Part shown: one piece after another, positions 1 through 64,000 of the stretch
How the letters are laid out: the number at the start of each line of letters is the position of its first letter
Numbering within the stretch: position 1 is the stretch's first letter
Assembly (NCBI RefSeq): GCF_001907675.1
Contig: NZ_MPNT01000006.1
Location: 173,936 to 237,935 of the forward strand
Origin: Mycobacterium paraffinicum
GTDB taxonomy: Bacteria; Actinomycetota; Actinomycetes; Mycobacteriales; Mycobacteriaceae
Length of the DNA: 64,000 bases
Direction: 5' to 3'
Notes under the pieces: model-generated
The model's input: only the letters and a program-made list of their open reading frames with translations
What the model was told of the DNA's origin: nothing
Database searches by the model: none
Translations under genes and position numbers: made by a program

Positions 1-666
1 CGGATCCGCCCCGGCGAGCAACTGGTGCTCGGCGACGGCGCCGGCGGGCTGGCACACTGCGAGGTCGAGCAGGCCGGCCGCGACAGGTTGTGCGCTCGCG
101 TGCTGAAGCGCTGGAGCCTCGCGGCCGGGCAGCCGCCCGTGACCGTGGTGCAGGCGTTGCCGAAGTCGGAGCGCTCGGAGCTGGCCATTGAACTCGCCAC
201 CGAAGCCGGGGCCGACGCCTTCCTGGCCTGGCAGGCGGCCCGCTGTGTGGCCAGTTGGCAGGGCGCCCGCGTGGACAAGGGCCTGCGCCGCTGGCGCGCC
301 GTTGCTCGTTCGGCGGCCCGGCAATCGCGTCGGGCGCACATCCCGCCCGTCGACGGCGTCCTGTCCACCGCGGCGCTGGTCGAGCGGGTTCGCGAGGAGG
401 TGGGCGCCGGAGGGGTGGTGCTGGCGTTGCACGAGTCGGCCGCCGACCCGCTGACGCGCATCGATGTGGCGGGCGCGGCTTCGTTGCTCCTCGTGGTGGG
501 CCCCGAGGGGGGCATCGCGCCCGACGAGATCGCGGCGTTGACCGGGGCGGGTGCGGTGGCGGTGCGGCTGGGTCCGCAGGTCCTGCGCACCTCGACCGCC
601 GCGGCGGTGGCGCTGGGCGCGCTCGGAGTGCTCACCCCGCGGTGGGATGCCGCGTCGAGCCTGTAG
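1..666 (+). CDS. rsmE: 16S rRNA m3U1498 methyltransferase RsmE (5' end outside window)
   Basis: Methylates N3 of U1498 in 16S rRNA with S-adenosylmethionine. The frame is open from base 1 and 221 residues are visible; family members have about 250, so a few tens of N-terminal residues lie outside the window. The C-terminal SPOUT (trefoil knot) cofactor site is clear: VGPEGG near visible residue 167 and [12 protein letters not shown] near residue 190. In M. tuberculosis the equivalent is Rv2372c; the genes that separate it there from phoH1 are absent here, where phoH follows after about 200 bases. The stop codon lies inside a palindromic repeat (652-712). Confidence 0.93.
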
Positions 667-712
667 TTTCGCAGGCCGCTACTCGCACTTCCCGTGCACG
701 ATTACCGTCTCG
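652..712. repeat. Palindromic interspersed repeat, copy A
   Basis: An imperfect inverted repeat overlapping the last codons and stop of rsmE. It begins with the 14 bases GCGTCGAGCCTGTA, identical to the start of a second element at 26350-26363, and both end in a related arm containing GTGCA(C/G)GATTAC and CTCG. The arms here match less well (about 12 of 18) than in the second copy. It may end rsmE transcription, but the two separate copies suggest a dispersed repeat family. Confidence 0.5.
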
Positions 713-781
713 CGACGAAGAAGCCCGGCTCAGCCCGCGAGGTGAGGGATAAGGCTTTGCCGGCGAATACGCTGCTGGAAG

Positions 782-810
782 CTGACCGCGCAACGCCCCC
801 GGCGTAGACT
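782..810 (+). promoter_or_regulatory. Putative SigA-type promoter of phoH
   Basis: CTGACC (782-787), a 17-base spacer and TAGACT (805-810) resemble -35/-10 elements of mycobacterial housekeeping promoters. The predicted start near 817 gives a leader of about 47 bases before the GTG of phoH. Seen by eye only. Confidence 0.4.
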
Positions 811-863
811 TAGGCAGCCGAGCAAACCACCGACAAGCCGAGAAAGCAGGCATCGAGAGCCAC

Positions 864-1922
864 GTGACGCCCCGCGAGACCAGCGCTGTTGACGCAGCCG
901 GAGGCCTCCAGGCCAACGCCCAAGTACGCAGCAGCATCGATGTTCCGCCCGATGTCGTCGTCGGCTTGTTGGGCTCGGCGGACGAAAATCTCCGCGCGCT
1001 GGAGCGCAGCCTGAACGCCGATCTGCATGTGCGTGGTAACGCCGTGACGGTCTCGGGCGAGCCGGCCGACGTCGCGCTCGCCGAGCGGGCGATTTCCGAG
1101 CTGGTCGCGATCGTCGCCAACGGTCAGCCGCTGACGCCGGAGGTGGTCCGCCACAGCGTCGCCATGCTGGTGGGCGCGGACAACGAGTCCCCGGCCGAAG
1201 TGCTCACCCTGGACATCCTGTCGCGGCGCGGCAAGACGATCCGGCCCAAGACGTTAAATCAGAAGCGTTACGTCGACGCGATCGACGCCAACACCATCGT
1301 CTTCGGGGTCGGCCCGGCCGGTACGGGCAAGACGTACCTGGCGATGGCCAAGGCGGTCAGCGCGCTGCAGACCAAGCAGGTGAACCGCATCATCCTCACC
1401 CGGCCGGCGGTGGAAGCCGGTGAGCGCCTTGGCTTCTTGCCGGGCACCTTGAGTGAGAAGATCGACCCGTATCTGCGGCCGCTGTATGACGCGCTCTACG
1501 ACATGATGGATCCCGAGCTGATCCCCAAGCTGATGTCGGCGGGGGTCATCGAGGTGGCGCCGCTGGCCTATATGCGCGGTCGCACGCTGAACTCGGCGTT
1601 CATCGTGCTCGACGAGGCGCAGAACACGACCGCCGAGCAGATGAAGATGTTCCTCACGCGGCTCGGCTTCGGATCGAAGATGGTGATCACCGGCGATATC
1701 ACCCAGGTGGATCTGCCCGGCGGCGCAAGGTCGGGGCTGCGCTCGGCGATCGAGATCCTGGACAGCGTGGAGGACATCCACATCGCGGAGCTCACCAGTG
1801 TCGATGTGGTGCGCCACCGGCTGGTCTCCGAAATCGTGGACGCCTACGCGAAATTCGAGGAGCCCGGCTTGGCGACCAACCGGGCCGCCCGGCGGGCGTC
1901 GGGTTCCCGCGGGCGCCGGTGA
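864..1922 (+). CDS. phoH1: PhoH-like ATPase
   Basis: A 352-residue PhoH-family P-loop ATPase, the same length as M. tuberculosis PhoH1 (Rv2368c). Walker A GPAGTGKT is near residues 150-158 and Walker B VLDEAQN near 246-255. The N-terminal ~110 residues carry a KH-like segment. PhoH proteins next to ybeY are thought to act in RNA metabolism or ribosome quality control; the substrate is not established. The start is GTG at 864, giving MTPRETSAVD as in relatives, with only a weak ribosome-binding site. ybeY follows after 30 bases, so the two are probably co-transcribed with the next genes. Confidence 0.93.
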   Translation: MTPRETSAVDAAGGLQANAQVRSSIDVPPDVVVGLLGSADENLRALERSLNADLHVRGNAVTVSGEPADVALAERAISELVAIVANGQPLTPEVVRHSVAMLVGADNESPAEVLTLDILSRRGKTIRPKTLNQKRYVDAIDANTIVFGVGPAGTGKTYLAMAKAVSALQTKQVNRIILTRPAVEAGERLGFLPGTLSEKIDPYLRPLYDALYDMMDPELIPKLMSAGVIEVAPLAYMRGRTLNSAFIVLDEAQNTTAEQMKMFLTRLGFGSKMVITGDITQVDLPGGARSGLRSAIEILDSVEDIHIAELTSVDVVRHRLVSEIVDAYAKFEEPGLATNRAARRASGSRGRR

Positions 1923-1952
1923 TGAAGGCTGTGACTGGTTGATGGGCGTCTT

Positions 1953-2486
1953 ATGAGCATCGAGGTATCCAACGAGTCGGGCGTCGACGTCTCCGAATCC
2001 GAATTGATCAGTGTCGCACGGTTTGTCATCGCCAAGATGGACGTCAACCCGGCCGCCGAGCTGTCAATGGTGTTGCTGGACACCGCGGCGATGGCCGACT
2101 TGCACATGCGCTGGATGGACCTGCCCGGGCCGACGGACGTCATGAGCTTCCCGATGGACGAGCTCGAGCCGGGGGGCCGGCCCGACGCCCCCGAGCCCGG
2201 ACCGTCGATGCTGGGCGACATCGTGTTGTGCCCGGAATTCGCGGCCGGGCAGGCCGACGCGGCGGGCCATACCCTGGGCCACGAGCTGGCGTTGTTGACC
2301 ATCCACGGCGTGCTGCACCTGCTGGGTTACGACCACGGCGAACCGGACGAGGAAAAAGAGATGTTCGCCCTGCAGGACCGGCTGCTCGAAGAGTGGGTCG
2401 CCGAGCAGGTCCAGGCCTACCGACAGGATCTCCAGCAGGAGCGCGATCGCCAATTGCTGGACAAGTCAAGGTATTTCGACAATTGA
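1953..2486 (+). CDS. ybeY: Endoribonuclease YbeY
   Basis: Metal-dependent endoribonuclease of 16S rRNA 3'-end maturation and 70S quality control. The 177-residue product carries the family zinc motif [11 protein letters not shown] (about residues 118-128; three His ligands). It aligns end to end with Rv2367c. Its stop codon (TGA, 2484-2486) overlaps the TTG start of the next gene in TTGA, so translation is probably coupled. Confidence 0.96.
2465..2486 (+). repeat. 22-bp gene-junction repeat, copy 1
   Basis: The last 22 bases of ybeY, from GTCAAGG to the TTGA stop/start overlap, match 18 of 22 bases of 3757-3778, the end of the next gene. Both copies finish in the same CAATTGA coupling signal. 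Confidence 0.7.
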
Positions 2487-3778
2487 GCCGACACAAAGCA
2501 CTCGGGATCGCGGCCGCGGCCGCCATAGCCCTGGCACCGGTGTCGGTGGTGGCCACCACGATCGGTGTCGCGGAGGCGGCTCCGTGCGCCGGCGGCGGGG
2601 CGAACCCGACCAGCTGCAACTGGTGTCAATACCTGGTGGCGCAGTATCACACTTCCAACGTGTGCTCCCAGGACGCGCCGCCCCGTCGGGCTCAGCCATC
2701 GCCGAGCCCGGTGCAGATTCCGGAGGTGCCTCCCTACGTGCCGCCGAGCACGGTGCCGGTGCAGGCCCCACCGCTCATTCCTCCGCCGAACATGCCGCCC
2801 GCCAACGCCCTTCCGACGATCAATCCGCCTGGCCCGGACGCGTCGAGAAACGTCTCGGTGGTGGCGCCGCCCAGGGGGCTCGACGTTCCGGCCCAGGCGG
2901 TCGCGGCGGCCAAGGCCGCACCGCCGACGCGGGTCAATCCCGCCGACCCGCCGAAACCGCCCAAGCAGGTCGACTTCAACCAGCGGGTGCAGAACGTCGT
3001 CAGCACGCACCGGGAGAACGTCGACGTGCTGAAGGTTGACAACCAGCGGCTAGTCCGGCCCCGGCACTGGGACTACGTCGACTACGACGACGCCTTCCGC
3101 CGTCCGGCCCTGTTCAATCCGCTGAACCAGGCGATGACGTTCCGTTACTCATACAACGGTGCCGACCGGGAGGCGTACGTGCCGCCGGGTGCCCGGATGG
3201 TGCTCGACGCCGCCACCGTCGGCGTGGTCCCCTTCACGGCGGTCGGCGACGGCTGGGTGGTGTCGGGCAGCTTCTATGGCGGGGGCTCGATCCCACCGGA
3301 CGGCTTCAACGGCCCACCGCCGCCCGACTACAAGCCACCCGAGCCGCCGAAGCTGTACCAAAACGTCTTGGTTTCCGTCCCCGCCGCCAACCAGACGCTA
3401 GAGGTCGGCCGCGTATCGGTGGTGGGTCGCGACGACACCCAACCCGGGGGCAGCCAGGACGTCTTCCTGCTCGACGACTCCACGTTGGCCTGGGGTCAGA
3501 CCAACGACTCCAGCAGCAGCAGTAGCCAGATCAGCGTGACCAAGACGCAGTCGCTGCCGCACGCCGGACCGACCGACGACGGCAACTTCCTGGTGGTGCT
3601 CGCGGTGCGCCCGCACGAGGAACCCACCCAACCCGCCCAGCCCTGGTGGCCCTCGGCGCTGGGCTACGGGGCGTTGGGGGTCGTGGTGTGCCTTGGCGCC
3701 TGGGCCCTGAACCGGAAGCGGAGCGACGACGACAACGTAGGACAACCTGTCACCACGTCGAGGTCTTCCGGCAATTGA
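2483..3778 (+). CDS. Secreted, Pro-rich, membrane-anchored protein of unknown function
   Basis: A 431-residue protein without a counterpart at this position in M. tuberculosis, where ybeY is followed directly by the CBS-domain gene. Start chosen at TTG 2483, which overlaps the ybeY stop (TTGA) and gives a good signal peptide: MSRHK, a hydrophobic Ala-rich stretch, and AEAA cleavage near residue 34. Residues ~70-150 are very proline-rich. Two Cys pairs lie just after the signal (CAGG, SCNWC). A C-terminal transmembrane helix at about 392-409 is followed by a basic, charged tail (NRKRSDDD), so the body should lie outside the membrane. No catalytic motif recognised. Its own stop overlaps the next TTG in the same way. 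Confidence 0.78.
3757..3778 (+). repeat. 22-bp gene-junction repeat, copy 2
   Basis: Second copy of the junction at 2465-2486 (18/22 identical), again ending in CAATTGA with a TTG start inside the preceding stop. The two copies flank exactly the inserted 431-residue gene. Confidence 0.7.
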
Positions 3779-5079
3779 CCGGTCTGTCTTGGCTGCTCGG
3801 CGCGATGGCGCTGATCGCTGTCGGCGGGCTGTTCGCCGCGATCGACGCGGCCATCAGCACGGTGTCGCTCGCGCGGGTCCAGGAGCTCGTGCGCGAGGAG
3901 CGGCCCGGCGCCGTGTCGCTGTCCGAGGTGATGGCCGAGCGACCGCGCTACATCAACCTGGTTGTCCTGCTGCGGATCACGTGCGAAATCACGGCCACCG
4001 TGCTGCTGGTGTTGTTCCTTTACGACAACTTCGGTCTCACCTGGGCGTTGCTCGGCGCCGCGGCCACCATGGTGGTGATCAGTTTCGTCGTCATCGGGGT
4101 CGGCCCGCGCACCCTCGGCCGTCAGCACGCGTATTCGATTTCGTTGACGACAGCCGTTCCCCTGCGACTGATCTCGTGGTTGTTGATGCCGCTCAGCCGG
4201 TTGCTGGTGGTCCTGGGTAATGCGCTGACGCCCGGCCGCGGCTTGCGCAACGGGCCGTTCGCGTCCGAGATCGAGCTACGCGAAGTCGTCGACCTGGCCC
4301 AGCAGCGCGGCGTCGTCGCCGCCGACGAGCGCCGGATGATCGAGTCCGTCTTCGAACTCGGCGACACGCCGGCTCGCGAGGTGATGGTGCCGCGCACCGA
4401 GATGATCTGGATCGAAAGCGACAAGCTGGCCAGTCAAGCCTTGAACCTCGCGGTGCGCAGCGGGCATTCGCGCCTGCCGGTGATCGGGGAGAACGTCGAC
4501 GACATCGTCGGGGTGGTCTATCTCAAAGACCTTGTGCAGCAGAGCTTTCTCTCGGGTGACGGTGGCCGGGGCATCACCGTGGCCCAGGTGATGCGTCCGG
4601 CGGTGTTCGTGCCGGACTCCAAGCCGCTGGACACGCTGCTGCGCGAGATGCAGCGCGACCGCAACCACATGGCCCTGCTCGTCGACGAGTACGGCGCGAT
4701 AGCCGGCCTAGTGACCATCGAGGATGTGCTGGAGGAGATCGTCGGCGAGATTGCCGACGAGTACGATCAGGCGGAGACCGCACCGGTAGAAGAGCTGGGC
4801 GACAAGCGGTTCCGCGTTTCGGCGCGCCTGCCGATCGAAGACCTCGGCGAGCTGTACGGGGTGGACTTCGACGACGACCTCGACGTCGACACCGTGGGCG
4901 GCCTGCTCGCATTGGAACTGGGCAGGGTTCCGCTCCCCGGAGCCGAGGTGGTCTCGCATGGCCTGCGGCTCCAGGCCGAAGGCGGCACCGACCACCGGGG
5001 ACGGGTCCGGATCGGCACGGTCCTGCTGAGCCCGGTCGATCCGGAGTCCAGCGGCTCCGACGGAGAGAACCCCTCGTGA
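3775..5079 (+). CDS. CNNM/CorC-type membrane protein with CBS domains (Rv2366c-like)
   Basis: A 434-residue HlyC/CorC-family protein: N-terminal DUF21 membrane region (helices within about residues 1-140), paired CBS domains (~200-325; ends at [14 protein letters not shown]), then a C-terminal CorC/HlyC transporter-associated domain (~345-425). The family is linked to magnesium/cobalt export or ion homeostasis; substrate here unknown. Start is TTG 3775 inside the previous gene's stop (TTGA), giving MTGLSWLLG, which matches the N-terminus of Rv2366c. It ends at GTGA, overlapping a mini-ORF that leads into era. Confidence 0.9.
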
Positions 5080-5144
5080 CGCCAAGCAACCCACCGCGAA
5101 CAAGCGGCTCACGTCCAGTAACGCTCGGTCGGGCGGCGAGATGA
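5076..5144 (+). CDS. 22-codon mini-ORF bridging the CBS gene and era (possible gene remnant)
   Basis: GTG at 5076 lies inside the GTGA stop overlap of the preceding gene, and this frame ends at the TGA of ATGA that starts era. It encodes [20 protein letters not shown] plus AR. M. tuberculosis has a small gene (Rv2365c) at this place, so this may be what an internal deletion left, keeping coupling signals at both ends. Whether the peptide matters is unknown. Confidence 0.4.
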
Positions 5145-6040
5145 CCGAATTCCGTTCTGGTTTCGTGTGTTTGGTCGGAAGGCCGAACACCGGCAAGTCG
5201 ACGCTGACCAACGCACTCGTCGGCACCAAGGTGGCGATCACCTCGACCCGGCCGCAAACCACCCGCCACACCATTCGCGGCATCGTGCACCGGGATAACT
5301 TCCAGATCATCCTGGTGGACACGCCGGGCCTGCACCGGCCGCGCACCCTGCTTGGCAAGCGGCTCAACGATCTGGTGCGCGACACCTACGCCGAAGTCGA
5401 CGTGATCGGCTTGTGCATCCCGGCCGATGAGGCGATCGGTCCGGGGGACAGGTGGATCGTCGACCAAATCCGTTCGACCGCACCGAAGACGACACTGGTC
5501 GCCATCGTGACCAAGATCGACAAGGTGCCCAAAGACCGGGTCGCCGCCCAGCTGGTCGCGGTCAGCGAACTGGTGGGCGACTCCGCCGAAATCGTCCCGG
5601 TATCGGCAACCACCGGGACGCAGGTGGACGTGCTGATCGACGTGCTGGCCGGGGCGCTGCCCGCCGGTCCGGCGTACTACCCCGACGGCGAGCTGACCGA
5701 CGAACCCGAGGAAGTCCTGATGGCGGAGCTCATCCGCGAGGCCGCCCTCGAGGGCGTTCGCGACGAACTGCCGCATTCGCTGGCTGTGGTCATCGACGAG
5801 GTCAGCCCGCGGGCGGACCGCGACGACCTGATCGACGTGCACGCGCTGCTCTACGTCGAGCGCGACAGCCAAAAGGGAATCATCATCGGCAAGGGTGGGA
5901 CCCGCCTGCGCCAGGTCGGCACCGCGGCGCGCGGTCAGATCGAGAAGTTGTTGGGTACGAAGGTCTACCTCGACCTGCGCGTGAAGGTCGCCAAGAACTG
6001 GCAGAGTGACCCCAAACAGCTTGGTCGGCTTGGTTTCTGA
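5141..6040 (+). CDS. era: GTPase Era
   Basis: Ribosome-assembly GTPase that binds 16S rRNA near its 3' end. Of 299 residues, the N-terminal GTPase domain has G1 GRPNTGKST (13-21), G3 DTPG (~61-64) and G4 TKID (~124-127). The C-terminal KH RNA-binding domain includes GKGGTRLR. It aligns throughout with Rv2364c (bex/era). Its ATG overlaps the end of the preceding mini-ORF (ATGA). With ybeY upstream, the cluster joins two 16S 3'-end maturation factors. Confidence 0.97.
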   Translation: MTEFRSGFVCLVGRPNTGKSTLTNALVGTKVAITSTRPQTTRHTIRGIVHRDNFQIILVDTPGLHRPRTLLGKRLNDLVRDTYAEVDVIGLCIPADEAIGPGDRWIVDQIRSTAPKTTLVAIVTKIDKVPKDRVAAQLVAVSELVGDSAEIVPVSATTGTQVDVLIDVLAGALPAGPAYYPDGELTDEPEEVLMAELIREAALEGVRDELPHSLAVVIDEVSPRADRDDLIDVHALLYVERDSQKGIIIGKGGTRLRQVGTAARGQIEKLLGTKVYLDLRVKVAKNWQSDPKQLGRLGF

Positions 6041-6051
6041 AGTCATCGAAG

Positions 6052-6075
6052 GTTTTCCCGCACCGGGGCCGGGTA
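6052..6075 (+). promoter_or_regulatory. SigF-like promoter of the DUF2795 gene
   Basis: GTTT (6052-6055), 15 bases, GGGTA (6071-6075), matching the mycobacterial SigF consensus GTTT-N15-17-GGGTA(T). The ATG at 6086 is 15 bases after the first G of the -10, so the transcript would begin within a few bases of the start codon (essentially leaderless). Confidence 0.6.
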
Positions 6076-6085
6076 GCCGGTGCGC

Positions 6086-6294
6086 ATGACATTTCAAGTG
6101 ACCGAAGTTCAGAAGTCCCTGTTCGGATTCGACTACCCCGGTTCGCCGGAAGACCTGGCAATCACGCTCAGCAGCACGGCGCCGACAGCGAGCTGGTAAA
6201 TACCCTGCGCGGCCTGAAAAAGGTCAGCTTCGACGGCCCTAGCGCCGTGATGAAGGAGCTGGGCAAAGAGGACGCGCTCGGCGGCTCGTCCTGA
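6086..6294 (+). pseudogene. DUF2795 small protein gene, broken by a one-base frameshift
   Basis: The frame from ATG 6086 encodes MTFQVTEVQKSLFGFDYPGS then PEDLA, after which it shifts and stops at 6197-6199. The rest of the family sequence continues in the next frame: NHAQQHGADSELVNTLRGL then KKVSFDGPSAVMKELGKEDA, to TGA 6292-6294. Adding one A near 6162 (GCAATCAC to GCAAATCAC) restores a single ~69-residue DUF2795 protein of the kind common in actinobacterial stress regulons. It is either a recent pseudogene or a sequencing error. The upstream SigF-like promoter fits a stress-induced gene. Confidence 0.8.
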
Positions 6295-6351
6295 GGCGTA
6301 CCGGGTGCAAGGAGCGGATGACCCATGGCTACTTGGCTTTTCCCGGCGAGA

Positions 6352-6375
6352 GTTTGATGGCCTCGGCGACGGGTA
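6352..6375 (+). promoter_or_regulatory. SigF-like promoter of the SDR gene
   Basis: GTTT (6352-6355), 15 bases, GGGTA (6371-6375), with ATG 15 bases after the -10 starts. The geometry is identical to the promoter exactly 300 bases upstream, and GGGTAGCCG is shared by both. Again predicts a nearly leaderless mRNA. Confidence 0.6.
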
Positions 6376-6385
6376 GCCGTCGCGT

Positions 6386-7165
6386 ATGACCCAAGCACAG
6401 TTAGCCTTAGTGACCGGCGCGTCCAGTGGTATTGGGCTCGAGCTGGCCAAACAGTTCGCCCAACACGGCTACGACTTAGTCGTGGCCGCCGACGACGACG
6501 CCATCAGGGACGTACCCGACAAACTGTCCCGGTGGGGATCCAGCGTGCAGCCGATACAGGTGGACCTGCGCACCCCGGAGGGCGTGGAGCACTTGTATCA
6601 GAGCACGATTGAAGGCGACCGGGTGTTGGCCGCCGCGGCGCTCAACGCGGGCACTGGACGGGGCGAGATGTTCCTCAAGAGCGAGCTCGCCGACGACCTG
6701 AGCATCGTCGACCTCAACGTGCGCTCGACGGTCCACCTCGCCAAGTTGGTCCTGCGCGACATGGCAAACCGCGACACGGGCAAGGTCCTGTTCACGTCGT
6801 CCATCGCGTCCCAGATGCCGGGCTCCTATCAGCCGGTGTACAACGCGTCGAAGTCGTTCGTGCAATCGTTCGCCGAAGCGCTCCAGGACGAATTGCGCGA
6901 CACCGCAATCACTGTCACGGCGCTGATGCCGGGGCCGACGGACACCAATTTCTTTTCACGCGCCAAGATGGTGGACTCCCTGATGGGCAAAGGGCCAAAG
7001 GACGACCCCGCCAAGGTCGCGCGGCAAGGGTTCGAGGCGTTGATGCGCGGTGAGCAGAAGGTCGTCGCCGGTTCGGTCCTCGTCAAAGCAATGGGGGCGG
7101 CCAACCATCTACTGCCCGACAGCGTCAAAGCCGTTGGCAACCGGGTAATGTCGCGCCCGCGCTGA
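6386..7165 (+). CDS. Short-chain dehydrogenase/reductase (SDR)
   Basis: A classical 259-residue SDR. It has the cofactor-binding glycine motif TGASSGIG (about residues 10-17) and the catalytic Ser (SSIAS, ~139) and Tyr-Lys pair in YNASK (~152-156). Substrate cannot be told from sequence. The N-terminus starts directly at the ATG placed by the SigF-like promoter, without a Shine-Dalgarno sequence. Not present between era and amiA2 in M. tuberculosis; probably a general-stress enzyme with the DUF2795 gene upstream. Confidence 0.85.
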   Translation: MTQAQLALVTGASSGIGLELAKQFAQHGYDLVVAADDDAIRDVPDKLSRWGSSVQPIQVDLRTPEGVEHLYQSTIEGDRVLAAAALNAGTGRGEMFLKSELADDLSIVDLNVRSTVHLAKLVLRDMANRDTGKVLFTSSIASQMPGSYQPVYNASKSFVQSFAEALQDELRDTAITVTALMPGPTDTNFFSRAKMVDSLMGKGPKDDPAKVARQGFEALMRGEQKVVAGSVLVKAMGAANHLLPDSVKAVGNRVMSRPR

Positions 7166-7217
7166 CTGGATCAAGGGCGGCGACGGCTGCGCTTGCGGTC
7201 GCCACTGGATCGATGGC

Positions 7218-7271
7218 GGCGACCCGCTGCGCCCGGCTGGGCTGAGCGTGGCGACCCGCTGCGCCCGGCTG
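7218..7271. repeat. Two copies of a 22-bp interspersed repeat core
   Basis: GGCGACCCGCTGCGCCCGGC plus TG occurs at 7218-7239 and again at 7250-7271. Its reverse complement (AGCCGGGCGCAGCGGGTC) is the core of the 57-bp repeat at 13808-13921, so the two sites belong to one dispersed family in opposite orientation. Confidence 0.65.
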
Positions 7272-7272
7272 C

Positions 7273-7355
7273 GCCGCGCTTGCGATCGCCACGGCCGCGC
7301 TTGCGATCGCCACGGCCGCGCTTGCGATCGCCACGGCCGCGCTTGCGGTCACCGC
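7273..7355. repeat. 21-bp tandem repeat, about four copies
   Basis: The unit GCCGCGCTTGCGATCGCCAC plus G is repeated perfectly three times from 7273 to 7335, followed by a diverged fourth unit (GCCGCGCTTGCGGTCACCGC). Each unit carries the palindrome GCGATCGC. The array fills the space between the SDR gene and the convergent decarboxylase, whose stop lies at its edge. A likely VNTR locus. Confidence 0.85.
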
Positions 7356-8812
7356 TAGGCAAGCACGCGGATGGTCTGCAGCGATGGATCCGCTGCGTCG
7401 GGAACGTTCATGCCGGCGCGCACACCAGAACACAGGTAATTCAGCACGGCGTCGTTGAGGCGTTCACCGGGCACCACCGCGGGAATCCCCGGCGGATACG
7501 GCGTGCACTGCTCGGCGGCAACGCGCCCCGCGGCCTTCTGGGTGGGAACTTGCTCGACGCGTCCGAAGAACGCGTCGCGCGGCAAGCAGACGGTTTCCAG
7601 CTCCAGCTGCTCGGGTGACGGCAGGTCGACGGGCGGCGGTGGGTCGAAGTTGTCGGCGGCCTTGCGCCAAGCCGCAAGGGCATCCACGAGGCGGCTCGCG
7701 GTGTCCTTGTCGTCGGCCATGGACAGTGTCGCGAGAATGCGGCGATGATCGCTCATCCCCGTGTCAATGTGCGCATGCTCGCGCAGCCAGTCGTGGGCCT
7801 GATAACCGGAGGTGCCTGTCGCGGACACGTCCATCAACACTTGCATCCGATCCAAGTCGTGGGACGCCTGCACGCCGAGCAATTCGTCGTCGAGCACCTT
7901 GACGTCGGGGATGGTTTCGATGTCCTGACGCAGCTGGCAGGCGAGATCCAAAGCGGTACCGAGCAATTCGTGTCCCTGCTGCACCATCTGGCGCCGCCAC
8001 CCGTCCATGGCGGCATACACCAGGACGTTGGGGCTGGTGGTCATCAACAGGTCGGCGCACGCCGATAGGCGGTCCTGATCGATCCGGTCGCCCTGCACGT
8101 GAAATACGGAGCCCTGCTCGAAGCCGGCTCCCATCTTGTGGATGCTGACCACGCACACGTCCGCGCCGGCATCCATCGCCCAGGTCGGCAGGTCCTCGTG
8201 GAACGGCAGGTGTGCACCCCAGGCCTCGTCGATGATCAACGGTTTGCCGCGCGCGTGGCAGACCTCGACAATGCCGGCGATGTCGGCGCAGGTGCCGTAC
8301 GGGCTGGGGCTGACGATGAGCGCACCGGCGGCGTCGGGGTGCTTTTCCCAGGCCTCGTCCACCTGCTGCGGTGACGGCGGATGCGAGAAATGATGCTCGG
8401 CGTCCCAGCGGGGCGTGATCCACCGGGGTTGCACTCCGGAGAAGATGAGCCCCGCCACGATCGACTTGTGGCTGTCCCGGCCCACCAGCAGGCTGCCGTC
8501 GCCCCCGGCCACGGCCATCATCGCCGCCTTGACCGACAACGAGCTGCCGCAGGTGGAGAACCAGGCGATGTCGGCGCCGACGGCCTCGGCCATCAGGTCT
8601 TCGGCGCGTTTCAGATATTGGTGGGTGGTCCTGCGGTCGTCCAGTCCGCCGCTGGCCAGCACGTCGTCGGCGAACGGCTCGCGCCCCAGCACCGCGAGGA
8701 CCCGTTCGTCGGTGCCGCGGCCCTGTCGATGGCCTGGCGGCGTGAACCCGTACCGGTTCTTCTCGCGGTAATCGACCAGCGCATCTAACAGTGGAGCATC
8801 AGATTGGTCCAT
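7355..8812 (-). CDS. Orn/Lys/Arg decarboxylase-family PLP enzyme
   Basis: A 485-residue fold-type I PLP enzyme of the Orn/Lys/Arg decarboxylase (SpeA/Cad-like short) family. The PLP lysine is in SIHKMGAGFEQG; the Asp that contacts the pyridine nitrogen is in IIDEAWGAH, and GSSLSVKAA forms the phosphate region. Likely removes CO2 from a basic amino acid to give a polyamine precursor; which one is not decidable. It starts 28 bases downstream of the recQ stop in the same direction, so both may be one transcript. A tandem repeat lies at its 3' end. Confidence 0.85.
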   Translation of the reverse strand: MDQSDAPLLDALVDYREKNRYGFTPPGHRQGRGTDERVLAVLGREPFADDVLASGGLDDRRTTHQYLKRAEDLMAEAVGADIAWFSTCGSSLSVKAAMMAVAGGDGSLLVGRDSHKSIVAGLIFSGVQPRWITPRWDAEHHFSHPPSPQQVDEAWEKHPDAAGALIVSPSPYGTCADIAGIVEVCHARGKPLIIDEAWGAHLPFHEDLPTWAMDAGADVCVVSIHKMGAGFEQGSVFHVQGDRIDQDRLSACADLLMTTSPNVLVYAAMDGWRRQMVQQGHELLGTALDLACQLRQDIETIPDVKVLDDELLGVQASHDLDRMQVLMDVSATGTSGYQAHDWLREHAHIDTGMSDHRRILATLSMADDKDTASRLVDALAAWRKAADNFDPPPPVDLPSPEQLELETVCLPRDAFFGRVEQVPTQKAAGRVAAEQCTPYPPGIPAVVPGERLNDAVLNYLCSGVRAGMNVPDAADPSLQTIRVLA

Positions 8813-8840
8813 GGCGAAGGAGTACCCGCCTTGCCGCCGG

Positions 8841-10475
8841 CTATGCGACCGCCTCGTCCACCTCGAGCAACCCGTGTTCGCGCACGGCCGCCATCGACAA
8901 TGTGCGGTAGCCGAATTCGTCGAAAAGGACGGTGACGCGATCGCGGTCGCCGCCGATCACCACGCCGTTTCCCCATTCCCGATGCCGCACGGTGGCGTCC
9001 ATGGGTAACGCGGGTTGCTCCACGCCGACGTCATCAGGCCGTTCCGCAGCGCGGCATCGGTCACAATTCCCGCACGGACCAGCCGACTTCTCCCCGAAGT
9101 AGGAGAGCAGGAAAACCCTTCGGCACGAACCCGTTTCGGCATAGCCACGCATCATCTCCACTCGGCTGAGGTTGACGCGTTCGCGGAGTTCGGTCGCCTG
9201 CAGCGCTTGGGCGACGGCGGCATCGCTCGGCAGGCGCGTGCGCAGGAAACCCTTGCGCGTGGAGCGGATCGTACCGGCCTCATCGAGAAGGTTGACGGCA
9301 TTGGTCAACGTGCGTCCGTGGACGTCGAGCCGCCCGTGCAGGTCCTTCAGCCGCATCGGGTCCGATTCGTCCAGTGCGCCGTACACGGCCTCGAGCTGCT
9401 GTTCGTCGGGACGGCCGGTGGAGAAAAAGCGTGCCAGACCCAGGTCTTCGGCACGGTAGAACAGCAGCGCCAGCGCGTCGGCGCCGTCGCGGCCCGCCCG
9501 GCCTATCTGCTGGTAGTAGCTGTCCAACGAATCCGGCACGGACGCATGGGCGACGAAGCGCACGTTCGGCTTGTCGATGCCCATGCCGAACGCCGACGTC
9601 GCCACCACCACCTCGTACTCGTCGTCCCGGAACGCGGCGTGCACCGCGTCGCGCTCGGCGGCTTTCATGCCGGCATGGTAGGCCGCAGTGACGATGCCCT
9701 TGGCGCGCAACTCTTCCGCGTAGGACTCGGCTTCTTTGCGGGTGGCCACGTACAGCAGGCCCGGGGTCGCAAGTCCCGGCACGGCCTCGAGCACCGCCGA
9801 CCGCTTCTCGTCGGCATCGAGGTGACGCTCGACGACCAACCGCAGATTCGGCCGGTCGAAGCTCCCGACGACCACCGTCGGATCACGCAACCCGAGACGG
9901 TCGACGATGTCACGGCGCACCACGACAGAGGCGGTCGCCGTCAGGGCGACGATCGGGATCGACTCACCCAGCCGCCGGAAAACGTCGGCCAGACGCCGAT
10001 AATCGGGCCGGAAGTCGTGTCCCCACGCCGACACGCAGTGCGCCTCATCGACGACGATCATGGAGACCTGCGCCCCGGACAGCCGGTCGGCCACTTCGTC
10101 GTTCGCCAGTTGTTCGGGGGCGATGAAGACGAAATCGGCGTCGCCCCGTTCGACGGAATCCCAGCCGCGCCGAAGCTGACCGGCGCGCAGGGCGGAGTTG
10201 ATGGCGATGGCCGTACCGGCGCCGCTGGCTTCGAGGGTGGCGATCTGGTCTTCCTGCAACGCGATCAGGGGCGAAACGACCAACGTCATTCCGTCGGTCA
10301 GCAGCGAGGGCACCTGGTAGATGGCGGATTTGCCGGACCCGGTCGGCAGCACGGCGAGCACGTCACGGCCGTGCAGCACCGCGCGCATCGCGACGCGCTG
10401 GTCATCGGTCAGGCGTTCCCAGCCGAAGTGCCGATGCGCGACGGCGTCGAGGTCCAGACCGCCGGATCGCTTCAC
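8841..10475 (-). CDS. recQ: RecQ-family ATP-dependent DNA helicase
   Basis: A 544-residue superfamily 2 helicase unwinding DNA 3'-5'. Walker A LPTGSGKSAIYQ (~residues 40-51), DEAH box VVDEAHCVSAWGHD, and helicase motif VI QQIGRAGRDG are intact. The RecQ zinc site is visible: C near SCRRVFLL then CGNCDRC. There is no HRDC domain; instead a short tail (HREWGNGVV...) resembles other actinobacterial RecQ proteins. M. tuberculosis has no RecQ here. It is co-directional with the decarboxylase gene downstream. Confidence 0.93.
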   Translation of the reverse strand: MKRSGGLDLDAVAHRHFGWERLTDDQRVAMRAVLHGRDVLAVLPTGSGKSAIYQVPSLLTDGMTLVVSPLIALQEDQIATLEASGAGTAIAINSALRAGQLRRGWDSVERGDADFVFIAPEQLANDEVADRLSGAQVSMIVVDEAHCVSAWGHDFRPDYRRLADVFRRLGESIPIVALTATASVVVRRDIVDRLGLRDPTVVVGSFDRPNLRLVVERHLDADEKRSAVLEAVPGLATPGLLYVATRKEAESYAEELRAKGIVTAAYHAGMKAAERDAVHAAFRDDEYEVVVATSAFGMGIDKPNVRFVAHASVPDSLDSYYQQIGRAGRDGADALALLFYRAEDLGLARFFSTGRPDEQQLEAVYGALDESDPMRLKDLHGRLDVHGRTLTNAVNLLDEAGTIRSTRKGFLRTRLPSDAAVAQALQATELRERVNLSRVEMMRGYAETGSCRRVFLLSYFGEKSAGPCGNCDRCRAAERPDDVGVEQPALPMDATVRHREWGNGVVIGGDRDRVTVLFDEFGYRTLSMAAVREHGLLEVDEAVA

Positions 10476-10559
10476 TGCGATCAGTTACCCGCTGGGGGCA
10501 TCGGCAAACCCGAAGCCGCCCAAGCGAAGTCAACCTCCGGCGATGTGCCGCTTACTGTT

Positions 10560-12059
10560 TCACCTTCGCGGCGGCGGGGTACCGGCCACCGGCTGCCCGC
10601 CGGTCTCGGCGTTCCACCACACCGTCGGCTGTTTGGTCGACCACCCGCACACGGCCTCCAGCTCGGCGGCCAGCGAGATCAGCATGCCCTCGCTGTTGGC
10701 TGGGCCCATCAGTTGCACCCCGATCGGCAACCCCTCGGAAGTGAACCCGGCCGGCACGTTGATCGACGGCCAGCCGAGCACGTTCCACGGAAAGGTCAAC
10801 GGGCACGCCGCGATCATCGCGCGGTCGGTGCCGAAGCTGCTCAACCGGTCGAAGGCACGGGCCAGCGGTGGAGGTTGGGCGGTCGTCGGAGCCAGCACGA
10901 CGTCGACGATGTCGAAGATCGAACCCACCCGACGCTGGGCGGCGGCCTCGTGCCGCCGCGCGGTGCGCAGGATCGCCTGACCCAGCACGTGGCCCATGCG
11001 CAGGTTGGCCACCGTGCGGGGGTCGAGGACCACCCCGTCGCCCAGCCGCTCCTCCCAGTCCCGCAGGCCGGCGGTGGACCGGGCGAGGAAGTCCCACGAC
11101 AGCCGCAGGCCGTAGTCGGGATTGCCGGGGACGACGGTGTGGCCGAGCAACTCGAGTTGCTTGGCGACGGCCCGCGTCGCCGCCAGGATTTCCGGGTGCA
11201 GCTTGGGTCGGAACCCGGTGTAGGGGAAGCGGGTCGACAGCGCGATGTTGAGCGGGCCGGGTGCGATACCGACATAGTCGGACGCGGTGATCGGGGGCGG
11301 CTTGTGCCGGTCACCCTCCACGTTGCCCGACGCCGCGTCGAGCACCAGCGCCGCATCGGCCACCGTGCGGGCCAGCACGCCATTGACGGTGATGCCGTTG
11401 AACGCATCGGGCAGCGGCCAGGTGGAGATGCGGCCGCGTTGCGGCTTGATGCCGACCAGGTGCGTCCAGGCGGCGGGGATGCGGATGCTGCCGGCACCGT
11501 CGGAGCCGAGCGCCGCGGTGACCAGCCCGGCGGCCACCGCGGCCGCGCTGCCCCCGGACGAGCCGCCCGGAGTGTGCCGGCGCGACCAGGGGTTGCGGGT
11601 GTGACCGAAGCCGGGGCCGCTGGTGAATGGCCACTGGCCGAGCTCGCAGGTGTTGGTCTTGCCGACGATCACCGCGCCGGCGGCCTTGAGGCGGCGAACC
11701 ACCTCGGCGTCGTGGCTGGCGGGCGGGACGTAGCCCTCGGTGCCGTAGGCGGTCGGCACTCCAGCAACGTCGACGTCGTCTTTGACCGCGATCGGGATGC
11801 CGAGCAACGGCGCCGTGTCCCCGGCCGCCCGCCGCCGGTCGGCCGCCGCCGCGGCGGCCAGCGCCGACTCGGTGAGCACCACGCGGAAGGCGTTCAACGT
11901 CGGCTGACTCGCGTGGATGGCGTGCAGGGACCGGCGCACCAGTGTGACCGATGTCACCGACCGGTTGGCCAGCTGATAGAGCAGGTCAGTCAGTGTGGGC
12001 AGGCGCTGGCCGCCGGATCCGAAAACGGACCCAGGACTTGACTCGGAAGCGCCAATCAC
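10560..12059 (-). CDS. amiA2: Amidase AmiA2
   Basis: A 499-residue amidase-signature enzyme that hydrolyses an amide to acid and ammonia; natural substrate unknown. The Ser-cisSer-Lys triad region is intact: Lys in VKDDVD, and GGSSGGSAAAVAAGL with the catalytic serines. It aligns across its length with Rv2363. The N-terminus MIGASESSPG fits that of the homologue. Divergent from recO across 62 bases that must hold both promoters. Confidence 0.92.
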   Translation of the reverse strand: MIGASESSPGSVFGSGGQRLPTLTDLLYQLANRSVTSVTLVRRSLHAIHASQPTLNAFRVVLTESALAAAAAADRRRAAGDTAPLLGIPIAVKDDVDVAGVPTAYGTEGYVPPASHDAEVVRRLKAAGAVIVGKTNTCELGQWPFTSGPGFGHTRNPWSRRHTPGGSSGGSAAAVAAGLVTAALGSDGAGSIRIPAAWTHLVGIKPQRGRISTWPLPDAFNGITVNGVLARTVADAALVLDAASGNVEGDRHKPPPITASDYVGIAPGPLNIALSTRFPYTGFRPKLHPEILAATRAVAKQLELLGHTVVPGNPDYGLRLSWDFLARSTAGLRDWEERLGDGVVLDPRTVANLRMGHVLGQAILRTARRHEAAAQRRVGSIFDIVDVVLAPTTAQPPPLARAFDRLSSFGTDRAMIAACPLTFPWNVLGWPSINVPAGFTSEGLPIGVQLMGPANSEGMLISLAAELEAVCGWSTKQPTVWWNAETGGQPVAGTPPPRR

Positions 12060-12121
12060 GGGGTACGAGACTAACCGGCGCGGATACCAGCATTGTCGCG
12101 GCGGGGTGCAAAACTATGGTG

Positions 12122-12922
12122 ATGCGGCTGTATCGAGACCGGGCTGTGGTTTTGCGCCAGCACAAGCTCGGCGAAGCCGACCGGATCGTCACCTTGCTCA
12201 CCCGCGATCACGGCTTGGTCCGCGCGGTGGCGAAGGGTGTTCGCCGCACCCGCAGCAAATTCGGCGCACGGCTGGAGCCGTTCGCGCACATCGACGCGCA
12301 ACTGCATCCCGGCCGCAATCTCGACATTGTCACCCAGGTGGTCTCGATCGACGCGTTCGCCACCGACATCGTCAGCGACTACGGCCGCTACACCTGTGGG
12401 TGCGCGATGCTGGAAACCGCCGAGCGCCTCGCCGGTGAGGAGCGGGCCCCCGCCCCGGCCCTGCACCGGCTCACGGTGAGCGCGCTGCGGGCGGTGGCCG
12501 ACGGCCGCCGGTCCCGGGACCTGCTGTTGGACGCCTACCTGCTGCGCGCCATGGGCATCGCCGGGTGGGCTCCGGCGCTCACCGAGTGCGCGCGGTGCGC
12601 CGCACCGGGGCCACACCGGGCGTTTCATGTCGGCGCCGGGGGCAGCGTCTGCCCGCACTGCCGTCCGGCCGGTTCGACGACGCCGCCGCCGGGCGTGCTG
12701 GACCTGATGTCCGCGCTGCACGACGGTGATTGGGAGTTCGCCGAAAACGCCACGCAATCGCACCGCAGTTACGTCAGCGGGCTGGTGGCCGCGCACCTGC
12801 AATGGCACCTGGAGCGGCAGCTCAAAACGTTGCCATTGGTGGAACGCACGTATCACGTCGACCGCACCATCGCCGAACGACGCGCGGCAGCGCTGATCGA
12901 GCAGGATCGCGACTGTGGCTAG
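12122..12922 (+). CDS. recO: DNA repair protein RecO
   Basis: Mediator that loads RecA on gapped DNA with RecR/RecF. The 266-residue product begins [20 protein letters not shown], identical to Rv2362c. The N-terminal OB fold is followed by a helical region with a possible four-Cys zinc site (C~156, C~159; C~177, C~180 in ECARC and CPHC). An ATG two codons upstream (12116) is an alternative start. Its last 8 bases overlap uppS. Confidence 0.95.
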
Positions 12923-13808
12923 CAAGGCCCAGCGCAAGCCGGCGTCCGCCGTCTTCCCGCAGCTGCCGCCCGCACCCGACGACTATCCGGTCTTTCCCGA
13001 AAGGTCGACTTGGCCGGTGGTGTTTCCCGAGCTGCCGCCGGCTCCAGGCGGCGGCCCGAGCCGGCCGCCACAGCACATCTCGAAGGCGGCGGCGCCCCCG
13101 ATCCCGGCCGATCGATTGCCCAATCATGTGGCGATCGTGATGGACGGCAACGGCCGCTGGGCCACCCAACGCGGATTGACTCGCACCGACGGCCACAAGG
13201 CGGGTGAAGCGGTCGTCATTGACATCGTCTGTGGCGCCATCGAAATCGGGATCAAGTGGCTCAGCCTTTACGCCTTCTCCACCGAAAACTGGAAGCGTTC
13301 GCCCGAGGAGGTCCGCTTCCTCATGGGCTTCAACCGCGACGTGGTGCGCATGCGCCGCGTGAACCTCAAGACCATCGGGGTCAAGATCCGCTGGGTCGGC
13401 TCGCGTCCACGGCTGTGGCGCAGCGTGATCAACGAATTGGCGATCGCGGAAGAGATGACGAAGGACAACGACGTCATCACGGTCAACTACTGCGTCAACT
13501 ACGGAGGGCGCGCCGAGATCGCGGAGGCCACCAAAGAAATCGCGCGCTTGGCGGCGGCCGGCCGGCTGAACCCGGAGCGCATCACCGAGGCGACGGTGGC
13601 CCAGCACCTCCAGCGACCCGACATCCCCGACGTCGACCTCTTCCTGCGGAGCTCGGGGGAGCAGCGGTCCAGCAATTTCATGTTGTGGCAGGCCGCCTAT
13701 GCGGAGTACATCTTCCAGGACAAACTGTGGCCGGACTACGACCGCCGCGACCTGTGGGCCGCCTGCGAGGAATACGCTTCTCGCAATAGAAGATTCGGGA
13801 GCGCATAG
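12915..13808 (+). CDS. uppS: Decaprenyl diphosphate synthase (cis-prenyltransferase)
   Basis: Makes the long Z-prenyl diphosphate that becomes decaprenyl phosphate, the carrier lipid for peptidoglycan, arabinogalactan and LAM. Of 297 residues, the Pro-rich first ~65 are a mycobacterial extension. The catalytic Asp is in MDGNGRWA (~residue 76), and the C-terminal [11 protein letters not shown] motif binds isopentenyl diphosphate. Equivalent to Rv2361c. GTG start at 12915 overlaps recO; the TAG stop shares a base with a GTG beginning the repeat that follows. Confidence 0.95.
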
Positions 13809-13921
13809 TGGGGACCGGAAGCCCGGCCGAGCCGGGCGCAGCGGGTCCTCACGGGGAGGATCCCGTGGGGACCGGAAGCCCGGCCGAGCCGGGCGCAGCG
13901 GGTCCTCACGGGGAGGATCCG
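13808..13921 (+). repeat. 57-bp direct repeat (two perfect copies) carrying a ribosome-binding site
   Basis: Copies at 13808-13864 and 13865-13921 differ only at the last base. Each ends GGGGAGGATCC(C/G), a strong Shine-Dalgarno followed at once by a start codon: GTG after copy 1 and ATG after copy 2. Reading through gives a 19-residue repeat (GTGSPAEPGAAGPHGEDP plus V or M). The core AGCCGGGCGCAGCGGGTC recurs in reverse orientation at 7218-7271. Confidence 0.9.
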
Positions 13922-14350
13922 ATGCCGTCACTGCAGGAACGTCTGGCATCGGTGCTCGGCGAGGTCCTTCCGGTCGAGGAGGAAACCGACGGGGCGCTGA
14001 CCGTGCGTCATGGGGGGACCATCGCCTCACTACGGGTGGTGAACATTGCCGACGACCTCGACTTGGTGTCGCTGACCCAGGTCGTGGCGTGGGATGTGCC
14101 GCTCACCAAGAAGGTCAGCGATCAGGTCGCCAAGCAGGCCCGAGAGAGCAACTTCGGCAGTGTCACGCTGGTCGAGAAGATCAACGAGAAAGCCGTGCAG
14201 CGCAATTCGGGCAAGAGCACGGCCAAAAGCGCCGACGTGATGCTGCGCTATAACTTTCCCGGCGGCGGCCTGACGGACGACGCCCTGCGCACTCTGGTTC
14301 TGCTGGTGCTGGATTCGGGCGCCGGGATACGTCGCACGTTGACGGGTTAG
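13922..14350 (+). CDS. YbjN-like conserved protein (Rv2360c-like)
   Basis: A 142-residue soluble protein of unknown function, resembling the YbjN/T3SS-chaperone-like fold. Start chosen at ATG 13922 (MPSLQERLASVLGEVLPVEE) because GGGGAGG lies just upstream and the homologue starts in the same way. The frame is open back to GTG 13808 through the 57-bp repeats, so an N-terminal extension of 19 or 38 repeat-encoded residues is possible. The gene follows uppS in the same operon. Confidence 0.85.
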   Translation: MPSLQERLASVLGEVLPVEEETDGALTVRHGGTIASLRVVNIADDLDLVSLTQVVAWDVPLTKKVSDQVAKQARESNFGSVTLVEKINEKAVQRNSGKSTAKSADVMLRYNFPGGGLTDDALRTLVLLVLDSGAGIRRTLTG

Positions 14351-14354
14351 CGCT

Positions 14355-15356
14355 TTAGGACACCGCCGATTCGGCCAGTGCGACGGCTACCGATGCCCGG
14401 GCGTTTTCCCCGACCCGAGTCCGCAGCAACGAGCGGAGGAGGTCTTGGTCGTGCTGAGCCGGTCGCGTCGAGTCGACGAACCGCTCGACGACCTCGACAA
14501 AGCGATCCGGGTCGTCCTTGAACGGCATATGCCCGGAGTTTTCGAAGATCTCCAAGCGTGACCCCGGCACCGCCTCGTGGGCTATCCGGGCATGTTCCAC
14601 CGGGATCACGAGGTCGTCCTCGCCCCAGATCACTTGCACCGGAATGGGTTGCGCGAGATAGCTTCGGTCCAGCATCGTGACGAATTGGCCGCGCCCGTCC
14701 ACCACCGAACGCAAGGTCCGCGCGAACGCCGACAAGGCGCGCGGGTCTTGGAAGCCCTCCAGCAGGCTCACCACGTCGGCGACGTCGCGTCCGAGGTCGG
14801 TGGAGCCCAGCACGGTCGACATGGCACGCCCAAACAGTCGGACCGCGGGCATCACGCCCGGCACGCGCAGCATGGCCAGGGCCTCGCTGCCCAACGGCAT
14901 CGCCGCCAACCGCAGAGCCACGCTTACCTCCTGGGCGACGCCACCGCTGCTGACCAGCACGATGCGCTCGACGAGCTGCGGGTACTGATAGGCGAATTGC
15001 ATTGCGACACCGCCACCGAACGAATGCCCGACCACGGTGACACGGTCGATGTCGAGCGCGGCGAGCAGATCGCGCATGCCGTTCGCGAAGGCCGCCAACG
15101 AGTAGTCGGCGCGTGGTTTGTCCGACTCCCCGTGGCCCAGCAGATCCGGCGCGATGACCGTGAACCGTTGCGCGAGTTTGGCGTGTACCGGCTCCCATGA
15201 CGTGGACTTGTCGCCGACGCCGTGAATCAGGAGCAGAGCCGGCCCCGACCCGGCGATCCGGAAGGCACGTCGGTAGCCGTGGATGGTGCGAAATTGCAGC
15301 GACGGAACTTCGGGGTCGCGCACGGGCCGCAGGTGGGGTGACGGGTGGTTCCGCAT
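14355..15356 (-). CDS. Alpha/beta-fold hydrolase (Rv2715-like)
   Basis: A 333-residue alpha/beta hydrolase. The nucleophile elbow is VGHSFGGG (Ser ~112), the oxyanion region is LIHGVGD (~44-50), and the late His is probably in SGHMPF. It resembles Rv2715 strongly (RRAFRIAGSGPA, PDLLGHGESDKPRADYS) and may be a paralogue of it. Substrate unknown. Convergent with the YbjN-like gene, with stops 4 bases apart; it is not at this place in M. tuberculosis. Confidence 0.85.
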   Translation of the reverse strand: MRNHPSPHLRPVRDPEVPSLQFRTIHGYRRAFRIAGSGPALLLIHGVGDKSTSWEPVHAKLAQRFTVIAPDLLGHGESDKPRADYSLAAFANGMRDLLAALDIDRVTVVGHSFGGGVAMQFAYQYPQLVERIVLVSSGGVAQEVSVALRLAAMPLGSEALAMLRVPGVMPAVRLFGRAMSTVLGSTDLGRDVADVVSLLEGFQDPRALSAFARTLRSVVDGRGQFVTMLDRSYLAQPIPVQVIWGEDDLVIPVEHARIAHEAVPGSRLEIFENSGHMPFKDDPDRFVEVVERFVDSTRPAQHDQDLLRSLLRTRVGENARASVAVALAESAVS

Positions 15357-15497
15357 GGTGGTCTCACTTCCCTAGAGTTCTTGCTTGTCTCGGCCCGTGG
15401 GCCACTCATGGGTAGGAGCACGCTGCGAGCGCGGGTAGGACACTTTTTTCGGCACTTTTTCGCCGCGCCGCGCCGCGTTCGGCCGGCTCGGGTCAGC

Positions 15498-15890
15498 CTA
15501 GGACCCGCACTGCGAGCACGTGCCGAAGATCTCGATGGTGTGGCTGACGTCGGAGTAGCCGTGCTTGGCCGCGATTTGCGCCGCCCACTCCTCGACCTCG
15601 TGGTCACCGACTTCGATGGTGGAACCACAGCTACGACAAACGAGATGGTGATGGTGGTGCTCGGAACACCTCCGGTAGACCGACTCACCGGTGTCGGTCC
15701 GCAGCGTGTCGACCATCCCCGCCGCCGCCATGGATTGCAGTGTCCGGTAGACGGTGGTCAGTCCGATGTTCTCACCACGGCGGCGCAGCTCGTCGTGCAA
15801 TTCCTGCGCGGAGCGGAAGTCGTCGAGCGTCTCCATCAGCGTCGAAATCGCCGCGCGCTGCCGGGTCGACCGGACGCTCGCGCCGGTCAA
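15498..15890 (-). CDS. zur: Zinc uptake regulator Zur (FurB)
   Basis: A 130-residue Fur-family repressor that represses zinc import and zinc-free ribosomal protein genes when zinc is plentiful. N-terminal winged helix includes the recognition segment LTTVYRTLQSM. Zinc ligands are visible: HHHHH at 78-82, CRSC (85, 88) and CSQC (125, 128) near the C-terminus. Equivalent to Rv2359. Its ATG overlaps the smtB stop by 4 bases, as in the M. tuberculosis smtB-zur operon. Confidence 0.95.
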   Translation of the reverse strand: MTGASVRSTRQRAAISTLMETLDDFRSAQELHDELRRRGENIGLTTVYRTLQSMAAAGMVDTLRTDTGESVYRRCSEHHHHHLVCRSCGSTIEVGDHEVEEWAAQIAAKHGYSDVSHTIEIFGTCSQCGS

Positions 15891-16294
15891 AGCGTGTCCT
15901 CGCTCGCGTGCGCGACCGCGTCCACCACGATGTGCGCCAAGTGGTGGTCGGCAAGCCGGTACAGCACCTCGCGGCCGGAGCGTTCGCCCGCGACCACGCC
16001 GGCGGCCTTGAGAATCTTCAGGTGCTGGCTCACCAGTGGCTGCGGCACGCCGAGCGCGTCGACCAGCTCGTGCACGCAGCGGTGCGACTCGCGCAGCTGC
16101 AGCACGATGGCGATCCGCACGGGCGCGGCCAGCGCGCGCAGCAGCTCGCCGGCGGCATCGAGGATCTCGCGGGGCGGCGGCACGGGGTAATCGGTCGGCG
16201 CGCCGGACCTGGTTCCGCCGTGCTCGTGGGCTACCACGCTCATGTCACCAGCGGTGGTCGGCATCGGCGAAGGCGGGGAGGGGGACATCGCCAT
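15887..16294 (-). CDS. smtB: Zinc-responsive ArsR/SmtB repressor
   Basis: A 135-residue ArsR-family repressor. The winged helix (CVHELVDALGVPQPLVSQHL) is followed by an intact alpha-5 metal site D116-x-H118-x10-H129-x2-E132. In M. tuberculosis SmtB (Rv2358) represses the smtB-zur operon and zinc releases it. Start placed at ATG 16294; a second ATG at 16243 (MSVVAHEHGG) is possible because the first ~40 residues are poorly conserved. An operator-like palindrome lies 81 bases upstream. Confidence 0.93.
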   Translation of the reverse strand: MAMSPSPPSPMPTTAGDMSVVAHEHGGTRSGAPTDYPVPPPREILDAAGELLRALAAPVRIAIVLQLRESHRCVHELVDALGVPQPLVSQHLKILKAAGVVAGERSGREVLYRLADHHLAHIVVDAVAHASEDTL

Positions 16295-16374
16295 GGGAGA
16301 GAGTCATCACCTCGGAAAGTGCCAGGTTGTGGGGAGATCCGCCGGGAGGCCTCGCGGGCGGCCGACCTCCACTG

Positions 16375-16398
16375 TCACATGCGTGATGACGCATGTCA
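16375..16398. promoter_or_regulatory. 24-bp palindrome, candidate SmtB operator
   Basis: TCACATGCGTGA / TGACGCATGTCA form an inverted repeat matching at 10 of 12 pairs, centred in the region between divergent smtB and glyS. ArsR/SmtB proteins bind 12-2-12-type palindromes near their own start, so this is the obvious autoregulatory site. Inferred from position and symmetry only. Confidence 0.5.
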
Positions 16399-16485
16399 AA
16401 GACCGCGGCACCGATCGTTACCATGACTAATGCTCTGCGTGCGGTGGTCGATCGCCGCGCGTGCCCGATCAAACCCGGAAAGGGA

Positions 16486-17883
16486 GTGCACCACGCCGTG
16501 GCGTCCGTCATCGACACCGTAGTCAACCTGGCCAAACGGCGCGGCTTCGTCTTTCCCTCGGGTGAGATCTACGGCGGCACCCGCTCGGCGTGGGACTACG
16601 GCCCGCTGGGAGTGGAATTCAAGGAGAACATCAAACGGCAGTGGTGGCGGTCGGTGGTCACCGGCCGCGATGACGTCGTGGGAATCGATTCGTCGATCAT
16701 CCTGCCGCGGCAGGTGTGGGTGGCGTCCGGCCACGTCGAGGTCTTCCACGACCCGCTGGTCGAGTGCCTGAACTGCCACCACCGGCATCGTCAGGACCAT
16801 TTGCAGGAGGCGTACGCGGCCAAGAAGGGGATCGATGACCCCGCCACGGTCCCGATGACGGAGATCGTTTGTCCGGATTGCGGCACCAAGGGGCAGTGGA
16901 CGGAGCCGCGCGAGTTCAACATGATGCTGAAAACCCACCTCGGGCCGATCGAGACCGAGGAGGGGCTGCACTATCTGCGTCCGGAGACCGCGCAGGGCAT
17001 CTTCGTCAACTTCGCCAACGTCGTCACCACGGCCCGTAAGAAGCCACCCTTCGGTATCGGCCAGATCGGCAAGAGCTTTCGCAACGAGATCACCCCGGGC
17101 AACTTCATATTCCGAACTCGTGAATTCGAGCAAATGGAAATGGAGTTCTTTGTGGAGCCTTCTACCGCGAAGGAATGGCACCAGTATTGGATCGACACCC
17201 GACTGCAATGGTATGTCGATCTGGGTATCGATCCGGAGAACCTTCGGCTGTTCGAGCACCCCGCCGAGAAGCTTTCGCATTACTCCGATCGCACCGTCGA
17301 CATCGAGTACAAGTTCGGTTTCGCCGGTAACCCCTGGGGCGAGCTCGAAGGTGTCGCCAACCGCACCGATTTCGACTTGTCAACGCACGCAAAACATTCC
17401 GGTGCCGACCTGTCCTACTACGATCAGGTCACCGAGACGCGCTACACCCCGTACGTCATCGAACCGGCCGCCGGCCTGACGCGGTCTTTTATGGCGTTCT
17501 TGATCGATGCCTACACCGAGGACCAGGCCCCGAACGCCAAGGGCGTCATGGAGAAGCGCACGCTGCTCCGGCTGGACCCGCGGCTGGCCCCGGTCAAAGC
17601 CGCGGTGCTGCCGCTGTCCCGGCACGCCGACTTGAGCCCCAAGGCTCGTGATCTGGCCGCCGAATTGCGGACCTCCTGGAACATCGATTTCGACGACGCG
17701 GGCGCGATCGGTCGCCGCTACCGGCGCCAGGACGAGGTGGGGACGCCGTTCTGCGTGACTGTGGATTTCGATTCCCTCGAAGACAACGCCGTCACGGTGC
17801 GGCAGCGTGACGACATGAGTCAGGAGCGCGTCCCGATGAACGCCGTGGCCGACTACCTGGCCGCGCGACTCAAGGGCTGCTAA
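16486..17883 (+). CDS. glyS: Glycyl-tRNA synthetase
   Basis: Class II synthetase charging tRNA-Gly, homodimeric type, 465 residues. Class II motif 2 ([20 protein letters not shown]) and motif 3 ([14 protein letters not shown]) are clear, with a C-terminal anticodon-binding domain. CLNC and CPDC could form a four-Cys zinc site. Start set at GTG 16486 ([10 protein letters not shown]...) because GGAAAGGGA precedes it and the homologue (Rv2357c) starts here; the frame is open further upstream. Confidence 0.95.
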
Positions 17884-18110
17884 CCGGCGCCGGCGCCATA
17901 CTTGTTCGCTTTCTTAGGACACCTGTCCGGTTAGTCGGCGCGGTCGCCACGCCGAGGTATTAAACGTTTGATAAAAAGCTGCTTCTGGGTAGCCGATTGC
18001 CTTAGGCTCGTAAAGCGAATGTTGCTCACGTGTCTAGTCGGCGTAGGTGGGGTGTCGGCGTCGTGCGTGTAGTTAGGTGCCGTTGACTCGGTCGGTGGGT
18101 TGGGGATGTC

Positions 18111-19325
18111 GTGATTCCAGCTTTTCTTTTCTTCCCCCCCGAGATCAACTCTGCGCTGATGTATGGCGGCGCTGGCCCCGGCCCATTGTTGACGGCGGCG
18201 GCGGCCTGGGAGGCACTGGCGGCGGACTTGGCCGCGGCGGCGGCGTCGTTCGAGTCGGTCGTGACGGGGGTGGCCTCCGGTCCCTGGACCGGCCCATCTG
18301 CGGCGGCGATGCTGGCGGCGTCGACGCCGTATCTGCAGTGGCTGATCTCGGCGGCGGGGCAAGCCGAGATGGCGGCCGCCCAGGCGACCGCGGCGGCGGC
18401 GGCGTACGAGGCGGCGTTCATGGCCACGGTGCCCACCCCGGAGGTCCTCGCGAACCGCATCCGGTTGCTCGCGCTGATCGCGACGAACTTCTTCGGCCAG
18501 AACACCGCGGCGATCGCGGCGACCGAAATCGAGTACATGGAGATGTGGGCCCAGGATGTGGCCGCGATGGTGGGCTATCACATCGGGGCGCAGACGGTGG
18601 CGGCGACGCTGCCGACGTTCAGCGTCCCGCCAACACTGCTGAGTGGATTAGCCAGCGTGGTGACGGCGCCGCTGAGCTTCGCCTCCCAGGCTTTCGGGGC
18701 CTTCTCGTCGTTGGGCACCGCATTCGTGTCGGAGCTGCAGTCGGTCCTTGGGGCGTTCTTCCCCGGCCTGTCGTCGGTGACGTCGTTGCTGTCCTCGATG
18801 CCGGTCACGACGATGACCGCGTTGGCGCCGATCGGGATGTACCCCGCGAGCGCGCTGATGTCCCCGATGATGGTGCTGGCCCACAGTGCGGAACCCGTCG
18901 CACCAGCGGTGGCCGGCGTCACCACGGTGGCCGCGGAAGCCCCGCAAGCCCTCGCGGGTGGCGTCCAAGGGCTGCAGTCGGCCGGCGGGCTGGGCGTTGC
19001 GACCGCCGGGCTGGGCACCGCACGCTTCGTAGGCTCGATCACCGTCCCGCCGACCTGGGAGGGGTCGATGCCGGTGCCGGCGGTCCTGACCAGTCTTGCC
19101 GTGCCGGCCCTGGGCGCCCAATTGCCGACGCCGATCGCGACCGGCCCGACGTCTTCCGGGGCTTCCGCGGCCACGGGTTCGGGTTCAACCGCGGCCATGG
19201 CGATGGCGGTGGACGATCGGGGCACCGACGACAACAAGACCGACAAGAGGGGGCGGCGCGGCGGCGAGAACCCACACGTGGTGCAGTCGCGGCCCAAGGT
19301 GGTGCCGCGCACGAAGGGCGGCTAG
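18111..19325 (+). CDS. PPE family protein (SVP-type)
   Basis: A 404-residue PPE protein, exported by ESX type VII secretion. Starts with GTG: MIPAFLFFPPEINS, with the PPE at 9-11; the conserved ~180-residue PPE domain follows, with WTGPSAAAM. The C-terminal half carries the SVP-like signature TVPPTW, then a low-complexity Ala/Thr region and a charged tail. No PE partner gene is next to it. It occupies the place of the PPE40 region in M. tuberculosis. The 227 bases upstream (17884-18110) contain an AT-rich stretch near 17960 and are probably its promoter. Confidence 0.92.
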   Translation: MIPAFLFFPPEINSALMYGGAGPGPLLTAAAAWEALAADLAAAAASFESVVTGVASGPWTGPSAAAMLAASTPYLQWLISAAGQAEMAAAQATAAAAAYEAAFMATVPTPEVLANRIRLLALIATNFFGQNTAAIAATEIEYMEMWAQDVAAMVGYHIGAQTVAATLPTFSVPPTLLSGLASVVTAPLSFASQAFGAFSSLGTAFVSELQSVLGAFFPGLSSVTSLLSSMPVTTMTALAPIGMYPASALMSPMMVLAHSAEPVAPAVAGVTTVAAEAPQALAGGVQGLQSAGGLGVATAGLGTARFVGSITVPPTWEGSMPVPAVLTSLAVPALGAQLPTPIATGPTSSGASAATGSGSTAAMAMAVDDRGTDDNKTDKRGRRGGENPHVVQSRPKVVPRTKGG

Positions 19326-19491
19326 GGCTGTGGCCGCCCTCCGCTGCTTCGGCCCGGGACCTCGGCGTGCGCTGCGCAGACGCAAAACCACAGTTTTCCG
19401 GTATTTCCCTCACGTTTGTCTTACGATGAGGCTGCTTGGTGTTAGTAGGTTCGGCCACAGCGTTCGACTAACGGCTGTGTAAGGGGGCAAC

Positions 19492-19806
19492 ATGCTTTTG
19501 CCTCTTGGTCCGCCGCTACCAGATGACTCGGTGTCGGCGGTTCGGGGTGAGTCGGGGATGCTCGGTGGCCTGTCGGTTCCGCTCAAGTGGGGCGTGGCCG
19601 TGCCGCCGGATGACTACGACCACTGGGCGCCGAAGCCGGATGTGAGCGTCGACGCCGGCGACACGCTGGCCGACGTCCCGGCCCCGGCCGTGGTCGCGGA
19701 AGCCAACCAGTGGAACGACTGGCAGCGGTGGGAAGGCGAGACCGAACCCCACTTCGAAATCCCGCGCACCGGCGGTGTGATACCGCATTCACCGGCCGCC
19801 GGCTGA
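19492..19806 (+). CDS. Small conserved mycobacterial protein of unknown function
   Basis: 104 residues, acidic, Pro- and Trp-rich (LSVPLKWGVAVPPDDYDHWA), with no signal peptide or membrane segment. A strong ribosome-binding site AAGGGGGCAAC precedes the ATG. It lies 166 bases downstream of the PPE gene and is convergent with the next gene (23 bases between stops). No domain recognised. Confidence 0.7.
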   Translation: MLLPLGPPLPDDSVSAVRGESGMLGGLSVPLKWGVAVPPDDYDHWAPKPDVSVDAGDTLADVPAPAVVAEANQWNDWQRWEGETEPHFEIPRTGGVIPHSPAAG

Positions 19807-19829
19807 CCCTCTGGCCTCACGCGAGCGGC

Positions 19830-21824
19830 TCAGAATCGGCCGCCGCCACCCATGAAGCCGCCCCCGAACGATCCGCGCGACGAGCCGCCGAATGACGTCG
19901 GACTCCAGCCGCCGAACCCTCCCCGCATGCCTCCACTGAGCACATTGCCGATGATGATTCCGCCCAGCATCGCGCCCATGTCGCTGCCACCGCCACGGGC
20001 GAAGGCGCGCTGAGCCGATTGCACGTCGGCATTGGCCAATGCCTGTGCCTGGGAAGCCAGCGTCGACGCCGCGTTGGCGTGGGAGATCGCTTCGGTCGGG
20101 TTGGTCGCCCGCTTGTCCCGCGCGGCCTGCAGGTGCCGTTGACCTTCGGCTAGCCGGGTTCGGGACTCCGCGCCAATGCTGCCGCGGCGCGTGTCGATGT
20201 AGTCGGAGACCGCCCGCACCCGGGACTCGGCGGTGAACAACGCCTGCTCCAGGGACCGGTTGAGCTGCTCGGCCGCGGCCTGCTCTTGGGCCAGGGTGAC
20301 CAGCAGACCGTTGAGGTCGGCGTCCGCCTTGGCCAACTGGGCGAACGCACCCAACGGGTCGGTGGATGCTCCGGCGCGGGCGACGTCGACCGCCCGGGCG
20401 GCCGCGTCGCGCGCCGCGCTCAGGTCCTCGGTGTGCGCGGGCGTGGCAGATGGATGCGCTTTCCGCAGTAGCTCGTCGGCGCGCTTGATGTCCGCCTGAA
20501 TGTCGGTCATGGTCGACGGCAGCCGATCGATGGCGTGTTGGATGTCGGTGGCCGCGTTGTCGACCGAGTCGAGCAGGGCCCGGGCCTGGCCGAGCGCGGA
20601 CTCGGCGGCACGGACGGCATCCACCAAACCGGCCTGCCGGCCGCTGACCGCTTCGGCGGCCAGGTCCCGGGCGGTGCTGATGTTGCGGTCGGCGAACGCG
20701 AGCCTCTCCTTCGCCGCCGTGACGTTGCCGGACACCGAAGTCAGTGCGGCGGCGTCGAATTGGTCGTGCAACTCGGCGAGCCGCTGTTCTGACGGGTCGA
20801 TGCGGGTGGTGAGCTCAACGTATTGCTGGGTGAGTCCGTCGAGCCGCGACGATGCGTTGATCACCAGATCGCGCAGGTTTTCGAACGCCTCGGCCTGGGA
20901 CTCCAACTCGCGGTCGGCACGCGCCGCCGACACGACTACCCGGGTGAGCAATTCCCGGCGCTGCGCGGGCGTCTCGGGCGTGCTGTCGTCGAGCTGCTGG
21001 CGGACCGTGAACGCTTGGACCAGAGCGGCTTTGGCGTTGTCCAATGCTTCGGTGAACGGCTGGGTCCGGTCCGCACCGAACTCGGCGATCGCCAGGTCGA
21101 GTTCGTTGGAGCTGGTTCGAACGGCGTTGTCGACTTCCACCACCAGCTGGCGGGACAAGTCGTCGAGGGCTTGCAGCGGCACGGCGGCCAGGGCTAGGGG
21201 GTCGGTGGGGTCGACCCGACGGGCCGCGGCAAATTCGGCCGCGCGCCGTCGACGCCGGCGGTATCGCATGACCAACAGCAGGGCCGCCAAGGCGGCGAGA
21301 ATGGCGGCCAGTGTGATCAGCAGGACCACCCGGCCCGACGAACCCGGCGCCACGTTGAGCCCGTTCGCCGCCGCGACCGCCGCGCCGCTCCAGTCGCCGT
21401 TGTGGAGCGCGGGTTCGATTTTGTTGTGCCGCAAGTCATCGACCTGGCGTGCGTTGACGTTCTTGACGGTCGACGGCACCAGGAACGCGTATGCCCGGCC
21501 GGTGGTCGCGACGGCCAGCAGGGCGTCGTAGTTGCCCAGATCGCTGGAGCGCATCGTGTCCTGCGCCCAGTTCATCGCGCTCCGGCCGGAGAAGTCGTCG
21601 ACGTAGACCACCCACAGCCGGATGTGTTGATCCGTATAGAGCCTGTCCACCGCCGACGTCACCGCGGCGCGCCCGGAGTCAGACAGGACGCCCGCATTGT
21701 CGGTGACGTAACCCGCCAACCGGAAGGGCGGTTGCGCGCCGGCCGCGGGAGCGACAAACAGCCCGCCGCTCAGACCAATCGCCAGGATCGTCGCGATCAC
21801 GCCGAGCAGGCGAGCAGTGCGCAT
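19830..21824 (-). CDS. TPM-domain membrane protein (Rv2345-like)
   Basis: A 664-residue envelope protein equivalent to Rv2345. It has a signal sequence (1-30; cleavage near APAAGAQ), an extracytoplasmic TPM domain (~35-150), a transmembrane helix (~178-200, ending in a run of arginines), a long helical region (~210-600, likely coiled coil) and a Gly/Ser/Phe-rich C-terminus (GGFGGWSPTSFGGSSRG). TPM domains are linked to photosystem repair phosphatases and membrane proteases; the role here is unknown. Confidence 0.88.
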   Translation of the reverse strand: MRTARLLGVIATILAIGLSGGLFVAPAAGAQPPFRLAGYVTDNAGVLSDSGRAAVTSAVDRLYTDQHIRLWVVYVDDFSGRSAMNWAQDTMRSSDLGNYDALLAVATTGRAYAFLVPSTVKNVNARQVDDLRHNKIEPALHNGDWSGAAVAAANGLNVAPGSSGRVVLLITLAAILAALAALLLVMRYRRRRRRAAEFAAARRVDPTDPLALAAVPLQALDDLSRQLVVEVDNAVRTSSNELDLAIAEFGADRTQPFTEALDNAKAALVQAFTVRQQLDDSTPETPAQRRELLTRVVVSAARADRELESQAEAFENLRDLVINASSRLDGLTQQYVELTTRIDPSEQRLAELHDQFDAAALTSVSGNVTAAKERLAFADRNISTARDLAAEAVSGRQAGLVDAVRAAESALGQARALLDSVDNAATDIQHAIDRLPSTMTDIQADIKRADELLRKAHPSATPAHTEDLSAARDAAARAVDVARAGASTDPLGAFAQLAKADADLNGLLVTLAQEQAAAEQLNRSLEQALFTAESRVRAVSDYIDTRRGSIGAESRTRLAEGQRHLQAARDKRATNPTEAISHANAASTLASQAQALANADVQSAQRAFARGGGSDMGAMLGGIIIGNVLSGGMRGGFGGWSPTSFGGSSRGSFGGGFMGGGGRF

Positions 21825-21913
21825 GACGCCAATTTAGCCCCGCGACAACGCGGGCAAACAGCGGTGCACGGCGGCGGTCCTTTGCCCGGCATTCCCTGGC
21901 AGACTGTGCGTCG

Positions 21914-23179
21914 GTGACCAGGAATCGGCAAGACCCATACGACGACTTCGACCGTCAACGGCGGGTACGCGAAGCGCCGAAGACTGCGGGTTTGCCGGGA
22001 ACGGAAGGCCAGCACCGCACCGATTTCGCCCGGGACCGTGCCCGGGTGCTGCATAGCGCCGCGCTGCGGCGGTTGGCCGACAAGACCCAGGTGGTCGGGC
22101 CCCGCGAAGGCGACACGCCGCGGACCCGGTTGACGCACTCGCTGGAGGTCGCCCAGATCGGTCGGGGGATGGCGGTCGGCCTGGGTTGCGACCTCGACCT
22201 GGTCGAGTTGGCCGGCCTCGCCCACGACATCGGCCATCCGCCCTACGGGCACAACGGCGAGCGCGCCCTGGACGAGGTCGCCGCCGACTACGGCGGGTTC
22301 GAGGGGAACGCGCAGAACTTTCGCATCCTGACCAGCCTCGAGCCGAAAGTGCTTGACGAGCAAGGCAATAGCGCGGGGCTGAACCTGACCCGCGCATCCC
22401 TGGACGCGGTCACCAAGTATCCGTGGTTCCGTCGCGGGCAAAGGCGCAAGTTCGGGTTCTACGACGAGGATCGCGAGCCGGCGGGCTGGGTGCGCGCCCG
22501 CGCGCCGGAGGGCCGAATGTGCCTGGAGGCGCAGGTGATGGACTGGGCCGACGACATCGCGTATTCGGTCCACGACGTGGAGGACGGCGTCGTCTCCCAG
22601 CGCATCGACCTGCGCGTGCTGGCCGACGACGACGAGGCGGCCGCGCTGGCCAAACTGGGCGAGAGCGAATTCTCGCGGGTCAGCGCCGACGACTTCATGG
22701 CCGCCGCGGGGCGGCTCGCGGGACTGCCGGTGGTCGCCGCGGTCGGCAAGTATGACGCCACGCTGGCGGCGTCGGTCGCGCTCAAGCGGCTCACCAGTGA
22801 ATTGGTCGGCCGATTCGCCTCGGCCGCCATCGCCACCACCCGCGCCGCGGCGGGTCCCGGGCCGCTGGTGCGCTACCGGGCCGACTTGCTGGTGCCCGAC
22901 CTGGTGCGCGCCGAGGTCGCCCTGCTGAAAATCCTGGCCCTGCAGTTCATCATGTCCGATCCGCGGCATCTGAACACCCAGGCCCTGCAGCGCGAACGGA
23001 TCCACCGCGTCGCGCAGTGGCTGTATTCGGGGGCGCCCCAGACGCTCGACCCGGTCTTCGCCGCGGCGTTCATCACCGCTGCCGACGACCGTGCCCGGCT
23101 CCGGGTCATCGTCGACCAGATCGCCTCGTACACCGAGGGTCGGCTGGAGCGCATCGACGCACGCCAGGCCACCCGTTAG
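21914..23179 (+). CDS. dgt: Deoxyguanosinetriphosphate triphosphohydrolase-like protein
   Basis: An HD-domain dNTPase splitting dNTPs to deoxynucleoside and triphosphate, important for dNTP balance. 421 residues, GTG start ([17 protein letters not shown]). Metal ligands: [10 protein letters not shown] (H75) and [14 protein letters not shown] (H104, D105), with a late Asp in [15 protein letters not shown]. Equivalent to Rv2344c. The next gene starts 53 bases downstream. Confidence 0.94.
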
Positions 23180-23232
23180 CGGCGTGTCATCCCTCGGCAG
23201 CGGCGTCGCCGCCGCGGACTAGGCTGCCGGGC

Positions 23233-23841
23233 ATGACCAAATTCAGCGGTATCGCCACCCTCGCGGTGGGGCTTCCCGTCGTCGCCATGACCGCCTGCAG
23301 CTCACCCCAACATGCGAGCACCCAGCCCGGTACCACCCCTCCGGTGAAGAGCGCCCCGCCGGCATCTTCGGGCGAGACGACGACGCCGGCGCCCAGCGGC
23401 GAATCGCTCAGCGCGCAACTGAAGACGCCGGACGGGCGGTCGGTCGCCACGGCGACGTTCGACTTCACCGGCGGATACGTCACCGTCACGGTCAAGACGG
23501 TGGCCGGCGGCATCCTGTCGCCGGGCTTCCACGGCCTGCACATCCACGAAATCGGCAAGTGCGAGCCCAACTCCGTCGCCCCGACCGGCGGCCCGCCCGG
23601 GAACTTCCTGTCCGCCGGCGGCCACTACAACGCGCCCGGGCATACCGGCAAGCCCGAAAGCGGCGACCTGACCTCGCTCGAGGTGCGGTCGGACGGCTCG
23701 GCCTACCTGGTCACCACCACCGACGCGTTCACCCGGGACGTCCTGGTGGGCGGCCAGGGCAAAGCCTTGATGCTGCACGGCGCGGAAAACACCGACAGCG
23801 CGATGGAACGGGTGGCATGCGGAGTCGTCGGAACCGGATAG
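23233..23841 (+). CDS. Cu-type superoxide dismutase-like lipoprotein (SodC paralogue)
   Basis: A 202-residue lipoprotein with lipobox VAMTAC (C22), then a Cu/Zn-SOD domain. It resembles M. tuberculosis SodC (Rv0432), including [10 protein letters not shown] after the lipidated Cys. Copper ligands H103, H105, H131 and H182 and the disulfide pair C110/C196 are present; of the usual zinc-site residues, N133 replaces His while H137 and D145 remain. The loop between the last His and the final Cys is about 25 residues shorter than in SodC. M. tuberculosis has no SOD gene between dgt and dnaG. Confidence 0.82.
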
Positions 23842-23871
23842 CCGGCCGGTTCGGCGCTCTAGACTGAGCCG

Positions 23872-25863
23872 ATGTCCAGCCCGGCAGGTTCGTGGGGTCA
23901 CCACCCGCGCGCGGGGGACGACGATGCCCGGCCCAAGGGCCGGGGCCGGATTCCCGATCGCGACATCGCCGCCATCCGTGAGCGGGTCCGCATCGAGGAA
24001 GTGGTCGGCGACTACGTCCAATTGCGGCGCGCGGGTGCCGATTCCCTCAAGGGGCTGTGCCCGTTTCACGACGAGAAGTCGCCGTCGTTCCACGTTCGAC
24101 CCAACCACGGACACTTCCATTGCTTCGGCTGCGGCGAAGGCGGCGACGTCTACGCGTTCATCCAGAAGATCGAACACGTCACCTTCGTCGAGGCCGTCGA
24201 GCTGCTCGCCGACCGGATCGGCCACACCATCAGCTACACCGGCCCGGCCACCAGTGTGCAGCGCGATCGCGGGAGCCGCAGCCGGCTCGTCGCGGCCAAC
24301 GCGGCCGCGGCCGAGTTCTACGCAGCCGCGCTGGAATCCGAGGAGGCCGCCCCGGCCCGCCAGTACCTGACGGAGCGGAACTTCGACGCCGACGCCGCCC
24401 ACCGCTTCGGCTGCGGATTCGCGCCGTCGGGATGGGACTCACTGACAAAACATTTGGTGCGCAAGGGTTTCGAGTTCAAGGAGCTGGAGGCGGCCGGCCT
24501 GTCGCGGCAGGGCCGTCGCGGTCCGATCGACCGTTTTCACCGGCGGTTGCTGTGGCCGATTCGCAGCGCGGCCGGCGAGGTGATCGGGTTCGGCGCCCGG
24601 CGGCTCTTCGACGACGATCCGATGGAAGCCAAGTACATCAACACGCCCGAGACGCTGCTGTACAAGAAGTCGTCGGTGATGTTCGGCATCGATCTGGCCA
24701 AACGCGACATCGCCAAGGGGCATCAGGCGGTGGTCGTCGAGGGCTACACCGACGTGATGGCCATGCATCTGGCCGGGGTCACCACCGCGGTGGCGTCGTG
24801 TGGCACCGCGTTCGGCGACGAGCACCTGGCCATGCTGCGCCGGCTGATGATGGACGACAGTTTCTTCCGCGGCGAGCTGATCTACGTTTTCGACGGCGAT
24901 GCGGCCGGGCGCGCGGCCGCGCTCAAGGCCTTCGGCGGCGAGCAGAACCTGGCCGGACAGTCCTTCGTCGCGGTCGCCCCGGACGGCATGGACCCGTGCG
25001 ACCTGCGATTGAAATCCGGTGACGGCGCGCTGCGCGACCTGGTGGCGCGGCGCACGCCGTTGTTCGAGTTCGCGATCCGCACCGCGATCGCCGAGATGGA
25101 CCTGGACAGCGCCGAGGGCAGGGTCGCGGCGCTGCGCCGCTGCGTACCGATGGTGAGCCAGATCAAGGACCCCACGCTGCGCGACGAGTACGCCCGCCAG
25201 CTCGCCGGTTGGGTCGGCTGGGACGACGTGGCGCAGGTCATCGACCGGGTGCGCAGCCAGGCCAAGAAGGCGCCGGCCCCGGCCCGGGGCGGTTCCGGGC
25301 CGAACGCCGCCCGGAACGCCGCTCAGCAGCCTCGTGCCGCGGCCTCGGGCCGACCCACCGCCACACTCCCGGACCCTCGTGATCCGACGCTCAGGCCGCA
25401 GCGTGCGGCGCTCAAGTCGGCGCTGCAGTACCCGGCGCTGGCCGGGCCGGTCTTCGATACCCTGCCGGTCGAAAGCTTCACCCATCCCGGTTACGCCGCG
25501 GTTCGTGCGGCCATCGAGGCCGCGGGCGGCACGTCGAGCGGCATGACGGGGGCGCAGTGGATCGACGCGGTGCGCCAGCGGGCCGGCTCGGACCTCACCG
25601 CGGGCCTGGTCAGCGAGCTCGGTGTGGAGGCAATCCAGGTCGACGACGACGAGAAGCTGGTGCGTTACATCGCCGGCGTGCTGGCGCGCTTGCAGGAGGT
25701 GTGGATGGGCCGGCAGATCGCCGAGGTCAAGTCCAAGCTGCAGCGCATGTCGCCGATCGAGCAGGGCGACGAGTACCACGCGCTATTCGGCGACCTGGTC
25801 GCGATGGAGGCCTACCGCCGCAGCCTGCTGGAGCAGGCTAACGGCGACGATCTGACGATGTGA
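23872..25863 (+). CDS. dnaG: DNA primase
   Basis: Synthesises RNA primers at the replication fork. 663 residues: CHC2 zinc finger (C63, H66, C84, C87), TOPRIM core (VVVEGYTDVMAMH; DGDAAGRAA), and a C-terminal DnaB-interaction domain. Equivalent to Rv2343c (about 640 residues); the first ~22 residues before RGRIPDRDIAA are an extension, so the true start could be later. The 3' end overlaps the convergent small gene by 26 bases. Confidence 0.95.
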   Translation: MSSPAGSWGHHPRAGDDDARPKGRGRIPDRDIAAIRERVRIEEVVGDYVQLRRAGADSLKGLCPFHDEKSPSFHVRPNHGHFHCFGCGEGGDVYAFIQKIEHVTFVEAVELLADRIGHTISYTGPATSVQRDRGSRSRLVAANAAAAEFYAAALESEEAAPARQYLTERNFDADAAHRFGCGFAPSGWDSLTKHLVRKGFEFKELEAAGLSRQGRRGPIDRFHRRLLWPIRSAAGEVIGFGARRLFDDDPMEAKYINTPETLLYKKSSVMFGIDLAKRDIAKGHQAVVVEGYTDVMAMHLAGVTTAVASCGTAFGDEHLAMLRRLMMDDSFFRGELIYVFDGDAAGRAAALKAFGGEQNLAGQSFVAVAPDGMDPCDLRLKSGDGALRDLVARRTPLFEFAIRTAIAEMDLDSAEGRVAALRRCVPMVSQIKDPTLRDEYARQLAGWVGWDDVAQVIDRVRSQAKKAPAPARGGSGPNAARNAAQQPRAAASGRPTATLPDPRDPTLRPQRAALKSALQYPALAGPVFDTLPVESFTHPGYAAVRAAIEAAGGTSSGMTGAQWIDAVRQRAGSDLTAGLVSELGVEAIQVDDDEKLVRYIAGVLARLQEVWMGRQIAEVKSKLQRMSPIEQGDEYHALFGDLVAMEAYRRSLLEQANGDDLTM

Positions 25864-26116
25864 GGGCCTCGTCGGCCGCCAGCTCATCGCCGCGCTCCAT
25901 GATGGCCGTTTGGTCGTCGATCTCGGCGACGGTCACGAAGCCGGTGTCCGGGGAGATGCGATTCGCGACCTTGCGGCGCCCCCCTTCGATCATCGACTTG
26001 GCCACGGGGCTGCTGGTCAGCGCGCGGTAGGTGCCGACGATCTGCTCGTAGCGGCGGCGCCCGGCCTTCGAGCCCAGCACGTAACCCAGTCCCAGCACCA
26101 CGACATACCGGATCAA
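25838..26116 (-). CDS. Small membrane-anchored protein (Rv2342-like)
   Basis: 92 residues with one N-terminal hydrophobic segment (MIRYVVVLGLGYVLGSKAG), then a basic/polar cytoplasmic part (RRRYEQIVGTYRALTSSP). Closely similar to Rv2342 and convergent with dnaG as in M. tuberculosis. Function unknown. Confidence 0.85.
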   Translation of the reverse strand: MIRYVVVLGLGYVLGSKAGRRRYEQIVGTYRALTSSPVAKSMIEGGRRKVANRISPDTGFVTVAEIDDQTAIMERGDELAADEALTSSDRRR

Positions 26117-26245
26117 AAGCGTTCCTCCCGACTATCGACCATTCCATCCTGCCTCACCCGGCCCGGTGCGTGCGCGTCCGATCCGTCCCTGTCCAGTTGG
26201 GTGCGGTTATGCCAGTACGCTAGAGTCGTCCCGCGATCGTGTTGA

Positions 26246-26318
26246 TCCCCTGTAGCTCAATTGGCAGAGCGTTCGGCTGTTAACCGATAGGTTCCTGGTT
26301 CGAGTCCAGGCGGGGGAG
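26246..26318 (+). tRNA. asnT: tRNA-Asn (GTT)
   Basis: 73 nt. Acceptor TCCCCTG pairs with CGGGGGA, discriminator G at 26318. D arm GTAGCTCAATTGGCAGAGC; anticodon loop CTGTTAA with GTT at 26279-26281; T arm CCTGG-TTCGAGT-CCAGG. CA follows in the genome. It follows the dnaG/Rv2342 pair as in M. tuberculosis. Confidence 0.97.
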
Positions 26319-26349
26319 CAAGGTTGAGACTGGGTCTCCGGTGCTCCGC

Positions 26350-26411
26350 GCGTCGAGCCTGTAAATCTGCAGACAATGTGCGAGTGCGCGCGTGCAGGAT
26401 TACAGCCTCGA
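26350..26411. repeat. Palindromic interspersed repeat, copy B
   Basis: Arms TCGAGCCTGTAAATCTGCA (26353-26371) and TGCAGGATTACAGCCTCGA (26393-26411) pair at 16 of 19 positions around a 21-base GC-rich loop. The first 14 bases (26350-26363) are identical to those of copy A at 652. It lies between the tRNA and the mez stop and could also act as a terminator. Confidence 0.6.
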
Positions 26412-26484
26412 TGAGGGGAGCGCCGAAGCCCACGCCGCTGGCGCCGCACCCGAACGACCCGGGCGCCGCCTCATCGGAAGCGCG

Positions 26485-28131
26485 CTAGTCGTACGCCGGG
26501 GTCCACACGGTATCGAGAACGGCCTGCCGCGGGTCGGTGTGCGTCCGCGTCGCCACCTGGTCGGCGACGGCGGCGTGATAGACGGCTTCGGCGACCGCCG
26601 TCGAGATGGCGCGCAAGTCCTTGACGTCCGGCAGCAACGAGTCCCCCGGTTTTGACGGGCTCGCTTGTTGCACAACGGCTTTCGCGGCGGCCTGCAGCAT
26701 TCCCTTGGTGAGCAGCCGGGCGCCCGCCACGATGATGCCCAGCCCGATTCCGGGGAACACCAGCACGTTGTTGGCCTGCCCGATCGTGTAGGTGGTGCCG
26801 TCGTATTCGACCGGCGCGACGGGGGTGCCGGTGGTGATCAGCGCCTTGCCGTCGGACCACTGCAACACGTCGGCCGGCATGGCTTCCATCCGCGAGGTCG
26901 GGTTGGACAGCGGGAAGATCATCGGGCGCTCGCAGGACGCGGTCATGGCCTGCACGACCTTCTCGGTGAAGGCGCCGAAGACGGTCGAAGAGCCCAGCAG
27001 AATGGTGGGGGAGGCGAGCTTGATGGCGTCCACCAAGCCCACCCGGTTCCCGGGCGGCACACCGAGCTCGGCCCGGTTCTTCGCATAGGGCACTTGGAAA
27101 TCCCGCAGGTCGTCCATGTCGTCGAACAGCAGGCCCTGCCTGTCGATCGGCCAGATCTGCGCCGCGGCCTGCTCGACGGAGGCGCCGTCGGACACCATGG
27201 CGTCGCGGATCTGGTCGGCCACCCCGATCCCGGCGGTTCCGGCGCCGAAGACGATCACGCGCTGGTCGCGCATCGGCACCCCGGTGAGGTGGCAGCCGCC
27301 GTACACGGCCGCCACGACCACCGCGCCGGTTCCCTGGATGTCGTCGTTGAACACGCAGTACTTCTCGCCGTAGTCGTGCAGGATCCGTCGCGCGTTCAAC
27401 GGCCCGAAGTCCTCGAAATGCAGGATTGCCTTCGGGAAGAGCCGGTGCGCGGTTTCGATGTAGCGGTTGACGAACCCGTCGTACTCCTCGCCGCGGGCTC
27501 GCGCGTGCCGGTTGCCCAAGTAGAACGGATCTTGCAGCAGCTGTTCGTTGTTGGTGCCGACGTCGAGGGAGACCGCGATGCAGCGGCGCGGGTCGATGCC
27601 CCCGCCGGCGGTGTACAGCGCCAACTTGCCCACCGCGATCTGGATGCCGCCCACACCCCAGTCACCGATGCCCAGGATGGCTTCGGCGTCCGTGCATACG
27701 ATCAGGTCCACGTCGTCGGGCTCCAGCCCGAAGGTTTCGAAGGCCGCCTCGATGTCGTCGCGCTCGTCGATGCTCAGGAAAAGCCCGCGCTGTCCGCGGT
27801 ATTCGTCGGAAAACCGTTGAATGGCCTCGCCGACGGTGGGCGTGTACACCACCGGCATCAGCTCGGGCAGATGGTCTTCCAGCACCTTGTAGTAGAGCAG
27901 CTCGTGGCGGTAATGCAACTGCTCCAGCAACAGGTTGCGGCCCAGATCCGTTGCCAGGCTCTGCAATTGATGCCATACCCGGTCGGCTTGTTGGTCGAGC
28001 GTGAGCACCGCCGACGGCAGCCGTCCGATCAGGCCCAGCTGCCGCCGCTGCCCATGGGTGAAGCCGACTCCCCGGTTCAGGCTCGGCGAGGCCAGTGCCG
28101 GCGGGATCCGCGGCGCGTGCGCGTCGTACAT
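26485..28131 (-). CDS. mez: NAD-dependent malic enzyme
   Basis: Oxidative decarboxylation of malate to pyruvate. 548 residues, the same length as Rv2332 (Mez). Malic-enzyme signature VYTPTVGEA (~residue 96), FNDDIQGTGAVV, and NAD fold VFGAGTAGIG (~296). Ribosome-binding site GGAGGTGA precedes the ATG. In M. tuberculosis mez lies beside lppP; here about 30 kb (sulfur genes, mce operon, nitrate reductase) separates the two. Confidence 0.95.
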   Translation of the reverse strand: MYDAHAPRIPPALASPSLNRGVGFTHGQRRQLGLIGRLPSAVLTLDQQADRVWHQLQSLATDLGRNLLLEQLHYRHELLYYKVLEDHLPELMPVVYTPTVGEAIQRFSDEYRGQRGLFLSIDERDDIEAAFETFGLEPDDVDLIVCTDAEAILGIGDWGVGGIQIAVGKLALYTAGGGIDPRRCIAVSLDVGTNNEQLLQDPFYLGNRHARARGEEYDGFVNRYIETAHRLFPKAILHFEDFGPLNARRILHDYGEKYCVFNDDIQGTGAVVVAAVYGGCHLTGVPMRDQRVIVFGAGTAGIGVADQIRDAMVSDGASVEQAAAQIWPIDRQGLLFDDMDDLRDFQVPYAKNRAELGVPPGNRVGLVDAIKLASPTILLGSSTVFGAFTEKVVQAMTASCERPMIFPLSNPTSRMEAMPADVLQWSDGKALITTGTPVAPVEYDGTTYTIGQANNVLVFPGIGLGIIVAGARLLTKGMLQAAAKAVVQQASPSKPGDSLLPDVKDLRAISTAVAEAVYHAAVADQVATRTHTDPRQAVLDTVWTPAYD

Positions 28132-28225
28132 CGCAATCTCACCTCCGGTGACTCAGCCCTTCAGGCCAACCGTAGCGTCGATCGCGGTGAACGCATCTTG
28201 AAAAAGCGGTCGAAGCGCGGAGTGG

Positions 28226-29611
28226 TCAGCCGCCGACCGCGACGCCCGGCCGACCGCTCGACCAGCCCGACACCGGCAGCAAGCCCAGGTGTTCGCGTAG
28301 CGTCGCGCCACGGTATGCGGTGCGGAAGCTGCCGCGTTCCTGCAGCAGTGGCACCACCTTGTCGACGAATTCGTCGAGGCCGCGTGGCGTCAGATGTGGC
28401 ACCAGGATGAAACCGTCGCAGGCATCCAACTGCACATGGCGATCGATCTCGTCGGCGACCTGCGCCGGTGTCCCGACGAACTGCTGGCGACTCGTCACCT
28501 CGATGATCAGCTGGCGGATCGACAGGTTCTCTTCTTGCGCGCGGGCCCGCCAAGTCGCCGCGACCGTTTTCGGATCGCCATGGCGGACGCGTCCCCGGGT
28601 GATATCGGGATTTTCGACGGGATCGACGTCCGGCAGGGGCCCGTCGGGATCGTAGGCGGACAGGTCGGTTCCCCAGACTTGCTCCAAGAACGCGATCGCC
28701 GTCGGGCCGCTGACCTGTTGCTCGCGGATGTGACGCGCGTTGTCCTCCGCCTCTTCGGGGCTATCACCGAGCGCGAACGTCGCGCCGGGCAGGACCTTCA
28801 GTTGGTCCGGATCCCTCCCGTAGGCGACGGCGCGGTTCTTGACGTCGGCGTAGTAACGCTGACCCGCCTCCAGCGATCCGTGCAGCGTGAACAGGGCATC
28901 GGCGTGCCGGGCGCCGAAGTCACGGCCATCGTCGGAGTCACCGGCCTGCAGCAGCACCGGATGGCCCTGTGGGCCGGCGGGTAGCGAGGCCACGCCGCGG
29001 ACGTCGAACTGGGCACCGTGGTGCTCGACGGGGTGGATCCGGGCGGGGTCGGCGTAGATTCCGGCATCGACGTCGGCGAGTACGGCATCGGGCGCCCAAC
29101 CGTCCCAGAACCGCCGGGCGACGGTGATGAATTCCTCGGCCCGCTTGTAGCGGTCGGCGTGGTCGAGGAACCCGCCGCGGCGGAAGTTCTCCCCGGTGAA
29201 CGCGTCGGAGGAGGTGACCATGTTCCACGCGGCGCGTCCGTCGGAGAGGTGATCCAACGTCGTGAATTGCTTTGCCACCTCGTAAGGTTCATTGAAGGTG
29301 GTGTTGATGGTCCCGGCCAGACCGAGCCGATCGGTGACGGCGGCGAGGGCGGCCAACACGGTGAACGTGTCGGGTCTGCCCACCACGTCGAGGTCGTGGA
29401 TCTTGCCGCGGTGTTCGCGCAGCCGCAGGCCCTCGGCCAGGAAGAAGAAGTCGAACAGTCCGCGCTCGGCGGTTCTGGCCAGGTGCACGAACGATTCGAA
29501 CGCGATCTGGCTGCCGGCGTCGGGATCGGACCACACGGTGGTGTTGTTGACCCCGGGAAAATGCGCGCCGAGGATTATCTGCTTGCGGCGCTTGACAGTT
29601 CGCGCGCTCAT
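28226..29611 (-). CDS. FMN-dependent monooxygenase, NtaA/SnaA/DszA family
   Basis: 461-residue bacterial-luciferase-like flavin monooxygenase of the NtaA/SnaA/DszA class (LLGAHFPG-type start, AERGLFDFFFLAEG, SDGRAAWNMVTS). Relatives use reduced FMN to cleave sulfones, aminopolycarboxylates or dibenzothiophene sulfone; exact substrate unknown. The ATG overlaps the preceding stop by 4 bases. Third gene of a coupled monooxygenase trio. Confidence 0.88.
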   Translation of the reverse strand: MSARTVKRRKQIILGAHFPGVNNTTVWSDPDAGSQIAFESFVHLARTAERGLFDFFFLAEGLRLREHRGKIHDLDVVGRPDTFTVLAALAAVTDRLGLAGTINTTFNEPYEVAKQFTTLDHLSDGRAAWNMVTSSDAFTGENFRRGGFLDHADRYKRAEEFITVARRFWDGWAPDAVLADVDAGIYADPARIHPVEHHGAQFDVRGVASLPAGPQGHPVLLQAGDSDDGRDFGARHADALFTLHGSLEAGQRYYADVKNRAVAYGRDPDQLKVLPGATFALGDSPEEAEDNARHIREQQVSGPTAIAFLEQVWGTDLSAYDPDGPLPDVDPVENPDITRGRVRHGDPKTVAATWRARAQEENLSIRQLIIEVTSRQQFVGTPAQVADEIDRHVQLDACDGFILVPHLTPRGLDEFVDKVVPLLQERGSFRTAYRGATLREHLGLLPVSGWSSGRPGVAVGG

Positions 29612-30729
29612 CCGGTCAGCCCCCAGCGCTTGGCGATCAGCTCGTGCGAGCGCAGCCGGTCGGCGTGCCGATGCGTGACCGATGTGATCACGAGTTCGTC
29701 GGCGCCGGTCGCTCGGCGCAGCAATTCCAGCCGATCGGCGACCTCGTCCGGGTTGCCGACGAATTGTGTTGCGGTGCGGTCTACCACCAGCCCGAGTTGG
29801 TCCTCCGTGAGGGGCTCGCAGAGATCCGGATCCGGATAGGGGATGGCGCCCTGCCCGCTCCGGATGGAATACACCCAGTGCCCATAGCTTGACGCAAGGT
29901 GACGTGCGGTGGCGCTGTCCTCGGCGACCACGACGTCGGCCGAGACCACCACGTAGGGCCTGGCCAGGCGCGCGGACGGCCGGAACGCTTCACGATAGGC
30001 GCCGATCGCGTCCAACGCGGTGGCCGGCGTGATGTGGTAACTGGCGACGAACGGCAGCCCGCGCGCTCCGGCGACCTCCGCGCTCTGCCCGCGGGTGCTG
30101 CCGAAGATCCACGGAGTCAGCTGGCCGTCTCCGCCCGGAACGGCATGCAGGTCTTGCCCATTGACCGTGTACGTACCGTCGAGCAGCGCTTCGATGTCAG
30201 TGAGCTGATCGGCGAAATCGGGTGGTACCGCGCATGGCTGGGTGAGTACCGACGCCTGGGCGCGGAAGCGATCGCTTTTCATCAGCGGTGTCGGGTCAAA
30301 GGGCGGGGGAATGACCAGACCGTCGACTTCACGCCACGGCCCCGGCGCGGGCGAAGGTGCCGGCGGCGGCGACGATGCGGCTTCCTTGCGCCGATGCCCC
30401 GATCGGCCCAGGCCCATGTCGATACGATTCGGGTAAAACGCATCGAGAATGCCGAAGCTCTCCACGACCGCGATCGGCGTGGTGTGGCCGATCTGCACCG
30501 CGGCCGAGCCGACGCGGATGTGGTCGGTGGCCGCCGCGATCTGGCCGATCAGCACCGCCGGCGACGAGCTGGCCACCGCGACGAAGTGATGCTCGGCGAG
30601 CCAGTAGCGCTTGTAACCCCATCGTTCGGCGTGCTGGGCCAGGTCAATCGTGTTGCGCAGCGCCGTCACGGCGTCGCACCCGGCGCTGATCGGGGACAGG
30701 TCGAGGATGGACAGCGGGGTGACGGTCAC
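29608..30729 (-). CDS. LLM-class flavin-dependent oxidoreductase
   Basis: A 373-residue luciferase-like monooxygenase (F420 or FMN), group MsnO8-like: LSILDLSPI near the start, [19 protein letters not shown] and [11 protein letters not shown]. Start is GTG 30729, inside the stop of the upstream gene (GTGA); the frame is open further upstream, but that part overlaps the neighbour. Ends in ATGA with the next gene. Confidence 0.85.
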
Positions 30730-31847
30730 CGCGCCACCGCCGCGTAGCGGTTGGGTGCGGAGGCCAATTCGAGCCGCTCGCGCAGTGTTTCGCCGTCGCG
30801 GTAGGCGGTGCGGAACACCCCGGCGCGCTGCAGCGCCGGCACCAGCTCGTCGACGATCAGGGGCAGGTCGATCGCGTTGACCGCGGGCCGCAGCCGCACC
30901 CCGTCGACGCCGGTGTTCTGCCAACGAAGGAGCAGCTCGACCAAATGGCGTGCGCTGCCGGCGAATACGTGCGCGTCGGAGGAGATGGCGGCGGCGGGCG
31001 TCAGTGGGTCTTCGGCCAGCGAGACGACGAGGTCGGCGAACACCTTGAGCGAACGACCCGTGGCCCGCTGCGCTTGGGCGACGTCGCGCAGGATCGAGCG
31101 CAGCGAGTCGTCGTCGTGCGGGGTGATCAACACGACGTCGGCGCCGGCGGCAGCGAACTCGTAGACCCGCGACGCGTGCGCCAGCGCCAGCACCACCGGT
31201 TGGCCCTGCGGCGGCCGCGGGGTGATGGACGGGCCTTTGACCGAGAAGTACTTGCCGGCGAAGTCGATGTAATGCAGCTTGTCGCGGTCGATGTAACGCC
31301 CGGTCGCCACGTCACGGATGACGGCGTCGTCTTCCCAGCTGTCCCAGAGCCGCCGCGCCACCTCCACCGCGTCGGCGGCCTCGTCGAACAGCTCGTCTGC
31401 CTCGATGCGGCTGCCCCGCCCCACCAACGCGGCCTCGTGCGCGGTGGCGCTCACCCGAACCTGCCAGCCCGCCCGGCCGTGCGAGATATGGTCCAGCGTC
31501 GCAATCGCTTTGGACACGTGAAAGGGCTCGGTGTGGGTGACGGTCGCGACGGGCACCAAACCGATGTGTCTGGTGACGGGCGCGACGCGGGCGGCGACCA
31601 GGACGGCGTCCGCGCGGCCCGCCAGCCGCCGTGGGGATATCTCGGGCCGCCGCCCCGGCTGCGCGTCGAATGAGTCGTCGATCGTCAAGAAATCGAGCAG
31701 GCCCCGCTCCGCGACGCCGGCCAGGGCGCCCCAGTACCGGCCGCTGAGGTGTCCGCCGCCGGTGGCGTTGTGCGCGAAGGCGTATCGCCAAGCGTGTGGG
31801 TGCCAGCCGTAGCCGTCCAGCCCCACGGCCAGATGTAGCTCGGTCAT
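30726..31847 (-). CDS. LLM-class monooxygenase (NtaA/SnaA/DszA-like)
   Basis: A 373-residue luciferase-like protein, first gene of the trio. Family features: [35 protein letters not shown] and [12 protein letters not shown]. It is shorter than the third gene product. Ribosome-binding site GGAAGG precedes ATG 31847. The three genes probably form an FMN/F420 system for scavenging an organic sulfur or related compound. Upstream 31848-32001 (154 bases) should hold the promoter. Confidence 0.85.
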
Positions 31848-32001
31848 GGCACGCCTTCCGTTGCAGCCGATAACCCACTGTGCAACGCCGCGGGTGACCG
31901 TGCATTCCGTAGCCGCGTTAAGTTCACCGTGAGTAATACTTCGCCGAGCTCACGCCGCGCGCGGGGGTAGAAAGGCGTTCGATGACTTGATGATTCGAGG
32001 G

Positions 32002-32421
32002 CTAAGCCAATAGCGGTTGCAACACCGCCCGCAGGTCGCCGACCTTCGGCACTCCGGCGCTACGGTAGCGCTGACGGCCGTCGGCGTCGAAGATCAATGT
32101 GGTCGGCAGTGACAACACCGACAGCCGCTTGGCGGCGGCGGGATTGGCGTCGATATCGATTTCCACGTGCGACACGTCGGGAAGAGCGGCGCAGACCTGG
32201 TCGACCACGCGCCGCACCGACGCACATGGACCACACCACGCCGCGCTGAAGTGCACCACGGTCGGCCCCGTCTGTGCCAAGCCAAGGTCGGACGTGTCCG
32301 GTTGGGAATCAGGGCTAGTTTCGCGCAGCACCCCGGAGCGTCGATTGACCATCGCGCCGGCCGCCGTGGCGACAGCCAGCGCCGCGAGCAGCGCCGTCCC
32401 CGCTATGACAAGAGTGCTCAC
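32002..32421 (-). CDS. Membrane-anchored thioredoxin-like protein
   Basis: 139 residues. N-terminal membrane helix (residues 3-24), then a thioredoxin fold with active site WCGPC (~62-66) and cis-Pro in LSLPTT. The catalytic part should lie outside the cytoplasm. GTG start, ribosome-binding site GAGGA. It begins 7 bases after cysE, so it is the last gene of the cysteine operon; a disulfide reductase role in thiol balance is an inference. Confidence 0.85.
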   Translation of the reverse strand: MSTLVIAGTALLAALAVATAAGAMVNRRSGVLRETSPDSQPDTSDLGLAQTGPTVVHFSAAWCGPCASVRRVVDQVCAALPDVSHVEIDIDANPAAAKRLSVLSLPTTLIFDADGRQRYRSAGVPKVGDLRAVLQPLLA

Positions 32422-32428
32422 GAAATCC

Positions 32429-33115
32429 TCAGATGGAGAAGTCTTCGCCGTGCCATACCCCGGCCTCCGGTGGGCGGATCACCAGCTCGGACTGTTGTTG
32501 TCCGTCGTTGGCCGCCTCCAGCCGGGCTACCCGGGTGAGGAGCGACTGCAGACTGACGCCGACGAGGTCGGGCATCATCGAGTCGTCCGGGCTGCTTCGC
32601 CCGTGGCGGCTGATGACCTGTCCGGGTACCCCGGTCACCACGGCGCTCGACGGAACCTCCTTGACGACGACGGCGTTGGCCCCGATCCGGCTGTCGTCGC
32701 CGATCTTGATCGCGCCGAGCACCTTGGCGCCGGCGCCGATGATCACCCGGTCGCCGATGGTCGGGTGGCGTTTGCCAGTGTCCCGTCCGCTACCGCCGAG
32801 GGTGACGCCGTGGTAGATGGTCACGTCCTCGCCCACCTCGGCAGTCTCGCCGATCACCACGCCGGTCGCATGGTCGATGAACAGCCCCGGGCCAAGGACC
32901 GCACCCGGGTGTATCTCGACTCCGGTGAGGATGCGCAAGACCTCCGCAAACGTCCGCGCGGCGAGCCTGGCGCCGCGCTTCCATAGCCAGTGGTTGATCC
33001 GGTGGCCCCAGATCGCATGCACACCCGGATAGGCGAAGATCACCTGCAGCGTGGTCGGGCGGGCCGGGTCGCGCTCCCTGGCGGCCCGGATGTCACGTCG
33101 AATGTCCGCGAGCAT
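32429..33115 (-). CDS. cysE: Serine O-acetyltransferase
   Basis: Acetylates serine with acetyl-CoA to O-acetylserine, the first step to cysteine. 228 residues, left-handed beta-helix of hexapeptide repeats (~60-180) with the conserved HPGA and VIGETAEVG segments. The C-terminus ends in EDFSI; a terminal Ile is what docks into CysK in the cysteine synthase complex. Equivalent to Rv2335. It starts 2 bases after cysK1. Confidence 0.95.
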   Translation of the reverse strand: MLADIRRDIRAARERDPARPTTLQVIFAYPGVHAIWGHRINHWLWKRGARLAARTFAEVLRILTGVEIHPGAVLGPGLFIDHATGVVIGETAEVGEDVTIYHGVTLGGSGRDTGKRHPTIGDRVIIGAGAKVLGAIKIGDDSRIGANAVVVKEVPSSAVVTGVPGQVISRHGRSSPDDSMMPDLVGVSLQSLLTRVARLEAANDGQQQSELVIRPPEAGVWHGEDFSI

Positions 33116-33117
33116 GG

Positions 33118-34050
33118 CTAATCCGCTAGGTCGGCGAAGAGCGGGGTGCTCAGATACCGCTCACCGAAGCTCGGCAGCACCACGACGACCAGCTTGCCCG
33201 CGTTCTCCGGCCGGCGGGCCACCTGCAGCGCCGCGACCACGGCCGCGCCCGAGGAGATGCCGACCAGCAGACCCTCCTCCCGGGCCAACCGACGTGCCAT
33301 ATCCAGCGATTCTTCGTTGCCGACCGCGATGACCTCGTCTACCAGGTCCAGCTCGAGCACCGGCGGGACGAATCCGGCACCGATGCCCTGGATCGGGTGC
33401 GGCCCCTTCTGGCCGCCGGACAGGACCGGTGACGCGGCGGGCTCCACGGCCACGAATCGCGCCGACGGCTTGCGCTCCTTGATGACCTGAGCGACGCCGG
33501 TGAGAGTTCCCCCGGTGCCCACCCCGGCAACGAAGAAGTCGATCTTGCCGTCGGTGTCTCGCCACACCTCCTCAGCGGTGGTCTTGCGGTGGATCGCGGG
33601 GTTCGCGGGGTTCTCGAACTGTTGCGGGATGAAATACCGTTGGTCGTTTTTGGCCAGCTCCTCGGCTTTTGCGATGGCCCCCGCCATCCCTTCGGCCCCA
33701 GGCGTCAGGACTATTTCTGCGCCGAACGCGCGCAACAACATTCGGCGTTCGGTACTCATCGTGTCCGGCATCGTCAGCACGCACCGGTAGCCGCGCGCCG
33801 CGCACACCATCGCGAGCGCGATGCCGGTGTTTCCGCTCGTCGGCTCCAGGATGATCGTGTCGGGTTTGATGAGCCCCGCCTGCTCGGCCGCATCCAGCAT
33901 CGCGACGCCGATGCGGTCCTTCACGCTGTTGGCGGGGTTGAAGAACTCCAGCTTGGCCACGACGTCGGCGACCGCCCCCTCGGTGACCCGGTTCAGCCGG
34001 ACCAGCGGCGTGTTCCCGATCAGTTGTGTGACGTTATCTGCGATGCTCAT
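33118..34050 (-). CDS. cysK1: O-acetylserine sulfhydrylase (cysteine synthase A)
   Basis: Makes cysteine from O-acetylserine and sulfide with PLP. 310 residues; PLP lysine K44 in NSVKDR, and TSGNTGIA (71-78) binds substrate. Equivalent to Rv2334. It sits 9 bases downstream of the thioester-like gene and 2 bases upstream of cysE, so its expression should follow the poly-Cys attenuator at the head of the operon. Confidence 0.96.
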
Positions 34051-34059
34051 CTGTCTTCC

Positions 34060-35337
34060 TCAGGCGATGTCGGTACATGACTCGTCGGTCTGCCAGCTGA
34101 TGTCGAATTCGATGGCCACGGCCGTCGGCACGGTCAGGGCAATGGGCGTGAATCCATGTCCTGCCCCCTCTAACGCGATTCCGGTCAGCACCCTTCCGGT
34201 GAGGATTTCCGGTGTTGTCGCGGTGACCGTCGTTGTGGACGTACCCGGTGCGGGCCGCAGGTAAAAGTCCGTGCCCGCCTGCACAGTGCCGACGACCGTC
34301 TCGCCGTCGGAGCCGACGAGTTCGTGTCCGTCACCGACGTTGAGCGTCAACGGGATTGGCACTTGAAACGGTCCTATGAGCTCCGAATTGGCGGTCGCTT
34401 CGGTATCGATTAGTTGTGGTTCCACCGTATCGCTCGAGGCTTTGCGCGCCCCAGTGATCAGATAATTGTAGAGGTGCACAATTCGATCGGCATTGCGGTA
34501 GTGGCGGGCGCCGGTCAGCCAGAAGCGAACATGGTCGATGGTCGGATTGGCGGCGTCGGTCGTCGCGATCAGTCGGTAATGGCGATAGCCACGCCCGCCG
34601 CTGCCGTGGCTGCTGGCCGACAGTGTGCTGCCCACTCCGAGCGTGCGTCGATGACGGCCCTTGCCCGCGTCCACCGTCAGCTGGGAACGCGAAATGTCTT
34701 GCCATGCAATGCCGTCGGTCGACTTTTGGAGCTTCAGGCCGACGGCGGCGTCGGAGTCGACCCACACCGAGTAACCACCGAGTTGCGGTTCGCCGTCGAA
34801 TTCGAAGCTCATCACGCGTCCGGCCGCTCGGCGCACCTTGACGGGTACGTTGAGGGGCCGAGTGTCCAGGGTCAAACCGTTGGTGAAATGCCAGACCGCG
34901 GCCTGGGTGGCGGCGATCGCCTCGTGTTCGGTGATGTGGGCCCGCCCCAGGGGGGTGCCCGCGGCGCGCAGTTGTTCGCTCAGTTCGGCCGTCGTGCGCA
35001 TCGGGAAGGAGTTGCGCAGGATCCAGTCGACCTCGGCCTCGTGGTTGCGGCTGCGCAGGTGGGGTAGCGCCGACCAGCTGTCCAAGCGGTATCGGGATGG
35101 CTCATGAGGCGCGATGCCGAAGAAGTCCAAGGAATACGCGTGCAGGTTGGGATTGACCCTGATCAGGTCGGTTCGGGCCGAGCTGCCGTCGGCGAACACG
35201 ACCGTGTCCACGGTATGGGAGTAGGTGCCCCCGCGGTAGCGCGTCATCCGCGCGACTTCGGTTGCCGGCTTGACGAGAACCCGGTGGCGGGTCTCCACCG
35301 GCGCGGAGGCGCGGGTGGGTAGTGACATCACTGTCAT
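34060..35337 (-). CDS. TQXA/thioester-domain-like protein, first gene of the cysteine operon
   Basis: 425 residues. Residues ~20-150 resemble the TQXA (thioester) domain of Gram-positive surface adhesins, including VDWILRNSFP and ATQAAVW. In the classic domain the Gln of TQ forms a thioester with a Cys in a YCID-like segment; here that segment reads AYSLD, so the Cys is Ser. There is no signal peptide and no sorting signal. Residues ~190-280 may be a beta-sandwich. Start ATG 35337 follows AGGAAG by 10 bases; the frame is open to 35538, but that part overlaps the poly-Cys uORF. Function unknown. Confidence 0.72.
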   Translation of the reverse strand: MTVMSLPTRASAPVETRHRVLVKPATEVARMTRYRGGTYSHTVDTVVFADGSSARTDLIRVNPNLHAYSLDFFGIAPHEPSRYRLDSWSALPHLRSRNHEAEVDWILRNSFPMRTTAELSEQLRAAGTPLGRAHITEHEAIAATQAAVWHFTNGLTLDTRPLNVPVKVRRAAGRVMSFEFDGEPQLGGYSVWVDSDAAVGLKLQKSTDGIAWQDISRSQLTVDAGKGRHRRTLGVGSTLSASSHGSGGRGYRHYRLIATTDAANPTIDHVRFWLTGARHYRNADRIVHLYNYLITGARKASSDTVEPQLIDTEATANSELIGPFQVPIPLTLNVGDGHELVGSDGETVVGTVQAGTDFYLRPAPGTSTTTVTATTPEILTGRVLTGIALEGAGHGFTPIALTVPTAVAIEFDISWQTDESCTDIA

Positions 35338-35458
35338 GGGTGGTTGTCTTCCTGAAAGAATCTGCTGGCGAACGCGCGCCTGGCGACCGCGGGGCGGTGG
35401 TAGCCCGATCCAAGGGCAGGGCGCGGGATTTCTACTGCGTCTTAAGGGCGTCAGGAAA
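35338..35458 (-). promoter_or_regulatory. Attenuator leader: anti-SD directly after poly-Cys uORF, SD before the operon
   Basis: The mRNA segment TTTCCTGA (35458-35451), immediately after the uORF stop, can pair with TCAGGAAG (35355-35348), which holds the Shine-Dalgarno of the next gene: seven Watson-Crick pairs plus one G-U. A nested helix GGCGCG/CGCGCC (35420-35425 with 35375-35380) would bring them together. A ribosome paused on the Cys codons would cover the first segment and leave the ribosome-binding site free. Confidence 0.7.
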
Positions 35459-35530
35459 TCAACAACAGCGACAACAACAGCAGGCGGCGATGCGCGAAGG
35501 AACGAAGCGCGGCTGAACGGCCTGTTGCAT
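35459..35530 (-). CDS. Leaderless poly-cysteine regulatory uORF
   Basis: A 23-codon ORF encoding MQQAVQPRFVPSRIAA followed by CCCCRCC and TGA (35461-35459): six Cys in the last seven codons. The ATG at 35530 is six bases downstream of a TATAGT -10, so the transcript should start on the A of ATG. Leaderless poly-Cys small ORFs are known cysteine-sensing attenuators in M. smegmatis and M. tuberculosis. Here one precedes cysK1-cysE, the most direct target for such a sensor. The peptide itself is probably not the functional product. Confidence 0.88.
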   Translation of the reverse strand: MQQAVQPRFVPSRIAACCCCRCC

Positions 35531-35536
35531 GGCCCC

Positions 35537-35566
35537 ACTATAGGCCCAGACGAAGATCACTGTCAG
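35537..35566 (-). promoter_or_regulatory. Promoter of the cysteine operon
   Basis: On the minus strand: CTGACA (35566-35561; five of six matches to TTGACA), an 18-base spacer, and TATAGT (35542-35537). The expected start is 35530, the first base of the uORF. Confidence 0.75.
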
Positions 35567-35612
35567 ATTGCGGGTGCTTTACGGCCCTTTAATTCAGCAC
35601 GGGAGTAATGCT

Positions 35613-35640
35613 TTGCGCCGTCCCCGGAGTCCCCTAGGCT
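35613..35640 (+). promoter_or_regulatory. Putative promoter of the encapsulin operon
   Basis: TTGCGC (35613-35618), 16 bases, TAGGCT (35635-35640). Gives a start near 35647 and a ~77-base leader. It is divergent from the cysteine-operon promoter about 50 bases away. No poly-Cys ORF was seen on this side. Confidence 0.4.
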
Positions 35641-35723
35641 CGGCGCGCGAACCTGGTCACAGCGGGTGATCATGGACCTGCCGCACCACGCTGCAACGCT
35701 TGATCGAGCATGGAAGGACCACG

Positions 35724-36647
35724 ATGACGTCGGCTCAAAACGAGTCTCAGGCACTCGGCGACCTCGCAGCTAGGCAGCTTGCCAACGCGACGAAGACCGT
35801 CCCCCAGCTTTCCACCATCACGCCCCGCTGGTTGCTGCACCTGCTCAGCTGGGTGCCGGTGGAAGCGGGCCTGTATCGGGTGAACCGGGTGGTCAACCCG
35901 GAGGGCGTCGCGATCAAGGCCGAAGCGGGTGCGGGCACCGAAGAACCGCTGCCGGAGACCTACGTCGACTACGAGACCAGCCCGCGCGAATACACGCTGC
36001 GGAGCATCTCGACCCTCGTTGACATCCACACTCGCGTCTCCGACCTGTACTCGAGTCCCCACGACCAGATCGCGCAGCAGCTGCGGCTGACCATCGAGAC
36101 GATCAAGGAGCGCCAGGAGTTCGAGTTGGTCAACAGCCCCGAGTACGGGCTGCTGGCCCAGGCGACTCCGGAGCAGACCATCCAGACCCTGGCGGGCGCT
36201 CCGGCGCCCGACGACCTGGACGCGCTGATCACCAAGGTGTGGAAGACGCCCAGCTTCTTCCTGACCCACCCGCTGGGGATCGCCGCGTTCGGCCGCGAGG
36301 CCACCTACCGTGGTGTGCCACCGCCGGTGGTCAGCCTGTTCGGCGCGCAGTTCATCACCTGGCGCGGCATCCCCCTGATCCCATCGGACAAGGTGCCGGT
36401 GGAAGACGGCAAGACCAAGTTCATCCTGGTGCGCACCGGGGAGGAACGCCAAGGCGTGGTCGGCCTGTTCCAGCCGGGCCTGGTCGGCGAGCAGGCGCCA
36501 GGGCTGTCGGTGCGATTCACCGGCATCAACCAGTCGGCAATCGCGACCTACCTGGTGACCCTCTACACCTCCCTGGCCGTGCTTACCGACGACGCGCTCG
36601 CCGTGCTGGACGATGTCGCCGTGGACCAGTTCCATGAGTACAAGTGA
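35724..36647 (+). CDS. Family 2A encapsulin shell protein (MMP-I)
   Basis: 307 residues, the length of the mycobacterial major membrane protein I (MMP-I), now known as a family 2A encapsulin with the HK97 capsid fold. It self-assembles into a shell around a cysteine desulfurase. Recognised from TPRWLLHLLSWVPVEAGLYR, YVDYETSPREYTLRSIST and FHEYK at the end. Start ATG 35724 after GGAAGGA; the frame is open slightly upstream without a ribosome-binding site. Its last 14 bases overlap the cargo gene, as expected for co-assembled partners. Divergent from the cysteine-synthesis operon. Confidence 0.93.
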   Translation: MTSAQNESQALGDLAARQLANATKTVPQLSTITPRWLLHLLSWVPVEAGLYRVNRVVNPEGVAIKAEAGAGTEEPLPETYVDYETSPREYTLRSISTLVDIHTRVSDLYSSPHDQIAQQLRLTIETIKERQEFELVNSPEYGLLAQATPEQTIQTLAGAPAPDDLDALITKVWKTPSFFLTHPLGIAAFGREATYRGVPPPVVSLFGAQFITWRGIPLIPSDKVPVEDGKTKFILVRTGEERQGVVGLFQPGLVGEQAPGLSVRFTGINQSAIATYLVTLYTSLAVLTDDALAVLDDVAVDQFHEYK

Positions 36648-38709
36648 GTACCGAGCGGTAGACGCGGAAAGCGACCTGCCCATCAGCGCCGCGGAGCTCG
36701 CCGCGCTGGCCACCCAGCTGTATGCCGCCAGCATCCGGCCGGGCCCGGACAGTCCCCCTCAGTCGGTGCCGGTCGCGCCGCGTGGCAGCGTGCCGGACAC
36801 GACTGCTGCTACATCGGCTGGGCAGACCGCGGTGGGCACCGCAGACGTTTACCCAACACCGGCGCCAGCGCTCGCTGTCACTGATACCTACGTGCCGGCC
36901 CCGACGTCCTACCAGCTCGAGCCGCCGCCGCAGACGGTGCCGGTTGCCCCGCGGGGCAATGCGCCCGACACCACCGCCGGCGCGTCAGCGGGGCAGGCGG
37001 CGGCGGGCGTCGCGGACTTGTATCCCGCGCCGGTGCCGGCACTGGGTCTCACGGACATTTATCTGCCAGCCCCAACCTCCCGCGAACCCGAAGCACCCCC
37101 GCAGACGGTGCCGGTGGCTCCCCGCGGCAACGTTCCCGGCACTACGGCCGCGCCGTCGGCCGGTATCGCCACGGGTGGCGTCGCGGAGCCGTACCTGCCC
37201 ACCGGTGATCTCAGCTCCTTCGCCGTGCCGACCCATGGGATCGTGCCGACGGTGCCAGGCGTGCTGGCCGGCTCCGCGCCCACCAGCCCCGTCGGTCACC
37301 AGACTTCGACCGCGTCCGCGCCATACGCGGCGCCGTTCGCGTTGCCCGAGGTGCCGTCGGTCGGCGATCGGCGCTGGTCGCATGCGGCACCCGCGACACC
37401 GAACACGCCGGCCGGCGACGAGCGCGACTACTACTTCCTCAACGCTGCGGAGACGGTGCCACGGCTGCCTGATGAGCACGAGGTATTCGACGTCAACGCG
37501 ATCCGGGCGGATTTCCCGATCCTGAAGGAAGTCGTCAACGGAAAGCCGTTGATCTGGTTCGACAACGCGGCGACCACCCAGAAGCCACAGGTGGTGATCG
37601 ACCGGCTGTCACACTTCTACGCCCACGAGAATTCCAACATTCACCGCGCGGCACACGAATTGGCGGCCCGGGCCACCGACGCGTACGAAGAGGCCCGCGA
37701 CACCGTGGCCGATTTCATCGGCGCGCCAAGCTCCGAAAACGTCGTGTTCGTCCGTGGCACCACCGAAGCCATCAACTTGGTGGCGCACGCGTGGGGCGGC
37801 AAGCACCTACAACCAGGTGACGAGATCGTCATCACCCATCTCGAGCACCACGCGAACATCGTTCCCTGGCAACTCGTCTCGCAGAAGACCGGAGCGATCC
37901 TGAAGGTTGCGCCGATCGACGATGCCGGCAACCTATTGCTGAGCGAATTCGAGGAGCTGCTCGGTCCTAGGACGAAACTGGTGGCCGCCAGTCAGGTGTC
38001 CAATGCGCTGGGCACGGTGGTCCCGGTGGACAAGATCGTGGAATTGGGTCATCGCTATGGGGCACGGGTGCTGATCGACGCCGCCCAATCGATTCAACAC
38101 GTGCCCGTTGATGTTGCCGAGCTGGGCGCCGATTTCCTGGTGTTCTCGGGACATAAAATTTACGGCCCCACCGGAATTGGCGCGCTCTACGGTACGGAGG
38201 AGGCGCTGACGGAGACGCCGCCGTGGCAGGGCGGCGGGCACATGATCGCCGACGTGACGATCGAACGCTCGCTATATCAGGGGCCGCCGACCAAGTTCGA
38301 GGCCGGCACCGGCAACATCGCCGACGCGGTCGGGCTGACCGAGGCGCTGCGCTACGTGCAGCGGTTGGGCATCGAACGCATCGCGGCCTACGAGCACTCG
38401 TTGCTGGAGTACGCGACGCCGCGCCTCGCCGACATTCCCGGCGTCCGGTTGGTGGGCACCGCGACCGAGAAGGCCAGCGTGCTGTCCTTCGTGCTCGCGG
38501 GACACGAGCCGCTCGAAGTGGGTAAGGCGCTCAACGCCGAAGGCATCGCGGTCCGCGCCGGGCATCACTGCGCGCAGCCCGCGCTCCGGCGGCTGGGGCT
38601 GGAGGCCACCGTTCGCCCGTCGTTCGCGTTCTACAACACGTTCGAGGAGATCGACGTGTTCCTCCGCGCGGTGCGCAGGATCGCCGAGGGCGGCACCAAC
38701 GTCGGCTGA
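36634..38709 (+). CDS. Encapsulin cargo cysteine desulfurase with long N-terminal arm
   Basis: 691 residues. The C-terminal ~400 are a SufS-type PLP cysteine desulfurase: PLP lysine in SGHKIYGPTG, catalytic Cys in RAGHHCAQPAL, and THLEHHANIVPW. It converts cysteine to alanine plus enzyme-bound persulfide. The first ~280 residues are disordered, Pro/Ala/Thr-rich, and act in this family as the encapsulin-targeting arm; a 57-residue unit with VPVAPRG(N/S) is repeated three times. Start is ATG 36634 inside the shell gene (14-base overlap). Confidence 0.93.
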   Translation: MSTSEYRAVDAESDLPISAAELAALATQLYAASIRPGPDSPPQSVPVAPRGSVPDTTAATSAGQTAVGTADVYPTPAPALAVTDTYVPAPTSYQLEPPPQTVPVAPRGNAPDTTAGASAGQAAAGVADLYPAPVPALGLTDIYLPAPTSREPEAPPQTVPVAPRGNVPGTTAAPSAGIATGGVAEPYLPTGDLSSFAVPTHGIVPTVPGVLAGSAPTSPVGHQTSTASAPYAAPFALPEVPSVGDRRWSHAAPATPNTPAGDERDYYFLNAAETVPRLPDEHEVFDVNAIRADFPILKEVVNGKPLIWFDNAATTQKPQVVIDRLSHFYAHENSNIHRAAHELAARATDAYEEARDTVADFIGAPSSENVVFVRGTTEAINLVAHAWGGKHLQPGDEIVITHLEHHANIVPWQLVSQKTGAILKVAPIDDAGNLLLSEFEELLGPRTKLVAASQVSNALGTVVPVDKIVELGHRYGARVLIDAAQSIQHVPVDVAELGADFLVFSGHKIYGPTGIGALYGTEEALTETPPWQGGGHMIADVTIERSLYQGPPTKFEAGTGNIADAVGLTEALRYVQRLGIERIAAYEHSLLEYATPRLADIPGVRLVGTATEKASVLSFVLAGHEPLEVGKALNAEGIAVRAGHHCAQPALRRLGLEATVRPSFAFYNTFEEIDVFLRAVRRIAEGGTNVG
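36748..37260 (+). repeat. 171-bp in-frame repeat (x3) in the cargo arm
   Basis: Units start at 36748, 36919 and 37090, exactly 171 bases (57 codons) apart. Each begins PPQ(S/T)VPVAPRG and has an Ala/Thr-rich part, then PAP-rich text; units 1 and 2 are most alike, unit 3 diverges in its second half. Confidence 0.85.
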
Positions 38710-38725
38710 CGGCCCAAGCCCGCGG

Positions 38726-39844
38726 CTAAGTGCCCGTGTACCAATCCAACACGCGCGACGTCAGCAACACGATGCCCAGGGAGACCGCGGCGACGACCGT
38801 GAGCCCGATGACCGCGACCACCAGCGGTCGCCATCCGGTGCGCGCGATCTGGCGGATGTCGGTGTTGAGCCCCACCCCGGCAAAGGTCAGCAGGAACGCC
38901 CATTTCGACACGTTGGCGAGGTTGGCGGTCTGGCCCTTGGTCAGCCAGCCCGCCGTCGCGATCGCGGAGACCACCAGGAAGCCCAGCACGAACTTCGGGA
39001 ACTTCTCCCAGATGAACGCGGCCTTGGCCTTCGCCCCGGGCGCGATCTCGTCGGCCTGGCCCCGCGCGGCCCAGTACAGGGCGAAGCCCAAGACCACGAA
39101 TCCGATCAGCGCGTTACGGGTCGACTTCACCAGCACCGCGATCTTGCCGGCATGGTCGGAGTACAGGTAGCCGGTGGCCGTGGTCTCGGCGGTGTTGTCC
39201 ACGGAAAGGCCGGCCCAGAGGCCGAATTCGTGATCCGTCAGCCCGATCGCATGCCCCAGCGGCGGCAGCACGAACAGCGACACCGCGCCCAAGGCCAGGA
39301 TCGCCGCGATCGCGTAGCTGACATCGGAGTTGCGGGCCCGGATAGCGCCCTTGGCCGCCACAATGGCCGACACCCCGCAGATGGACGTTCCGATCGCCAG
39401 CAATGAGCCGAGCTTGCCCGACAGCCCGAACGCGCGCGCCGCGACGATGATGATCGTTCCGGCGATCGTCATGTCCACCAGAATCTGCACCAGGCTGATC
39501 CCGCCCAGTTTGGCGATATCGCCCAACACGAAACGCGAACCCAGCGCCACGATCCCGACTTTGAGCCAGAATTCGTAGGTCAGCACGCCGGGCCGGAAGA
39601 TGGGGTGCAGGCCGATGGTGTTGGTGATCAGCAGCCCAATCACGATGGCCCACAACACGTATTCGATGTCGGGCACGGTCCAGCGGTGGTGTTTGGCCAG
39701 CCCGTTCCACCAGACCTGGGCGTACTTGCCCAGCAGCCCGACGCCGATGAGAAGCAGAATGCCCGGCACGTAGTCGAGCGGGCGCGTGCTGGTGAAAGTG
39801 GCCTCGACGGACGTCTCGTCGGGCTCGGCGCGAAGGGTGCTCAC
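38726..39844 (-). CDS. YeiH-family membrane protein (putative sulfate exporter)
   Basis: 372 residues with about ten hydrophobic segments, UPF0324/YeiH family, often annotated as putative sulfate exporter. Its position between the encapsulin/desulfurase genes and Stf0 supports a sulfur-compound substrate, but transport has not been shown for most members. Convergent with the desulfurase gene (16 bases). A 54-residue membrane protein gene lies directly upstream (4-base gap). Confidence 0.85.
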
Positions 39845-39848
39845 CCGA

Positions 39849-40013
39849 TCACCACGGAATCTTCGGAAGCACGTTGGCCACCGCCAGCGCGACGATTACT
39901 CCGGCCACCGCGGTCGCCCACCAGTCCACCGAGATCGAGCCGAGCCGCGCGGGCCAGCCGGGCCGCTGCGCGGCCTCTTCCTCGCGTCCGTCACCAGGAC
40001 CGCTTTCACCCAC
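39849..40013 (-). CDS. Small single-pass membrane protein upstream of the YeiH gene
   Basis: 54 residues from GTG 40013 ([15 protein letters not shown]), with a C-terminal hydrophobic helix ([20 protein letters not shown]). GAGGAG precedes the GTG at good spacing. It ends 4 bases before the transporter start, so it is probably a subunit or accessory. The frame is open further upstream to 40193, without a ribosome-binding site. Confidence 0.6.
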
Positions 40014-40137
40014 GTGACCGCTCCTCGTTCGCGTTTGACGGCCCGGGTGCCGCACGGCCGCTGACGGAATGGTGACGTGTCGGGCGGTTCGGACCAAGTG
40101 ATTGGCTCGCCCTGAATTTAGGGTGTTTCCGCCGCGG

Positions 40138-40941
40138 TCAGGTTGGTAGGCTGAGCTTCTCGGCATCCGCACGATACCGATCCACCCACTCATCGGAGCG
40201 CTGGTCGGCCTGGCGTTCCAATACCGGTTCGGGGGCCAGCCGTGGGTCGAGTCCGAGCGCCTCCAGAATGGCGGCCACGACCTGAGTCAGGTTGCGCCAC
40301 AACACCGGATACGGGATCTCCATCGGGTTGACGCCTTCGTCGGCGAACCAATTCCGCCAGCCCTCATTTTGGGCGCGCAGCATGGTGACGACGTGCGCGA
40401 TCGCGCCGGGGTGATAGGTGGCGCGTGCGTCACGAGCCGGGTCCGGCCGGCCTCGCCACACCCGCGTCTGCACCGCGCGCCAGAACGACACCGCCTGCGA
40501 AATCACGTCGGGCCGATGCACATAGATGAAGAGCGGCTCTTCGCCCACCACGTCGGTGATGGCGGCCAACAGGCCGTCGCCACTGCGATTCGGGAGATTC
40601 TTGGCGCGGTTCAGCAAGAGCGGCGTCTGGTTCCACATCAGCTTCCCACCCCAAATGCCGTTCGGTGTCCTTCCGACCGTGCGGATGTAGTCCCGCCAAA
40701 TCTCCGGTGGCGCCAGGTCGGGCGTCCCGGCGTCAAGCGGGTCGAGCAGGCTCAGGATCGATTCGTCCTCCACCCCGGCGAACCACTCGCGCGGCTGCGG
40801 CGCCTGGCTGGTGGCCGGCAGGTATTGAAAGAACTCCTGCGGCTCGCCCGCGACGCCGGTCGCGCGCAGCGACTCGACCAGCAGCGTGCTGCCGCTCCGT
40901 TGGGACGCCAACACCAGGTAGGAAGACGGGGTACCGGTCAC
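40138..40941 (-). CDS. stf0: Trehalose 2-sulfotransferase Stf0
   Basis: Transfers sulfate from PAPS to the 2-position of trehalose, the first step to sulfated trehalose lipids. 267 residues. 5'-phosphosulfate-binding loop QRSGSTLL (14-21), then [17 protein letters not shown], and [13 protein letters not shown]. It aligns throughout with M. tuberculosis Stf0 (Rv0295c), which lies elsewhere in that genome. GTG start. PAPS use ties it to the sulfur region. Confidence 0.93.
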
Positions 40942-41497
40942 TCGAGCAAGCGTATCCGGGCGGAAATGCTGTCGCTATCGGTGCTTTTAGCCTCATCCTG
41001 AACCTAACCCTTGCTTTGAACATCGATAATCCGAACCGTGTCGTTTGGCGGCGATAGCCGAATGGGACGGTGGCCGTGGGCGCTCAACTAGCTTGTTGGC
41101 AACGAAAAACTCGTCAAGAGACGAGCGGCCATTCCGCGTCGCCGCTGCCGAGCCGCTCCGCGAAGTCTGCGACATTCGCCGCTTGCTGGCCCGCGTCTCT
41201 TCGCGCTCCACCGGCTGGGAGCCCCGCGGCCTGAACTCAAACAGGAATCAGCGCCACAACCTGGGGTTTCTTCTATTTTCGTGTGCCGGGTGTGCAGACG
41301 GCACGAGCCGTGCGCGAGGGGTTGCTCGCGGTTGGCCAATTTAGCTTCGTGTTGATTCCAACCCTGACGCGGTGTTGGGTTTGCCCGTAAATTCCTCGCG
41401 TGATCATAGGCGCGCAAATTGACACCGCGGTCGGCGTGTAACAACAACCGGCGCTTTCGCCCTGGCTAATTGCCGGCGCATTAATTGCATTACGAGA
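40942..41497. other. Intergenic region between stf0 and the mce operon
   Basis: About 555 bases with lower GC than the surroundings, between divergent genes. It should hold the promoters of both. A perfect 6-bp hairpin CTCGTC-AAGA-GACGAG lies at 41110-41125. AT-rich patches occur near 41000-41050 and 41330-41490. I see no convincing gene or regulator gene here. Confidence 0.5.
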
Positions 41498-42316
41498 ATG
41501 GAACACGGGATTGGGCCATATGAACGGCGGTCGGGCGGGGCGAACCTTGTGAACGGCTCCACCATCGCGAAGCCCATGAACGCGTTGGGCGATTTCTTCG
41601 TGCTTTGCGCCCAAGCGCTGGTCGCCGCGGTGCGGGGCCCGTGGGCGTGGCGGGAGTTGCTCGAGCAGATCTGGTTCGTTGCCCGGGTTTCCATCTTTCC
41701 GACGATCATGCTGTCCATCCCGTACACGGTCCTGATCGTGTTCGTCCTGAACATCCTGTTGGTCGAGATCGGCGCCGGTGACCTGTCCGGGGCCGGCGCG
41801 GGTCTGGCGTCGGTGACGCAGGTCGGGCCCGTCGTCACGGCGATGGTGGTCTCCGGTGCCGGGTCGACGGCGATGTGCGCCGACCTGGGCGCGCGCACCA
41901 TTCGCGAGGAAATCGACGCGATGAAGGTGATCGGCGTCGATCCGATTCAGGCCCTGGTTGTTCCGCGCATCATCGCCGCCACGTTCGTCGCGGTTCTGCT
42001 GTACTCGGTGGTCGCGGTCACCGGGTTGGCGGGAAGCTACGTTTTCGTGGTCTTCGTTCAGCACGTCACCCCCGGCGCTTTCGTCGCAGGCATGACCCTC
42101 GTCACTGGGCTTCCTCAGGTAGTGACGTCGCTGATCAAGGCCACGCTGTTCGGGTTGTCGGCGGGCCTGATCGCCTGCTACAAGGGCCTTTCCGTGGGCG
42201 GCGGTCCTACCGGTGTCGGCAACGCCGTCAACGAGACGGTGGTCTTTTCTTTCATGGCATTGTTTTTCATCAACATCGTGCTCACCGCGCTCGGCGTGAA
42301 GGTCACCGCGAAATGA
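41498..42316 (+). CDS. YrbE-type permease, first of the mce operon (YrbEA)
   Basis: MlaE/YrbE-family integral membrane permease of a Mce lipid importer. 272 residues with about five membrane segments. Family signature ADLGARTIREEIDAMKVIGV and KATLFGLSAGLIACYKGL are intact. Start at ATG 41498 is uncertain; a GTG at 41549 would give a more typical 255 residues. Overlaps the next gene by ATGA. Confidence 0.92.
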   Translation: MEHGIGPYERRSGGANLVNGSTIAKPMNALGDFFVLCAQALVAAVRGPWAWRELLEQIWFVARVSIFPTIMLSIPYTVLIVFVLNILLVEIGAGDLSGAGAGLASVTQVGPVVTAMVVSGAGSTAMCADLGARTIREEIDAMKVIGVDPIQALVVPRIIAATFVAVLLYSVVAVTGLAGSYVFVVFVQHVTPGAFVAGMTLVTGLPQVVTSLIKATLFGLSAGLIACYKGLSVGGGPTGVGNAVNETVVFSFMALFFINIVLTALGVKVTAK

Positions 42317-43161
42317 CCGACGCAGCGCGGCAACCGTCGTGGATCATCGGCGTTGGCCCCAAGGTCACCGATTACGCCCGCAAGCTCGGTGAACAGACGG
42401 CGTTTTACGGGCAATCACTGGCCAACATCATCGACGCGGTACGCCGCTATCCAGGCGAACTATTGCGGCTGATCGCCGAGATGGGCATGGGCACAGGAGC
42501 TTTGGCGGTTATTGGGGGCACCGTAGGCATCATCGGCTTCCTCACCCTGACCACCGGCGCCCTGGTCGCGGTCCAGGGCTACGACACGCTGTCCAACGTC
42601 GGGGTCGAGGCGCTGACCGGATTTCTGTCGGCCTTCTTGAATGTTCGGATGATCGCGCCGTGCACCGCCGGCCTGGCCCTGGCCGCCACGATCGGTGCCG
42701 GCGCGACGGCCCAACTGGGGGCCATGCGGATCAATGAGGAGATCGACGCGCTGGAGGTGATGGGCATCCGCGCCATCACCTACCTGTCGTCGACACGGAT
42801 CATCGCCGGAATCCTGGTCGTCATCCCGCTCTACGCCGTCGCGGTGCTGATGTCGTTCATCGCGGCCAAGTTCCTGACGATCTACAGCTACGGCCAGTCG
42901 CGCGGGGTATATGAGCACTACTTCTCCACCTTCCTGCGGCCGACCGACTTGTTCTGGTCGTTTCTGGCGGCGCTGACCATGGCGACGGGCGTGATGGTCG
43001 TGCACACGTACTACGGTTTCACCGCGACAGGTGGTCCCGCCGGGGTGGGGGAGGCTGTCGGGCGCTCGGTGCGGTCATCGATGATCGTCACGGCGTTTGT
43101 CTGCCTGGCGATTTCGTTGTCCGTCTACGGGCAGTCCGGCAACTTCAACCTGTCGGGATGA
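42313..43161 (+). CDS. YrbE-type permease (YrbEB)
   Basis: Second permease subunit, 282 residues. Conserved MRINEEIDALEVMGIRAITY and GGPAGVGEAVGRSVRSSM. Starts at ATG inside the previous stop (ATGA); the frame extends upstream only as a shadow. With YrbEA it forms the membrane core driven by a shared ATPase (MceG) encoded elsewhere. Confidence 0.94.
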   Translation: MTDAARQPSWIIGVGPKVTDYARKLGEQTAFYGQSLANIIDAVRRYPGELLRLIAEMGMGTGALAVIGGTVGIIGFLTLTTGALVAVQGYDTLSNVGVEALTGFLSAFLNVRMIAPCTAGLALAATIGAGATAQLGAMRINEEIDALEVMGIRAITYLSSTRIIAGILVVIPLYAVAVLMSFIAAKFLTIYSYGQSRGVYEHYFSTFLRPTDLFWSFLAALTMATGVMVVHTYYGFTATGGPAGVGEAVGRSVRSSMIVTAFVCLAISLSVYGQSGNFNLSG

Positions 43162-43165
43162 CCGC

Positions 43166-44434
43166 ATGAGCAATCACAGGGGGAGTGGCCCGGGGCCACG
43201 GAATCGGGCTCGCCGCAGCAGAATCGATCCGATCTGGTGGGCGCCGACTCTGTTCATCCTCGTCGGGACGATCATCGCGTTGACCGCGGGGGCATTCTCG
43301 GGCAAATTCCAGGAATCGATCCCGCTGACACTGGTGTCGGACCGGGCCGGGCTCGTGATGGAGCAGGGCGCCAAGGTCAAGCTGCGCGGCGTGCAGGTCG
43401 GCCAGGTGGCGTCGATTGGCACCGACGTGAAAGCGGCTCAGCTACAGCTCAAGATGCAGCCCGGCCCGTTCAAATATCTGCCGAGCAACCTCGAGGCCGA
43501 GATCAAATCCACCACGGCGTTCGGGTCGAAATACGTCGACCTGATCGTGCCCGAACACCCCAGCGCGACCCCACTCAAGCCCGGCGCGGTGCTGCACTCC
43601 CGCAACGTGACGGTCGAGGTCAACACCGTTTTCGAGAATCTCCAGTCGGTGGTCCATGCGATCGACCCGGCGAAGCTGAACGCTATTTTGTCCGCCTTCT
43701 CGGAAGCGTTGCGCGGCAAGGGCGAACGGCTCGGGCAGGCGATCACCGGGGCGAACGACGTGTTGCTGACCGTCAATCCCCGCATGGACACCATCGACAA
43801 GGACTGGAGGCTGTTCGGCAAGACGACAGCGATCTATTCGGGCGCGGCCCAGAATATTCTGTCGATCCTGGACTCAGCGGCGACGACTAGCACCACCCTG
43901 ACCGAAAACCAACGGTCGCTTGACACGCTGTTGTTGTCGGCGGTCGGCTTGAGCCAGACCGGCATCAACGTCATCGGCAGGAACGAATCCAACATCGTAC
44001 GGTCGATCAACCTGCTCGATCCGACCACGGCGCTGCTGAACAAGTACTCGCCGACCTTCACCTGCTTGTTCCAGGGCGCGCAGTGGTACGTGGACCACGG
44101 CGGGCGAGACGCGTTGGGCGGTAACGGCTACTCGGTGATCTTGGACGCCGGGCTGCTGTTCGGTGACGATCCGTACCGGTACCCGAAACACCTACCGAAA
44201 ACCAATGCCACCGGCGGCCCGGGAGGCAAGCCCAGCTGTGGGTCGCTGCCCGACCCGAGCGCCAACTTCCCGGTGCGTGCGCTGGTGACCGACACCGGGT
44301 GGGGTGCCGCCCCGAACGAGATCCGAACCAACATGGCCGTCGGCAACCCGTGGTGGGCGAACTGGTTCCCGACCACGAAGAACCCGCCGGAAGCGCCGCG
44401 CTACTTCTACCGTGGGGGACAACCGCCGCCGTGA
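43166..44434 (+). CDS. Mce family protein, MceA position
   Basis: 422 residues. Single N-terminal membrane anchor (~23-43), then the MCE/MlaD domain (~50-130; GLVMEQGAKVKLRGVQVGQV) and a long helical region forming the periplasmic needle with MceB-F. Imports a lipid; which one is unknown and the operon number (mce1-8 type) cannot be set here. Starts 4 bases after YrbEB and ends in GTGA with the next gene. Confidence 0.92.
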   Translation: MSNHRGSGPGPRNRARRSRIDPIWWAPTLFILVGTIIALTAGAFSGKFQESIPLTLVSDRAGLVMEQGAKVKLRGVQVGQVASIGTDVKAAQLQLKMQPGPFKYLPSNLEAEIKSTTAFGSKYVDLIVPEHPSATPLKPGAVLHSRNVTVEVNTVFENLQSVVHAIDPAKLNAILSAFSEALRGKGERLGQAITGANDVLLTVNPRMDTIDKDWRLFGKTTAIYSGAAQNILSILDSAATTSTTLTENQRSLDTLLLSAVGLSQTGINVIGRNESNIVRSINLLDPTTALLNKYSPTFTCLFQGAQWYVDHGGRDALGGNGYSVILDAGLLFGDDPYRYPKHLPKTNATGGPGGKPSCGSLPDPSANFPVRALVTDTGWGAAPNEIRTNMAVGNPWWANWFPTTKNPPEAPRYFYRGGQPPP

Positions 44435-45459
44435 AAAGACGAAAGATGTCCGCCATCATCGTGCGCATCGCGGCTTTCACGGCGGTGTGTGCGGTGTTCA
44501 CTTTCACGCTGATCGCCGTCTTCGGCCAGTTTCGATTCGAGGACCGCACCGGCTACCAGGCGGTGTTCACGAACATCTCGGGCCTAAAGTCCGGCAACTT
44601 CGTGCGCATCGCGGGGGTCGAGGTCGGCAAGGTCGGTGACCTGCACCTGCAGCGCGACGGCACCGTCACCATCGGTTTCTCGGTGGACAAGGGCGTCCGC
44701 CTCACCGAGGGCACCAAAGTCGCTGTGCGCTATGAGAACCTGATCGGCGATCGTTACCTCGCCCTGGAGGAGGGGCCCGGCTCGCGCCGGCTGCCGCCGG
44801 GCGCGACGATCCCGCCAGCGCGGACGTCCCCCGCGCTGGACATCGATGCGCTGATCGGCGGGTTTCGGCCGTTGTTTCGGGCGTTGGACCCCGATCAGGT
44901 CAACGCTCTGTCCGGTCAGTTGCTCCGCATATTTCAGGGTCAAGGCGGCACCGTCGCTTCGGTACTGGCCCAGACCTCGATGCTGACTTCGACGTTGGCC
45001 GGCCGCAGCGAGCTCATCACCGAGCTGATCACCAACTTGAACACCGTGTTGCACACGTTTGCCCTCCGCGACCGAGAGTTCTCCGGCGCCTTGGACAAGC
45101 TGTCCCAGTTCGTGAATGGCTTGGCGCAGCGCAAAGATGACATCTCCACCGGACTGGCCTACGTCAATGCGGCGGCGGGATCGGTCACCAACCTGCTTGT
45201 CCAGGCCCGCCAGCCCATCAAAGACGTTGTGCACGAGACGGATCGCATGTCCGCGCAGGTGCTGTCGGACCGTGATTACGTCGACAACCTGCTCAAGCAG
45301 CTTCCCGACATCTATCAAGTTCTGGCCCGGCAGGGCCTCAACGGCGACTACTTCGGCTTCTACTTCTGCGAGGTCTTGATGAAAGTCAACGGAAAGGGGG
45401 GCAACCCGATCTTCATCAAGCTGTTCGGCCAGCCGAGCGGGCGGTGCACGCCCCAATGA
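44431..45459 (+). CDS. Mce family protein, MceB position
   Basis: 342 residues from GTG 44431 (GTGA overlap). Membrane anchor 7-28, MCE domain ~38-115 (NISGLKSGNFVRIAGVEVGK), helical region, short C-terminus ending in CTPQ. Typical for MceB, with two late Cys. Confidence 0.93.
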   Translation: MKRRKMSAIIVRIAAFTAVCAVFTFTLIAVFGQFRFEDRTGYQAVFTNISGLKSGNFVRIAGVEVGKVGDLHLQRDGTVTIGFSVDKGVRLTEGTKVAVRYENLIGDRYLALEEGPGSRRLPPGATIPPARTSPALDIDALIGGFRPLFRALDPDQVNALSGQLLRIFQGQGGTVASVLAQTSMLTSTLAGRSELITELITNLNTVLHTFALRDREFSGALDKLSQFVNGLAQRKDDISTGLAYVNAAAGSVTNLLVQARQPIKDVVHETDRMSAQVLSDRDYVDNLLKQLPDIYQVLARQGLNGDYFGFYFCEVLMKVNGKGGNPIFIKLFGQPSGRCTPQ

Positions 45460-46628
45460 CCAAGTCCGAAACCAAAGCCGGCGGGCGAAGCCCTTGGAAG
45501 ATCGGCGCGATGGGTGTCTTCATCTTGGTGTGCGTGACCTTCGCGGCCTTCAAATACGACAAGCTGCCCTTCATCAAGAACACCAACGACTACGCGGCCT
45601 ACTTCTCGGAGGCGGGCGGCATCCGGGCGGGCAACTCGGTGCGGGTCTCCGGCATGGGTGTCGGGAGGGTCACCGGCATCAAATTAGAAGGCACCAAGGT
45701 TCGAGTCAGCTTCACCGTCCGTAACTTCATCACGTTGGGGGACCGCACGGAAGCCGCGATCAAGACCGAAACCATCCTGGGCGCCAAGATGCTCGAGCTC
45801 ACGTCACGCGGAGAGGGGAAGCTCTCGGGCACCATCCCGCTGGAACGGACCCACTCGCCCTACGATCTTCCCGACGCGCTCGGAGACTTGACGACCGAGA
45901 TCAGCGGACTGGATACCGCGCAATTATCCTCTGCTCTAACGACTCTGGCGGACACCTTCAGGCAAACACCGTCGGAGGTCAGGCCCGCGCTGGAAGGCGT
46001 GGCCCGTTTCTCCGAGACCCTGAACAACCGCGACGCCCAGCTGCGCAGCCTGCTGGGGAACGCGAACAAGGTCTCGACGGTGCTGGGTCGACGCAGTCAA
46101 CAGATCGCCGCTCTGGTGGCGGACTCAAATGCGCTGCTGGCGGCGCTGCTGGACGAACGTGATTCCATCGATGCGCTGATGAACAATCTCACCGCGGTGT
46201 CACATCAGGTGTCGGGGCTGGTCGACGACAACCGGACTCAGCTGAAGCCCGCCCTCGACAAGCTGAACGGCGTCCTCGAAGTCCTCGACAACCGCAAGCA
46301 GGACATTCAGGCGAGCCTGCCCAAGTTCAAGCGTTACGCGATGTCGTTCGGCGAATGCCTGGGCTCCGGACCGTTTTTCAAGGCCTACGTGGCGAACCTG
46401 ATCCCGGGTCAGATCAGCGGACCGACCATCGACGCCCGCATGTACAACCGGTTCTTGGACCCCGAGCAGAAGCTGCCTTCGGAGTCGGTGGACCCGCCCA
46501 CCGGAACGCCGCCCGTGCCGCCGGAGCAAGCGCCGCACCCGATTTGGTCTCAGCCCCCCTCGCCGGGTCCGGCGCCGGGCCCGCCGCCCGAGCCGGAGCC
46601 CGCGAACGCCCAACCGGGGGGACAATGA
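45456..46628 (+). CDS. Mce family protein, MceC position
   Basis: 390 residues from ATG 45456 (ATGA overlap). Anchor ~18-37, MCE domain (AGGIRAGNSVRVSGMGVGRV), long coiled region, and a Pro-rich C-terminal tail (last ~50 residues), as in other MceC proteins. Confidence 0.93.
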   Translation: MTKSETKAGGRSPWKIGAMGVFILVCVTFAAFKYDKLPFIKNTNDYAAYFSEAGGIRAGNSVRVSGMGVGRVTGIKLEGTKVRVSFTVRNFITLGDRTEAAIKTETILGAKMLELTSRGEGKLSGTIPLERTHSPYDLPDALGDLTTEISGLDTAQLSSALTTLADTFRQTPSEVRPALEGVARFSETLNNRDAQLRSLLGNANKVSTVLGRRSQQIAALVADSNALLAALLDERDSIDALMNNLTAVSHQVSGLVDDNRTQLKPALDKLNGVLEVLDNRKQDIQASLPKFKRYAMSFGECLGSGPFFKAYVANLIPGQISGPTIDARMYNRFLDPEQKLPSESVDPPTGTPPVPPEQAPHPIWSQPPSPGPAPGPPPEPEPANAQPGGQ

Positions 46629-47971
46629 AGATAAGCCGCCGCACTCTGCAACGACTCACCGCTGTCAGCCTGGTCGGCACCCTCGCCGTGGCTTCCTTCC
46701 TGGTCGGCTCGAAGCTGTGGAACGAGGTCGAAAGAAACACCTACACGGCATATTTCACCGAAGCCAACGGCCTGTTCGTCGGCGACGATGTGCGCATCCT
46801 GGGGGTGACGGTCGGTGTGATCGACAAGATCGAGCCGCAACCCAACAGCTCCAAGGTGACGTTTTCGGTCGACAAGCAATACGCCATTCCCGCCGATGCC
46901 CGCGCGGCGATCCTGTCGCCGTCGCTGGTGACTCCGCGGGCCGTCCAGCTCGTTCCCGCCTATTCGGGCGGTCCCAAATTGAGCCCCGGCGCGTCGATCC
47001 CGCTCGGCCGCACCGCCGTCCCGGTCGAATGGGATGACTTTCGCAAGCAGCTGGAAAAACTGACCGAGGCGTTGCGGCCCACCTCCCCGGACGGGGTGAA
47101 CTCCCTCGGCGAATTCATCAACTCCACCGCTGACAACGTGCGCGGCCAGGGCGACACCGCCCGAGACACCGTGATCAAGCTGTCCGCCGCGATCTCCGCG
47201 CTCGGCGATCACGCCGACGACATCTTCAGCACCGTCCGCAATTTGCAGCTGCTGGTCTCGGCCCTGTCGTCCAGCAGTGATCTGCTGGCCTCGTTCAACC
47301 AGAACCTGGCCACCGTCACAACGCTGCTGACGAACACGCCCAACGAGGTCGCCAATGCGGTCAAGGGCCTCGACGGCGCGCTGACCGATTTACGCGACTT
47401 TCTGGCCGAAAACCGGGAAGCCATGGGCGTTACGTTCGATCGGCTGTCCTCCGTCACGACCGCGTTGAACGACAGCCGCATGGACATCAAGCAGATCCTG
47501 CACGTCGCCCCGACGGTGTTCCAAAACTTCCTCAACATCTACCAGCCGGCTCAAAGCGCGATGACCGGCATCATCGCGCTGAACAACTTCGCCGACATCC
47601 CGCAGTGGATCTGCAGCTCGATCGAGGCGGCGTCCCGGGCTCGGCTGGACCGGGTGTCGAAGCTGTGCTTGCAGTACATCAATCCGATCATCAAAAACCG
47701 GCTCTACAACTACATCCCGGCGGGGCTCAACCCATTTGTCGGCACTCAGGCCCGCCCCAGCGAGATCACCTACAGCGAAGATTGGTTGCGGCCCGGGTAT
47801 ACACCTCCGGCGCCACCGCCCGACGCGCCACCGCCACCACCCGAGGCGCCGACGCCGGCGGCCGTCGAACCACCACCGGCGGAAGCGCCGGCGCCGCCAC
47901 CCGCGCCGAACGGCACTATCAACTCGAACCAGGTGTTGCGGGACCTGATGCTTCCGGCGGGGGTCTCATGA
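46625..47971 (+). CDS. Mce family protein, MceD position
   Basis: 448 residues from ATG 46625 (ATGA overlap). Anchor ~11-30, MCE domain (NGLFVGDDVRILGVTVGVID), helical middle, then a strongly Pro/Ala-rich tail (~390-430). Confidence 0.93.
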   Translation: MKISRRTLQRLTAVSLVGTLAVASFLVGSKLWNEVERNTYTAYFTEANGLFVGDDVRILGVTVGVIDKIEPQPNSSKVTFSVDKQYAIPADARAAILSPSLVTPRAVQLVPAYSGGPKLSPGASIPLGRTAVPVEWDDFRKQLEKLTEALRPTSPDGVNSLGEFINSTADNVRGQGDTARDTVIKLSAAISALGDHADDIFSTVRNLQLLVSALSSSSDLLASFNQNLATVTTLLTNTPNEVANAVKGLDGALTDLRDFLAENREAMGVTFDRLSSVTTALNDSRMDIKQILHVAPTVFQNFLNIYQPAQSAMTGIIALNNFADIPQWICSSIEAASRARLDRVSKLCLQYINPIIKNRLYNYIPAGLNPFVGTQARPSEITYSEDWLRPGYTPPAPPPDAPPPPPEAPTPAAVEPPPAEAPAPPPAPNGTINSNQVLRDLMLPAGVS

Positions 47972-49089
47972 AGCGGGCACTGATGGCGGTGCTGTGTCTC
48001 GCCTGCGCCACAACGCTTTCCGGCTGTGGTTGGAAGGGACTGAACTCCTTCACCCTCCCCGGCACCTCCGGCAACGGCCCCGGTGCCTACACGATTCAGG
48101 CCCAAATGCCCGACGTCGTCACGATTCAGGAAAACACCCGCGTTCGGGTCGACGACGTCAACGTCGGCAATGTGACCAAGATCCAGCTGCAGGACTGGCA
48201 CGCGCTTGTCACCATGCGCATCAATGGCGATGTACACCTGCCGGCCAACGCGACGGCCAAGCTGGGACAGACCAGCCTGCTCGGTTCGATGCATATCGAA
48301 CTCGCGGCGCCCAAGGACGAACCGCCGGTCGGCCAACTGAAGGACGGTTCGCTGATCCCGCTGTCGCACGCGAGCATGTATCCAACCACCGAACAGACCC
48401 TGGCTTCCGTCTCGATCCTGCTCAACGGCGGTGGCATCGGGCAGCTGCAGGAGATCACGCAGTCGATCGCCAAGGCATTCGCCGGACGCGAGAACGACAT
48501 GCGCAGCCTGCTGCGCCAACTGGACGAGTTCATCGCCCGGACCAACGACCAGACCGACGACATCATTGCCGCGGCCGAGAATCTCAACTCGCTGGTCGGC
48601 CAGTTCGCCGATAAGGACCCGGTGGTCGACAAGGCGTTGACGACCGTGCCCAAGGCGCTGAAGGTGTTGGCCGACGAGCGCACCAAGATCGCCGACGCGA
48701 TCGATCAACTCGGCAAGTTCAGCGCCGTCGCAGCCGACACCGTGCGCCAGAGCAAGGAGTCTCTGGTCAACAACTTGCGCAACATCGCGCCGGTGCTGCG
48801 GTCACTCGCCGATGCGGGACCGTCCTTGACCAAAGGGCTGGATGGCCTGGTGGCTTACCCGTGGCCGGCGTCGACCGCGAGGAATTGGTTCCGCGGCGAC
48901 TACGCCAACCTCACCCTGATCGTCGATCTCACCTTGAGCCGCCTCGACACCGGCTTCTTCACCGGCTCACGGTGGGAAGGCAACCTCACCCAACTCGAAC
49001 TGCTGTGGGGACGGACGATCGGAATGCAGCCCAGCCCCGCCACCGCGGGCAACCCCCTGACCTATCCGTATCACTTCGGGGGGTACTGA
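47968..49089 (+). CDS. Mce family lipoprotein, MceE position
   Basis: 373 residues from ATG 47968 (ATGA overlap). Signal peptide with lipobox LSGC (C20), the Lpr/LprK-type feature of MceE proteins; the MCE domain follows (MPDVVTIQENTRVRVDDVNV). Confidence 0.93.
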   Translation: MKRALMAVLCLACATTLSGCGWKGLNSFTLPGTSGNGPGAYTIQAQMPDVVTIQENTRVRVDDVNVGNVTKIQLQDWHALVTMRINGDVHLPANATAKLGQTSLLGSMHIELAAPKDEPPVGQLKDGSLIPLSHASMYPTTEQTLASVSILLNGGGIGQLQEITQSIAKAFAGRENDMRSLLRQLDEFIARTNDQTDDIIAAAENLNSLVGQFADKDPVVDKALTTVPKALKVLADERTKIADAIDQLGKFSAVAADTVRQSKESLVNNLRNIAPVLRSLADAGPSLTKGLDGLVAYPWPASTARNWFRGDYANLTLIVDLTLSRLDTGFFTGSRWEGNLTQLELLWGRTIGMQPSPATAGNPLTYPYHFGGY

Positions 49090-50568
49090 GTGCTGCGTCT
49101 GAACCGTCGAACCTGGATACAGTTGGCGATCCTGTCGCTGGTGACCGTCCTGTCCTGTGGGGCAATGGCATTCAACTACATGAAGCTGCCCGAGACGCTG
49201 TTCGGGATCGGGGAATACGTCGTCACCGTCGACCTGCCCGAGTCGGGCGGGCTCTACCAGACCTCGGTCGTCACCTATCGCGGCACCGACGTCGGCCAGG
49301 TCAAGTCGGTCGACGTGACCGCGACCGGGGTCCGCGCGGTGCTCGCCATCAAGTCCGGCGTCAAAGTGCCCGCCGACGTCCAAGCGTCGGTGCACAGCCG
49401 CTCGGCGATCGGCGAGCAATACATCGAGCTCACCCCCCAGCCCAGCAAGGACGGCGACCATGGCCGGGCGCTGCAAGCCGGCGATGTCATTCCCGCCGGC
49501 CGAGTCGACGTGCCCGTCGACATCGGACACCTGCTCGACGTGACCAACCGTGCGCTGCAGGCGATCCCGCGCGACAACCTGCGTACGGTGGTTGACGAGA
49601 CGGATCGCGCGGTCGGTGGCCTCGGACCCGAGCTGTCCCGGATCGTCGACGGTTCCGCCGCTTTGGCCATTGCCGGGGGAAACACCGTCGGGCCGCTCGC
49701 CGCGCTGATCGACCAGACGCCTCCGGTGCTCAACTCACAGGTCGAAACCTCGGATTCGATTGCCACTTGGGCGAATCGGACCGCAGCCATAATGGCCCAG
49801 TTCAAGGCGCAGGACGCCGCCGTGCGGGACCTGTTGACGCAGGGGACCAACGGGGTGGAGGAAAGCCGGGCGCTGCTCGACCGGGTGTCGCCGGCGCTAC
49901 CGGTGCTGTTCGCGAACCTGGTCAGCCTGGGCGACATCGCCGTCGTCTACCGCCATGACATCGAACAACTCTTGGTGCTCTTCCCGCAGGGCATCGCGGC
50001 GATGGCCGCAATCGTCGTGCCCAGCTCGAACACCAAGCAGGAGTACCGGGGCGCCCAGCTGGACTTCAACCTCAACATCAACCTGCCGCCGCCGTGCACC
50101 ACGGGCTATCTGCCGCCGACTCAGCGCCGCTCGCCGGCCAACGTGGATGCGCCCGACCGGCCCGCCGCGGATCTCTTCTGCCGCGTGCCGCAGGATTCGG
50201 AGTTCAACGTTCGCGGGGTCCGAAACATCCCGTGTGAGAGCAAGCCGTGGAAACGCGCGCCCACGGTCGAATTGTGCGAGAGCGACGAAGAATACGTGCC
50301 GCTCAACGACGGCTACAACTGGAAGGGCGACCCGAACGCCACCTACAGCGGGCAGGGCGTGCCGATGTATCCGCCGGGACAAGACCCGCGGCTTCCACCG
50401 CCGCGGGGCACCGCGCCGCCGGCGCCTGCGCCGCCGCCGCTCGCCGTCGCCACCTATGACCCGGCCAACGGTGACTACATAGGGCCAGATGGGCGTCGGT
50501 ACACCGAATTCGACCTGGCGCACCCGCGTGCCAAGAACTGGCAGTCACTTCTGGTGCCGCCGGCCTAA
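49090..50568 (+). CDS. Mce family protein, MceF position
   Basis: 492 residues, GTG start directly after the MceE stop. Anchor ~9-28, MCE domain (ESGGLYQTSVVTYRGTDVGQ), helical region, and a Cys- and Pro-rich C-terminal part (~330-492) ending LLVPPA. Completes the six-protein set. Confidence 0.93.
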   Translation: MLRLNRRTWIQLAILSLVTVLSCGAMAFNYMKLPETLFGIGEYVVTVDLPESGGLYQTSVVTYRGTDVGQVKSVDVTATGVRAVLAIKSGVKVPADVQASVHSRSAIGEQYIELTPQPSKDGDHGRALQAGDVIPAGRVDVPVDIGHLLDVTNRALQAIPRDNLRTVVDETDRAVGGLGPELSRIVDGSAALAIAGGNTVGPLAALIDQTPPVLNSQVETSDSIATWANRTAAIMAQFKAQDAAVRDLLTQGTNGVEESRALLDRVSPALPVLFANLVSLGDIAVVYRHDIEQLLVLFPQGIAAMAAIVVPSSNTKQEYRGAQLDFNLNINLPPPCTTGYLPPTQRRSPANVDAPDRPAADLFCRVPQDSEFNVRGVRNIPCESKPWKRAPTVELCESDEEYVPLNDGYNWKGDPNATYSGQGVPMYPPGQDPRLPPPRGTAPPAPAPPPLAVATYDPANGDYIGPDGRRYTEFDLAHPRAKNWQSLLVPPA

Positions 50569-50581
50569 GCAAAGGAGCAAG

Positions 50582-51238
50582 ATGCCTGAAGATGCCGAGA
50601 AGCACGAAACCAACGATGCCGCCGAGGAACTCGGCGAGTCGACAGCGGCCGGCGACCACGATATCGCTGAACAGGCGAGCGAGGCCGACGACACCGCTGA
50701 GGACCAGCCGGCTGCCAAGAGCAGGCTCGCGCGCGTGTGGAACCGTGTGGTCCCGCGGCTGTCGCACACCGGGCAGGCGTTGTTGGCCGGTGCCCTCGTC
50801 GTGGCGGTGCTGGCGGGGTTGACCGGTTGGCTCGGGTTCCGGGCCTACCAGAAACACGAGGCACAAGCGCAGCGCGATCTGTTCGTGCAGGTCGCCCGTC
50901 AGGGTGCGGTGAACCTCACCACCATCAACTACACGGAGGTCGATGCCGACGTGCAGCGCATCATCGATCTGGCCACCGGGGCCTTCCGCGAGGATTTCGA
51001 GCAGCGCTCCAAGCCGTTCATCGAGGTCGTCAAGGCGGCGCAGTCCAAATCCGAAGGCACGGTGACCGATGCGGGGCTGGAATCCCAACACGGAGACGCG
51101 GCCCAGGTGCTGGTTGCGGTCGCGGTGAAGTCCCGGACCGCCGGCGGCGAAGAGGCGCCGCGGGAATGGCGCATGCGGATCGAGGTCCGGTCGGTCGGCG
51201 ACGACGCCAAGGTGTCGAACGTGGTGTTCGTGCCATGA
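50582..51238 (+). CDS. Mce-associated membrane protein (Mas), first
   Basis: 218 residues: acidic cytoplasmic N-terminus (~50), one membrane helix (64-86), and an extracytoplasmic NTF2-like domain ending VVFVP. Good ribosome-binding site (AAAGGAG) before ATG 50582. Mas proteins stabilise Mce transporters. Confidence 0.9.
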   Translation: MPEDAEKHETNDAAEELGESTAAGDHDIAEQASEADDTAEDQPAAKSRLARVWNRVVPRLSHTGQALLAGALVVAVLAGLTGWLGFRAYQKHEAQAQRDLFVQVARQGAVNLTTINYTEVDADVQRIIDLATGAFREDFEQRSKPFIEVVKAAQSKSEGTVTDAGLESQHGDAAQVLVAVAVKSRTAGGEEAPREWRMRIEVRSVGDDAKVSNVVFVP

Positions 51239-51852
51239 CGACGCTGAGTGAAACCCCTACGCGGGGCGAGGAACTGGTCGACGACGCGGCGGCGCCAGAG
51301 GAATCGGACGCCGTCGACGTCGATGAGACGTCCGAAGACGAGCCCGGCGCCGAGCAGGAGGGCCGCACGATCCCGTGGTCGCGAGTTGTTGCCTACGGAG
51401 TGCTGCCCGCGTTGGCATTGCTGTTGGCGCTCACGGCGGGCTACTTCAAGTGGGTGGTGGCCACGGCCGACGACCTGGCCGGAGTCCGCACGGAAACGGT
51501 CCGGGTCGCCAGCGAGGACGCGGTTGCCTTGTTGTCCTACAAAGCGGACTCGGTGGAAAAGGATCTGGGCGCCGCACGCGAGCGGCTCACCGGCGATTTC
51601 AAGGACGCCTACACGGAGCTGACCCGCAAGGTGGTGATTCCGGGGGCCAAGGAAAAGCGCATCACCGCGGTCGCCAAGGTCAGTGCGGCGGCGCCCGTTT
51701 CCGTGACGGCCAACCACGCCGTGGCCTTGCTCTACGTCAATCAGACCGTCACGATCGGCGAGGGCGCTCCGACCGACACCCAGCCGGTTATCCGGGTGGC
51801 GTTGGAAAGAGTCAACGGCCGATGGCTGGTTTCGCACTTCGACCCGGTGTGA
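51235..51852 (+). CDS. Mce-associated membrane protein (Mas), second
   Basis: 205 residues from ATG 51235 (ATGA overlap). Acidic N-terminus, membrane helix 49-71, then a Mas domain ending in NGRWLVSHFDPV. Same architecture as the preceding gene. Confidence 0.9.
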   Translation: MTTLSETPTRGEELVDDAAAPEESDAVDVDETSEDEPGAEQEGRTIPWSRVVAYGVLPALALLLALTAGYFKWVVATADDLAGVRTETVRVASEDAVALLSYKADSVEKDLGAARERLTGDFKDAYTELTRKVVIPGAKEKRITAVAKVSAAAPVSVTANHAVALLYVNQTVTIGEGAPTDTQPVIRVALERVNGRWLVSHFDPV

Positions 51853-52355
51853 GCGGAGTGGTGATGATCGGATGGGTACGCGCACTACCCGCGGGCGTGA
51901 TACTCGCTGCGCCGGTGCTGCTGGCCCCGGCAACCGCGCATGCCGACAATAAGCGGCTCAACAGCGCCGTGGTCTCCGCGGTCTACACCCTGCAACACCA
52001 GGTCGGTTGCACCAACGACGTCATCAGGGATAACGCACTCACGCTGGCCGCTCAGTGGCACGCCGACGACATGATGAATAACCGAAACATCAACGACGAC
52101 ATCGGATCCGACGGATCGACGCCGCAGGACCGGGCCAACGCCGCAGGGTTTCATGGCAAAGCGTCCGAAACGATCGCTACCAACCCGGCCATCGCCATCA
52201 GCAGCCTGGAACTGGTCAACCAGTGGTACTACAACCCCGACGACATGGCGATCATCCGCGACTGCGCGAACAGCTCCATGGGGGTGTGGTCGGAGAACAG
52301 CATGGACCGCACCGTCGTGGTGGCGATGTACGGACAACCGGCGCCCCGTCGATGA
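51849..52355 (+). CDS. Secreted CAP-domain protein
   Basis: 168 residues. Signal peptide cleaved near TAHA/DN (~32), then a short CAP/SCP-like domain (LNSAVVSAVYTLQHQVGC ... ALTLAAQWHADDMM). Start chosen at GTG 51849, which overlaps the Mas stop (GTGA) as elsewhere in this operon; GTG 51858, GTG 51861 and ATG 51864 are alternatives. Two Cys could form a disulfide. Role unknown; CAP proteins sometimes bind lipids, which would suit a lipid importer operon. Confidence 0.78.
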   Translation: MSGVVMIGWVRALPAGVILAAPVLLAPATAHADNKRLNSAVVSAVYTLQHQVGCTNDVIRDNALTLAAQWHADDMMNNRNINDDIGSDGSTPQDRANAAGFHGKASETIATNPAIAISSLELVNQWYYNPDDMAIIRDCANSSMGVWSENSMDRTVVVAMYGQPAPRR

Positions 52356-52377
52356 CAGGTGTGGAGGAAGGTTCCCG

Positions 52378-54093
52378 ATGACCGAGGCGCCGCGCACGAA
52401 GCTGGTTGAGGCCTCGCCACGCCTGACCATCGGCCAGCTCGCCGAATTGCGTGGCCTTGACCCGCAATTGCAGCTGCTGGATGTCCGCGGCGCCGACGAG
52501 ACGATGCGGGGCATCATCCCCGGCGCGCGAGAGATTCCGTTGCCGGACCTGACGGGTTCGCTTTCCGCCTTGGATCCGACGGCCCCGGTGGTGGTCTACT
52601 GCGCCAGCGGCCGGCGCTCGATGGTGGCCGCGGGCGTGCTCCGGGCTTCGGGATTCGACGACGTCGCGACCCTGGTTGGTGGCTTCGAAGCCTGGCAGAA
52701 CGCAGGGTTCCCGATCGCCATCGGTGGTGAAATCATCTCGGATACACCGCAGATCGGCCCCCGAGCCGCGAAAGCGTTGATCGACGCGGGCGCTCTGCTG
52801 CTCGACGTGCGTGAGCCCGACGAGTGGTGTACCGAGCACGCGCCGACCGCGATGCTTCTTCCGGTCGGGCGCGTGCGCACTCGAGAAGACGAACTGCCTC
52901 GCGACCGCCGCATCGTCGTGGTATGCCGCTCGGGTGGACGGTCCGCGGCGGTGACGGCCCTGTTGCGCCGCTCGGGTTTCGACGCGGTGAACCTGGCGGG
53001 CGGCATGTGCGCATGGGCTGCCGCCGGGTTACCGATCGTAAGCCATGGCGCCGAGCCGGGATTGGTCGTGCACCGCGAGGATCCGCTCAATTGCGAGACG
53101 TCGCTCCCCGCGCTGATCGGGGGCGTCGTGATGCCCTCCACCCACTTCTACGTTCGCAACCACTTCGCGACACCGGTGCTGGATCCGCAGCTGTATCAGT
53201 TGACGGTCACCGGGTTGGTTGAGCGGCCCCTTTGCCTTTCCCTGCGCGATCTCCACAACTTGCCGCGACAGTCACTGCTCGCGACGCTGGAATGCGCCGG
53301 CAACGGTCGCGCCCACTTCGATCCGCCAGTCGACGGTGAGCAATGGCAATCCGGGGCGGCGAGCACCGCCGAATGGACCGGCGTCCCGCTGGTTGATGTT
53401 CTGAACCGGGCGGGACTGTCCGCGGGCGCCCATGATGTCGTGTTCCGCGGCGCCGACTCGGGGCCGGTGGATGGCGCGACGGGGCCGGTGCGGTTCGAGA
53501 GGGCCCTATCGGTGCGGGACGCCTGCGATGCCGGTGCGCTCGTCGCGTACGCGATGAACGGCGAACCGCTGCCACTGCAGCACGGTCGCCCCGTCCGGTT
53601 GATCGTCCCGGGCTGGTATTCCGTCGCGTCGGTCAAATGGCTGACCGAGATCGACGTCGTGGGCCACCCATTCGAGGCCTTCTTCCAAACCAACCGGTAT
53701 CACTACGAATACGAGCGCGACGGCGGTGTCGTCCGTGAGCCGGTCCGCCTGCAACGCGTCCGCGCCCTGATCGTCGAGCCCACCGACGCCGGCTCGGTGG
53801 CCGCCGGGCAAATCGTGGTACGAGGTGTCGCCTGGTCGGGCGCGGCACCAATCGACCACGTGGACGTCTGTGTCGATGACGGTCCGTGGCAGGTGGCCCG
53901 ACTGGTCGGCGAAGCGCGCCGGTACAGCTGGCAGTGGTGGGAGTTCTTCGCGCACCGGGCTGTTCCCGGGACCATGAAGGTGCGGGCAAGGGCGACAGAC
54001 GAGGCCGGCAACACGCAACCCGAGCAAGCCGAATGGAATCGGTTCGGCTACGGCGGCAATGCGATTCAGGCCGTCGCCGTCGAGGTGCAGTGA
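52378..54093 (+). CDS. Double-rhodanese/sulfite oxidase fusion
   Basis: 571 residues with four parts: rhodanese 1 (~12-112; active loop CASGRRS, C75), rhodanese 2 (~125-222; CRSGGRS, C183), a sulfite oxidase-type molybdopterin domain (~245-445; Mo-ligand Cys C306 in LECAGNGR), and the Mo-cofactor oxidoreductase dimerisation domain (~455-571). It could move persulfide/thiosulfate sulfur and oxidise sulfite to sulfate in one polypeptide. No signal peptide, so probably cytoplasmic. GGAGGAAGG precedes ATG 52378, 22 bases after the CAP gene. Confidence 0.88.
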   Translation: MTEAPRTKLVEASPRLTIGQLAELRGLDPQLQLLDVRGADETMRGIIPGAREIPLPDLTGSLSALDPTAPVVVYCASGRRSMVAAGVLRASGFDDVATLVGGFEAWQNAGFPIAIGGEIISDTPQIGPRAAKALIDAGALLLDVREPDEWCTEHAPTAMLLPVGRVRTREDELPRDRRIVVVCRSGGRSAAVTALLRRSGFDAVNLAGGMCAWAAAGLPIVSHGAEPGLVVHREDPLNCETSLPALIGGVVMPSTHFYVRNHFATPVLDPQLYQLTVTGLVERPLCLSLRDLHNLPRQSLLATLECAGNGRAHFDPPVDGEQWQSGAASTAEWTGVPLVDVLNRAGLSAGAHDVVFRGADSGPVDGATGPVRFERALSVRDACDAGALVAYAMNGEPLPLQHGRPVRLIVPGWYSVASVKWLTEIDVVGHPFEAFFQTNRYHYEYERDGGVVREPVRLQRVRALIVEPTDAGSVAAGQIVVRGVAWSGAAPIDHVDVCVDDGPWQVARLVGEARRYSWQWWEFFAHRAVPGTMKVRARATDEAGNTQPEQAEWNRFGYGGNAIQAVAVEVQ

Positions 54094-54108
54094 GCGCCGC
54101 GACCGGGC

Positions 54109-54249
54109 TTAGCCCCGGAGCTGGGACAGAATCTCCTTGACGTCGGAGTTCGCACCGCGGTTATAGGGCAATTTCGACAGGGCCGTGGCCATGGCGCACG
54201 TGTCGCTCAGTGCGGCGTAGGTCAGCCCGCCCCCGGTCAGGGCGGCCAC
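54109..54249 (-). pseudogene. Remnant of a DUF2892 (YgaP-type) membrane protein gene
   Basis: A short frame from GTG 54249 reads VAALTGGGLTYAALSDTCAM then ATALSKLPYNRGANSDV, ending EILSQLRG-stop. This matches the C-terminal part of YgaP-type inner-membrane domains (typical GLTGWCGMARLLxKMPWNR); the upstream part is missing or shifted. Such domains are often fused to rhodanese, like the gene next door. Confidence 0.5.
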
Positions 54250-54329
54250 CCTAGTTTGGCGCTGAGGCCCGCGCGAATTTCAACCCCGGTGATTTCTTCT
54301 CCGCCCAGTCGGACGGGGCCGGGGAAGTG

Positions 54330-54665
54330 CTACCGACTCGACATCGACTCGGCGTCGCCGGGGTAGACGCGTCGGCCGTCGGCCGCGAAGTCACAGGCGC
54401 ACCATTGGCCCCGGTCCTGCGACCGCCGAAGCTGTGTGCCGCGCTTTCGCATCAGGTGCTGCTTGTACACCTTGTCGCGCTGCTGTGGCGAGAACGCGAA
54501 GTCCAAGTTGATCGGCAACCCGGCCCAGTCGACCTGGTCATCGGGTTGGTCGTCGGCTGCCGCACCACGCCGCAGCCGACATTGCAGCGGGCAGATGGCC
54601 CGCAGGGTGTCCTCGAGGGGCCCGTCAAAATCCAGAGCCACTACGTCCCTCCTCGGCGCGACCAA
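54330..54665 (-). pseudogene. Decayed copy of a CysJ-like reductase 3' segment
   Basis: A frame containing LDFAFSPQQRDKVYKQHLMR clearly matches [20 protein letters not shown] of the large gene downstream; the DNA at 54447-54506 is about three-quarters identical to 54951-55010. Downstream of the match the frame degenerates (no intact [13 protein letters not shown]), and the upstream ~45 residues (LDFDGPLEDTLRAICPLQCR) are unrelated and unrecognised. Taken as a relic of a second reductase. Confidence 0.6.
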
Positions 54666-54749
54666 TGACTGAATGGTGCAGCGAGGTTGTTTCAGCGGCA
54701 GGTGCGTGACGTTTCCGTCGTATTACGAGTCGAGCGAGAGCGGGAGGGG

Positions 54750-57700
54750 CTAGTACACGTCGCGGTGGTAGCGCTTGTCGGCGCTCAACGACCGGACATA
54801 CTCCTTCGCAGCGTCGGGGTCGAGGCTGCCGTGCTCGGCCGCGAGTTCGCACAGCGCGCGGTCGACGTCCTTGGCCATCGGGTCCGCGGTCCCGCAGACG
54901 TACAGTTGCGCCCCGTCCTGCAGCCAGCGCCACAGCTCCGCCCCGCGGTTGCGCATCAGATGCTGCACGTAGATCTTGTCGCGTTGGTCCCGCGAGAACG
55001 CCAAGTCCAGCTCGGTGAGCAGCCCGTCGGCGTACATCTTTTCGATCTCGTCGCGGTAGTAGTAGTCGGTCGCGGCGTGCTGTTCGCCGAAGAACAGCCA
55101 GTTGGGACCGGTGTGCCCCAGGGCGCGTCGCTCCTGCAGAAAACCGCGGAACGGCGCGATGCCGGTGCCCGGCCCGATCATGATCATCGGCGTGTCCGGA
55201 TCGCTCGGGGGCCGGAAATTGCTCGACGGCTGCAGGTAAACGGCGATCCGATCGCCGGGGGAGCGGTCGGCGAGGTAGGTCGAACACACCCCGCGGCGTG
55301 GGACGCCCTGGAAGTTGTAGCGCACCGGCGAGACCGTCAGGTGGACCTCTTGCGGGCATTCCTTCGGGCTGGAAGAGATCGAATACAGCCGCGGCTGAAG
55401 GCGTTTCAGGACCCGCAGCCACTCGTGGGCCGACGCGGAGACCGGATGCTGTGCCAACAGGTCGATCGACTGGCGGCCCCACGTCCAATTGGCCAGAGCG
55501 GCTTTGTTTTCCGGCTTCAGCAGCTCGGCAAGCTTCGGGTCGCCGGTGCGCTCCTGGACGAACCTCACCAGGTCCCGGCTGATGTGGGCGATCTCGATTC
55601 GCTCGGTGAGCGCCGAGCGCAACGACATCAGGCCATGCTCGCCGACCTCGACGGGGGTCTGCCCGTCCAGGCCGGTGACGGTCAGCCATTCATCGACCAA
55701 CTGGTCACTGTTGCGCGGCCACACCCCGAGTGCATCACCGGCCTCGTAGCTGATGGTGTTCTCGGGCAGACGAAACACCAGCTGCCGGACGTCTTTTGCC
55801 GATTCCGGCCGGCCGAGCTTGATGTTCCGGGCCATGTCGGTGATCAGGGGATGCTTCTTGGTGTACCCGGCTGTCTTCGACCCGTCGGCCGGCCGGGGCG
55901 GCGTGGCGACCACGGAGGTTGCCGCCACCGGCGCACCCCCGTCGGGGCCCACCGGTGCGGGCGTGCGGGATAGCGCTTCGATGACACTGTCGAGCCACCT
56001 GGCCGCGGCCTCGTCGTAGTCGGGTTCGCAGTCGACCCGCTCGACGATGCGGGTCGCCCCCAGCTGCGCCAGCCGCTCGTCGAGCTTGCGCCCATGACCG
56101 CAGAAGTCGTCATAGTTGGAGTCGCCCAGCGCCAGCACCGCGTAGCGGGTGGCGGCGAATCGTGGTGCGGCGTCGGACGTGAGGGCCCGCCAGAGGCTGG
56201 CGCCGTTGTCGGGCGGGTCGCCGTCACCGGTGGTGCTGGTGACCAGCAGCAGCTGCCGAGCCGTCGGCAGTTCGGTCACCGGGAAGTCGTCCATGCTGTG
56301 CAGCGCGACGGGCAGGTTTTTCTCACCCAGTCGCGCCGCGATGTCGGCGGCGAGCTCTTCCGCGTTGCCGGTCTGCGACGCCCACAGCACGACGACGGGC
56401 GAGCGCTCGGCGGGTTTTGCTTCGGGTGGCCCGGTGATCGGCTCCTTGACCGCCGCGGCCGGCGTCGCGCGGGGCGCGTCGTTGCGCGAGAACAGGCCCG
56501 CGAGCAGGCCATCCACCCACAGCCGGGTGCTCGAATCGAAGGGAGCGCTTGGCGGCAGGGTCGGCACACCGGCCGCGCATCGACCTGGTTCCGACCGCAG
56601 GGCGGTCAGCATCCCGGCGAGATAGGAGCGGCCGAGCTCATCGAATTCCGGCACGGGCTTCGGTGCCACACCAAGCAGGGCGGCCAGGGCATCGACCTGT
56701 GACACGCTGATTTCCGGTACCTCCGTGGGCACGGGAGCTGGTGCGTCGACATCCGCCGATGGCTGCGGGCCCGCGCCCGGATCTGCAACGGGGACAGCGA
56801 CTTTCGCCAGTGCGACGGCGCAGGCTTTGAATTCCGGTTGGTTCGAGATCGGGTCGACCGCGTCATTGGTGACCGCGTTGATCGCCAGGTATTCGCCGAA
56901 AACGTCGTTCCAGTGGAACGGTGCGAAGCAGTTGCCGGGCCGCACCCGATCGCTGATCGCGGCGGGCAGCACGGCGCGACCGCGTCGGGAAGCGATTTCT
57001 ATCGCGTCACCCTCGGCGATCTGTAGTCGTGCAGCGTCGTCCGGGTGGAGTTCGACGAACGGCCCGGGATTGAGCTTGTTGAGCTTGGCGACCTTGCCGG
57101 TCTTGGTCATCGTGTGCCACTGGTGCGGCAGGCGACCGGTGTTCAACAGGAACGGGTAGTCGCCGTCGGGCATTTCCTCGGGCGGCAGGTGCGGGCGGGC
57201 GAAGAACACCGCGCGGCCACTCTCGGTGGGGAAGGCCAACCGCGGGGTGCTGCCGTCCTCGCGGACCAGCCGCGCCTGACTGACGCCGTCGTTGAGGTAG
57301 CGAATGGGGTTGCGGTTGCCGGCGCTCTCGGGTGCGCACGGCCATTGCAGCGGGCTCCGCCGTAGTCGCTCGTAGCTGATCCCCCGCAGGTCGTAGCCGG
57401 TCTTGGGGTTCGAAAACCGTTTGATCTCCTCGAAGACTTCCTCGGCGGAGTTGTAGCTGAACGCGTTTGCAAACCCCATCGCGCAGGCGATCCGGGCGAT
57501 GAGCTGCCAGTCGGGCATCGCGTCGCCCGGTGCTGCGATCGCCGGTTGGAAGAGCGTCATGGTGCGCTCGGAGTTGACCATCACGCCCTCGGCTTCCGAC
57601 CACAGGGCCGCAGGAAGGAGCACGTCGGCGTATTCGTTGGTCTCCGTTTCTTCGAAGGCGTCTTGGGCGATCACCAGCTCTGCGCGCTCCAGGCCGGCCA

Positions 57701-58985
57701 GCACCGTCTTCCGATTGGCAACGGAGGCAACCGGGTTGGTGCAGACGATCCAGCACGCCTTGATATCGCCGTCGGCCATCCGGGAGAACATGTCGATGGT
57801 GCCGGTCCCGACGTCCGTGCGGAGCGCTCCCCGCGGGATGCCCCACTGGTCTTCGGTGAAGGCGCGGTCGTCCGCGGACAGGACGGAGCGCTGTCCGGGC
57901 AATCCCGGTCCCATGTAACCCATTTCGCGGCCGCCCATCGCGTTGGGCTGGCCGGTGAGCGAGAAGGGGCCACTGCCGGGTTTGCAGATCGCGCCGGTGG
58001 CCAGGTGGAGATTGCAGATGGCGTTGGTGTTCCAGGTGCCATGGGTGCTCTGGTTGAGGCCCATGGTCCAGCAGCTCATGAAATTGTCGGCCTCGCCGAT
58101 CATCCGGGCCGCTGCGCGGATGTCGTCCTCGGGAATACCGGTGATCTCGCTGACCGCGTCGGGGGTGTACTGCGCCAGGAAGCTGGGCATCACCTCCCAC
58201 CCCTCGGTGAACTCGGCGATGAATGCGGGATCGGTGTGCCCATTCTCGACGATCAGGTGCAGTAACCCGTTGAGCAGTGCGAGATCGGAACCGGGTGCGA
58301 TCTGCAGGAACAGGTCCGCCTTTTCGGCGGTCGCCGTGCGGCGCGGGTCGACCACGATCAGTCTGGCCCCGGCCTTGACGCGTTCCATCATCCGCAAGAA
58401 GAGGATGGGATGGCAGTCCGCCATGTTTGCGCCGATGACGAAGAAGACGTCGGCGTGTTCGAAGTCTTGGTACGAGCCGGGCGGCCCGTCGGCGCCCAGG
58501 GAGAGCTTGTAGCCGGAGCCGGCGCTGGCCATGCACAGCCGTGAGTTCGACTCGATCTGGTTGGTGCCGATGAAGCCCTTGGTCAGCTTGTTCGCCAGAT
58601 ACTGCGCCTCGATGGACATCTGGCCCGACACATACATGGCAAAGGAATCCGGGCCATGGGCATCGATGATTGCACGTAACCGCTGGGCGGAGTGGGCGAT
58701 TGCGCGCTCGACAGCGACGGCCTGGGCGGGCTCGCCACGGTCGGCGCGCAGATACGCCGATTCCAGTCGCCCGGGCACCTTCAGCAAGTCCGACGTGGTG
58801 GCACCTTTGGTGCACAGCCGGCCGAAGTTGGCTGGATGTTGTTTGTTTCCAACCGACTTCCCGATGTGGCGCCGGCCGCTCTGGGGATCGGTTGTGACCT
58901 GCAACACCATGCCGCAGCCGACGCCGCAGTATGCGCACACGCTGTTCACGGCATCGTTGTTCGACGCCATGGACTCGGTGGACAC
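54750..58985 (-). CDS. Assimilatory nitrate reductase/CysJ-like flavoprotein fusion
   Basis: 1411 residues. Residues 1-~700 are a molybdopterin oxidoreductase of the NarB/NasA class with a [4Fe-4S] site (C17, C20, C24, C58). After a linker comes a flavodoxin domain (~870-1010; [12 protein letters not shown]) and a CysJ/P450-reductase-type FAD/NADPH unit (~1030-1411; [21 protein letters not shown], terminal VY). It can pass electrons from NADPH via FAD and FMN to nitrate in one chain, giving nitrite. Start set at GTG 58985 because GGAGGGAAGG precedes it; an ATG at 59051 would add 22 residues. Confidence 0.9.
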
Positions 58986-59255
58986 GCCTGCCTTCCCTCC
59001 GTTGAGCACAACGGGCTTTACGTGAATGGTGCGACCGGGATGTTTCGACACCGGGTATCGGGAGTTTCCCCCGCTTTACGGCTTCCTCTCACCGGCCCAA
59101 GCGCGTCCGTGAACTCTCGGGAGTGCCGCATAACCCCAGGTCAGGGCGGGTCATCATCGACCAGCCAACCCCGGCCAGGCTACCCGCGGGGCCTGATGCA
59201 TGACCTGTCAGAACGGGGTCTCGGACCAAATAAACGGGACATTCACAGCCTTCGC

Positions 59256-59261
59256 TAAGCT
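59256..59261 (+). promoter_or_regulatory. Possible -10 element giving a leaderless lppP mRNA
   Basis: TAAGCT ends 6 bases before the GTG of lppP, the spacing of leaderless transcripts, and no Shine-Dalgarno is present. No clear -35 seen. Confidence 0.35.
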
Positions 59262-59267
59262 CACCGA

Positions 59268-59750
59268 GTGCGTCAGCTGATCGTGATCCTGGTGATCCTG
59301 CTGGCCTCGGGGTGCGGTGGGCACCAAACCAGTTCGCCGCCGACCTCGGCCGAGACGTGCAAGGATTCCGACGGGCCGACGCCCGACGCGGTGCGGCGGG
59401 CGATCGCGGCGGTGCCCATCACCATCCCCGGTACGAGTTGGGTGGAAATCGCTCGGGGACATGCCAAAAAGTGCCGGCTCTATTGGGTGCAGATCATCCC
59501 GACCATCGCCAGCGAGTCCACCGGGCAGCAGCTGCTGTTCTTCGATCACAACACGCCGCTCGGTACTGCCACCCCGAATCCCAAGCCGTACATCACCGTG
59601 TTAGCGCCGTCCGACGACACCGTTGCCGTTCAATACCAGTGGTTGAAGGGTAACGATCAGCCGTGCTGTCCCACCGGTAGCGGGACGGTGAAGTTCGGGA
59701 TCGGCCCGGACGGTAAGCTGAAGGCGCTCGGTCCGATCCCGAATCAATAG
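59268..59750 (+). CDS. lppP: Lipoprotein LppP
   Basis: 160 residues from GTG 59268. Signal peptide with lipobox LASGC (C16), then the LppP/LprE domain (TCKDSDGPTPDAVRRAIAAV, QYQWLKGNDQPCCPTG). Closely similar to Rv2330c. Function unknown; exposed on the outer face of the plasma membrane. Confidence 0.9.
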   Translation: MRQLIVILVILLASGCGGHQTSSPPTSAETCKDSDGPTPDAVRRAIAAVPITIPGTSWVEIARGHAKKCRLYWVQIIPTIASESTGQQLLFFDHNTPLGTATPNPKPYITVLAPSDDTVAVQYQWLKGNDQPCCPTGSGTVKFGIGPDGKLKALGPIPNQ

Positions 59751-59780
59751 CGTTGCGTCACAACGTGAGCAGGCGGTGCG

Positions 59781-61733
59781 TCAGTGCGTGGCGGCGTCCG
59801 TCAGGTTCTCCGGATGCAGCATCTCGGCGTAGCGCAGCTGCTCGGGGATTCCGAAACCGTCGACGAGTGTCTCCGCATGCGGTCGCAGCGCGCGGCACCG
59901 ATCGTTGATGCCTCGGGTGACCGCCTTGGCCCGCTCGGTGGACAGGTACCGATGTTCGATGTACCACGCCTTATCGTCGTCGATGACAGAAAGCGCGTAC
60001 AGATCGCAGAGGATGCCCAGCAGTTCGCACGCCTCCTCGTGCGGGCAGGCGTCGATGCCGGCGACGAACGCCTCGAGCACCACCCGGTCGATGTGCGCGG
60101 ACGCCGCGTGTAAAACGTGGTCCTGCACCGTGTTGAACGCTTCGAACTCCGACATCTCCTTGGATTTGGCCTGCAACCGGCGGGCCACGGACGCCAGCAG
60201 ATATTCCTCGCGGTCCTCGAACATCTTGATCTGCGTACCGCGGTTGAAGAGGCTGCCCTCTTCCTCGCTGTCCTGCCGGGCATCCACGATCGTCTGGATA
60301 ATCGTCTCGGCCGCAGTCCGTTTGACGACGCGCTCGCCGACAGTGTTGGCGGCGAAGCGCACCCACTCGACGGGGCTCATGCTGCGGATGTCGTCGGCGT
60401 AGGCCGTCAGCAGCTCCTTGGCCACCAACTGCGTCAGCACGTGGTTGTCGCCCTCGAACGTGGTGAACACGTCGGTGTCGCCGCGCAGCGCAACCAGCCG
60501 GTTCTCCGCCATGTAACCCGCGCCGCCGCAGGCCTCGCGCGCCTCCTGAATCGCGCGCGACGCGTGCCAGGTGTTGGCCGCCTTCAGCCCGGCGGCACGC
60601 GCCTCCAATTCGCGCTGCTCGTCGGCGTCCACCGCGTCCGCGGTCTGGATGTCGTGGCACTTGCTGACCAGCTCGTTTTGGGCGAATTGCAGCGCGTATG
60701 ACTTCGCGATCAAAGGGAACAGCCGGCGCTGGTGCACCAGGTAGTCCATGATGAGCACCTCGGACTCGTCGTCGGGCGCACTGAACTGCTTGCGCTGCAA
60801 CGCATATCGCGTCGCGATGTCCAGCGCGACGCGGGCGGCGGCGCCGGCGCTGCCGCCCACCGTGATCCGCCCGCGCACCAACGTGCCCAGCATGGTGAAG
60901 AACCGGCGGCTGGTGTTCTCGATCGGCGAGGTGTAGGTGCCGTCCGGCGCCACGTCGCCGTATTTGTTGAGCAGGTTCACCCGCGGGACCCGGACGTGGT
61001 CGAAGACGATGCGGCCGTTGTCGACACCGGGGAGGCCGCCCTTGTATTCGCAGTCCGACGTCGTCACCCCGGGCAGGTCGTTGCCCTCCGCGTCGCGGAT
61101 CGGCACCAGCAGGCAATGCACGCCGTGGTTGACCGGCTTGCCGTCCTCGGTCGTGATCAGTTGGGCGAATACCGCTGCCATGGTGGCCGTTTCGGCCGCG
61201 CCGCCGATGTAGTCCTTGCGGGCCGTCGGCGTCGGGGAGTCGATGACGAACTCCTCCGTGGCCGGGTCGTAGGTTGCGGTGGTCTCCAGCGACTGAACGT
61301 CGCTGCCGTGTCCGGTCTCGGTCATCGCGAAGCAGCCCCGCAATTCGAGGCTGATGATCTTCTTCACGTACGCCTCGTGGTGGCGCTCGGTGCCCAGATT
61401 TTCGACGGCGCCGCCGAACAGCCCCCACTGGACGCCCGCCTTCACCATCAGCGACAGATCCGACATGGCGAGCATCTCGATCATGGTGATCGCCGCGCCG
61501 ATGTCGCCGGTGCCGCCGTGCTCCTTGCGGAAGTTGTCGGCGGCGGCACCGAAGGCGGCCATGATCCTCATCTGCTCGGCCACCTTGGTGCGCGCAATCA
61601 CGGTGTTCGGGGTGTAGTGCGGCCGGAAGAGGTCCACGCTCATGGTGGACCGCAGCTGGTTTCTGGTGTCGCGCCAACGCCCGTCGAGGGCGTCTCGCAG
61701 CTGGTCGGCAACGGTGGTGGTCTCTGGCGCCAT
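59781..61733 (-). CDS. Acyl-CoA dehydrogenase/oxidase family protein
   Basis: 650 residues, longer than ordinary acyl-CoA dehydrogenases and close to the acyl-CoA oxidase length. FAD/acyl-CoA motifs CFAMTETGHGSDVQSLETTA, NTSRRFFTMLGTLVRGRI and ACGGAGYM (~405) are present. Likely a first beta-oxidation step on an acyl-CoA of unknown chain. Convergent with lppP (30 bases between stops). Confidence 0.88.
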   Translation of the reverse strand: MAPETTTVADQLRDALDGRWRDTRNQLRSTMSVDLFRPHYTPNTVIARTKVAEQMRIMAAFGAAADNFRKEHGGTGDIGAAITMIEMLAMSDLSLMVKAGVQWGLFGGAVENLGTERHHEAYVKKIISLELRGCFAMTETGHGSDVQSLETTATYDPATEEFVIDSPTPTARKDYIGGAAETATMAAVFAQLITTEDGKPVNHGVHCLLVPIRDAEGNDLPGVTTSDCEYKGGLPGVDNGRIVFDHVRVPRVNLLNKYGDVAPDGTYTSPIENTSRRFFTMLGTLVRGRITVGGSAGAAARVALDIATRYALQRKQFSAPDDESEVLIMDYLVHQRRLFPLIAKSYALQFAQNELVSKCHDIQTADAVDADEQRELEARAAGLKAANTWHASRAIQEAREACGGAGYMAENRLVALRGDTDVFTTFEGDNHVLTQLVAKELLTAYADDIRSMSPVEWVRFAANTVGERVVKRTAAETIIQTIVDARQDSEEEGSLFNRGTQIKMFEDREEYLLASVARRLQAKSKEMSEFEAFNTVQDHVLHAASAHIDRVVLEAFVAGIDACPHEEACELLGILCDLYALSVIDDDKAWYIEHRYLSTERAKAVTRGINDRCRALRPHAETLVDGFGIPEQLRYAEMLHPENLTDAATH

Positions 61734-61809
61734 AACCCGACCGTATCTCGCGGTTCACGTCGCGGGTATAACGACCCGATCCCAATTGGCGGTGCTGGTC
61801 AGCGACGAC

Positions 61810-64000
61810 TCAGTTCGTGTTGAGCGGGGTGCGCTGAGGGGCTTGGCGCTGCCGCGGCCGCAGCCGGTAGAGGGTGAAGCCGGCCGCCGCGACGCCGAGC
61901 AGGACAAGCATCATCATGTCGAACAGCCACCAGCCGCTGTAGTGGGTCCACGTTTGGCAGTCGGCGGCCAAGGGGTCGACCCGGCGCAGGTTGGCCGTGG
62001 ACGCGGCTGCGGCGAAGCCCCAGCGGGCGGGCACGAACCAGGAGATCTGTTGCAAGCCCCACTTGCTCACGAGCTGAACGAGGCTTCCGTTGAAGAGCGC
62101 GGAGGCCAGGATCACCGGCAGCAGCAGCGGGAGGACTTCGCGTAGCGACTTGCCCAGGCTCGATAAGGCGAGCCCGACCACCGCGGACACGATGGCCGTC
62201 ACTGCCAGGCTCACATAGAGCTCGACGGTGGCGTTGTGCAGCAGGGCCGCGCCACCCGCCGGTCCGCCCTTGTCGGCGATGACGATGGCGAACACGACGG
62301 CCGTCAGGATCGCCGCGACGAGGCTGAACACCAGGATCTTGGCGGCCAGATAGGCCACGGTCGACAGGCCGAGCGCCTGCTCGCGGCGCAAGATGCGATG
62401 CTCGCGCGCCACGGTGCGGATCGTCAGCGCGGTGCCGATGATCACCGCGGCGATGTTGAGCGCGGCCAGGATCTCGATGGCTTCGTGGGGGTGGGCGTCG
62501 CCGGCATGGGGCCGGGTCAGGCCCGAAGCGCCCGGGATCAGCAGCGCCAGGGCCGCCAGCACCAACGGCAGCAGCACCAGGAACACGACGTAGAGGCGGT
62601 CGCCGAGGAGCAGCCGGACGTCGCGGCGGGCCAGCAGCCGGACTTGCCGCCCCAGCGGGGTTTCGGCGGGCGGCGGCGCCGGGGGGGCGATCTCGGGCGG
62701 CGTGCGAGCCGCCGGTGGTTGGGCGCGAAACGCGCGGTGGGTTCCGGCGGGGTCCGCCCTTACCCGTTCCAGCACTTGCGACCAGTCGGCGGTGCCCAGC
62801 GCGGATTCGGCCTGCCCGGGCGGCCCCAGGAACGCCGTCGTACCGGCTGAAGTCAACAGCAGCGCCTGGTCGCACAGGTCGAGGTTCGTCAACGACGTTT
62901 GCGATGACATGGTCGCCACCACCACGCAGCCGATGTCGGCCTGGCGCCGCAGCATCGTCATGACGTGACGTTGTTGCTGCGCATCCAGACCGGCGGTTGG
63001 CTCGTCGACGACGAGCAGCGTCGGCCGAGTGAGGAGCTCGATGGCCAGCCCGGCGCACCGTCGCACTTCGGGTGAAAGCTTGCCGATCCGGGTGGACCGG
63101 TGCTCCGAGAGATCCAGTTCCTCGAGGACCTGATTGACCACGCGGTCGCGTTGCTCGGGTGAGATGTCCTGCGGCAGGCGCAGTTCGGCGGCGTACCCCA
63201 ACTCCCTTTCAACGGTGAGCTGGCGGTGTAAGGGGTCCTGGGGCGAGACGATGCCGATGCGGGCGCGCATGAATGCCGGCTCTGCGTGCACGTCGTGGCC
63301 GTCGACGGTGACGCGCCCGGAGCTGGGCTGCCTCGTCCCGGCGAGCAACTCGAGGAGGGCGGAGTTGCGGGTGGCCGTCGGCCCGACGAGGGCGGTGAGG
63401 GTGCCCGGACGCGCCGAGAACGAGATGCCCGACAACACGTCGCGCCGGTCGACCGTCAGTCCCAGTTGGTATGCGGTGACCCCGAGGGTGCGGGCCTCGG
63501 CTTGGAGCGGCAATCGATAGGTGGAGTTTCCGGTTTCCGTTGCGCCGACGGCCGGACGGGGGACGCGGAATTTCGAGGTGACCATCCGCTCGATGAGGCC
63601 CGGAGTCTTCGCCTGTGCATCCGCCGCGGGGATCGCCCGGACGGGCGGAGCCGGCGGTGGGTGGGCGGGAGGTTCGGCCGCCGGCGGCTGGGGCGGCGGC
63701 AGCACCCGCATGCGCTGGGTCTCGCGCTCGGTCGGGGTCCGTAGGTTCGGATCGCCCGGATGAGCGGGTTGCGGCGGGACGGGCGGAGGCGGCGGGTAAG
63801 CGGGCGGTCGAGCCGGCGCCTGCCGGGGCGGACCGGCCGGGTGAGCGATTTCGAAAACTAGCCGGGGACCGCGCTGCGGATCACCGATGCTGATCGCCTG
63901 ACCATTGCGAATCGTGACCGTCGAGGCACGCGCGCCGTCGACGAAGATGCCGTTGTGGCTCAGGTCGATCGCCACCCACTGCGTGCCCGCGAATCGCAAC
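61810..64000 (-). CDS. FHA-domain ABC transporter protein with a degenerate ATPase (5' end outside window)
   Basis: Open to the window edge; 729 residues visible. Order: end of an FHA phosphothreonine-binding domain (LSHNGIFVDG), a Pro-rich linker, an ABC nucleotide-binding domain (~170-385), and an ABC2-type membrane domain with about six helices. It looks like an Rv1747 paralogue (ABCG-like half transporter). The ATP site is damaged: Walker A reads GPTATRNSALLE without the GK(S/T), the signature reads LSPEVRR instead of LSGGQ, and the H-loop His is missing, while Walker B LLVVDEPTAGLD is intact. Confidence 0.85.
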   Translation of the reverse strand, partial: LRFAGTQWVAIDLSHNGIFVDGARASTVTIRNGQAISIGDPQRGPRLVFEIAHPAGPPRQAPARPPAYPPPPPVPPQPAHPGDPNLRTPTERETQRMRVLPPPQPPAAEPPAHPPPAPPVRAIPAADAQAKTPGLIERMVTSKFRVPRPAVGATETGNSTYRLPLQAEARTLGVTAYQLGLTVDRRDVLSGISFSARPGTLTALVGPTATRNSALLELLAGTRQPSSGRVTVDGHDVHAEPAFMRARIGIVSPQDPLHRQLTVERELGYAAELRLPQDISPEQRDRVVNQVLEELDLSEHRSTRIGKLSPEVRRCAGLAIELLTRPTLLVVDEPTAGLDAQQQRHVMTMLRRQADIGCVVVATMSSQTSLTNLDLCDQALLLTSAGTTAFLGPPGQAESALGTADWSQVLERVRADPAGTHRAFRAQPPAARTPPEIAPPAPPPAETPLGRQVRLLARRDVRLLLGDRLYVVFLVLLPLVLAALALLIPGASGLTRPHAGDAHPHEAIEILAALNIAAVIIGTALTIRTVAREHRILRREQALGLSTVAYLAAKILVFSLVAAILTAVVFAIVIADKGGPAGGAALLHNATVELYVSLAVTAIVSAVVGLALSSLGKSLREVLPLLLPVILASALFNGSLVQLVSKWGLQQISWFVPARWGFAAAASTANLRRVDPLAADCQTWTHYSGWWLFDMMMLVLLGVAAAGFTLYRLRPRQRQAPQRTPLNTN

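Follow-up and report, generated by a model that had tools for sequence, protein, structure and literature searches.

The window, by which the whole analysed stretch of 64 kb is meant, carries on its minus strand a conserved leader followed by a TED-like gene, cysK, cysE and a thioredoxin-like gene, while a Family 2A encapsulin locus, with both the shell and the cargo gene above the curated cut-offs, lies divergently on the plus strand. The features are as follows:

35537..35566, minus strand: promoter CTGACA-18-TATAGT, read directly from the sequence (CTGACA 35566-35561, TATAGT 35542-35537)
35459..35530, minus strand: conserved, putatively leaderless poly-Cys uORF MQQAVQPRFVPSRIAACCCCRCC, 23 codons, ATG at 35530, stop TGA 35461-35459
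35462..35482, minus strand: tract of Cys codons, CCCCRCC, at the end of the uORF
35451..35466, minus strand: anti-SD strand, with the core TTTCCTGA (35458-35451) directly behind the uORF stop
GTTG 35463-35460 (within the last Cys codon and the stop), plus GT 35466-35465 in the preceding codon, minus strand: 5' extension of the anti-SD
35340..35355, minus strand: SD strand, partner of the anti-SD strand, composed of TCAGGAAG (35355-35348), A, CAAC (35346-35343), C and AC (35341-35340)
34060..35337, minus strand: TED-like gene (PF08341, TIGR03934), putative first client of the masked SD
33118..34050, minus strand: cysK, starting 9 bases behind the TED stop
32429..33115, minus strand: cysE
32002..32421, minus strand: thioredoxin-like gene with a GTG start
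35700..36647, plus strand: divergent Family 2A encapsulin shell gene (NF041162, 496.7 bits, cut-off 380)
36613..38709, plus strand: encapsulin cargo cysteine desulfurase gene (NF041166, 836.5 bits, cut-off 800)

Within 35300-35720 the promoter is the sole match of the sigma-70 type, against a mean of 0.1 for shuffled sequence, and six bases separate TATAGT from the uORF ATG on the minus strand; judging by this -10 spacing, the ATG would form the 5' end of the transcript. The coordinates, the promoter and the 23-codon ORF ending in CCCCRCC given in an earlier note on this DNA were all exact, base for base, on the minus strand. That note also had the eight bases behind the stop paired with the SD; TTTCCTGA is complementary to TCAGGAAG, with one end pair being G-U, but the pairing is longer than described and takes in the stop and the last Cys codons, since the GTTG of the uORF pairs with the CAAC spacer behind the SD. 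The gene behind this SD starts at 35337 (minus strand), 121 bases from the uORF stop, a distance that ranges from 89 to 132 over 70 leaders. No intrinsic terminator (a hairpin with a T run) was found in the window's leader, which lacks the mark of a transcription attenuator of the intrinsic-terminator type, and no Rfam match to this leader was obtained up to E 1.

Conservation of the leader was followed through both the TED protein and CysK. A genome scan with the TED protein yielded 16 loci, their titles being Mycobacterium or Mycolicibacterium; judged by eye, the poly-Cys leader is present in every one, although L014 shows the leader's end only. The CysK search covered 248 genomes drawn as belonging to the genus of a relative, 133 of which had a match at E 1e-120 or better; upstream regions were fetched for 79 of the 86 rows with at least 80% identity, the remainder being four genomes already covered by L001, L002, L003 and L005, together with G053, G112 and G154, which were left out. 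The leaderless-type poly-Cys uORF is present in 68 of these 79 regions (42 before the TED gene and 26 close before cysK without TED), and it thus precedes a cysteine-metabolism operon in a conserved manner, as in the polycysteine attenuator class. It was absent from the other 11 upstream regions, three of which (L056, L080 and L086) belong to genomes, G161, G189 and G215, that have TED and the uORF elsewhere (L247, L244 and L254). The gap between the -10 element and the ATG is 6 or 7 bases in 69 leaders, those of the window and of 68 relatives, although the search admitted gaps from 5 to 8, and the uORF stop is TGA in all 70 leaders having a TED start or its remnant. L028 and L029, duplicates of L008 and L007, had been removed from the leader set, and nine of the 26 no-TED loci fall outside it, as no TED start was found in them by the rule used.

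Among more distant relatives, 42 full-length TED rows had 50-57% identity; of the 30 that were examined, every one had a uORF upstream in a search that admitted GTG as a start and -10 gaps from 4 to 9. The run of Cys codons at the uORF C-terminus is present in near and distant leaders alike. The earlier note had expected the Cys codons and the complementary segments to be kept in close relatives, and this expectation was borne out by the conserved uORF, the stop-adjacent anti-SD, the SD extension and the CAAC spacer. In one relative genome, G005, the 63 matches to four TGY codons fell into 58 loci, among which no other poly-Cys leaderless uORF was found, the scan being insensitive, since G005's own cysK leader lacks four consecutive Cys.

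Pairing at the eight anti-SD positions is mostly as expected over the 70 near leaders. The duplex between the uORF tail plus nine bases and the SD region had an energy of -14.8 kcal/mol, against -10.6 kcal/mol with the SD core kept and the flanks shuffled, and this test gave p < 0.05 in 33 of the 70 leaders. Shuffling the eight post-stop bases raised the predicted SD openness from 0.19 to 0.40, with the native value being lower in 42 of the 50 leaders (out of 70) that were usable. The CAAC extension formed 5.47 of 7 pairs versus 4.79 for base-shuffled spacers, and no excess was seen against spacers dealt among the leaders (5.452 against 5.452); it is conserved and does not covary. Departures from the common pattern include a C-A mismatch in the helix of L054 and L093, loss of the helix in L066 and loss of its far end in five leaders of one clade. 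In seven leaders (L076, L081-L085 and L089), a Ser TCC at codon -2 creates a second TTCCTG, the anti-SD core, inside the uORF.

The check on covariation of the eight-base helix called for by the earlier note was answered in part. Pair 4 switches between C-G (59 leaders) and T-A (32), with T-G in four and a mismatch in three, over 98 leaders obtained by adding 28 distant ones; L254 and L257, not alignable to the helix, are excluded from the pair counts. The independent events are few, however, and the statistics are weak. When SDs were dealt anew within the near set, 191 of 232 pairs were observed versus 188.4, and 711 of 5000 rounds reached the observed number, which is not significant; with the distant set included, the figures were 248 of 304 pairs versus 243.0, reached in 204 of 5000 rounds with G-U allowed and in 148 of 5000 with Watson-Crick pairs alone. 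On the CysK tree, from which L094 is absent because a contig end cuts its locus, four of six independent contrasts covary, two show no difference and none opposes (p 0.125); just two contrasts on the TED tree are supported (p 0.5). With shuffle and tree counts this weak, covariation is not claimed here as strong proof of the helix.

In silico, RNA structure masks the downstream ribosome-binding site, and the position of the ribosome was considered with a footprint model assuming a hard edge 14 bases from the first base of the A-site. In the folding model of the window, the helix had a probability of 0.97 in the ribosome-free leader, kept at least 0.94 while the A-site stood anywhere from codon -8 to codon -4, and was gone from codon -3; the openness of the SD rose from 0.01 in the free leader to 0.19 with the A-site at codon -4 and to 0.52 with it at codon -3. 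Averaged over the 70 leaders, the opening was gradual from about codon -6 (0.18 free, 0.30 at codon -6, 0.39 at -4 and 0.46 at -3), and over the 28 distant leaders it went from 0.16 to 0.50 at codon -3, rising from about codon -5. The helix was predicted with a probability above 0.5 in just 40 of the 70 near leaders.

The claim that a ribosome stalled on the Cys codons frees the SD fits conservation, folding and some compensatory change, but not a stall at the first Cys codon, where the ribosome of the footprint model does not reach the anti-SD, the window's SD being fully open from codon -3 on. Since the models place the opening late in the tract, the stop-adjacent codons should matter most; five near leaders in which the first tract Cys stands at -3 (L043, L045, L060, L065 and L066, the last without the helix) are consistent with this. 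A ribosome at the stop codon also covers the anti-SD on every pass, so that the switch must work by dwell time.

Codon choice sets the tract apart from the remainder of the uORF. The Cys codons of the tract in the 70 near leaders are TGT in 317 cases and TGC in 74, whereas the N-terminal Cys codons of the same uORFs show the reverse preference (6 TGT to 31 TGC); the tracts of the 30 distant leaders gave 114 TGT to 25 TGC. Pairing may explain the preference for TGT near the stop.

Taken with the operon structure described below, these data make it probable, in our judgement, that the leader attenuates translation and belongs to the kind built on a polycysteine leaderless uORF, in which the SD of the TED-like gene, or of its remnant, would be masked and its translation coupled to cysK. 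The case is built from sequence, conservation, in-silico folding, co-occurrence and ORF overlap, from which we infer the stalling and the response to cysteine. The transcript would start on the uORF ATG, and the last Cys codons, the stop and the next eight bases would together make up one side of an extended helix, the other side being the SD and spacer of the following gene. With cysteine plentiful, ribosomes would pass fast and the helix would re-form, masking the SD; with cysteine scarce, ribosomes would dwell on the Cys codons, and an A-site within about three codons of the stop would preclude the helix and leave the SD open. The open SD would start the TED-like gene or the short remnant, with translation coupled to cysK.

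Rho-dependent transcription attenuation, in which a ribosome stalled on the uORF would keep Rho off the leader and pairing of the anti-SD would be secondary, was proposed for such leaders in 2005, as what its authors call a rather weak prediction (PMC1262725), and it agrees with the lack of an intrinsic terminator in the window's leader; nevertheless, as it predicts neither the stop-adjacent SD complement, nor the extended CAAC pairing, nor the change from C-G to T-A, we regard it as unlikely. Far less probable still is a uORF that has no RNA switch to sense cysteine and only hands its ribosomes on to the following gene, through coupling or reinitiation. Small leaderless ORFs with coupling to the genes behind them are described as frequent in mycobacteria (PMC4633059), but the stop-to-start distance given above is long for reinitiation in the window and throughout the 70 leaders, and the TGT-rich Cys tract beside the anti-SD would go unexplained. 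Least probable is a two-hairpin switch in which the anti-SD would pair by turns with the SD and with a GAAATC-like segment further downstream, a candidate partner that was dropped because, despite a hairpin drawn by RNAalifold in two subgroups and a hairpin probability above 0.5 in 11 of the 70 free leaders, it paired no better than shuffled segments (median p 0.42, 1 of 70 below 0.05) and had a hairpin probability of 0.02 in the window.

The earlier note had the sensor governing the cysteine synthase genes directly, a reading that needs correcting, as the SD masked by the helix belongs to the TED-like gene, and cysK-cysE would be reached via coupling. The TED stop and the cysK start overlap by four bases in 21 of 41 TED loci, the window included among the 41, where the two genes are separated by the 9-base gap. 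Seventeen of the 26 no-TED loci (L017-L020, L034, L037, L038, L042-L045, L047, L051, L058, L066, L072 and L078) retain the SD and the TED start, from which a remnant ORF of just 18-139 residues runs; in 14 cases this ORF overlaps cysK by four bases, and the other three end 0, 9 and 39 bases before it. For nine loci the distance from the stop to cysK came out as -14, which may merely reflect how the start was chosen. Such a four-base overlap is expected if coupling to cysK was kept, and the remnant ORF is likely, from its position and overlap, to act as a relay keeping the attenuator's hold on cysK.

The TED/no-TED state changed at least 11 times on the CysK tree, with at least nine changes of the no-TED label being forced by well-supported branches. 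This tree gives no direction for the changes; losses of TED are inferred because of the remnants and the distant TED loci. No cysK was present downstream of the distant TED genes in any of 30 loci, within up to 1.5 kb, and the raw downstream ORFs of six such loci had no evident gene in common by eye. In L009 (M. lepraemurium, G006), the CysK matches, of about 90 and 84% identity, form two pieces far apart, and the operon looks broken.

The TED-like protein of the window has 425 residues and was recognised by PF08341 (38.9 bits, cut-off 22) and TIGR03934 (56.7 bits, cut-off 30.4). Across 27 aligned sequences neither Gln145 nor Ser69 varies, and the whole of Ser69-Leu70-Asp71 (35125-35133 in the window) is likewise constant. 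Ser69 stands at what we take to be the position where a thioester Cys might be expected; the single Cys of the protein lies near the C-terminus. The AlphaFold model had a mean pLDDT of 58.7, with the N-terminus unresolved and pLDDT below 40 around Ser69, and Foldseek with this model returned weak, mixed matches, several of them being carbohydrate-binding-type modules. No solved structural relative of the protein was found by sequence.

A divergent encapsulin gene was present at all 42 TED loci and, within the fetched stretch, at none of the 26 no-TED loci. Genome-wide, no encapsulin was found in any of the 26 no-TED genomes, and TED matched in one of them (G238), as a C-terminal piece; the control search recovered encapsulin in all 42 TED genomes, in pieces in G082 and G111. 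Over the 248 genomes at E 1e-20, both proteins were present in 88, encapsulin only in none, TED only in six and neither in 154. Four of the TED-only genomes (G076, G095, G145 and G238) have just pieces of TED, G189 has two short encapsulin matches, one of them at a contig end, and in G245 a full TED is accompanied by an encapsulin match of 39 residues. The encapsulin gene of G111 (L050) is a fragment with a stop, and that of G082 (L054) consists of two overlapping pieces.

The leader lies between TED and encapsulin and was retained, and their losses would therefore have taken separate deletions, which argues for a functional tie rather than a single physical loss. The TED gene would be the ancestral client of the leader and the partner of the divergent Family 2A encapsulin, and where TED and encapsulin are missing, the remnant ORF would often keep the relay to cysK. 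The case appears evenly poised for the fuller proposal that the TED-like protein is a dedicated mycobacterial partner of the Family 2A encapsulin, made at low cysteine via an attenuator ancestral to TED, and that loss of the capsule led to TED being cut down to a relay ORF that kept the attenuator over cysK.

The polycysteine attenuator mechanism has reportedly been shown in M. smegmatis by Canestrari et al. 2020, and stalled ribosomes are said there to counter a structure masking the downstream ribosome-binding site. Those attenuators consist of a short leaderless ORF that carries a run of Cys and stands ahead of operons for cysteine metabolism, an arrangement that the present leader would share; neither a link between TED and encapsulin nor a relay by remnant ORFs appears in the available part of the text citing them.

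Seliverstov et al. 2005 had already described leader peptides carrying runs of Cys ahead of the cys operons of mycobacteria; they noted the extra gene MAP2122/ML0840, found no conserved terminator hairpin and considered the mode of regulation unknown (PMC1262725). MAP2122/ML0840 is equated here with the TED-like gene, since the encapsulin shell is MAP2121c (PMC8049743). Their leaders precede the same kind of operon; the present analysis adds the helix of the anti-SD, the variation of that helix and the link of this gene to the encapsulin. The LEU element before leuA in Actinobacteria, presented in the same accessible text (PMC1262725) as a stem of the leader codon run and the SD with a pseudoknot, resembles the present leader in its codon run/SD stem and differs in serving leucine and having a pseudoknot, while the helix found here is centred on post-stop bases.

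From what is accessible of the respective papers, Cys-rich leaderless uORFs occur at cysA2, Rv0485 and nirA (Shell et al. 2015, PMC4633059), with the architecture proposed here and different operons; six Cys-rich regulatory sORFs were predicted in M. tuberculosis (Smith et al. 2022, PMC9094748); and M. tuberculosis leaders with Cys-codon uORFs, the genes being unnamed in the legend, are shown in a 2026 paper (PMC13236596). The Family 2A encapsulin with cysteine desulfurase, for which serine O-acetyltransferase is an enriched accessory gene in the available portions of PMC8049743 and PMC8346489, is the counterpart of the window's divergent genes at 35700-38709; the words "thioester" and "TQXA" gave no hit in the main text of either paper. 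Neither the leader's anti-SD nor the TED-encapsulin link was found in the accessible parts of PMC9094748, PMC4633059, PMC13236596, PMC9031893, PMC11133741, PMC9386245, PMC8049743, PMC8346489 and PMC1262725, a comparison outside which the likeliest source, Canestrari 2020, lies.

The attenuator class and the leader peptides at such operons are thus already in print, and the conserved leader is very probably a cysteine attenuator of this known kind with a longer helix and a different first client. An RNA mechanism is hereby proposed for leaders of this sort, which had none attached to them when they were noted in 2005. The relay ORFs suggest the idea that short ORFs may preserve translational coupling after deletion of a gene. 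The tie between TED and encapsulin is the most interesting result of this analysis, as it points to an RNA gauge of cysteine that may be wired, through an uncharacterised TED-like protein, to a sulfur-handling nanocompartment.
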